Translations under genes and position numbers: made by a program
Shown here: piece by piece, positions 1-35,827 of the stretch
How the letters are laid out: every line of letters starts with the position of its first letter
Numbering within the stretch: position 1 is the stretch's first letter
DNA from: Methylocucumis oryzae
GTDB lineage: Bacteria > Pseudomonadota > Gammaproteobacteria > Methylococcales > Methylomonadaceae
Reading direction: 5' to 3'
DNA length: 35,827 nt
Assembly (NCBI RefSeq): GCF_000963695.1
Contig: NZ_LAJX01000040.1
Span: forward strand, 1 to 35,827
Notes under the pieces: generated by a model
What the model was told of the DNA's origin: nothing
Database searches by the model: none
Seen by the model: only the letters and a program-made list of their open reading frames with translations

Positions 1-335
1 TTGTAAGTAAAGGTTTGTCCGTTTTCTCGGGTATATTGCACGGTGCTGCTTTTTACTGTCAGGCCTTTATGGTAATTATGCCACCAGTGTAGTCCCATGG
101 GATCGCGCGAGCGGCCTATTGAGCCGAAACCACTTTGATATTGATAGTTTTTGAGGCTGTTGTAGTGGCGGCTGAAGTGTAAAGGCGAGTCGCCTATGGC
201 GGGTATATCGGTTTCATCTAGTAATTTATTCCCTGTAATGAAGTTGATCGGATTGCCGACCGATGAGCCGCCAATCATGCTACCATTGCTGCCAGAGGTT
301 GAAGTGCTGGTATTACCTGTTGTAGGACCACCGGT
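1..335 (-). pseudogene. Rhs-family protein, N-terminal part (runs off left edge)
   Basis: Read on the minus strand, this stretch gives a Gly/Thr/Ser-rich linker, then GNPINFITGNKLLDETD, then a region containing SPLHFSRHYNS, GFGSIGRSRDP and LHWWHNY. This is the pattern at the start of Rhs/YD-repeat proteins (DUF6531-type domain: 'G-P-I-x-x-x-T-G', then 'R-x-Y-x-S', then 'G-W'). The reading frame is open to base 1, so the rest of the gene lies outside the window. On the other side it meets a plus-strand Rhs segment head to head near 335, and no clear start codon with a ribosome site is visible. Rhs proteins are large surface or secreted polymorphic toxins; no toxin tip is visible. It may be an intact gene whose 5' end was replaced, or half of an inversion. 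Rhs identity is firm, the exact 5' limit is not. Confidence 0.7.
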
Positions 336-1419
336 ACGACGACGTATGGCTACGACGATGCCGGGCGCCTGCGCACCATCACCAACGCGGCCGGTGAAAG
401 CATAGCGTATACTTTAGACAATGCCGACCACCACACACAAGATAGCGTCTATGCCAGCGGTGCCACCACACCCTCTACCGTCGTCAATCGCCGATTCGAC
501 GCCTTAGGTCGGCTCTGGCAAGTGCTGAATGCTGCCAACCAAGTCGTGCGTGAATACCAATACGACGCGCAAGGCAATCTACGCCGCAGCCAAGACAATA
601 TCAGCGATACCGAACACGCCATGACCGACTACCACGGCTACGACACGCTGAACCGACTTACCCAAGTCACTGACGCGCTCAATGGCGAAAGCACGACCAG
701 CTATGACGGTGCTGACCATATCGCCTCAGTCACTGACGCCAGAAACAATCGCACCGATTACAGCACGGACGGACTCAACAACCCATTATCCGAAACCAGC
801 CCTGATCGCGGTTTTACGCAAAGCAACTACGACCCTGCCGGTAACCTCAAAACCCGCATAGATGCCCGTGGCAAATTAGCTTTTTACCGCTATGACGCCC
901 TAAATCGGCTGATCTCAATCAACTACCAGATGCAACCGGGTGGCCCCCTACCTAATAGCCTAGATGTTAACTTCAACTACCGCTACGACGGCAATCCCAA
1001 CCCCAGCAACGCCAACGCGGTGGGTCACCTCAGCCACAGCGACGACCCAACCGGTAGTAGCGATTGGAACTATGACAACGAAGGCCGCCTACAGAGCAAA
1101 ACACAACGCACACAAGGCATAGACCTGATTAGCCGCTATACCTATGACAGCGGTACGGGAAGACTTAACGGCTTCACTTACCCCTCAGGCGCTACACTTT
1201 ATTACCAAGACAAACGGGGTCAGGCCTTACAATTTACATCAAAATCACCAAACAAACAAAGGTGTCACGTCAAATGTAAGACCTGACCCCAAGACCGTCT
1301 AATGCCAATCAAAGCTACCACTACGACTTACTCAGCCGTCTGACTGACGCCAATACCAGTACAAATTATCAACACTAAGCCTACGACGCCAACGGCAACC
1401 GAGCAAACAGCGAGCAAAC
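336..1419 (+). pseudogene. Rhs/YD-repeat fragment, disrupted
   Basis: The plus-strand frame shows repeated YD motifs: YGYDDAGRLRTITNAAGE, FDALGRLWQVLNAANQ, YQYDAQGNLRR, YDTLNRLTQVTDALNGE, YDPAGNLKTRIDARGK, YRYDALNRLISINYQ and WNYDNEGRLQSKTQ. They belong to the beta-shell of an Rhs protein. There is no N-terminal domain. A GTG at 522 lies inside the repeats and is not a credible start. At 1216 a palindromic element enters and brings a TGA at 1284. Rhs sequence resumes after it (YHYDLLSRLTDANTS, then a stop, then AYDANGNRANSEQT) until a second copy of the element at 1420. No DPxGL core end or toxin tip is seen. Codon use is GC-richer than most neighbours, which fits an acquired element. Almost certainly non-functional. 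Confidence 0.75.
1216..1290. repeat. 75-bp palindromic element, copy 1
   Basis: It begins GGGGTCAGGCCTTACA and ends TGTAAGACCTGACCCC, which are near-perfect inverted repeats about 16 bp long, with a central part containing AAATCACCAAACAAAC. A second copy lies at 1420-1493. The GGGTCAGG palindrome with a short spacer resembles REP-type elements moved by Y1 (RAYT) transposases; that link is inference, as no such transposase is in the window. It interrupts the Rhs frame and supplies its stop codon. Confidence 0.8.
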
Positions 1420-1493
1420 AGGGTCAGGCCTTACAATTTGCATTAAAATCACCAAACAAACGAAGGTGTCACGTTAAATGCAAGGCCTGACAC
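1420..1493. repeat. 75-bp palindromic element, copy 2
   Basis: Same orientation and about 90% identical by eye to the copy at 1216-1290, sharing GGGTCAGGCCTTACAATTT and AAATCACCAAACAAAC. The right end has drifted (CCTGACACT instead of CCTGACCCC). It sits exactly between the end of the Rhs remnant and the flgL-like remnant. Just before it is the short direct repeat GAGCAAACAGCGAGCAAACA. Confidence 0.8.
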
Positions 1494-1502
1494 TAAGAAC
1501 AG

Positions 1503-1721
1503 TACGCATTATTACTGCGCAATCATCAGTCGGTGTGCGTTTAAAAGCCTTAGACAGCCAAAACAATTTAAACCAAGATTTAAAAGTTAGTCTTGTCAAA
1601 CACCCAAGATTTAGACTACGCCGAAGCCATTGCCCGTTTAAACGCACAAGGCTTATCGCTAAAAGCAGCACAACAAGCTTATGCACAAGTGAGTCAATTG
1701 TCGTTGTTGAATTACTTGTAA
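1503..1721 (+). pseudogene. flgL: FlgL-like C-terminal fragment (hook-filament junction protein)
   Basis: The frame reads TVRIITAQSSVGVRLKALDS, then QNNLNQDLKVSL. After a one-base frame change in the AAA run at 1598-1600 it reads NTQDLDYAEAIARLNAQGL and ends QVSQLSLLNYL with TAA at 1719-1721. The elements 'A-S-V-G-x-R-L-x-A-L-D', 'D-L-D-Y-A-E-A-I-x-R' and a final 'L-S-L-F/L-N-Y' are the C-terminal signature of FlgL/HAP3, the protein joining flagellar hook to filament. Only about 73 residues of a roughly 300-400-residue protein remain. The 5' part is missing and replaced by the palindromic element and Rhs sequence. No other flagellar gene is near. The FlgL match is from memory of the family; flagellin shares part of this region but usually ends differently. 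Confidence 0.6.
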
Positions 1722-1943
1722 GCTATAGTGTAACGATTTGTTGCTATGTCGACGCCTACTGCAAGGATGCAGTTTTCTGCCTTCCTAAATACCCTGTCCC
1801 TACTAAAGTGTGTAGCCCGCTTTCGTATATAAAAGCTTGAGTTACTCTCTTAACTAGAAAAACAAACCATTCCTTAACAGAGTTTACTTGTATTGGCCTA
1901 TCTATTAAAATCAGGTGCTTTAAATGCTGATAAGGATACGAGT

Positions 1944-2971
1944 ATGCTAGTGTTGAATTTATTACGCTATTTGTTATTTATTTTAGTTTGTTTTGTTGTT
2001 GCGCGGCCGTCTTATGCGGCGCGATTAGCCATTAACGTCATACCTGCGTATCAACGCGTTGATTTGAATTGGGCGGAGGTTTCAGGTGCTGCTGGCTATC
2101 GCCTGTGTGCAGCGAGCGTTAAAATCCATAATTTCGCTAACTGTGGTAAGGATGGGAATAGCCAGTTGCTAGAGATTAATACGGGCAATACCGCCATTAA
2201 GGCAACCGGGCTTGTTAATGGCGTGACTTACCATTTCCGTGTCTTAGCGGTTAATGCAAAGGGTTTGACTGTATCGGATAGCGGTGACAAAACGGCTATA
2301 CCTAGAGAATTAGCACTGAATGACACTGGCGTTACAGCGTGCTCTGACTACACCGATACACGATCTTGTCCCGTTAACAACTTCCCAGGTCAAGATGCAG
2401 AATTTGGTCGTGACCGATTGCAATTTAATGATAGTAACGGCGTTGCCGGATTTAATTTCACCAAAATTGGCCCTGACGGAGAGGCTTTACCTGTGACGGC
2501 TACCCGTTGGAACTGTGTCAAAGATGAAATGACGGGATTGATGTGGGAAGTCAAAACTAGAGACGGCGGCTACATGATTGGGAGTGGCATTACTCTTGGT
2601 ATGAACCTGATAGCCGTAAAAACGGTGGTCATCCCGGTTATCAAGACGGTGGCGTGTGTGGTGATACCAGCGCTTGCGATACTTATGCTTATTTGCAAGC
2701 TGTCAATGCGGCCGGATGGTGTGGTTACAAGGATTGGCGACTGCCAACGATGCCTGAAATGCTGAGTATTATCAACTTTGGTCGGCAAGGAGTATATGAC
2801 CTATCAATTGATAAGGCCTTCTTTCCAAATACCCAACAGTCCTCTTATTGGACAGCTACGCCGGCTGCTTACGCCAACGACCGTGTATGGTCCATCCTTT
2901 CGTATTCGGGGGACGACGATAGAAATTGGAAATGGCAGTCATTATCTGTGCGTTTAGTGCGAGGCAAGTAA
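1944..2971 (+). CDS. Exported Fn3-DUF1566 protein (one frame break)
   Basis: ATG 1944 follows AAGGA at good spacing and opens a signal peptide (MLVLNLLRYLLFILVCF, cleavage near SYA-ARL). Residues ~25-110 form a fibronectin type III-like domain (VDLNWAEVSGAAGYRLC, GLVNGVTYHFRVLAVNAKG). The C-terminal half is a DUF1566 (Lcl C-terminal) domain: MTGLMWEVKT, YKDWRLPTMPEML, SSYWTA and the terminal VRLVRGK. The frame breaks at ~2565-2570. Adding one base there restores GLHDWEWHYSWYEPDSR and links to the second half, giving 342 aa. The missing base is probably a sequencing error. DUF1566 occurs in bacterial surface proteins, including the Legionella adhesin Lcl; a role in adhesion or surface binding is inference. 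A second DUF1566 gene follows 93 bp downstream. Confidence 0.75.
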
Positions 2972-3064
2972 TGATTTCCTATATTTATTATATTTTTCAG
3001 TTACTTATGCGTCATTATACGGTTCTTCCAAGCCGTTATTCTTCAACTTTCGAGGTAAAATTAG

Positions 3065-3595
3065 ATGAACTATAACTACTTTAGCCTTATCGCATTATTG
3101 CTTTTCAATCAAACCGTTATTGCCCAAACATGTAGCCCTGATACTATTCCTTCCACCGCTCCGACAACACGTTACTTTGTTAACAGTAAAGGCACGGTAC
3201 TCGATAAAAAAACTGGCTTAATGTGGAAACAATGCAGTGAAGGTTTAAGCGGAGCTCAGTGTCTTGGTGCCCCAATAGCGTTTACATGGCAAGGCGCGTT
3301 ATTAAGAGCGCAGGCGGTTAATGCCAGTGGTTTTGCAGGTTATAAGGATTGGCGTTTACCGAACATAAAAGAATTAAATTCCATTACTGAATATCAATGT
3401 GAGTCACCGGCTGTTAATACATCGGTATTTCCCAATACGCAATACGATAGCTCGTATTATTGGTCCTCAACTCAAAATGATATTAATGATGTGTGGGTTG
3501 TGAAGTTCGAAGTCGGTAGGGTAGATACGGTCTACAGCAAAACTTATCTCCCTGAAAATATTCCTGGTTATGTACGTTTAGTACGTGGTCGGTAG
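3065..3595 (+). CDS. Exported DUF1566 protein
   Basis: A 176-aa protein with signal peptide MNYNYFSLIALLLFNQTVIA, cleaved before QTCSPD, and a single DUF1566 domain. Hallmarks are VLDKKTGLMWKQCSEG, AQAVNASGFAGYKDWRLP, NIKELNSI, SSYYWSSTQ and the terminal YVRLVRGR. Four cysteines in the mature chain could form disulfides. The ribosome site is GAGGT about 8 bases before ATG 3065. It lacks the Fn3 domain of its upstream neighbour but shares the ending VRLVRG, so the two may be paralogues transcribed together. The substrate is unknown. The domain is common in methanotroph and Legionella surface proteins; the molecular job is not established here. Confidence 0.75.
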   Translation: MNYNYFSLIALLLFNQTVIAQTCSPDTIPSTAPTTRYFVNSKGTVLDKKTGLMWKQCSEGLSGAQCLGAPIAFTWQGALLRAQAVNASGFAGYKDWRLPNIKELNSITEYQCESPAVNTSVFPNTQYDSSYYWSSTQNDINDVWVVKFEVGRVDTVYSKTYLPENIPGYVRLVRGR

Positions 3596-4128
3596 TCATT
3601 TAATAAAAGCCGCTTAATTTTAAAAATTAACCTTATTGCTGTTTAAGTGCTGTTATTGGTTGTTTTTATTGTGTATTAGCGGCCTGCTTTGTTATTTTTG
3701 GTTACACACTTTAAGTAGAGACATGGTGTGGGAGACAGAAAACTGTTCCTCAGCTATAGCTCCTGCATTGCTCTATCCCCGTGTCCCTACAGAGACATCT
3801 AGCATTTGTTTAGCGATAGCAACGCCTATCATCTGTAATTTTTTTTTAGCAACACTGGCGGTACTGCTATAGAGCTGACATAATCATTACCTTTGCCATT
3901 CATTACTTGAATTCACGCCCTTTTGATGAATAAAAAATTGTTTTATCAATGATGCAAGATTCTTTAACGAACAAAGCCCTATTCATTCTTGGAAATCGCT
4001 TAAAAATACATTACTTTCTCTGAGGTTTTAAGCTATCTTAAACACCATAACACAGTGCCGAAAAGTCAGCCCACAATGTGTAAGCATTTATCAATAAAGA
4101 CTTGTAAGCCCAATGACTGGAAACTGCC
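3596..4128. other. 533-bp intergenic stretch
   Basis: AT-rich. I see no convincing gene. A short open frame at 3636-3872 has no ribosome site, and its composition (runs of Leu/Phe/Cys from TTT/TTA-rich DNA) looks random. The promoter of the glutaredoxin-CcdA gene should lie in the last 150 bases, but I see no strong -35/-10 pair. Confidence 0.5.
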
Positions 4129-5349
4129 ATGCTGACATTAAATTTAAGGTTAGGTTTACTCGTAGTGTTTTTTGCTGCGTTGACGGCTATAAGCATGACG
4201 GGTTATGCAGAGTCTGCCAACAAAAACGCTAACATTATTGCCTTTGTTCGCCAAGGCTGTCCTCATTGCGCTAAGGCAGAAGCTTTTCTTGCTAAACTAA
4301 AGCGCGAGCAACCCGACGTAACTATTGTTATTCATGATATTGCAGAGGAACCACAAGCATTAATTCAATTGGAAGACATTGCGCAAAAATCCGGTGTTAA
4401 TGTCGTTCGAGTGCCTTCATTCTATGTAGGCGGGCAACTGATTGTCGGTTACTCCGATGAAACCAGCACAGGCGGGTGGATACGCTCAGCGTTAATCAGT
4501 CAGAGCCAGCCTGCTACGGCAAAAAGCGATGCGGCCAGTAGCTGCGGTGCTGAACAATCGTTGAGCTGTATGCCAGAACCTGAACCCTCAGTGAATATAA
4601 CGTCTAAACCATCCGCTGTAGATAGCTATGCGTTGGAATTTTTTGGGCAAAAGCTCACGTTAGACGAGCTGGGCTTACCATTGTTTACGTTGGTCATGGG
4701 CTTACTCGATGGCTTTAACCCCTGTTCGATTTGGGTGCTTATACTGATAATTTCGCTGTTAGCACCGATGCAAAATCGCGCCAGAATGCTGATTATCGCG
4801 GGTACTTTTGTAGCCATTGAAGGCATGACTTATTTCATGTTTATGGCGGCTTGGCTGAATTTATTTCTATCGCTAGGTTGGTCGCGCGTTTCGCAAATCG
4901 TCGTCGCACTCCTCGCTCTAGGAGCGGGGGCGTTGAATTTAAAAGATGTTTGGTTCTTGGGCACCGGGCCATCTTTATCGATACCCGATGCCGCAAAACC
5001 AGGTATTTATGCCCGAATGCGGAATATTTTGCTGGCAAAGAACATGACGGGCGCATTGATAGGCGCTGTTATCCTAGCGGTATCTGTGCAAATCGTCGAA
5101 TTTATGTGCACCTCTGGCTTTCCGGCGTTATACACGCGCATTTTAACGTTACGGCAGTTAGATACTGTCAGTTATTACGGCTATTTACTCGTTTACAACC
5201 TAGCCTACCTCTTCGACGACATCGTGTTACTCGCTATCGGGGTCATTACGTTAAGCCAACGCCGATTACAGCAAAAAGAAGGGCGCATACTTAAATTAAT
5301 CAGCGGGTTGGTCATGGTAGGGTTGGGAGTCTATTTATTGGCGCCGTAA
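4129..5349 (+). CDS. Exported glutaredoxin fused to CcdA/DsbD-like membrane domain
   Basis: A 406-aa protein. Residues 1-27 are a signal peptide (LVVFFAALTAISMTGYA). Residues ~33-122 form a glutaredoxin fold: redox motif C44-P-H-C47, cis-proline loop VVRVPSFYVGG and IVGYSDE. Residues 123-165 form a linker with C139 and C147. From ~183 to the end are about six membrane segments of the DsbD-beta/CcdA type, with C199 in DGFNPCSIW and C327 in EFMCTSGFP, the usual pair that carries electrons across the membrane. The likely role is to pass reducing power from cytoplasmic thioredoxin to periplasmic partners through the fused glutaredoxin. The domain order is the reverse of DsbD, whose thioredoxin domain is C-terminal. 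It stands alone with no cytochrome c maturation gene beside it, so the target is unknown. Confidence 0.8.
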   Translation: MLTLNLRLGLLVVFFAALTAISMTGYAESANKNANIIAFVRQGCPHCAKAEAFLAKLKREQPDVTIVIHDIAEEPQALIQLEDIAQKSGVNVVRVPSFYVGGQLIVGYSDETSTGGWIRSALISQSQPATAKSDAASSCGAEQSLSCMPEPEPSVNITSKPSAVDSYALEFFGQKLTLDELGLPLFTLVMGLLDGFNPCSIWVLILIISLLAPMQNRARMLIIAGTFVAIEGMTYFMFMAAWLNLFLSLGWSRVSQIVVALLALGAGALNLKDVWFLGTGPSLSIPDAAKPGIYARMRNILLAKNMTGALIGAVILAVSVQIVEFMCTSGFPALYTRILTLRQLDTVSYYGYLLVYNLAYLFDDIVLLAIGVITLSQRRLQQKEGRILKLISGLVMVGLGVYLLAP

Positions 5350-5430
5350 GCGTCTTTAGCGTCATTGCCGTATTTTTTTGGCTACCCACTTAAGACGTGA
5401 CGCGTTTAATTTTAGCCAGTGGAGCTAAAT

Positions 5431-5530
5431 CGTCATTCCGGCATGGATTGCCGGAATCCAGGCGCCATGGATGGCAAAGCTTTAAGCACATCCTTGTGCT
5501 CTGGATCTTGTCAATCCCTACGAGATGACG
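5431..5530 (+). repeat. ~100-bp dispersed repeat, copy A
   Basis: Begins CGTCATTCCGGCATGGATTG and ends CGAGATGACG, with an internal complementary pair ATTCCGGCA / TGCCGGAAT (overlapping halves). The reverse complement of 27086-27176 aligns with it along its whole length (shared start, ATTGCCGGAATCCAG, GCCATGGATGGC, GAGATGACG). It lies in the 237-bp gap after the glutaredoxin-CcdA gene and could fold as a transcript end for it. It resembles intergenic repeat families seen in methanotroph genomes. Confidence 0.75.
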
Positions 5531-5586
5531 TTGTTCTCTCTTCTGTCCTGCCTTACGTTGGTAGGCTATTTGTTTAAATCTTTCCC

Positions 5587-5994
5587 CTAACTATTCACAA
5601 ATTGAATAATCGCTTTCGCAACATGCTCTTTTAACGCGGAAAATTCAATACCCACTTTAAATGCTCCCACGCTATCTCGGCTGGCATGTGCGGTGTCAAG
5701 ATTAGCCGATACTTTAGCCCGTCTTATGCCGCTACTAAACACACTATGCACAACTGTAGACTCTATTTCACATACTAAACGCCCATTAGGCTTTATTGGG
5801 AGAGGTAAGCGAATCAAGCAATAATCACCGGCTAATAAATTATGACTGGTCACTATACCCATCCCACCCACGCTAATATCCAAGGTTCGTACTGCTATGG
5901 GCTTTCTATTCGGCAATAATAACTCTGCACTGGTATGGTAAGCTTTTCGCTTGTATTGGCGCCGCTGTTGCGAATCGCCTGATTGTTCACTCAT
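5587..5994 (-). CDS. PilZ-domain protein
   Basis: A 135-aa cytoplasmic protein with one PilZ domain. The c-di-GMP-binding signature is present: R12-x-x-x-R16 in RRQYKRK, and D39-x-S-x-x-G44 in LDISVGGMGI. Later IEFSAL and KAIIQFVNS match the domain end. Proteins of this type change motility, exopolysaccharide or adhesion when c-di-GMP binds. ATG 5994 lies 8 bp inside the 3' end of mobA, so the two are co-transcribed and probably translationally coupled, although their functions are unrelated. No output domain is attached, so the target cannot be read from the sequence. Confidence 0.85.
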   Translation of the reverse strand: MSEQSGDSQQRRQYKRKAYHTSAELLLPNRKPIAVRTLDISVGGMGIVTSHNLLAGDYCLIRLPLPIKPNGRLVCEIESTVVHSVFSSGIRRAKVSANLDTAHASRDSVGAFKVGIEFSALKEHVAKAIIQFVNS

Positions 5995-6607
5995 GCTTTA
6001 AAACCTGTTCTAACTGTTGCAACTGCTCAACGGTGTTGATATTAATAAAAATGTCGGCTTGCTCACTAAAATCTACTTTTATCGTATCACGTTGTTGTAA
6101 CCAATTCTCAACCTTACGTTCTCCCGCATCGAGATACGCAGCCAAATCAGTGCGCAACTCGGTTTTTAACGCTAAAAAAACTGATTGACTGCGCAGGCCA
6201 TCGAAAGCAACCGCAACTTCAGCATTGGCGTTGACTAATGCATCGAATAAACGCTGTAAATGATGCGTCTGTATCAAGGGACAATCACAAGGCATCACTA
6301 ATAAATACTGCGTTTTAGCATGATGCAAAGCCGTTAAAACCCCAGCCAGTGGTCCATCAAAACCAGGACGGGTATCCTGAATAACCGGCGCACCAAATTG
6401 GCTATAGGTCTCTATATTTCTATTGGCATTAATCAAAACCGTATCGACTAACGGTGTTAAGGCGGATAAGGCGTAATGAATCAACGGTTGCTGTTTAAAC
6501 AACACCAAGCCCTTATCCGCCTGTTGCATTCGTTTACCTAAGCCACCCGCTAAAATCACTCCGGTTATCGTATCGCAAGCATGTGAAGGTTCAACTGTTA
6601 TTTGCAT
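5987..6607 (-). CDS. mobA: Molybdenum cofactor guanylyltransferase MobA
   Basis: MobA transfers GMP from GTP to Mo-molybdopterin, giving the bis-MGD cofactor of enzymes such as formate dehydrogenase and nitrate reductase. The 206-aa protein has the nucleotidyltransferase signature LAGGLGKRM at residues 19-27, followed by D31-K-G33, then QDTRPGFDGPLAGVLTAL and the metal-site region VMPCDCPL. The C-terminal part DIFININTVEQL is typical ('F-x-N-x-N-T-x-x-x-L'). Length is normal (E. coli ~194). It is the first gene of a two-gene unit with the PilZ gene, which it overlaps by 8 bp. Its start faces the palindrome at 6728-6748. Confidence 0.9.
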   Translation of the reverse strand: MQITVEPSHACDTITGVILAGGLGKRMQQADKGLVLFKQQPLIHYALSALTPLVDTVLINANRNIETYSQFGAPVIQDTRPGFDGPLAGVLTALHHAKTQYLLVMPCDCPLIQTHHLQRLFDALVNANAEVAVAFDGLRSQSVFLALKTELRTDLAAYLDAGERKVENWLQQRDTIKVDFSEQADIFININTVEQLQQLEQVLKHE

Positions 6608-6727
6608 AAAACTGAGCTGTGTGTAGATTAAGGTATTTTGAGTTTATCAGTTAAAATGTGCCAACCCACCATAGCCTGGCAGCGTTATTTACTACCCTAT
6701 AAAAGCAGCGCAGAGTAATGGTGTACT

Positions 6728-6748
6728 CTCATTGTTGTCAACAATGAG
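6728..6748. promoter_or_regulatory. Perfect 10+1+10 palindrome between divergent genes
   Basis: The arms are CTCATTGTTG and CAACAATGAG around a single T. It lies in the 192-bp gap between mobA (minus, start 6607) and the lipoprotein gene (plus, start 6800). The dyad has almost no loop, so it suits a dimeric repressor's operator better than an RNA hairpin, and no T-run follows it on either strand. Which regulator binds is unknown. Confidence 0.5.
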
Positions 6749-6799
6749 CCCATTCGACCAACGTATTTAACACTGTACAATACTTGACCCTATAAAAAT

Positions 6800-7219
6800 A
6801 TGACTATGCATAACACCCGATTAAAACCACTCACCACGCTTATGCTATTAAGCACAATTAGCTTATTAAGTGCCTGCGCCACAACACCAGAAGACGCAAC
6901 AGCCGTTGCAAGCACAGAACCCGTCGCACCCACTTGTAACGATTTTCCAACCCGAGATAGAATTGAATATGTCTTAAACTGCGTGGCTCAGCACGGTGGC
7001 TTATCTTACATTAACCAATATGCGTGCGGCTGCAAAGTCGACAAAATCGCGGAAAAACTCACCTTTAATGAGTATGAGTCTGCCAAAACCTTTAGTTATT
7101 TAAAAAGCACTCCTGGCGAAAGTGGTGGCGTTTTCCGCGACCCGAAACAATCTAAAGACTTACGCACGCGCTTAAAAGAAGCCGAAGAGTACGCGGAAAA
7201 AAACTGTTTTGTTAAATAA
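6800..7219 (+). CDS. Small cysteine-rich lipoprotein, unknown function
   Basis: A 139-aa protein with a lipoprotein signal (MLLSTISLLSAC, lipid-acceptor C26), so probably outer-membrane anchored. The mature part has a conserved-looking core: CNDFPTRDRIEYVLNCVAQH, then ACGCKVDKIAEKLTFNEY, then GESGGVFRDP and a Glu-rich end with NCF. Five cysteines after the anchor (TCND, LNCV, ACGC, NCF) suggest disulfides or metal binding. I have seen similar short proteins in methylotrophs and other proteobacteria, possibly near PQQ-alcohol dehydrogenase genes, but cannot confirm it and give no function. The 3' end abuts cobT (10 bp before its GTG), suggesting one transcript. Confidence 0.7.
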   Translation: MTMHNTRLKPLTTLMLLSTISLLSACATTPEDATAVASTEPVAPTCNDFPTRDRIEYVLNCVAQHGGLSYINQYACGCKVDKIAEKLTFNEYESAKTFSYLKSTPGESGGVFRDPKQSKDLRTRLKEAEEYAEKNCFVK

Positions 7220-7229
7220 GGCAAACATT

Positions 7230-8270
7230 GTGTTGCCAGAATTTAACATTAAGGCATTAAACTCCGAATTACGCTCGGCGCTACAAGCCAAAATCGACCA
7301 AAAAACCAAACCGTTGGGTGCGTTAGGCCGATTAGAAGATTTAGCGCTACAAATTGGATTAATTCAACAAAGCTTAACGCTTACCTTAGTTAATCCGACT
7401 GTTTTAGTTTTTGCCGCCGATCACGGCCTGGCTGATGCCGGGGTGAGTGCTTATCCGCAAAGCGTGACAGCGCAAATGGTCGTTAATTTTCTTAACGGTG
7501 GCGCAGCCATTAATGTGTTTACGAGTCAACACGGCCTAGAACTGTTCATTGTCGATGCGGGTGTTAATGCAGATTTACCTAGCCACCCACAATTAATCAG
7601 CGCTAAAATCGCTAAAAGTACCCGTAATTGCTTGACTGAACCCGCGATGACACCTATGCAAATGCTACAAGCTATCAATACGGGTGCTAATCTCGTTCAA
7701 CAACAACATAACCGAGCCTGTAATTGCATAGGTTTTGGAGAAATGGGCATAGGCAACACATCATCAGCGGCGCTTATTATGCATAAGCTAACCGGTATCG
7801 GCTTAGAACAATGCGCCGGTTTAGGCACGGGGCTTAACCAACAACAATTCAATCATAAATTATCAGTGTTACAACAGGTTTCAGCGCAACATCTAGTCAA
7901 CACGCCTTTGGACGCGTTAAGCCATGTTGGTGGTTTTGAAATCGCCATGATGGTAGGTGCTTTTTTGCGAGCCGCTGAATGCCGGATGGTAACAATCGTC
8001 GATGGCTTTATCGCCAGTGCTGCGCTATTAGTCGCCAGTCGTATTAAACCTGAGGTTTTGGATTATTGTATTTTTAGCCATGTTTCAGACGAACAAGGTC
8101 ATGCATTACTACTCAGAGAATTCAACGCCAATGCACTATTACAGTTGAATATGCGTTTAGGCGAAGGCTCAGGTATTGCGGTGTGTTATCCACTTATCCA
8201 ATCAGCAGTCAATTTTTTAACGCAAATGGCCAGTTTTAGCGATGCTGGAGTCGCGGAAAAATTAACATAA
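7230..8270 (+). CDS. cobT: Nicotinate-nucleotide:dimethylbenzimidazole phosphoribosyltransferase CobT
   Basis: CobT makes alpha-ribazole phosphate, the lower ligand of cobalamin, from nicotinate mononucleotide and dimethylbenzimidazole. The protein shows KTKPLGALGRLEDLALQIG near the N-terminus, VFAADHGLADAGVSAYPQ, GGAAINVF, VDAGV, GEMGIGNTSSAAL, LGTGLN, VGGFEIAMMVGA and the catalytic-glutamate segment MRLGEGSGIA near the end. It is 346 aa from GTG 7230, which has AAGG 8-9 bases upstream. An upstream in-frame TTG at 7209 inside the lipoprotein gene is less likely. No other cobalamin gene is in the window and I see no cobalamin riboswitch before it, so it may serve nucleotide-loop assembly or salvage. 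Confidence 0.92.
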   Translation: MLPEFNIKALNSELRSALQAKIDQKTKPLGALGRLEDLALQIGLIQQSLTLTLVNPTVLVFAADHGLADAGVSAYPQSVTAQMVVNFLNGGAAINVFTSQHGLELFIVDAGVNADLPSHPQLISAKIAKSTRNCLTEPAMTPMQMLQAINTGANLVQQQHNRACNCIGFGEMGIGNTSSAALIMHKLTGIGLEQCAGLGTGLNQQQFNHKLSVLQQVSAQHLVNTPLDALSHVGGFEIAMMVGAFLRAAECRMVTIVDGFIASAALLVASRIKPEVLDYCIFSHVSDEQGHALLLREFNANALLQLNMRLGEGSGIAVCYPLIQSAVNFLTQMASFSDAGVAEKLT

Positions 8271-8300
8271 CGTCACTTAGCCTTCTTAAATAGAACTGAT

Positions 8301-8400
8301 GCCCGGTTATCAAAAATAATTAACTTCAAGTTTTACACTCTTTTCAATTTTTTCTATTATTAGCGCCACCTAGCAAAAAGCTTTTGATAATAATCCGGGC
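8301..8400. repeat. Imperfect inverted repeats after cobT
   Basis: CCCGGTTATCAAAA at ~8301 and TTTTGATAATAATCCGGG at ~8383 are imperfect reverse complements enclosing an AT-rich core with little structure. This could be the cobT transcript end or a short non-autonomous element about 100 bp long. No gene is visible. Confidence 0.4.
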
Positions 8401-8414
8401 TACACATTTAAGAT

Positions 8415-8522
8415 GGGACAGGGCGTTTTAGAGCGCAGGTGTCGGCAGCAGGGATGCTGCCACCAAGCCTACAGGGACGTATTTACAGCGTCCTTGCGCG
8501 CTGAATGACCTGTTCCGTCATG
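8415..8522. repeat. Structured dispersed-repeat-like sequence upstream of chemoreceptor
   Basis: It contains nested complementary parts: GGCAGCA/TGCTGCC (around 8452-8472), AGGGACG/GCGTCCTT (around 8472-8495) and outer GCGCAGG with CCTTGCGC, flanked by GACAGGGCG and GACCTGTTCCGTC. The sequence 'cctacagggacgtattta' is of a kind common in intergenic repeats of gammaproteobacteria. No second full copy is in this window; the family assignment is from memory. Confidence 0.45.
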
Positions 8523-8563
8523 GTAACCATAATCCGTCTATACAACAATTAATAAGGTTTTGT

Positions 8564-10776
8564 ATGTTAAAAAACATATCGGTCAAAGTTCGATTATTCT
8601 TGTTAACAGGACTAGCATTGCTATTCATGACAGGGCTCGCTGTGTTGAATTTATCGGCGTTAAAACAAACGAATCACTCATTAGAAACTGTTTACCAAGA
8701 CAGAACTATACCGATGGCAGAATTAGCTCTAATCAAACAATTACTGTTTGAAAATAGGCTTAACATTGTCAACAGTTTAATTATCCCCGAAGAAACAGCA
8801 GAAAATCTTGCATCAATTGATAGAAACATTGCCCGTATTACTGAAATATGGCAAGAGTACATCAAAACCAAACTTACCGACGAAGAACAAAAACGGGTAA
8901 ATAAATTCGAGGAAGATAGGAAAAAATGGGTAGCAGAAGGCTTAAAACCCGCTTTAACCATGCTTAAAGCAGGCGAACGCGATAAACTTATTCCCCATGT
9001 TCACGACAATATTCGGCCTTTGTTTAAACAAGTTGCTGCAGACATTGATGCGTTAATCGAATTACAACAAGATGTCGCTAAACAAGAATACGAAGCCGCA
9101 CAAAACGCGTTTTGACTTCGTTACCGGTTTAACCATGGCATTAACCGCAAGCTGTTTTATGCTGTCATTATTATTATCGTGGTTTATTATTAACAGCTTA
9201 ATTAAGGAGCTAGGTGGAGAGCCCTCTTATACCGCAACGGTTGTTAAGGCACTCGCCAATGGTGATTTATCTCTCGCTATACAATTGCAGCCTAACGATA
9301 CCAGCAGCTTGCTCTATTCTGTTAATGAAATGCGCAAAAACTTAGCCAAGATTATTAGCAGTACAACCGCCGTGATGAACGACTTAGCGCAAGGTGATTT
9401 ATCATCGCGTATGCAGATTAGCGTACAAGGCGACTTTGTTAAATTAAAAGAAGGTGTGAATCAATCCTTAACGACATTAAGCAACACGTTAAAACGACGT
9501 CATCCGCGTAGCTAATGCATTATCCGAAGGCGATTTAAGCCAAACGATTACCGGTAACTACTTAGGTGTGTTCGGCCAAACCAAAGACAGTGTTAACCAA
9601 ACCGTTTACGATTTAACTAGACTCGTCGAAGAAATAGAGCAAATTGTTTATGCAGGCGCTGATTGCGGCGATTTCAGCATCACGATGGTCGAAAGCGATA
9701 AAAAAGGCTATGGCAAACGACTCGCAGAGCTTATCAATCGCTTGTATTTAACCACTAATAACAGTATCAACGACGTGTTACGTGTCGCAGAAAGCTTAGC
9801 CAATGGCGATTTAACAACCCATATTGACAATGATTATCCAGGCTCGTTTGGGCAGCTTAAAACGGGAATGAATACCACCGTAGAAAACTTAACCACGCTA
9901 ATCGGCGAAATTAAAAACGCCAGTGAAGTCATCGCAACGGCGGCTAATGAAATCTCGTCGGGTAACAATAACTTATCACATAGAACCGAACAACAAGCGG
10001 CCAGCATAGAGGAAACCGCTGCCAGCATGGAACAATTAGCCGCAACAGTAAAGCAAAACGCGCAAAACGCTAAACACGCTAATGAGCTTGCATTAGTCGC
10101 ATCTAATACGGCAAAGTCTGGGGTTGATGCAGTGAATACGGTCGTTGAAACGATGGAAGCCATTAATAGTTCTTCGCATCGCATTGTGGATATTATTTCG
10201 GTAATTGACGATATTGCGTTTCAAACCAATATCTTAGCGTTAAACGCTGCCGTCGAAGCAGCAAGAGCGGGCGAACAAGGCAAAGGCTTTGCGGTGGTTG
10301 CCGTCGAAGTGAGAAATTTAGCGCAACGCTCAGCCAGTGCTGCCGGTGAAATTAAACAATTGATTAACGACTCAGTAGAAAATATCGTCGGAGGCAGTAA
10401 GCAAGTTGAGCAAGCGGGAAAAACCATGACGGCAATTGTTGAAGATATAAACCGCGTGACGTCTATTATTACCAGTATTGCTAGCGCATCTATGCAACAA
10501 AATGCTGGCATTGCCCAAGTCCACCAAGCCATTGCGCAAATGGATGATTCCACCCAACAAAATGCTGCCTTAGTCGAACAAGCTGCAGCAGCAGCCGAAT
10601 CGCTCAGCGAACAAACGCAATTACTCGCCAAAGAAATGTCGCAATTTAATATAGGCCAACAACGCGCAGAAATTATCCGCTACCAACCGCAAAAGCCGGT
10701 TGCCATAGCAACTCAGACAGCACCTGCTGCACTTCCAGCATCGATTCCAAGTGATGATGATTGGGAAGAGTTTTAA
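8564..10776 (+). CDS. Methyl-accepting chemotaxis protein (two homopolymer frame breaks)
   Basis: An inner-membrane chemoreceptor. TM1 (VRLFLLTGLALLFMTGLAVL) precedes a helical periplasmic sensor of about 160 residues, then TM2 near residue 190-212 (ASCFMLSLLLSWFIINSLI). Four HAMP-like segments follow (ALANGDLSLAI, LAQGDLSSRM, ALSEGDLSQTI, SLANGDLTTHI). The signalling tip is DDIAFQTNILALNAAVEAAR, followed by GFAVVAVEVRNLAQRS. The C-terminus DDDWEEF fits the xWxxF tether for CheR/CheB. The frame breaks at TTTT 9110-9113 and AAAA 9491-9494. Removing one base in each gives AQNAFDFVTG and NTLNDVIRVANALSEGDL and a 736-aa protein. No che genes are adjacent, so this is an orphan receptor; the ligand is unknown. 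It meets the HisA-like gene tail to tail with a 4-bp overlap. Confidence 0.9.
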
Positions 10777-11465
10777 CCAGTTAAACGACTTAATTCTGCA
10801 CGACCTAATGCACCTGAATGCAACGCACTCGCCACTAAAGCCGTGTCTATACCCATTGCTTTTAACCTAAGCAAATCATCTTCTGTTCTGACACCACCCG
10901 CAGCAACAAACGATTGCTGCGGGTAGCGCTGGCGATACGCGCTTAAGCGTACAAAATCCGGGCCTAACCCGCTACCCACTTGAGCTAAGGTCATTAAGAT
11001 GACATGCTCCGGCCAATAACGTGTGTCTGCAAATAATGCCTTAGCCCCTAGCGCTTCATCCCCTTGATAATCCAACGATAATACAAAACGCTTGTGAAAC
11101 CCGCTCAGCACCGCCAAGTGTTCGTCATTATACGATTCGCTACCTAACACGGGATAATACGCCAACGTAGCAACCTGCTCAGCTTGTTGATAACCTTTAT
11201 CCACCCAAAACTGAAGGGCTGGGTAAGCCTGCACAACGCGTTGAAGTAGCGCATCATGCTCATGCGCTGAATGCCCGGTAATCGCATTTAAATCGGCAAT
11301 ATAAAATGTTTTGAATTCGGCTAACGCTAACAACGCATTGATTACAGAAAAAATATCAGGCTCACAGCCTAAACAAGAGCGTATAGGCTGATACGCATCG
11401 CGTTGACCACGCTGCGCATGAACAACTAAGCCATTTTTTAAATCAAGTACAGGGATAACCTTCAT
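10773..11465 (-). CDS. HisA/HisF-like TIM-barrel protein, probably C1-cofactor related
   Basis: A 230-aa TIM barrel from ATG 11465, beginning MKVIPVLDLKNGLVVHAQRG. Phosphate-binding ends are visible (FVAAGGVRTEDDLLRLKAMG, then DTALVASALHSGALG), as is FYIADLNAITGH. It differs from histidine-pathway HisA, which reads IPAIDL-x-x-G-x-x-V-R-L-x-x-G; the 'V-V-H-A-x-x-G-x-R-x-x-Y-x-P-I' form here matches HisA-like proteins of methanogens and of methylotrophs that make tetrahydromethanopterin. I therefore infer a role in methanopterin/methanofuran-type C1 cofactor synthesis, not histidine. No other his gene is nearby. An upstream extension to 11612 in the same frame runs through a repeat and is not part of the protein. 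It shares a direct repeat at its start with the end of the araC-like gene. Confidence 0.7.
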   Translation of the reverse strand: MKVIPVLDLKNGLVVHAQRGQRDAYQPIRSCLGCEPDIFSVINALLALAEFKTFYIADLNAITGHSAHEHDALLQRVVQAYPALQFWVDKGYQQAEQVATLAYYPVLGSESYNDEHLAVLSGFHKRFVLSLDYQGDEALGAKALFADTRYWPEHVILMTLAQVGSGLGPDFVRLSAYRQRYPQQSFVAAGGVRTEDDLLRLKAMGIDTALVASALHSGALGRAELSRLTG

Positions 11466-11492
11466 ATAAAACCTTAGCCCGTCTCGCGCACT

Positions 11493-11609
11493 CTTGTTCC
11501 AACGCTCCTGCGTGGGAATACATGCGAAGTTATTTCCTTCTTTAAGTAGTGCAAGACTGAGAAAACATAAAGAAAGGTACGCATTTCCACGCTGGAGCGT
11601 GGGAACGAG
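11493..11609. repeat. ~117-bp element with terminal inverted repeats
   Basis: The left end CTTGTTCCAACGCTCCTGCG and the right end CGCTGGAGCGTGGGAACGAG are reverse complements with few mismatches. Each end is also itself palindromic (CACGCTGGAGCGTGG). The middle is AT-rich and codes for nothing. It sits between the HisA-like gene and the araC-like gene and is framed by a ~25-bp imperfect direct repeat (TTCATATAAAACCTTAGCCC at 11461, TTCATAAAAAAACCTTAACC at 11625). It looks like a MITE-type or hairpin intergenic repeat. Confidence 0.7.
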
Positions 11610-11638
11610 CAAGCTGGAATAACATTCATAAAAAAACC

Positions 11639-12649
11639 TTAACCCGTCTGACGCTGGTTTTTTCTATACTGCCCAGGCGTCATGCCAACCAGCTCTTTAA
11701 ACGCCGCATAAAAATTGGATTGCGTATTAAAACCTACCGATAAACCTATCGCCAACACAGAAGCATTAGGCTCTAAAATTAATAAGCGCATGGCCTCATT
11801 AATACGATGTTGACGGATATATTTAGAAAATCCTTGTTGGCATTCTGTATTAATCAATTCGGATAATTGATGCGGTGTTATGGCTAATTGCTCAGCTAGC
11901 ATGGCCAAATTCAACGTTTCCAGCCGATATAACTGGTCTATTATCATCAGTTGATTCAATTTGGCTAACAGTGCCGCTTTATCGACATTTTTTAGCGTAG
12001 ATTCGATATAACTGGCCTGCACTGCTTCGCTAATATCATTCACTATCGTAGGAAAACGCAGTAATGTCAGCATCGCGGTAAACATCGCGAAGCTGATTAA
12101 CACACTATAACCGACGACAAAGGTCTGTTCAGTTAACAACGGTTTAATAAATACCAGCAACAACACCGCAATGGCAATGACAAACAACACAGCTAAAGCT
12201 AACAACTCTAAGTGAAACCGTTGGCGCTGTGCGCGAAGTTGATAAACGTTTAACGCCAACCAAAGTAAATAGCCACAACCAACAACAAACGCACCGGGTA
12301 CCGCCAAACGATAAGGCAATAACAAACCTAATAACAACGGTATTGCATGACAATAATCAAGCGGTCGATAATTAATATTAGCTTGCAATATTTGTCGGCT
12401 ATAGAAGTAAAAACTGGGGGCTATGCTATATAACACCAGCGCATACCCGCGCGTATGAAAGCCATCGAATAACTGTGTGACTACGCCTAAATGCACACCT
12501 TGAATAATCGCTAGCCCTAAAAGCAGCATAAAGCCCGCAAGCGAGTCGGCAATGCCATCGGATAGCGGCTGTTGACACTGCTTTGCTAGCATTAGCAACA
12601 ACACCGCCCCCAATGAAAAGCCAATCGCTAGTAATGCAATAATGCTCAT
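11639..12649 (-). CDS. AraC-family regulator with membrane N-terminus
   Basis: A 336-aa protein from ATG 12649, which has GGAG 7 bases upstream; a longer frame to 12694 has no such site. Residues 1-~205 hold about seven hydrophobic segments (IIALLAIGFSLGAVLLLML, SLAGFMLLLGLAIIQGV, IPLLLGLLLPYRL and others). The C-terminal ~100 residues are an AraC/XylS HTH domain: LNLAMLAEQLAITPHQLSEL, then INECQ-type helix (INTECQQGFSKYIRQHRINE), LILEPNASVLAIGLSVGFN and FKELVGMTPGQYRKNQ. The family's membrane-bound members respond to envelope or small-molecule signals; the target is unknown. It is downstream of secA but behind a strong terminator, so it is its own unit, perhaps with the HisA-like gene. Confidence 0.85.
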   Translation of the reverse strand: MSIIALLAIGFSLGAVLLLMLAKQCQQPLSDGIADSLAGFMLLLGLAIIQGVHLGVVTQLFDGFHTRGYALVLYSIAPSFYFYSRQILQANINYRPLDYCHAIPLLLGLLLPYRLAVPGAFVVGCGYLLWLALNVYQLRAQRQRFHLELLALAVLFVIAIAVLLLVFIKPLLTEQTFVVGYSVLISFAMFTAMLTLLRFPTIVNDISEAVQASYIESTLKNVDKAALLAKLNQLMIIDQLYRLETLNLAMLAEQLAITPHQLSELINTECQQGFSKYIRQHRINEAMRLLILEPNASVLAIGLSVGFNTQSNFYAAFKELVGMTPGQYRKNQRQTG

Positions 12650-12692
12650 AGTAATCTCCGAAGAAAGCTTGACGGTTCGACACGCTTCACTC

Positions 12693-12727
12693 AAAAAAAA
12701 CCTGGTAGGCCTTAGGCTTACCAGGTT
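12693..12727 (-). terminator. Intrinsic terminator of secA
   Basis: On the minus strand, AAACCTGGTAAGCC and GGCCTACCAGG pair closely around a short loop and are followed by eight T (plus-strand A-run at 12693-12700). Stem arms are 12701-12711 and 12716-12727. It lies 27 bp after the secA stop, separating secA from the araC-like gene. Confidence 0.85.
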
Positions 12728-12753
12728 TATGTTTCATCTGTGCTACTTGTAAC

Positions 12754-15475
12754 TTAGCTTAGTTTTCCATGACATTGCTTATACTTTAAGCCAGAGCCAC
12801 ACGGGCAAGGATCGTTGCGACCGACTTTGTTCCCTGTTCTGACGACAGGTTGCATTTTATCGGCGTCTAACTCTTGCTCGGCATCTTCGCTGTCAAGTTC
12901 GGTAATCCCTGGCGCTTGTGCATGTTCAAAATGCATTTCTCTAGGCGCTTGCATTTGCTCATCCATTAGCTGCAAATCTTCCTCTTGTTTAACTTGCACT
13001 TTATACAAAATACTAATGACTTCGTATTTAATATGCTCTAGCAAGCTGGTAAACATTTCAAACGCTTCGCGCTTATACTCTTGTTTCGGGTCTTTTTGCG
13101 CGTAACCTCTTAAATGAATGCCTTGGCGCAAATAATCCATCGCGGCTAAATGCTCTTTCCAGCTATTATCTAAGACTTGCAACATCACTGATTTTTCAAA
13201 ATGTTGTAAGACTTCTTCACCTAAGTGACCGGCTTTACTTTTATGCTCGTCTAATAATGCTTGATAAATAAGCTTGCGCAAGCCTTCTTCAGTCAGATTC
13301 GCATCTTGCTCTAGCATTTGTTTAACAGGAATTAACACATTAAACTCTTGCAATAAGCTTTCTTCTAAATCATCTAACGCCCATTGTTCCATCATGGTCT
13401 TAGGTGGAATGTACTGGGTGATAAAACGTGTTAACCACATCTTCTAAGATGATTTCAATAATGTCGGAAATTTGCTTAGCCGCCATTAATTCATTGCGTT
13501 GCGCATAAATCACTTTACGCTGATCATTGGCCACATCGTCATAAGCTAAGATTTCTTTACGAATATCAAAGTTACGATTTTCTACTTTACGTTGTGCATT
13601 TTCGATAGAGCGTGTTACCCACGGATGTTCTATCGCTTCGCCATTACCCATGCCTAATTTTTGCATTAAGGCAGCGACACGGTCAGACGCAAAAAATACG
13701 CATTAAGTCGTCTTCTAGCGATAAATAGAAGCGAGTAGAACCCGGGTCACCTTGTCGACCAGAACGACCACGCAACTGATTGTCGATACGGCGCGATTCA
13801 TGTCGTTCAGAGCCTATAACATGCAAGCCACCGGCGGCCACCACTTGGTCGTGGCGTGCTTGCCATTCAGCTCGCACACGTTGTTTATCAGCGTCACTGG
13901 CATCTTCGCCTAAGGCTTTTAACTCGGCTTCTAAATTACCCCCTAACACGATGTCGGTACCGCGTCCCGCCATGTTGGTCGCAATCGTCACGCCACCGGG
14001 TTTGCCAGCTTGTTCGATAATATGCGCTTCGCGTTCATGTTGTTTAGCATTGAGCACTTCATGTGGAATGCCTTGCTGTTTTAACAACATCGCTAACAGC
14101 TCTGAGTTCTCTATCGAGGTTGTGCCCACTAACACAGGCTGCTGACGGCTAACACACTCTTTAATGTCTTCAACAACGGCTATATATTTTTCTTTTGCCG
14201 TTAAAAACACAACATCGCCTAAGTCACGGCGAATCATTGGTCTGTGCGTTGGAATGACAATAACTTCCAACCCGTAAATTTTATTCAACTCAAACGCTTC
14301 CGTGTCCGCCGTTCCAGTCATACCGGACAATTTTTTCGTACAACCTAAAATAATTTTGGAACGTAATAGACGCTAAGGTTTGGTTTTCGTTTTGAATTTT
14401 AACCCGCTCTTTGGCTTCTATCGCTTGATGCAAGCCTTCAGACCAACGCCGACCTTGCATAATACGGCCAGTAAATTCGTCAACGATAATGACTTCACCG
14501 TTAGCAACAATATACTCAACGTCTTTTTTGAATAAGACATGCGCACGTAACGAAGCATTGAGGTAATGCAACATACGGATATTGCCGGCATCATAAAGGC
14601 TAGTGCCTTCAGCAATCAGCCCATGTTTAACCATTAGGTCTTCGATATGCTCATGACCGGCTTCGGTTAAATGAATTTGTTTGGTTTTTTCATCAACGGT
14701 GTAATCACCCGGCTCGTCTTCTTTTTCTTGCTTGCTTAACAGCGGGATAATATCGTTGGTTTTAATATAAATCTCAGTGCTGTCTTCGGTAGGCCCTGAA
14801 ATGATTAATGGCGTACGCGCTTCGTCGATTAAGATTGAATCAACTTCGTCGACGATAGCAAAACTTAAATCGCGCTGAACTTTTTGCTCTAAGCTAAAAC
14901 GCCATATTATCGCGCAAATAATCAAAGCCGAATTCGTTGTTCGTGCCATAAGTAATATCAGCCGCATAAGCAACACGCCGAGAAGCTTGATCCATGTGGC
15001 TTAAAATTACGCCAGTACTTAAGCCCAAAAAACCATATAAGCGCCCCATCCATTCTGAGTCACGCTTAGCTAAGTAGTCGTTAACGGTCACAACATGCAC
15101 ACCACGTCCAGGTAGCGCATTTAGATAAGCCGCTAAAGTTGCCATTAAAGTTTTACCTTCACCGGTCTTCATCTCAGCAATTTTGCCATCGTACAAAATC
15201 ATGCCGCCTATGAGCTGAACATCATAATGGCGCATACCAAACACGCGTGTTGAGGCTTCGCGTACTGCCGCAAAAGCCTCTGGTAATAAAGCGTCTAAAG
15301 TTTCACCTTGTTCTAAACGCTCACGGAATTCTTGTGTTTTAGCTTTTAGCGCATCATCGGATAGTTTTTCGTACTCTGCAGCCAGCGCATTGACTTTTTT
15401 GACCAGCTTTTTCTTCTTCTTAATCAGCCTTTCGTTTCGGCTACCTACAACAAATTTAACTAGCTTACCCAGCAT
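12754..15475 (-). CDS. secA: Preprotein translocase ATPase SecA (four homopolymer frame breaks)
   Basis: The motor of the Sec system: it pushes unfolded preproteins through SecYEG using ATP. Visible in order: Walker A region [33 protein letters not shown], the DEVD-type [20 protein letters not shown], the preprotein cross-linking region, [46 protein letters not shown] and the C-terminal zinc/SecB site [17 protein letters not shown] (C-x-C-x8-C-H). The frame breaks at plus-strand runs 13423-13426, 13691-13696, 14331-14336 and 14896-14899, each with one base too many. Correction gives 905 aa (E. coli 901) with [33 protein letters not shown] and [11 protein letters not shown] restored. As SecA is essential, these are sequencing errors. 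A -10 sequence lies at 15516-15521. Confidence 0.95.
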
Positions 15476-15515
15476 GTGCGTTTCCGGAGTGATGAGTGAA
15501 TAAATGAATTAGCGG

Positions 15516-15521
15516 ATTATA
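15516..15521 (-). promoter_or_regulatory. Putative secA -10 box
   Basis: TATAAT on the minus strand (inside CAGTATATAATCC), 41 bp before the secA start. The -35 region about 17 bp further up (TGTCGT) is weak, so the call rests on the perfect -10 and position. Confidence 0.45.
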
Positions 15522-15669
15522 TACTGTCTGGCCGCTGAACGACAGATAAAACCCTGGTCTAAGCATATTACTTAGCAATGGCTAAGGCTTTTTCTAATAT
15601 AAATTTCAATATGTTAAACTCATTTTTGCAATTTATGCGGGATTCCGCCGCTTGCGGTTAAAAATGGCA

Positions 15670-15675
15670 TATAAT
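15670..15675 (+). promoter_or_regulatory. Putative -10 box of the DUF502 gene
   Basis: TATAAT in GGCATATAATTCTAAG, 63 bp before ATG 15739. No good -35 at 16-18 bp. The gene itself has a strong ribosome site, AGGAGG, 6 bases before its ATG. Confidence 0.4.
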
Positions 15676-15738
15676 TCTAAGAGTAGCCGCTTGAAAGCTA
15701 CGCAATAACAATTAAAAAAATATAACCAGGAGGATGTT

Positions 15739-16329
15739 ATGAGAGATAAAGCTAAACGCTTATTAAATTATTTTTTGGTGGGTATCTTTGCGATTTTACC
15801 TATCGTCGTCATTTTGCAAATCATTATGTTTCTGGAAAGCGTGGTGTCAGATATTTTTAGTTTTGTCTACGGCTATTCTGCGAGTTATTTATACACGGCG
15901 ATTTTCTTTATCTTAAGCTTTGCCATCGTCATGTTTATAGGACACAAAATCGTCAAGACCGGCCGCCCGTGGGTGATTACGATTTTTGACCATATCATCG
16001 ACCGCATCCCGTTTTTAAATACGATTTACCGCGTATTAAAAAAAGTTATCAACATGTTTATGTCGCATGAACAACAAATCGCCAAAGAAGTCGTCTATGT
16101 CGAGTATCCAAGCCCAGGCTTATGGGTACCCGCTTATGTCACTAACCGCCATGACAACATGTATGTATTATTTATCCCGACTTCGCCTAACCCAACGTCT
16201 GGTTTTACCGTCATCGTAGATAGCTCAAAAGTAATTAAATCTGGCATGGATATAGAACAAGCCACTAGCTTTATCGTCAGCGTCGGTGTTGATTACGATA
16301 ATGCGCCAGAAATGGTTAACTTACGTTAA
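15739..16329 (+). CDS. DUF502 family inner-membrane protein
   Basis: A 196-aa protein with two membrane segments (residues ~10-30 YFLVGIFAILPIVVILQII and ~50-68 YTAIFFILSFAIVMFIG) and a cytoplasmic C-terminal domain. Family hallmarks are DRIPFLNTIYRVLKKVINMF, VVYVEYPSPGLWVPAYVT, VLFIPTSPNPTSGF and IEQATSFIVSVG. The domain is widespread in bacteria and in plant LCV/COV1 proteins, and its biochemical function is not established. A strong Shine-Dalgarno (AGGAGG) precedes ATG 15739. A small lipoprotein gene follows 32 bp later, so the two are likely one transcript. It is divergent from secA. Confidence 0.88.
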   Translation: MRDKAKRLLNYFLVGIFAILPIVVILQIIMFLESVVSDIFSFVYGYSASYLYTAIFFILSFAIVMFIGHKIVKTGRPWVITIFDHIIDRIPFLNTIYRVLKKVINMFMSHEQQIAKEVVYVEYPSPGLWVPAYVTNRHDNMYVLFIPTSPNPTSGFTVIVDSSKVIKSGMDIEQATSFIVSVGVDYDNAPEMVNLR

Positions 16330-16361
16330 CCGCCAACCCTCTTTTTATTTACGGTCATTCC

Positions 16362-16571
16362 ATGCATACGATTACCCAACTCAGCCTTAGCATTACTCTA
16401 AGTTTATTCATTGTCGCTTGTAGCGAACAAACGGCACCGACACCACCGGCGCAACCACCCAAACCTGCCGCAGCCTATCAAGAGCAACTCGATGCCGCTA
16501 AACAGGTTAATCAAGTTGTCCAAGACGCGGCCGAGCAACAACGCGAAGTGATTAATAAACAATCCGAATAA
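16362..16571 (+). CDS. Small lipoprotein, unknown
   Basis: A 69-aa protein: lipoprotein signal LSITLSLFIVAC with lipid-acceptor C20, then a Pro-rich stretch (TAPTPPAQPPKPAAAY), then a helical Gln/Glu/Ala-rich tail (LDAAKQVNQVVQDAAEQQRE) that could form a coiled coil. Small lipoproteins of this layout are common in gammaproteobacteria and not assigned. It follows the DUF502 gene at 32 bp. I recognise no specific family. The lipobox and in-frame start support it as real despite its size. Confidence 0.65.
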   Translation: MHTITQLSLSITLSLFIVACSEQTAPTPPAQPPKPAAAYQEQLDAAKQVNQVVQDAAEQQREVINKQSE

Positions 16572-16595
16572 AACCGTTACACCAAGTACTACTTT

Positions 16596-16623
16596 CGACT
16601 TAGCACCGACGAGTGCTAAGTCG
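16596..16623. terminator. Putative bidirectional hairpin between lipoprotein gene and fbp
   Basis: CGACTTAGCAC and GTGCTAAGTCG form a perfect 11-bp stem with a 6-base loop, in the 66-bp gap between two convergent genes. No T-run follows on either strand, so it is a hairpin end, not a textbook intrinsic terminator. Confidence 0.55.
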
Positions 16624-16637
16624 GACTCGGCACTGGA

Positions 16638-17642
16638 TTAAGACTGAAGATGGTAGTCAACAATACGCTGAACTTCATTCTTTGACCCTAAAATCACCGG
16701 TACGCGCTGATGCACACCGCTGGGTTTAATATCCAAAATACGCTCCCGTCCCGTTGAACACAAACCACCGGCTTGCTCGATAATAAACGCCATAGGATTC
16801 GCTTCATATAATAAGCGCAATTTGGCTGGCTTTTTCGGGTCACGATTATCCCACGGATACAAAAACACCCCACCGCGCGTTAAAATTCTATACGCTTCAG
16901 CGACAAACGACGCGACCCAACGCATATTAAAATCCTTACCTCGCACACCTTCTGTGCCTTGCAAGCACTCATCGATATAACGCTGCACCGGTGTTTCCCA
17001 AAACCGCTGATTAGACATATTAATCGCGAATTCGCTAGTTTCCTCTGGTATACGCATATTAGGATGCGTCAAAATAAACTCGCCAATGCCTTGGTCTAAT
17101 GTAAAGCCATTCACACCATTACCGGTGGTCAACACCATCATCGTCGATGGCCCATAAATAACAAAACCAGCACATACTTGTTCCGTACCTTTGCGTAAAA
17201 AGTCTCCTTCTTCAGGTTCAACGCCCTCACGGCAACGTAAGATAGAAAAAATCGTTCCAACGGCCAGATTCACGTCGATATTCGATGAACCGTCTAAGGG
17301 GTCGAAAACGGCTAAATATTTGCCTTTTTTATATTGCGGCGGAATCGAAATAAACTCATCGTTTTCTTCCGATGCCATACCGGCTAAATGTCCCGTCCAG
17401 TTCAGCGAATTCACCATAATATCGTTGGTGATAATATCTAGTTTTTTCTGCACTTCGCCTTGTACATTTTCTGAACCGGCACTGCCTAGCACGCCAATTA
17501 ACTGGCCTCGGTTTACTTTTTGGGCGATTTCTTTACACGCTGTCACGATATTACTAAGCAACATCGTAAACGTGCCCGAAGCATCAGGTACATTAGCTTG
17601 TTGTTCAATAATAAACCGGGTTAACGTTACTCGATTATTCAT
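16638..17642 (-). CDS. fbp: Class I fructose-1,6-bisphosphatase
   Basis: It hydrolyses fructose-1,6-bisphosphate to fructose-6-phosphate in gluconeogenesis and, in ribulose-monophosphate methanotrophs, around the sugar-phosphate regeneration cycle. The 334-aa protein has metal ligands in S91-E-E93 and D114-PLDGSS-N121-I-D, the substrate loop [16 protein letters not shown] and [20 protein letters not shown], all typical of class I enzymes, with normal length. ATG 17642 lies after GAG-type spacing (AGAGAAGCC). Transcription is separate from secA and from the SemiSWEET gene 99 bp upstream, although both run the same way. Confidence 0.95.
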
Positions 17643-17741
17643 AGGCTTCTCTGAAATTTAAATAAAAAAACTAGCGGTCAGCGCACGATAACGCCGCATT
17701 CGATGTACAATGCCAATTATTTCTTATTATTAAACAATGTA

Positions 17742-17993
17742 TTATAAATTTTTGCAGGCCAAAATAGAAGCTGCCAAAATAAAAGTTATCGCATTAGCGA
17801 TAATAATGGCTTGATTGTCGATAACAATACCGTAAATCAACCAACATAAAACGCCACTGGTAAATAAACTATACATACCCAACGACAGCGACTGCGTATC
17901 GCGTGTTTTAATCGTGTGTATGGCCTGGGGTAAGAATGAGGAAGTGGTAAGCGTTGCCGCTATATAGCCGAGCAAATCGGGCACGATGGTCAT
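17742..17993 (-). CDS. SemiSWEET (MtN3/PQ-loop) small transporter
   Basis: An 83-aa protein with three membrane helices, the size of one SWEET triple-helix bundle. The PQ motif is at P22-Q23 in SSFLPQAIHTIKTRDTQSLS, the classic 'T-x-x-x-F-x-P-Q-x-x-x-x-x-x-x-x-x-x-S-x-S' signature, followed by LSLGMYSLFTSGVLCWLIYG. SemiSWEETs dimerise and let sugars cross the inner membrane; the substrate here is unknown. It is divergent from purM and upstream of fbp on the same strand, which could hint at sugar metabolism but the gap has no sign of coupling. Confidence 0.88.
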   Translation of the reverse strand: MTIVPDLLGYIAATLTTSSFLPQAIHTIKTRDTQSLSLGMYSLFTSGVLCWLIYGIVIDNQAIIIANAITFILAASILACKNL

Positions 17994-18204
17994 AAGGTCA
18001 AAAACGTCTAGCTCTTACAGCCGACAAAAAAACTGAAACGGCAGTAAGTCTATTGGCCAGCGCCTATTATGTCAAGCAAACCAACTTATAAATAAATACA
18101 ATCTGTTACCTTAAAACCGTGTCGTTAACATTAACTCGAATTTTACAGTGTGCGAGTCAAAGCAGCTCTTGTACAATACCCATTTTTTCAAGCGGAGTAA
18201 GAGA

Positions 18205-19248
18205 TTGAGCGTCAATAATGAACCTAGCCTCGATTATAAAAGCGCAGGCGTTGATATTGCAGCCGGTAATGCACTCGTCGAACGCATTAAGCCCATTGCA
18301 GCAAGAACAAAAACCCCCGGCGTCATGGCGGGTCTAGGCGGTTTTGGCGCGCTCTACGAATTGCCGTTGCACCGCTATCAACAGCCCGTACTCGTTTCGG
18401 GTACCGATGGTGTTGGCACGAAGTTAAAACTGGCACAAGAATTAAACCGTCATAACACCATTGGCATTGATTTAGTCGCGATGTGTGTTAACGACATTAT
18501 CGTGCAAGGCGCTGAACCCTTATTTTTCCTAGATTATTTTGCCACTGGCAAATTATCGGTCGATACGGCGGCTGATGTTATCTCAGGTATTGGTCAAGGC
18601 TGTGAACAAGCAGGTGCGGCGCTAGTCGGTGGTGAAACAGCAGAAATGCCCGGTATGTATGATGACGGCGAATACGACTTAGCTGGTTTTTGTGTTGGTA
18701 TTGTTGAAAAAACCAAACTCATAGACGGCAGCCAGATTAAACCCGGAGATAAACTCATAGGCTTAGCCTCATCCGGACCACACTCAAATGGCTATTCGTT
18801 AATCCGAAAAATACTCAGCGTTAGCGGTGCTGATTTAGCTAGCCCCTTTGGTGCAACAACTTTAGGCGAAGTCTTGCTAGCACCCACTAAAATCTATGTA
18901 AAAGCCTTATTAAGCTTAATGCAAAGCATCCCCGTTAAAGGCTTAGCCCATATTACCGGCGGTGGTATTACCGAAAACCTGCCAAGAGTCTTACCGCAAG
19001 GCGTTGCCGCCAAAATCAACCTAAATGCGTGGACCTTACCCGATATTTTTCAATGGCTGCAAAGCCAAGGCCGTATCGCCGAAGCCGAACTCTTGACTAC
19101 ATTTAACTGCGGTATCGGCATGATAATCTGCATCGCACCCGAACACGAAGCATTAGCGACAGAACTACTCACAGCAAGCGGTGAGCAAGTATGGGCTTTA
19201 GGGGAAATCGTCGCTAGCGCTGATAAGCCAGAAGTGATTTATTGTTAA
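18205..19248 (+). CDS. purM: Phosphoribosylformylglycinamidine cyclo-ligase (AIR synthetase) PurM
   Basis: It makes 5-aminoimidazole ribotide from FGAM and ATP, the fifth step of purine synthesis. The protein shows [113 protein letters not shown] and FNCGIGM, covering the whole family length (347 aa). I chose TTG 18205 because GGAG lies 8 bases before it and the homology begins just after; a GTG at 18148 would add an unsupported N-terminus. The usual partner purN does not follow; the next gene is convergent. Confidence 0.95.
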
Positions 19249-19319
19249 GCGCGTTTAGTATCGAATGGAAGTTTTATGAGAACAATTTAGTTACTTCAAC
19301 CCTAAGTATCGCCTAAACA

Positions 19320-19354
19320 ATTAACTCCGATGACCAAACATCACCGGAGTTAAT
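19320..19354. terminator. Putative terminator between purM and the metallophosphoesterase
   Basis: ATTAACTCCG and CGGAGTTAAT form a perfect 10-bp stem around a 15-base loop that can partly extend (GATG/CATC). It lies between two convergent stops (19248 and 19365). The T-rich tail is weak on both strands. Confidence 0.6.
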
Positions 19355-19364
19355 CATCATTATA

Positions 19365-20397
19365 TTACTGAGCAGGAATAATATTCTTCTCAACAATCAT
19401 CGGTTCAAACTTAAATACATTCGGATCGTTTTTATCAATCGTTGCTTTTACCCAATGCGTGTTCGGGTTACCAAACGTTTCGACACGAGTGAAGTTAGTC
19501 AATCTTGGCTCTGAAGATTCCCAAGGCATGACGAATGGGAAATCGGTGTTAATAACATCAGAAGGACGTTTTCGATGGTAACGGTTTGTCTATACGGAAA
19601 TAATGGCTATCGCCGTGTACTAATACCACCGGTTTACCAAAATCACGCGCCAAGCTTTCTAACTCGACCACAAACGGCTCATAACCTGTTAAACCTGTTG
19701 CCGGAATGAAATCCCAAGGGTTAGCTTGGATAATAATCATAATACCGGGTAAGTTTTTAGTCTTTGCCAGTTCAAAAGATGAGCGTAACCATCTTAAATT
19801 AGCACCGTTACGTGTTTTGTACTCGGCTTTAGCTTGCTCGACATAAGCTTCACCGGTCGATAAACCATTATTGCTGCCTGGTATATGCAAGCCTACGAAC
19901 ATCACATCGTTATAAACCCAACGAATGTTCTCTGGATAGTTTGCGTTTTGTCTTTTTAATGGCAGTTTGTTGACGCCGAAACTGTTTGGATCGTCGAATT
20001 TAGCAAACAAACTGCGTAACAAGCTTAAACGCTCGAACGGGTTATAACTGCCAGCCGCACTACGATGGCAATCTGTCCATTCGTTATCGCCGAAGATGAA
20101 AAATAACGGATGTACTGATTGATTGAACGTTGCTAAACGGTCGCTATATAGTTGATCGGCACATGGAACGCTGCCGCCTTTAAAATCGCCGTCATGAATC
20201 ACAAAAGACAATTCTGCGTGCGCGTTTAAATCTTCCAACAAATTTTGTTGTTCAACCACCTTTTCATCGGTGTAAGGAAAATCACCGATTAAGCCAATCG
20301 AAAACGCTGATTGCGTATCGGCCTGTAAATTAATGGATGAGCAAGCACTAAAGATGACGGCTGATAACACTAGCAATAATTTGATTTTGTTGTTCAT
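19365..20397 (-). CDS. Calcineurin-like metallophosphoesterase lipoprotein (one frame break)
   Basis: Starts MNNKIKLLLVLSAVIFSAC, a lipoprotein signal with lipid-acceptor C19. The mature chain has a calcineurin-type metal site: GLIGDFPYTD (D-x-P in place of D-x-H), FVIHDGDFKGG, FFIFGDNEWTDC, IIIQANPWD and VVLVHGDSHYFRID. It likely acts on phosphoester substrates outside the inner membrane; the substrate is unknown. The uncorrected frame ends SKTSF at 19558. Removing one base from the TTTT run at 19569-19572 gives SKRPSDVINTDFPFVMPWES, continuing 66 more residues (FGNPNTHWVKATIDKNDP) to TAA at 19365, total 343 aa. Continuous sensible sequence and a terminator after the new stop support the repair. 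Confidence 0.8.
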
Positions 20398-20712
20398 TTA
20401 TCACTCCATTAGGGAAAATTGGAGCGCATAACGTAACGGCTTAATATTGCAACAACGTGTCAATGGCTTAGTTTCTTGTAGTTGCTAAATATCCATAATG
20501 GCAAAAAATCAAAGCGCTTAATACCCTATCCAACGACTTATTTATTTCAGAGTAGACAAAATCACACACCCGTTCAGGAACATAAAAACAAGAAAAGCTA
20601 GCTCTGTTTCAATTGGCGACACTAATAAATGCTGCTAAACTGCTTGCCTTCTACGCAACACACATCGTTAACACCCGTCGCAAACTTGCTCAACGCAAGC
20701 CCCACACTCCTC
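20398..20712. other. 315-bp divergent intergenic region
   Basis: It lies between the metallophosphoesterase (minus) and hrpA (plus), so both promoters should be here. I see no repeat, RNA gene or strong promoter. An in-frame upstream ATG at 20629 would extend HrpA by 28 residues but has no ribosome site and no family match. Confidence 0.5.
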
Positions 20713-23700
20713 ATGTCACAGCAAGAAATCATCAAAACTTTAAGCAAACAACTGCCGCTTTGCCTTAGCCGTGACCGGCATGGCTTGAAACGGCAACTTG
20801 ACCGATTGCGTAGCGATGCGCAAAAAAATAAACTCGACGCGAATAAACTCGCGACTTTAGAGCAAAAGCTCAACGCCTCGATAGCGGCTAGAAATCAACG
20901 CTTAGCCAGTATTCCGCCGTTAAATTTTCCAGATTTACCGGTTACTTACAAAAAAGATGACATTGCCGAGTTAATCAAACAACATCAAGTGGTGGTCGTG
21001 TGCGGTGAAACCGGTTCGGGTAAAACCACGCAGCTACCCAAGATTTGTTTAAGCTTAGGGCGCGGCGCGGCGGGTTTGATTGGTCATACTCAGCCTAGGC
21101 GAATTGCTGCACGCACTGTTGCCGATAGAGTCGCGGAGGAATTAGGCGAAAGCATTGGCAAATCGGTGGGTTATAAAATCCGTTTTAATGATAAAACCCA
21201 TGAGCAAACCTTGGTTAAATTAATGACCGATGGGATTTTGCTGGCCGAATCGCAAAACGACCCGTATTTAAGCCAATACGATACGATTATCATCGACGAA
21301 GCACACGAACGCAGCTTAAACATCGATTTTTTGCTGGGTTATATGAAATGGTTATTGCCTAAACGCCCGGATTTAAAACTCATTATCACCTCGGCGACGA
21401 TAGATACCGCGCGTTTTTTCTGAGCACTTTAATAACGCACCGATTATTGAAGTCTCTGGCCGCACGTATCCAGTCGATATTCGCTACCGACCGATTGAAC
21501 AAAGTGAAAATGATGATGAAGACGATGAAACCAGCGATTTACTACAACACGCGATTTTAGATGCGGTTGATGAGTTATATCGCGATTTACGCGGCGATAT
21601 TTTAATTTTCTTAAGCGGCGAACGGGAAATTCGCGAAACCACCGAATCCTTGCGCAAACATCACCCCACGCTATACGAAGTATTGCCGCTGTATGCCAAG
21701 CTTAGCGTCGCCGAACAAGAACGCGTGTTTAATCCTAAAGGCGGTAAATTACGCATCGTGTTAGCGACTAACGTCGCTGAAACCTCACTCACCGTGCCAG
21801 GCATTCGCGGCGTCATTGATACCGGCCATGCACGCATTAGTCGTTATAGCCCGAAAAGCAAAATACAACGGCTACCGATAGAACGCATCTCGCAATCCAG
21901 CGCCAACCAACGCGCCGGCCGTTGTGGTCGGGTCGCCGAAGGGATTTGTATACGCTTGTATTCACGTGAGGATTTTAATGCTAGACCCGCGTTCACCGAG
22001 CCGGAAATCATGCGTACTAATTTATCGGCGGTTATTTTGCAAATGACTGCGCTTAACTTAGGCGAGATTGAAGCGTTTCCATTTTTAGAGCCACCCGATG
22101 AAAAAATGATTCGGGACGGTAAAACCATGTTGCAAGAAGTTAATGCGCTGGATAAAACCGGCAAGCTCACAGAAATAGGCAAACAACTGTCTAAATTTCC
22201 TATCGACCCTAAGCTAGCTCGCATGTTACTCGCTGCGGATAAGCTTAACTGTCTTAACGAGATTAGCATTATCGTCGCCGCGCTAAGCATTCAAGACCCC
22301 AGAGAAAAACCCGCTGATAAAATGGCGCAAGCCGAAGCTAAACATGCCCAGTACCGTCATCCTGAATCCGATTTCGTAAGCTTGTTAAACCTTTGGCAAG
22401 CCTATGAAGAGCAAAAAAAGCATTTATCCAACAGTAAACTAAGAAAATACTGCCAAGATAACTTTTTATCGTATATCCGAATGCGTGAATGGTTTGATAA
22501 TCATGCGCAAATACTGCAAATCATTAAAGGTGAATTAAAGCTAAAACTCAGCGAACAACAAGCCAGTTACGAACAACTGCATTGCGCGATTCTGCCCGGC
22601 TTATTATCGAATATCGGCTTTAGGCATGATCAATACGAATACTTAGGCGGACGCGGATTAAAATTTTTCATTTTCCCAGGTTCCGGCGTACACAAGCTAA
22701 AACCCAAGTGGATAGTTGCAGCCGAACAAGTCGAAACCAGTAAAGTCTATGCTCGCACCGTGGCGCGCGTAGAGCCAGAATGGATAGAGCAATGTGCCGA
22801 ACATTTAGTCAAACATAACTATTACGACCCGCATTGGGAAAAAAAAGCCGGGCGCTCTGCCGTGTATCAACGCACTATTCTCTACGGCTTAACCTTACAA
22901 GCGGGACGCAAAATCCCCTATGAGCATGTAGACGCTAAAGGCGCGCGTGAGATGTTTATTCAATCGGCGTTAGTCGAGCATGAATATCACACCAATGCGC
23001 CGTTTTTTACTGCTAACCAAAAATTATTAGAAGAAGTCGGCATGATTCAGCATAAAGGCCGACGCGTGGATTTAGTTGAAGACGAGTTGTGGTTATTTTC
23101 ATTTTATGACGACAAATTGCCGCCTGAGGTCACTAATGGTCCCGCTTTAGATACGTGGCGTAAAACGGCGGAAAAACAAAATCCTAAGCTATTATTCTTA
23201 ACCCGCGAAGATTTAACGCGCGAACAAGAGCATGTTGTCAACGAATGGGCGTATCCCGATAGTAAAAAATAGGGCAGTTGAGCATTGCTTTACAGTATCG
23301 CTTTGAGCCAGGGCATGACGAAGACGGTGTTACCGCTGTGATTCCTGTGCATTTGCTGAATCAAATGACACGCACGCCGTTTGATTGGCTAGTACCTGGT
23401 ATGTTAGAAGAAAAATGCGTTGCGATGATTAAAACCTTACCCAAAAATCTGCGCAAACACTTCGTACCAGTGCCTGAAACAGCAAAACGCTGTTTAGAAA
23501 TAGAGCCAGATTTTAAAGGCAGTATCGAAGAATGGCTAGGCACGCGACTACGCAAACTCACCGGCGAAGCAATACCGCTAAAACGCGTGGGTTATGGACA
23601 GCTTAACGCCACATTTACAAATGAATTACCGCATCGTCGATGAACACGGCAAGTTATTAGACTATGGCCGCGACTTGCGTAAACTGCAACAACAATACAC

Positions 23701-24619
23701 CGTGCAAGCAGTCGACAGTTTCGAACAACACGCCGCCGATGAATTAAATTACAGCGGTTGCATACAATGGGCTTTCGATGATTTACCCGAAAGCCATACC
23801 TTTATCCAACGCGGGCAAACGTTTACCGGTTTCCCAGCGCTGGTTGATGAAGGTGATGCGGTAGGGGTGCGTTTATTTGACACCCGTGCTAAAGCCGAGC
23901 AAGAACACATTCCAGGCCTACTAAGATTATTGCAATTACGTTTGCGCAAAGAATGCACGTATATCCAAAAAAACAACTTAAGCTCAGCCAGCGCCGAACT
24001 CAATTATAGCCGTTTGCCTCAGCATCCAATGTTCCCTAAGGCTCAAGCGTCTTCTTACAAAGATGACATGCTAACGCTCATCTTACATGCCGTCTTTATT
24101 GACGGTAAAACCATACGCACCGAACACGCCTTCGAGCAAAGCGTAAAAGACAATAAACCGCGTTTACAAACCCTAGCTAACGAAGCCTCGACCATCGCGC
24201 TAGACATTATGAACACCTACCAAGCGCTACAAAAAGACTTGCAACGTTTTAACCCTAAAGACCCGCTCGCTAACGACATCCGCGAACAACTTAATGTGTT
24301 AATTTACAATGGTTTTATCAAAGTAACGCCGTATGACTCATTCAAAGCGATTCCGCGTTATTTAAAAGCCATTCAATACCGCCTAGACAAACTAGACAAC
24401 AACCCACAAAAAGCCCAAGAAATCGCGCGCTACGCCATACGCTTCTGGAAAGACATAGAAAAACAAGCCAAAAAGCAAATCATCATCCCCGAACACGACC
24501 CGTTTCGCTGGATGCTAGAAGAGCTAAGAGTGTCGTTATACGCGCAGCAATTAAAAACCGCTTATCCGGTATCGGCTAAGCGGTTGGATAAGGCGTGGGA
24601 TGATAGAGGTGCGCGCTGA
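20713..24619 (+). CDS. hrpA: DEAH-box ATP-dependent RNA helicase HrpA (three frame breaks)
   Basis: A DEAH-box RNA helicase linked in E. coli to ribosome rescue and mRNA processing. Visible in order: Walker A VVCGETGSGKTTQLPKI, QPRRIAARTVADRVAEELG, motif II IIIDEAHERSLNIDF, motif III TSATIDTARFS, NVAETSLTVPGI, motif VI QRAGRCGRVAEGICIRLYS, then the HA2, OB and C-terminal HrpA regions (DEHGKLLDYGRDL). The frame breaks in T6 at 21414-21419 (one too many), A6 at 23264-23269 (one too few, or two too many) and GGG at 23589-23591 (one too many). The repaired protein is 1301 aa, against about 1300 in E. coli. Start chosen at ATG 20713 (MSQQEIIKTL). It is monocistronic. Confidence 0.92.
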
Positions 24620-24943
24620 CCAAGTCACTATCACACGTGATGACGGAAAATAAGTGATGACTCCTGTTACTTCAGAAGGCAAAAATGCCTTGCTCGCCAT
24701 ATAGTTGGATTACGCCGTCATGGTAGCCAACAGCCACATAACCAGAAAACCAGGCCACACAAGCAATTTTGCTTTGTCATCTCTAGGGCTTCTGTTACTC
24801 TAGCGCCCTGATAGGGGTGGTCGCCTTGGCTAACTCAAACACCAGGCAGTGTAGCCTTACCCCGAATATATCCATGCCTAATGCCCTGCTGCAAGATACC
24901 GTGCAGCGGGCGCAACCCTTAATCCTGTACCGCATGAGGACTG
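24620..24943. other. 324-bp intergenic stretch with a short hairpin
   Basis: AAGGCA/TGCCTT (24676-24691) forms a small hairpin that runs into CCTTGCTCGCCATATA at 24688-24703. That 16-mer occurs again, in the same orientation, at 26948-26963 after the next gene. The rest (24704-24930) is GC-richer than the neighbours and shows no gene. GAGGA at ~24936 is the ribosome site for the propeller gene. Confidence 0.55.
24688..24703 (+). repeat. 16-bp direct repeat, left copy
   Basis: CCTTGCTCGCCATATA, identical to 26948-26963. The pair brackets the propeller gene, 2.26 kb apart. Confidence 0.7.
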
Positions 24944-26833
24944 ATGATGATTATAAAAAACTTAAGCGCTTACCTTTTTAACTCTGCTACTGTCGGCGCA
25001 TCCTACCCTCCGTCTATATGGCTGGCAAGGAGCTTATTCACGCCTAAGCAACCACCCTTCTGCCCAGACGTTTTAGATAGAGACAACGGTAGCGCTATAT
25101 CTGGTGAGAAATTCCATGGCCAAGTCTATAGCCCAGAGGATAGGACTCATAGGCTGCAGTCAGACTCTGTTAAAGCTGCGCTTTTGTTAGGTCTAACCTT
25201 AATTTCTGGAGCCGCTTGGGCGCTGGGCGAAACTACGCGGATCAGCCTTGCAATCCAAGGTTATGGTGGTTATGACGATTTTTTCAGACCTGCTCTCAGC
25301 GCCGATGGCCGTTTCGTGGCATTTGAGTCTCGTGACTCCAACCTAGTCGCCGGTGATACTAATGAAATTTCGGATGTTTTCATCCATGACCGCCTAACGC
25401 ATAAAACGAACCGTGTTAGTGTTACTACCACAGGTGAGCAAAGTAATAGTTATAGTGGCAAACCCGCCCTCAGCACCGATGGTCGTTTCGTTGCGTTTGC
25501 GTCTGACGCCTCCAACCTAGTCGCCGAGGATACCAATGATGTATCGGATATTTTCGTCCATGACCGCTTAACGCATAAAACCCAGCGTGTCAGCGTCTCA
25601 TCCACCGGGGAGCAAGGATATGGTTTTAGTTTGCTCCCTGCTCTCAGCGCCAATGGCCGTTTCGTGGCGTTTATGTCTGACTCCCAGGAACTGGTCGCCG
25701 GAAATACTAATTTTCAATTTCAAATTTTCGTCCACGACCGATTAACGCATAAAACTCAACGTGTCAGCGTCGCAACCAACGGGGAACAAGGTAATAATGA
25801 TAGTTCGGGGGATTATTATCCGCCCGCCCTCAGCGCTGATGGCCGTTTCGTGGCGTTTGATTCTTACGCCTCCAACCTGGTCGCCGGTGATACCAATGGC
25901 GCTAGTGATGTTTTCGTCCATGACCGCCTAACGAATGAAACCCAACGCGTCAGCATCGCAACCGACGGGGAGCAAGGTAATAGGCCGAGTTACTCACCCG
26001 CCCTCAGCGCCGATGGCCGTTTTGTGGCGTTTCAGTCTATCGCCGACAACTTGGTCGCTGGAGATACCAATGACTCTTTTGATATTTTCATCCATGACCG
26101 ACTAACTCATCAGACTCAGCGCATCAGCATCGCAACCTCCGGTAAGCAGGGCAATGCTGATGTTGTATCACCCTCTCTCAGCGCCGACGGCCGCTTCGTG
26201 ACGTTTGCGTCTGCTGCCACCCACCTGGTCGCCGGTGATACCAATCGCTCTAGTGATGTTTTCGTCCATGACCGCTTAACGCATAAAACACGGCGTGTCG
26301 GCGTCGCAACCAACGGGGAGCAAGGTAATTCTGATAGTGTCTCACCCACCATCAGCTCCGATGGCCGTTTCGTAGCTTTTGACTCTAGTGCCTCCAACCT
26401 GGTCGCCGGAGATGATGCTTATGGAGATTACGATATTTTCGTCCGTGACCGTTTGTTGAATCATGACCTCTCAGCCGACCTTACCATTAAAGTCACCAAG
26501 CAGCCTACCTCTTTGGTTAAAGGCTCTCTAGGCCAATACACTTACACCATCACCAATCACGGCCCAGACCCAGTAAATATGGTGAAAATCACCCACAATA
26601 TCGCCAACGGCAAAGTGCGTAAATGGATACCTAGCCAAGGCCATTGTCGGCGCTATACGACGATTAGCCTATGCAATTTACGAACCCTGGCTAGCGGCGC
26701 CAGCCTAACCCTGACCGCCGACATCAAAGCCAACCGTAAGAGTCTACACCAGCAAATCAGCGTCGCCGGCAGCCCTTCTGACCCGCAAGCCACGAATAAT
26801 AGCATCAGCGTGGACACGCCGGTGACACACTGA
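24944..26833 (+). CDS. Seven-repeat TolB-like beta-propeller protein with DUF11 domain
   Basis: A 629-aa protein. ATG 24944 follows GAGGA. Unusually, a signal-peptide-like segment (VKAALLLGLTLISGAAWA) sits at residues ~75-93, after a 75-residue polar head that looks unlike a secreted protein's start. Residues ~110-505 hold seven repeats of 58 residues with consensus PALSADGRFVAF-x-S-x-x-SNLVAGDTN, then DVFVHDRLTHKTQRVSVAT-x-GEQGN, as in PD40/TolB blades; seven blades close a propeller. Residues ~508-629 are a DUF11-type beta-sandwich (YTYTITNHGPDPV, LASGASLTLTADIKA). It is probably exported and binds a surface partner; function unknown. A 16-bp direct repeat flanks the locus. Confidence 0.8.
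   Translation: MMIIKNLSAYLFNSATVGASYPPSIWLARSLFTPKQPPFCPDVLDRDNGSAISGEKFHGQVYSPEDRTHRLQSDSVKAALLLGLTLISGAAWALGETTRISLAIQGYGGYDDFFRPALSADGRFVAFESRDSNLVAGDTNEISDVFIHDRLTHKTNRVSVTTTGEQSNSYSGKPALSTDGRFVAFASDASNLVAEDTNDVSDIFVHDRLTHKTQRVSVSSTGEQGYGFSLLPALSANGRFVAFMSDSQELVAGNTNFQFQIFVHDRLTHKTQRVSVATNGEQGNNDSSGDYYPPALSADGRFVAFDSYASNLVAGDTNGASDVFVHDRLTNETQRVSIATDGEQGNRPSYSPALSADGRFVAFQSIADNLVAGDTNDSFDIFIHDRLTHQTQRISIATSGKQGNADVVSPSLSADGRFVTFASAATHLVAGDTNRSSDVFVHDRLTHKTRRVGVATNGEQGNSDSVSPTISSDGRFVAFDSSASNLVAGDDAYGDYDIFVRDRLLNHDLSADLTIKVTKQPTSLVKGSLGQYTYTITNHGPDPVNMVKITHNIANGKVRKWIPSQGHCRRYTTISLCNLRTLASGASLTLTADIKANRKSLHQQISVAGSPSDPQATNNSISVDTPVTH
25286..26463 (+). repeat. Seven tandem 174-bp coding repeats
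   Basis: The repeat landmark CTCAGC falls at 25295, 25469, 25643, 25829, 26003 and 26177, and ATCAGC at 26351: steps of exactly 174 bp, apart from one of 186 where 12 bp (SGDY-like residues) are added. The DNA is strongly conserved (GATGGCCGTTTCGTGGCGTT in most units), so copies are recent or kept alike by conversion. Confidence 0.9.
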
Positions 26834-26866
26834 TGATAAGGTAATCAAGGCAAGTACTCAATGCTG

Positions 26867-26894
26867 GATGGGCACGCACAGCTCCGTGCCCATC
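26867..26894. terminator. Hairpin after the propeller gene
   Basis: Perfect 10-bp arms GATGGGCACG and CGTGCCCATC with an 8-base loop, 34 bp after the stop at 26833. No T-run follows, so termination is likely but not certain. Confidence 0.5.
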
Positions 26895-26933
26895 TCGACA
26901 AGAAGCTAATGTCCACAACATCCCTGATTGATT

Positions 26934-26958
26934 GGCGAGCAAAAAAACCTTGCTCGCC
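26934..26958. terminator. Second hairpin after the propeller gene
   Basis: Perfect 9-bp arms GGCGAGCAA and TTGCTCGCC around a 7-base loop (AAAAACC). The right arm is part of the 16-bp direct repeat. It could be a terminator or a repeat end. Confidence 0.5.
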
Positions 26959-26963
26959 ATATA
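26948..26963 (+). repeat. 16-bp direct repeat, right copy
   Basis: CCTTGCTCGCCATATA, identical and in the same orientation as 24688-24703. Confidence 0.7.
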
Positions 26964-27085
26964 AGTAACCGTTCAAAAATTATTTAACAATAGCCATAAT
27001 TGAACAGCTTAAGTTTCGGAGTACAAAACAAGTTACAGAAATGCTATAGCCCGCCCAATTAGAGAACCGTAGTTCGTCTCCGGGT

Positions 27086-27176
27086 CGTCATCTCGGCATG
27101 GATTGCCAAGAACACAGGGGGACTTGAAGAGCGCCATCCATGGCACTGGATTCCGGCAATCCCTGCCGGAATGACG
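27086..27176 (-). repeat. ~91-bp dispersed repeat, copy B
   Basis: On the minus strand it reads CGTCATTCCGGCAGGGATTG, then GCCGGAATCCAG, GCCATGGATGGC and ends GAGATGACG, aligning end to end with the repeat at 5431-5530 but in opposite orientation and with several differences in the middle. Confidence 0.75.
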
Positions 27177-27314
27177 TGTATGTAAAACTATGGCTTTCTG
27201 ATTGGTTGCGGTTTAGCGAGCATTGAATTTAAGATTAACCTTAAAGCAGGACAGATTTAATTTTTAGTCAGAGCCGTGTAGGGTACGCCTTACGCACCCT
27301 AAGCTCTTGGTGTG

Positions 27315-28194
27315 TTAGTGTTTAAGTTGGTCTAGTTTAGTACTAGTTTCTTTGAAGATTTCCGCTGTGCGCTCAAGCGTTTGTGTTGTTGTGCTAAAAG
27401 ACTTTGATGCTTGAGAAAACTTATCATTGGGCTCTTTCGCTTTGTTATCCAATGGTTCATCATCTAATTCATTTTCAAAATCAACGTTTTTTAAGTGACA
27501 GCCCGTCAGTTGCTAAGCTATAGCGCCATTGTAAAAATGACTCGCGCGTGAATAAATAAGGGTCTAATGCCGCTTCGTCGATGAATTTAAGTGAGCCTTC
27601 GGCGTTAGCGCGAGTATTTAGCAGCGATAACAATTGCACAGGCGCACCTACATAGCTGCTTGGATTAGCTGCAGTATCGAAGACAGCACCAGGAATACCT
27701 CTTGCGGTAATCGGGCCTAAAAACGGTAACACTAAATAAGGACCGGTAGGCACCCCCCAAACAGCTAAGGTTTGGTCAAAATCTTCGTCGTTTTGCTCTA
27801 GGCCTACTCTTTTTGCTACATCGACGATGCCTAAAAGTCCTAACGAAGAATTAATCGCGAGTCGGCCTGTGTCTTTAGCGCTTTGCTCAAATTTGCCTTG
27901 AAGCACATCGTTAAACACAACGTTTACATTTTTTAAGTTGTTGTAAAAGTTAAACACCCCAGTCTGCATAAATTGGGGCGTAATCTTTCGATACACATTA
28001 GCGATAGGCTCGGCAATGTAGTTATCAACATGATCGTTAAACGTATAAATTTTTCTATTAATGTGTTCGTAAGGGTCAGATTTATTTTTCTCGCCTTGTT
28101 GATGCACTACGCCTGTGCTTGCGCAGCCAGTCAACATGAACAACACGCCAGCCATTGCTTTAAGCGTATGACTGGCTGATTTGAAGTGTGCCAT
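27315..28194 (-). CDS. mlaA: MlaA/VacJ outer-membrane lipoprotein (one frame break, C-terminal extension)
   Basis: MlaA lets phospholipids leave the outer leaflet of the outer membrane for periplasmic MlaC. The protein has a lipobox LTGC (C24), then SDPYEHINRKIYTFNDHVDNYI, NNLKNVNVVFNDVLQGKFEQ, GRLAINSSLGLLGIVDVA, FDQTLAVWGVPTGPYLVLPF and GPITARGIPG, all MlaA signatures. The raw frame stops at 27481 after SLKKR. Removing one base from the T6 run at 27487-27492 gives SLKNVDFENELDDEPLDNKA and a hydrophilic helical tail (SKSFSTTTQTLERT, STKLDQLKH), 292 aa in total. It is the last gene of hpnH-hpnM-mlaA, so here it may serve hopanoid as well as phospholipid traffic; that is inference. Confidence 0.88.
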
Positions 28195-28200
28195 AACAAC

Positions 28201-28809
28201 CTACAACTTAGAGTAATTATCAATTTTTTCGTTAATCTTGGCTATTAAAGCATCAAAGCCTTGTTGTTGTAAAATGTTGCTATACTCAGTTTGTTTTAAG
28301 GCAAGGTCGCTCACACCGTTCGCGATAACATTAATTATCTGCCAGCTATCGCCTTTTTCTTTTAGCATGTAGTCGAACTTAACATCTTTTTCATCTGGAA
28401 TTTTAAGGCGTGCATGAATGACAATGCCTCCTCTTGCTGTTTGCTCTTCCGAATCAAAGACAAAGGACTCTCCCGCATATTCTTTAAAATTATGGGCATA
28501 AGAGGCCACACTGAATTTGCTAAAAGTGTCTATTAAGGTTTGCTGTTGTGTTTCCGTGAGTTTTTCCCATTCTTTGCCAACCACAATACGCACGATTTTA
28601 TTTAAATCATGGCTTTTGGTTACGGCTTCATAGAGCTTTTGATAACGTCCAGCATAGCCTAGGCTTTTGCCTTGCTTCATAACATCGATTAACTCTGTTT
28701 GAAAGGTCTCGACGACTTGCTTAGCTGTACTGGCTTCTGCTGAGTAAGCAGCACCTGTGCTGAGCAATCCTAAGACTAAACATAAGGTTTTTAACAATGA
28801 CAACCGCAT
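28201..28809 (-). CDS. hpnM: MlaC/Ttg2D-type periplasmic lipid carrier (HpnM)
   Basis: A 202-aa protein with a cleavable signal (LSLLKTLCLVLGLLSTGAAYSA) and an MlaC domain: VVETFQTELIDVM, YEAVTKSHDLNKIVRIVVG, WEKLTETQQQTLIDTFSKF, SVASYAHNF and WQIINVIANGVSDLALKQTEY. MlaC proteins ferry lipids across the periplasm; the version in hopanoid clusters is named HpnM and is thought to work with the HpnN transporter, which is not in this window. The next gene, mlaA, starts 6 bp after its stop, and hpnH lies 61 bp upstream on the same strand. The name HpnM rests on context, since sequence alone cannot separate it from MlaC. Confidence 0.85.
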   Translation of the reverse strand: MRLSLLKTLCLVLGLLSTGAAYSAEASTAKQVVETFQTELIDVMKQGKSLGYAGRYQKLYEAVTKSHDLNKIVRIVVGKEWEKLTETQQQTLIDTFSKFSVASYAHNFKEYAGESFVFDSEEQTARGGIVIHARLKIPDEKDVKFDYMLKEKGDSWQIINVIANGVSDLALKQTEYSNILQQQGFDALIAKINEKIDNYSKL

Positions 28810-28870
28810 GATTTTTCACGCCTCCTAGGTAGTATATAAGCTGGTTGAACGTATGAGTTTTTCACAGAAA

Positions 28871-29977
28871 TTAATCGGCGGCTTCTACTCGAATGGGGAT
28901 GCCCGCCAGCGTGGGCTTGGCTGTTTCCTGCGCTTTAGGCGTAGGCTCAGGCACCATAGCTCCTGTGGTTTTAGGCCCAAACAAAGACACCAGCATTCCT
29001 TTTAATGGGTTTTTAAGCATATCTTCAACGGCTGTCGCTTCATAACCACAATGGGCCATGCAGTTAGCGCATTTAGGATTTTGGTTGTTGCCGTATTTAT
29101 GCCAAGGCGTGGTATCAATAAGCTCTTTAAAAGAGGCGGCATTGCCTTCATCGGCGAGCAAATAGCACGGTTTTTGCCAACCAAATACGTTACGCGTTGG
29201 ATTGCCCCACGGAGTGCACTCGTAGGCTTGATTGCCCGCTAAAAAATCCAGATATAAGCTGGAGTGGTTCAGTTTCCACCGCTTGGTTTTGCCGATTTTA
29301 AAAATACCCCGGAATAACTCTTTGACATCACGGCTTTTTATAAACACATCTTGTTGCGGCGCGCGCTCATAACTAAAGCCAGGTGCGATGGTAACGCCTT
29401 CTACGCCAAGCTCCATTGCATAATCTAAAAACTCGGCGACTTCTTCCGCATTTTCGCCTTGGAATAAGGTGCAGTTAATGGTGACCCTAAAGCCTTTGCC
29501 TAAGGCGAGTTTAATCGCTTCGACGGCGCGTTCAAAAACACCTTCTTGACAAACCGAGGCGTCGTGGCGCTCTTGTAAGCCGTCTAAGTGAACCGAAAAT
29601 GTTAAATATGGCGATGGCTTATAATCATCAATGCGTTTTTTCAATAATAAAGCATTGGTGCATAAGTAAACGTATTTTTTTCTAGCGATAATGCCTTCGA
29701 CAATTCTCGGCATGTCTTTATGGATAAGAGGCTCACCGCCTGGAATCGAAACCATAGGCGCGCCGCATTCATCGACGGCTTGCATACACTCTTCATAAGA
29801 TAAGCGTTTGTCGAGAATCTCATCTGGGTAATCGATTTTACCACACCCTGCGCAGGCCAAATTGCAACGAAACAAAGGCTCTAGCATTAAAACCAAAGGA
29901 TATTTTTTCACGCCTTTGATTTTTTGTTTCATCAAATAGCTAGCGACGGTTAACTGTTGACGTAAAGGTACACCCAT
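28871..29977 (-). CDS. hpnH: Adenosylhopane synthase, radical SAM HpnH
   Basis: HpnH joins the 5'-deoxyadenosyl group of SAM to hopene, giving adenosylhopane, the first side-chain step of bacteriohopanepolyol synthesis. The 368-aa protein has the iron-sulfur motif C38-NLA-C42-AG-C45 in EPLFRCNLACAGCGKIDYP, the GGEP SAM contact (VSIPGGEPLIHK), FSVHLDGLQERHD, and the C-terminal cysteine region CYLLADEG, then CANCMAHCGYEA, matching HpnH over its length. AGGAG stands 8 bases before ATG 29977. It opens the leftward unit with hpnM and mlaA and is divergent from sqs. A proline/threonine-rich tail (VPEPTPKAQETAKPT) follows the catalytic part. Confidence 0.95.
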   Translation of the reverse strand: MGVPLRQQLTVASYLMKQKIKGVKKYPLVLMLEPLFRCNLACAGCGKIDYPDEILDKRLSYEECMQAVDECGAPMVSIPGGEPLIHKDMPRIVEGIIARKKYVYLCTNALLLKKRIDDYKPSPYLTFSVHLDGLQERHDASVCQEGVFERAVEAIKLALGKGFRVTINCTLFQGENAEEVAEFLDYAMELGVEGVTIAPGFSYERAPQQDVFIKSRDVKELFRGIFKIGKTKRWKLNHSSLYLDFLAGNQAYECTPWGNPTRNVFGWQKPCYLLADEGNAASFKELIDTTPWHKYGNNQNPKCANCMAHCGYEATAVEDMLKNPLKGMLVSLFGPKTTGAMVPEPTPKAQETAKPTLAGIPIRVEAAD

Positions 29978-30415
29978 TGCAAATCTCCTGAAAGCGTTTA
30001 AGGTAGATAAGCCTTAACAAACTAAGTAAAAAGTTTAAGCTGTAGCGATAAAACAACAAGCATAAAACTGTTTTTTAAGATTGGTAACAGCAATTTATTT
30101 TAAATAAACTTTAAAATAGCTATGCAAGGTTTTATATAATACAAATGCTTAGATAGTCGACATTAGAATACTATCTTTTCGGTAACGACTCCAGAGTTTT
30201 ACAACCAGCGTTTGCATTCTAGCGTCTCGTTGTAAAAAAGTTATAATTGGTAAAATTACAACATATTAATTCAATTCAAGTTTTTAAAATGCGTGATTAT
30301 GGCGCTAACACCTTAAAATTTCAGTATTCGCGATAAAACAACATTGCTTTGCAAATTACCAACAAACAGTCTATTATTTCTACAACCATAACGTTAACGG
30401 ATAGCTTCTCCTGTC
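29978..30415. other. 438-bp divergent promoter region of the hopanoid cluster
   Basis: Very AT-rich, no gene. Two plus-strand TATAAT sequences occur at 30135-30140 and near 30242, neither with a good -35. Both hpnH and the sqs operon must be controlled from here. The repeated TTACAAC/GTTGTAA-like tracts around 30197-30262 may be part of an operator, but I see no clean dyad. Confidence 0.5.
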
Positions 30416-31624
30416 ATGAGCGCAGCACCTATTTCGCAACCGGATTTATTAATGCAATTATCGGACGATGATTTTCAAGCCGCTTTATTAGCGGGTGTGT
30501 CACGTACGTTTGCGTTAACCATTCCCCAGCTTCCTGTAGGCTTGTTTAGTGCTGTAGCCAATGCTTATTTGTTATGCCGTATCGTCGATACCATAGAAGA
30601 TGAAGTGTCTTTGTCACCTAGACAAAAACATTATTTTTGTGAAGAGTTTATTGACGTTGTAAGAACCGGTGATAATTCAGAAGCCTTTGCCGTTGAGTTA
30701 GCACCGTTATTATCTGAGCAAACTATTGCGGCTGAACATACGCTAATTCATGTATTGCCTAGAGTGATTCAAATCACGCATAGCTTTGCCCCAGCGCAAA
30801 TTGATGCTTTAGCCAGTTGCGTAGCAACGATGGCGGCGGGAATGCCGCTATTTCAAGATTTAAATTTGCGGGGGGGGTTAGCCACAGTCGCCGATTTGGA
30901 TAAGTATTGCTATTACGTCGCCGGTTGCGTCGGTGAAATGTTGACTAAATTATTTTGTCATTACTCTCCTGAAATTGCAGAGCATGAGCAAGAATTAATG
31001 CGCTTAGCGGTGTCTTTTGGCCAAGGCTTACAAATGACCAATATCTTAAAAGACATTTGGGATGATGCTAAACGCGGTGTGTGTTGGCTACCACAGGAAA
31101 TTTTCTCTGAGTTAGGTTATGACTTAGCGACATTAACACCTGAGACGGATTCAACGTTATTTAGAACCGGCTTAGCGCGTTTAATTGCGATAGCGCACGG
31201 CCATTTAGCCAATGCTTTAAGATACACACAATTATTACCTAGCCATGAAGTCGGCATGCGCCAGTTTTGTTTATGGGCGTTAGGCATGGCCGTGCTAACG
31301 CTTAAAAAAATCAGGCAAAATTTACATTTTAATCGTTCCGAGCAAGTAAAAATTTCCCGCACCAGTGTGAAAGCAACGATTGTGACTAGTCGGTTGCTAG
31401 GTCGCCATAACAGTGCATTAACTTTTGTTTTTAACGTTGCGAGTCGAGGCTTAACCACGCCAGACTGGCATTATTCTACTTTTTTATCTTCGGCAGACCG
31501 CTTTACGGGTCAGTGTGACGATTTATCTGTTGCTAAATCTACACTGACGAGTAGCGCCTGTGTGCATGATGCTATTGTGCATACAGAAGGTACACAGTCA
31601 CCCGCAGCCGACTCAAACCTTTAA
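30416..31624 (+). CDS. sqs: Squalene synthase-type prenyltransferase
   Basis: It condenses two farnesyl-PP to squalene (through presqualene-PP), the precursor of hopene. The 402-aa protein has two Asp-rich substrate sites: D58-TIE-D62 in CRIVDTIEDE, and D213-IW-DD217 in QMTNILKDIWDDAKRGVCWLP; plus YCYYVAGCVGEML and the early VSRTFALTIPQLP. The length is like eukaryotic-type squalene synthase (about 400), longer than HpnC or HpnD (~280). It is the first gene of sqs-shc-hpnG-hpnO, nine bases before shc. No hpnC/D/E trio is seen, so a one-enzyme route is likely, as described for Methylococcus. The C-terminal 60 residues are Ser/Thr-rich and lack an obvious membrane anchor. Phytoene synthase is the alternative, made unlikely by context. 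Confidence 0.88.
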   Translation: MSAAPISQPDLLMQLSDDDFQAALLAGVSRTFALTIPQLPVGLFSAVANAYLLCRIVDTIEDEVSLSPRQKHYFCEEFIDVVRTGDNSEAFAVELAPLLSEQTIAAEHTLIHVLPRVIQITHSFAPAQIDALASCVATMAAGMPLFQDLNLRGGLATVADLDKYCYYVAGCVGEMLTKLFCHYSPEIAEHEQELMRLAVSFGQGLQMTNILKDIWDDAKRGVCWLPQEIFSELGYDLATLTPETDSTLFRTGLARLIAIAHGHLANALRYTQLLPSHEVGMRQFCLWALGMAVLTLKKIRQNLHFNRSEQVKISRTSVKATIVTSRLLGRHNSALTFVFNVASRGLTTPDWHYSTFLSSADRFTGQCDDLSVAKSTLTSSACVHDAIVHTEGTQSPAADSNL

Positions 31625-31633
31625 GGATACGCC

Positions 31634-33590
31634 ATGTTTACCGATGCTAATCACTTAAGTCATAGTAGTCATTTATCGAGTTCTTCTGCTGCTATTGTCA
31701 GCCATGCGCTTGACTTAAATAGAGCAATAGAAGAAGCACACAACAAATTATTAAGTTTGCAACATGAATCCGGCTATTGGGTATTTGAACTAGAGGCCGA
31801 TTGTACAATTCCTGCCGAATACATCATGATGATGCATTATCTGGGTGATATTAACGAGGAATTACAAGTTAAAATCGCGCGCTATTTGCGTTCACGCCAA
31901 TCTGAAGACGGTAGTTTTCCGTTATTTACCGGTGGCATAGGTGACATTAGCGGCAGCGTGAAAGTCTATTACGCGTTAAAAATGTGCGGAGATGATATTA
32001 ATGCTCCGCACATGGTTAAGTTACGTCAGTACATTTTAAGCCAAGGGGGCGCGGCTAAAGCCAATGTATTTACACGAATTGCACTAGCGATATTCGAGCA
32101 ATTGCCTTGGCGCGGTGTGCCCTATATTCCGGTTGAAATCATGTTGTTGCCTAAATGGTTTCCGTTCCATTTAGACAAAGTATCGTATTGGTCAAGAACC
32201 GTGATGGTGCCGTTATTTATTTTATGCACCTTACGAACTAAAGCTAAAAATCCGCATAAGATTGATATTTTGGAATTGTTTGTTACGCATCCTGAGCAAG
32301 AGCGGCACTATTTTCCAGAACGTACGTTGTTAAACAAAGTCTTTTTGGGTTTGGATAAATTAGGTCGGCTTACACAACCGCTAATTCCTAAGTTTGTGCG
32401 TAACCGTGCGATAGAAAAAGCTAAAGATTGGATTATCGAGCGTTTAAATGGCGAAGATGGCTTAGGCGCTATTTTTCCAGCAATGGTTAACGCGTATGAA
32501 GTGTTGTTGTTATTAGGTTATCCAGAAGACCATGACTTAGTCGTGACCGCGCGTAAAGCGATTGATAATTTATTGGTGATTAACGAGCATGATGCGTATT
32601 GCCAACCTTGCGTATCGCCAATTTGGGATACCGGCTTAACGGCGTTAGCGTTACAAGAAGTCGGTGGTAGCAAAAATAAGCCTAATCTGGATAAAGCATA
32701 CACTTGGCTTAAAAGCAAACAGTTGAAAGATGAGCCGGGTGACTGGCAAGTTCGTCGTCCCGACTTAAAAAGGTGGCGGCTGGGCCTTTCAATACAACAA
32801 CCCACATTATCCCGATGTAGACGATACAGCGGTTGTGGCCTTTGCTTTTGCTAAAGCTGAGCAAGCAGAGTTAGAAGAGCCATTAATACGTGCAGCAGAT
32901 TGGACTTTAGGTATGCGCTCTAAAAACGGCGGCTATGGTGCTTTTGATGTGGATAACACGTATTACTACTTAAATGAGATTCCTTTTGCCGATCATGGTG
33001 CATTGCTTGACCCACCGACCGCTGATGTCAGTGCGCGTTGTTTAATGCTGTTGGCTAAAGTTGCCGATAAAAACCCGGCTTATCATGCGGGCTTAAGGAA
33101 CACCATTGACTATTTGCGTAGCGAACAAGAAGCGGATGGCTCTTGGTTTGGACGCTGGGGCACGAATTATATTTATGGTACTTGGTCAGTGTTATTAGGT
33201 TTAGAGCAAACTAATCTGCCTAAATCTGACCCTATGTATACCCGCGCAGCAGCCTGGTTAAAAAGTGTACAACGCGCTGACGGTGGATGGGGCGAGGATA
33301 ATTTTAGCTATCATGATAGCAATTATCGCGGCGCTTACCGTTTTAGCACGGCATTCCAAACGGCTTGGGCAATCTTAGGCTTAATCGCCGCCGGTGAAGT
33401 GCATAGCCCAGAAGTCAAATCGGGTATTGAGTTTTTATTGAAAGCTCAGCAAGCCGATGGGGTTTGGAATGATAAATGTTTCACTGCCCCCGGCTTCCCG
33501 CGCGTGTTTTACTTAAAATATCATGGCTATGATAAGTTTTTCCCATTGTGGGCGCTGGCTAGATACCGTAACGAGTTAAGCAAAAAGTGA
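31634..33590 (+). CDS. shc: Squalene-hopene cyclase (one frame break)
   Basis: It cyclises squalene to hopene and hopanol on the inner membrane. The 651-aa repaired protein shows QW-type repeats (SRQSEDGSFPLF, QRADGGWGED, QQADGVWNDK), the catalytic D-x-D-D in PDVDDTAVVAFAF, GAIFPAMVNAYEVLLLLG, PIWDTGLTALALQE, KNGGYGAFDVDNTYYYLNEI, and the closing GFPRVFYLKYHGYDKFFPLWALARY. The raw frame breaks at the A5 run 32767-32771. Removing one base gives DLKGGGWAFQYNNPHYPD, exactly the expected active-site approach. AAGGA precedes ATG 31634. It overlaps hpnG by 4 bp (GTGA), so the two are translationally coupled. Confidence 0.95.
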
Positions 33591-34264
33591 TTACCGGAAT
33601 TGTCGTCGCATTACCTGAGGAAGTGACAACCTTAACCTCGAAGCGCATAGAAAAAAGACATTGCGTATTTATTCGAGATAAAGTGTTAATCGCTTACTCT
33701 GGAGCTGGAGCTGATAATGCTAAAATCGCTGCCGATTTATTAATCAATAAAGGCGCGAATCGGTTAATCAGTTGGGGCTGTGCGGCGGCGTTAAGCGACT
33801 CGCTTAAGCCAGGGGATTTAGTGTTAGCGGATACCTTAATCGATGTTGACGATAATGAGCTAACGCTAAGCTCCGCCTGGTATGATTTTGTAAAATCAGT
33901 CATAAACTCGGTATTGCCGGTCTATAGCGGCGCTTTAACCGAGAGCGTTAATATTATTTCTTCTAGCCGCGAAAAACAGCATTTAAACACGATTACTAAC
34001 GCGGTTGCCTTAGATATGGAAAGCATAGCGGTAGCGAAAGTAGCTAAGCAAAAATCGCTACCTTTTATATCGGTAAGAGCCATTGTCGACCCTGCTAACA
34101 TGAACCTGCCGCAGGCTATTCGTTATGCGGCTACGGATGCCGGTGATATTGTTTTATCGCGCTTATTGTTATTTATTGCATTACATCCTACAGAACTACC
34201 CGGCTTAATTCGTTTAGCGCGTTATTTTAATGCAGCGAAAAAAAACTTTGGTCCGCGTCGCTAG
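33587..34264 (+). CDS. hpnG: Adenosylhopane phosphorylase HpnG
   Basis: HpnG removes adenine from adenosylhopane, giving phosphoribosylhopane or ribosylhopane. The 225-aa protein belongs to the nucleoside phosphorylase (MTA/SAH nucleosidase) fold: ITGIVVALPEEV, YSGAGADNAKIAADLLINKG, SWGCAAALSDSLKPGDLVL, and the DMES purine/ribose motif in AVALDMESIAVAKVA, then ISVRAIVDPANMNLP. It starts at GTG 33587, overlapping the shc stop by 4 bp. Position directly between shc and hpnO fixes the assignment over a general nucleosidase. Confidence 0.92.
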   Translation: MITGIVVALPEEVTTLTSKRIEKRHCVFIRDKVLIAYSGAGADNAKIAADLLINKGANRLISWGCAAALSDSLKPGDLVLADTLIDVDDNELTLSSAWYDFVKSVINSVLPVYSGALTESVNIISSSREKQHLNTITNAVALDMESIAVAKVAKQKSLPFISVRAIVDPANMNLPQAIRYAATDAGDIVLSRLLLFIALHPTELPGLIRLARYFNAAKKNFGPRR

Positions 34265-34336
34265 CAAGCTAGACCAAATAACTGACTTTAATAAACCGCT
34301 AGCGTAAGCATAAACCATCACGTCTTGAGTATTACA

Positions 34337-35728
34337 ATGACTTTTAGCATTGCCGAACTGTTTGCTCAGCATAGCACCGATAAATTCGATTTGCATGAGC
34401 AGTATTTAAATAACCAAATGGTTAGAGTATTAAAAACGATTGGCTATGACCGACATTACCAATCGGCGCGCGGTCAATATTTATATGACCAAAATGGTGT
34501 TGAATACTTAGATTTATTAAGTGGCTTCGGCGTGTTTGCGATAGGACGTAACCACCCAACCGTCGTAGCAGCACTGACCGAAACGTTAAATTTAGAGCTG
34601 CCCAATTTAGTTCAGTTAGATGTTTCATTGCTAAGTGGCTTATTAGCTAAAGAGCTATTAAAAACCACGCCTGATAATTTAACTAAGATGTTTTTTTGTA
34701 ATTCGGGTACGGAAGCGGTAGAAGCGGCAATTAAATTTGCACGCTATACTACTAAGCGCGAGAAAATTTTATATTGCGAACATGCGTATCATGGCTTGAC
34801 GATGGGCGCATTATCGTTAAACGGCGAACATGTGTTCCGTGAAGGCTTCGGGCCGTTATTACCTAGTTGTAGCGCTGTGCCGTTTAACGATTTGGCAGTG
34901 CTAGAAAACGCACTCAGCACACGCGATATTGCTGCGTTTATTGTTGAGCCGATTCAAGGTAAAGGCGTGAATTTACCTTCCGATGATTATCTGCCTGAAG
35001 TACAGCGGCTTTGTAAACAATACGGCACGTTATTTGTTGCCGATGAAGTACAAACGGGTTTAGGCCGCACCGGTAAGTTTTGGGCCGTTGAACATTGGAA
35101 CGTGCAACCCGATATGATTTGCATGGCTAAAGCCTTATCGGGCGGTTTTGTGCCGGTCGGCGGCGTGGCGATGACCGATAAAATCATGGATACCGTTTAT
35201 AACCGCATGGATAGAGCGGTGGTGCATGGCTCAACGTTCTCGAAAAATAATATGGCGATGGCGGCTGGCTTAGCCACCTTACATGTACTACGCGAAGAAA
35301 AGTTAGTCGAAAACAGCGCCACATTAGGCAACCAAATCATTGCTGAACTCAATGCATTAGCACCTCAATATGAGTTTTTAAAAGAGGCGCGCGGCAAAGG
35401 TATGATGATTGCCATTGAATTCCATGCTCCTAAAAGTCTGACGCTAAAAGCGGCTTGGACTATGCTAGAAACGGCTAATAAAGGGCTGTTCTGTCAAATG
35501 ATTACCATACCGTTATTTAAAGAGCATCATATTCTGACGCAAGTCGCAGGTCACGGCATGAATGTGGTCAAATTGTTGCCCCCATTAAATTTAACCGATA
35601 AAGACCGGCAACATATCGTAACGTCTTTCGATAAAACCATTGCCGATACGCATAAAGTCCCCGGCTCTATTTGGGATTTAGGCAAAAATCTAGCCGCTCA
35701 TGCGCTTAAAGGTAAAACAGGAGGCTAA
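34337..35728 (+). CDS. hpnO: Ribosylhopane aminotransferase HpnO
   Basis: A class III PLP aminotransferase (463 aa) that makes the C35-amino group of aminobacteriohopanetriol; methanotrophs are known for 35-amino hopanoids. Family marks: NGVEYLDLLSGFGVFAIGRN, FFCNSGTEAVEAAIKFARY, YHGLTMGALSLNG, VEPIQGKG, FVADEVQTGLGRTG, the PLP-lysine segment CMAKALSGGFVPVGG, and HGSTFSKNNMAMAAG. ATG 34337 is preferred; a TTG 12 bases upstream is possible and neither has a strong ribosome site. It lies 72 bp after hpnG, and the next gene begins one base past its stop, behind AGGAGG at 35719-35724. Confidence 0.92.
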   Translation: MTFSIAELFAQHSTDKFDLHEQYLNNQMVRVLKTIGYDRHYQSARGQYLYDQNGVEYLDLLSGFGVFAIGRNHPTVVAALTETLNLELPNLVQLDVSLLSGLLAKELLKTTPDNLTKMFFCNSGTEAVEAAIKFARYTTKREKILYCEHAYHGLTMGALSLNGEHVFREGFGPLLPSCSAVPFNDLAVLENALSTRDIAAFIVEPIQGKGVNLPSDDYLPEVQRLCKQYGTLFVADEVQTGLGRTGKFWAVEHWNVQPDMICMAKALSGGFVPVGGVAMTDKIMDTVYNRMDRAVVHGSTFSKNNMAMAAGLATLHVLREEKLVENSATLGNQIIAELNALAPQYEFLKEARGKGMMIAIEFHAPKSLTLKAAWTMLETANKGLFCQMITIPLFKEHHILTQVAGHGMNVVKLLPPLNLTDKDRQHIVTSFDKTIADTHKVPGSIWDLGKNLAAHALKGKTGG

Positions 35729-35827
35729 ATGCGTAATATAGTCATTTTAAGCTTATTCATGTTGATTTTTTCTGAGTGCCATGCTCATGCAGTGGTCACT
35801 AAGCATTCGCTAAGCATAGAAAAAAAT
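35729..35827 (+). CDS. Exported protein, N-terminal part (cut by window end)
   Basis: ATG 35729 follows the hpnO stop directly, with AGGAGG four bases upstream. The 33 visible residues form a signal peptide (MRNIVILSLFMLIFSECHAHA) and the start of a mature chain (AVVTKHSLSIEKN). The His-Ala after the cut site could suggest a CopC-like copper-binding start, but this is too short to name. It is probably part of the hopanoid operon by spacing; its function cannot be read here. Confidence 0.6.
   Translation, partial: MRNIVILSLFMLIFSECHAHAVVTKHSLSIEKN

Follow-up and report, generated by a model that had tools for sequence, protein, structure and literature searches.

In Methylocucumis oryzae, a distinct form of MlaA is encoded directly downstream of hpnM in a compact divergent hopanoid locus, and the two products may constitute an outer-membrane-facing pair that handles hopanoids, the sterol-like lipids of bacteria, beside the known hopanoid transporter HpnN. 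This reading, to which we give a probability of about 0.43, is based on the adjacency of hpnM and mlaA, the existence of two MlaA clades, the presence of other mla genes elsewhere in the genome, an HpnN-like gene and a conserved spacer between the two arms of the locus. Neither a hopanoid-linked MlaA nor this spacer was found described in the open-access literature searched. A distinct MlaA tied to HpnM would offer a testable outer-membrane partner in culturable methanotrophs, whose hopanoids serve as geological biomarkers.

Organization of the hopanoid locus

The window analysed is a stretch of 35,827 nucleotides (contig NZ_LAJX01000040.1). Open reading frames and family models confirm the arrangement given in the initial annotation, in which sqs-shc-hpnG-hpnO on the plus strand face hpnH-hpnM-mlaA on the minus strand over 438 bp, and support its description as a compact divergent hopanoid locus, while the span assigned to it, from farnesyl diphosphate to aminotriol, is fair as a genetic reading. 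On the plus strand, sqs (30416-31624) encodes a single squalene synthase of 402 aa (PF00494), whose nearest NCBIfam model, TIGR01559 squal_synth, scores 118.7 bits, below its cut-off of 286.75, and whose top PDB matches are squalene synthases. It is followed by shc (31634-33590; TIGR01507), encoding squalene-hopene cyclase in two frames, by hpnG (33587-34264) of the hopanoid-associated phosphorylase family, which scores 163 bits with TIGR03468, below the cut-off of 187.1, and keeps its position in the relatives whose loci were compared, and by hpnO (34325-35728), a class-III aminotransferase (PF00202, 329 bits) presumed to act in the aminotriol step. The name HpnO is taken from the locus context, no HpnO model being present in the 25 NCBIfam rows shown out of 69.

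On the minus strand, hpnH (28871-29977) encodes the radical SAM adenosyl-hopene transferase (TIGR03470, 557.8 bits, cut-off 225.05), and hpnM (28201-28809) a member of the MlaC-like periplasmic carrier family (TIGR03481, 213.5 bits, cut-off 160.1; PF05494) that matches MlaC structures in a PDB search, for example 5uwa at an E-value of 6.7e-8. Two TIGR03481 matches exist in the genome and only the hpnM of this locus exceeds the cut-off. PMC12583986 describes HpnM as possibly involved in hopanoid transport, with its exact function elusive. The last gene of this arm, mlaA (27481-28194), belongs to an outer-membrane lipoprotein family (PF04333, 229.3 bits, cut-off 25; PDB MlaA 8i8r, E-value 1e-23) and its product carries a lipobox LTGC at residues 21-24, recognized by eye. 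The NCBIfam equivalog MlaA (NF011672) gives 116.4 bits and its cut-off of 375 is not reached, the linked MlaA being the only one scored with this model. The start assigned earlier to the locus, 27315, lies 166 bp past the mlaA stop. Like the hpn clusters of Proteobacteria, the locus contains shc, hpnG, hpnH, hpnM and hpnO, with hpnN found in many relatives; unlike them, it has a single sqs without hpnC or hpnD, it includes mlaA, and the HpnN-like gene is unlinked here.

Squalene synthesis and the split shc gene

In the genome, which is 88.6% complete, sqs is the only SQS_PSY gene found and no homologues of HpnC or HpnD were detected. Hence, the suggestion that a single sqs replaces hpnCDE is supported as far as hpnC and hpnD are concerned. 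Such a replacement is already published: one SQS gene clustered with shc is reported without hpnCDE in Methylomonas (PMC10745290) and in Acidithiobacillaceae (PMC8886135), and a Methylococcus squalene synthase has been characterized (Ohtake 2014, cited in PMC5462960). The sqs-type squalene synthesis of these bacteria shows no essential difference from that of the present locus.

A frameshift, absent from the initial annotation, divides shc into open reading frames 31634-32854 and 32835-33590, which score 457.8 bits (above the cut-off of 431.1) and 365.4 bits (below it), respectively, with TIGR01507. The cyclase-model match of the first frame stops at residue 379, which coincides with a run of five A at 32767-32771. 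A dead cyclase was rejected as the explanation, an assembly error being much likelier, because secA and hrpA in the window as well as parC and hemB elsewhere in the genome (the latter two identified by eye) are also in pieces, and because shc is a single open frame in all 49 other loci holding both halves (a few loci being duplicated in this count). The break is thus very probably an assembly error.

Conservation of the hpnM-mlaA pair

The position of mlaA beside hpnM, pointed out initially, is kept throughout the related loci found with this MlaA, since in 41/41 of them hpnM lies directly upstream of the linked mlaA with alignment gaps of 10-116 nt. The same order is present in 13/13 family genomes whose hopanoid region was examined and in 7/7 further ones, and the layout is a conserved locus of this gammaproteobacterial methanotroph family. 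Outside the family, mlaA adjoins hpnM in three of the 12 hpnM loci above the cut-off and is not adjoining in the other nine, with some contigs ending near hpnM, and in two more genomes mlaA is located near other hopanoid genes. That envelope and isoprenoid genes have clustered neutrally or by history, leaving mlaA without any hopanoid-related role, could be argued from other genes in the neighbourhood (copC, copD and two recognized by eye, dxs and apt), but such an explanation is very improbable when set against the invariant adjacency over short gaps in those 41 loci and its recurrence in other lineages.

Two forms of MlaA

An MlaA tree of 77 rows divides the linked and the ordinary sequences of the family into two clades of 33 rows each with support values of 99/92 and 98/98, and just nine alignment columns cleanly separate the two forms. 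Three unlinked MlaA (L182, L188 and L194) are placed inside the linked clade, and unlinked MlaA of f35 genomes are intermixed with linked ones. As regards a possible hopanoid-specific MlaA subfamily spanning several classes, three linked MlaA from outside the family join its linked clade (support 98/96; four f35 rows were left free), and their placement with ordinary family MlaA is not rejected (p-AU 0.07). In genome G210 the linked MlaA groups with the unlinked copy from that same genome (SH-aLRT 97, in a part of the tree with long branches), so that similar linkage may have evolved on several occasions.

At least two MlaA matches are present in 70/81 family genomes, where a broken gene may count twice, and a single match in 11/81. 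Among the eight single-MlaA genomes in which the gene was located, the hopanoid-linked form is the sole MlaA found in seven, which argues that it is not a spare copy. By the same token, a purely hopanoid-specific function is unlikely in these seven genomes, in which a single MlaA may act on both kinds of lipid.

Transport genes elsewhere in the genome and alternative roles of MlaA

As had been remarked, HpnN is absent from the window, but an HpnN-like gene was found on contig C387 in two pieces whose scores of 625 and 241 bits both fall short of the cut-off of 751.85, and intact HpnN-type genes in three genomes of the same genus (G322, G348 and G370) score 883-900 bits, above that cut-off. Genes mlaE and mlaD are located on contig C354, with adjoining genes recognized by eye as mlaF and mlaB, mlaC is on contig C185, and a second, broken mlaA is on contig C384. 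A separate complete mla operon with its own mlaA had been named as the genomic part of what would refute a common route for hopanoids and phospholipids; this is largely borne out, with mlaFEDB, mlaC and mlaA present, but spread over contigs rather than arranged in one operon.

These findings weaken the proposal of the initial annotation that hopanoids and phospholipids share one pathway through a single MlaA. The location of mlaA inside a hopanoid operon, with no mlaDEF gene seen in the window, and the seven family genomes with the linked form as sole MlaA found are in line with it. However, a shared route is not needed in this genome, where other contigs carry mlaFEDB, mlaC, a second mlaA and an HpnN-like gene; the linked MlaA represents a separate paralogue, and the prevalence of at least two MlaA matches across the family also speaks against such a route, which we consider distinctly unlikely.

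The linked MlaA could instead be a phospholipid MlaA working on the common Mla route, co-expressed with hopanoid genes so as to clear phospholipids from the outer leaflet while hopanoids are inserted. A phospholipid role would be compatible with the synteny, the protein is in the same Pfam family as MlaA, the genome has ordinary mlaC, mlaE and mlaD, mlaC lies at most about 4 kb from the hopanoid mlaA in two genomes (L211 and L214), and the seven genomes with no other MlaA found fit as well. Against this, the direct neighbour in the loci examined is HpnM and not MlaC, and the linked MlaA constitutes a separate clade, so that this explanation is judged somewhat unlikely. 

Proposed role of the HpnM-MlaA pair

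Under the preferred reading of an outer-membrane-facing hopanoid pair, the products of sqs, shc, hpnG and hpnO together with HpnH would lead from farnesyl diphosphate to aminobacteriohopanetriol, and the hpnH arm would contribute the MlaC-like periplasmic carrier HpnM and an MlaA variant that diverged from the ordinary MlaA of these bacteria. HpnN, probably encoded elsewhere in this genome, would export hopanoids from the inner membrane, whereas the HpnM-MlaA pair would handle them at the outer membrane as a return or balancing arm, a direction expected by analogy with Mla. In genomes having the linked MlaA alone, it may also do phospholipid work. Gene content, synteny, paralogy and spacer conservation are the observations from which this substrate, direction, partner and regulation are deduced.

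The resemblance to the MlaA-MlaC-MlaFEDB system lies in an MlaA family protein with a lipobox and in the membership of HpnM in the MlaC Pfam family; the differences are that the neighbour is HpnM and not MlaC, that the MlaA is of a separate clade and that no other mla genes were found in the locus. Like BstA/BstB/BstC of Methylococcus capsulatus, the genes would encode an envelope transport system whose cargo is a polycyclic terpenoid lipid, and BstA resembles HpnN; unlike here, the Bst cargo is sterols and not hopanoids, and MlaA and MlaC are unmentioned in the available text of PMC10942540. A broader and rather doubtful extension is that methanotrophs possess an Mla-like hopanoid shuttle composed of an outer-membrane MlaA dedicated to hopanoids, periplasmic HpnM and inner-membrane HpnN, whose linkage may have arisen repeatedly and whose expression would be switched together with synthesis by one deeply conserved divergent element.

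A conserved spacer and probable control region

The spacer between hpnH and sqs (29978-30415) is exactly 438 bp long and contains three conserved blocks, of which the initial annotation made no mention. Block A (TGTAGCGATAAAACAACA, 30041-30058, no strand assigned) includes, at 30045-30058, the first copy of an exact direct repeat of 14 bp, whose second copy is at 30330-30343. Block B (TAGAATACTATCTTTT-N7-GACTCCAG, 30164-30194, minus strand) is by eye a possible hpnH promoter, and its TAGAATAC occurs in 44/51 spacers and in 3/8 held-out spacers. A structured RNA was rejected, with no Rfam match up to an E-value of 1 and an hpnH leader fold no better than shuffles (z -0.31). Block C, a promoter-like element of 44 bp before sqs (30335-30378, plus strand), had no site above 20 bits outside hpnH-sqs spacers in 2.46 Mb of sampled, partly overlapping DNA, a sample short of whole genomes, and a regulon sharing it was discarded on that sample; the short repeat motif taken by itself matched weakly at scattered sites elsewhere. 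Both TTTGCAAA and AAAACAAC of block C are present in all 51 spacers first examined, and seven of the eight held-out spacers score 52-77 bits for this block, the eighth, diverged one scoring 10.6. A single conserved divergent control region probably drives both arms and would give a handle on hopanoid regulation. Conservation of the spacer far exceeds that of the other upstream regions taken as controls.

Organization and conservation of the hopanoid locus

The hopanoid locus of Methylocucumis oryzae spans positions 27481-35728 and, as delimited by ORFs and family matches, consists of two divergent arms separated by 438 bp: a minus-strand arm of mlaA, hpnM and hpnH and a plus-strand arm of sqs, shc, hpnG and hpnO. 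The gap between hpnM and mlaA is 6 bp in this copy and that between hpnH and hpnM 61 bp. On the same evidence, the gene identities assigned in the initial annotation were correct, although the split of shc by a frameshift had been missed. The contig that carries the window (C325:1-35827) extends to 58,856 bp, with copC, copD, a gene for a 165-residue protein lacking any Pfam match and a dxs identified by eye following hpnO in this order. The arrangement of copC-copD and the conserved 165-residue protein between hpnO and dxs is present in the source genome (fetched stretch L017:230-2258, with dxs at L017:2255-4123) and in many relatives.

Synthesis of aminotriol from farnesyl diphosphate is an established pathway, which the locus would carry judging by the families named in it. 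A genome search revealed exactly one SQS_PSY gene, the locus sqs, in agreement with the single squalene synthase described initially, and hence neither hpnC nor hpnD was found by this search of the draft genome (4.58 Mb, 389 contigs, 88.6% complete). The presence of one sqs, clustered with shc, instead of hpnCDE is reported in passages of PMC10745290 for Methylomonas and of PMC8886135 for Acidithiobacillaceae, and squalene synthesis by a single sqs beside shc is already known. The locus layout belongs to a known kind that is widely conserved and has in part been published.

A comparison of layouts, as proposed earlier, was carried out using mlaA as a query and yielded 42 loci, of which one from Nitrospira (33% identity, none of the other genes) was set aside. 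All 41 remaining loci, of which 33 are named for a methanotroph genus or family and 8 are labelled uncultured proteobacterium, carry hpnM directly upstream of mlaA, with hpnH on the same strand in 40, divergent sqs in 38, shc in 37, hpnG in 35 and hpnO in 28; many of the absences, not all, fall at the ends of fetched DNA. L053 contains neither sqs nor shc within 8.2 kb past hpnH, and L052, L054, L055 and L058 contain neither hpnO nor hpnN within 2.5-4.1 kb past hpnG. Since these loci had been found using mlaA, the hopanoid region was also opened in 13 Methylomonadaceae genomes chosen by MlaA or HpnN matches, and in 13/13 one hpnH-hpnM-mlaA block faces sqs, the linkage in three same-genus genomes among them having been glimpsed before the choice. 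A fourteenth genome (G332), for which another region uninformative on the locus was fetched, was left out of this count.

By eye, dxs lies past mlaA in 8 of these 13 genomes; it is beside mlaA in L183, L189, L192, L195, L197, L202, L208 and L030, and some loci (L189, L030) have dxs at both ends. In G329, mlaC and by-eye hemB, cmoB, ispA and apt adjoin the hopanoid mlaA (L211:3890-8739), this mlaC being 72% identical to that of the source genome, and mlaC is likewise next to the hopanoid mlaA in G301 (L214).

The linked MlaA paralogue

MlaA is present in all 81 family genomes surveyed, with at least two matches in 70 and one in 11. In a careful tree of 77 rows, out of 119 extracted, the 33 linked-type rows all fall to the same side of a branch supported at 99/92, and the 33 ordinary family MlaA to the same side of one supported at 98/98. 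In a quick tree of 118 rows, the linked family rows share one side of a branch supported at 97. Nine alignment columns separate linked from ordinary MlaA (53 versus 44 rows). The 33 linked-type rows include three unlinked copies, L182, L188 and L194 (51-56% identity); neighbours of the L194 copy are, by eye, a SulP transporter and a leuA- or nifV-like gene. This paralogue and the conserved hpnH-sqs spacer are the points for which no published description was found in the literature searched.

HpnM is a relative of MlaC, and MlaA is a family of outer-membrane lipoproteins. Because the two are constantly paired, HpnM and the linked MlaA may constitute an arm balancing hopanoids at the outer membrane, for which we infer substrate, direction and partner. 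The search for mlaDEF suggested in the initial annotation located mlaE and mlaD, flanked by by-eye mlaF and mlaB, on C354 rather than on the locus contig; mlaC is on C185, and C384 holds a further mlaA that is frameshifted.

Apart from G324, each of the 11 single-MlaA genomes had its likely places fetched (10 genomes). In seven of them (G306, G328, G333, G349, G356, G373 and G375; stretches L239, L240, L241, L242, L245, L246 and L247), which are 92-99% complete, hpnM-mlaA is part of the hopanoid locus, and the single MlaA is therefore the linked form. In G354 (82% complete) it is the ordinary form, with the hopanoid contig ending beyond hpnM, and in G318 and G344 the single MlaA has no located place. 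From the seven linked-only genomes, the linked MlaA is thus usually the copy kept when only one remains, and there it may also serve phospholipids, which counts partly against a purely dedicated hopanoid role.

Among 299 genomes drawn from the phylum, HpnM was above the cut-off in 12 including the source genome, the other 11 having 12 such loci. mlaA adjoins hpnM in G124, G136 and G210, is beside shc in G102, and in G248 lies about 4.6 kb away from hpnM, in the interval that separates hpnM from sqs; the fetched stretches of the other six genomes contain no mlaA, some contigs ending near hpnM. Because the linked MlaA of G210 groups with the unlinked copy of the same genome (SH-aLRT 97, with a long-branch warning), its sequence suggests more than one origin of the mlaA-hopanoid linkage; a wider grouping, in which the G102, G124 and G136 MlaA join the family clade, is tentative.

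Two types of HpnN

HpnN, which exports hopanoids (Doughty 2011 as cited in a passage of PMC12583986), lies outside the window as stated initially, and hpnN is linked in 12 of the 28 loci having both hpnG and hpnO. In the source genome hpnN is unlinked, and C387 carries an HpnN-like gene that is likewise broken; the product of this gene shares 38% identity with the linked type and 62-72% with its type in relatives. Taking 62% identity to the piece on C387 and 50% to a linked protein as typing lines, the C387 type occurs in 37 of the 81 family genomes, the linked type in 41, both in 2 and neither in 5 (Fisher p 3.6e-15, kinship ignored); true linkage was seen only in fetched loci, and several linked-type matches are at 50-53% identity. 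No hpn gene is present in the DNA fetched around the linked-type hpnN of G318 and G344. Since C387-type proteins of three same-genus genomes exceed the HpnN cut-off, HpnN is probably not missing in the source genome but of another type in another place.

A conserved element in the hpnH-sqs spacer

Both TTTGCAAA and AAAACAAC are present in 51/51 hpnH-sqs spacers, 49 of whose 51 80-nt stretches are distinct. They lie within a 44-bp block at 30335-30378, which reads as a -35/-10 pair (TTTGCA, 18 bp, TATTAT); a plain promoter scan as a whole gave no excess over shuffles. A second block at 30164-30194, with TAGAATAC in 44/51 spacers, may be the hpnH promoter. An exact 14-bp direct repeat has copies at 30045 and 30330. 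As a control, the commonest 10-mer occurs in 98% of the 250-bp stretches that precede sqs and in 66% of those that precede hpnH (same spacer), and in at most 43% of those before hpnO, shc, hpnG, copC, dxs, copD, ordinary mlaA and C387-type hpnN, some of these sets being coding or small and the mlaA set taking in other families.

When a weight matrix built on the 51 spacers was applied to 8 later-fetched spacers, seven scored 52-77 bits, within or slightly below the training range of 59-82, and L248, with TTTGAAAA and shifted spacing, scored 10.6 bits; TTTGCAAA is exact in 6/8 and TAGAATAC in 3/8. Beyond training and held-out sites, none above 20 bits was found in 2.46 Mb of fetched DNA, and the element matches no Rfam family. 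We read it as a putative regulator-bound promoter. In Methylomonas sp. DH-1, hopanoid genes are up 3.4- to 6.4-fold on methanol according to a passage of PMC6373157, which would be consistent with shared regulation of a locus of this kind.

The split shc and other broken frames

Both halves of the frameshifted shc match squalene-hopene cyclase strongly, and shc is one open frame in 49/49 other loci having both halves, a few of which are one place fetched twice. Also in pieces within the window are secA (12754-15475, minus strand; ORFs 12754-13440, 13683-14330 and 14894-15475) and hrpA (20629-24619, plus strand, split over several frames), which points to indel errors in the source assembly, and parC and hemB, named by eye, are broken elsewhere in the genome. 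The simple reading of the shc break is an assembly or sequencing error. The ordinary mlaA of the source genome (L018:3265-4123) is frameshifted and adjoins a broken gene, gshA-like by eye. Close to the contig start, an ORF at 522-1286 contains RHS repeats.
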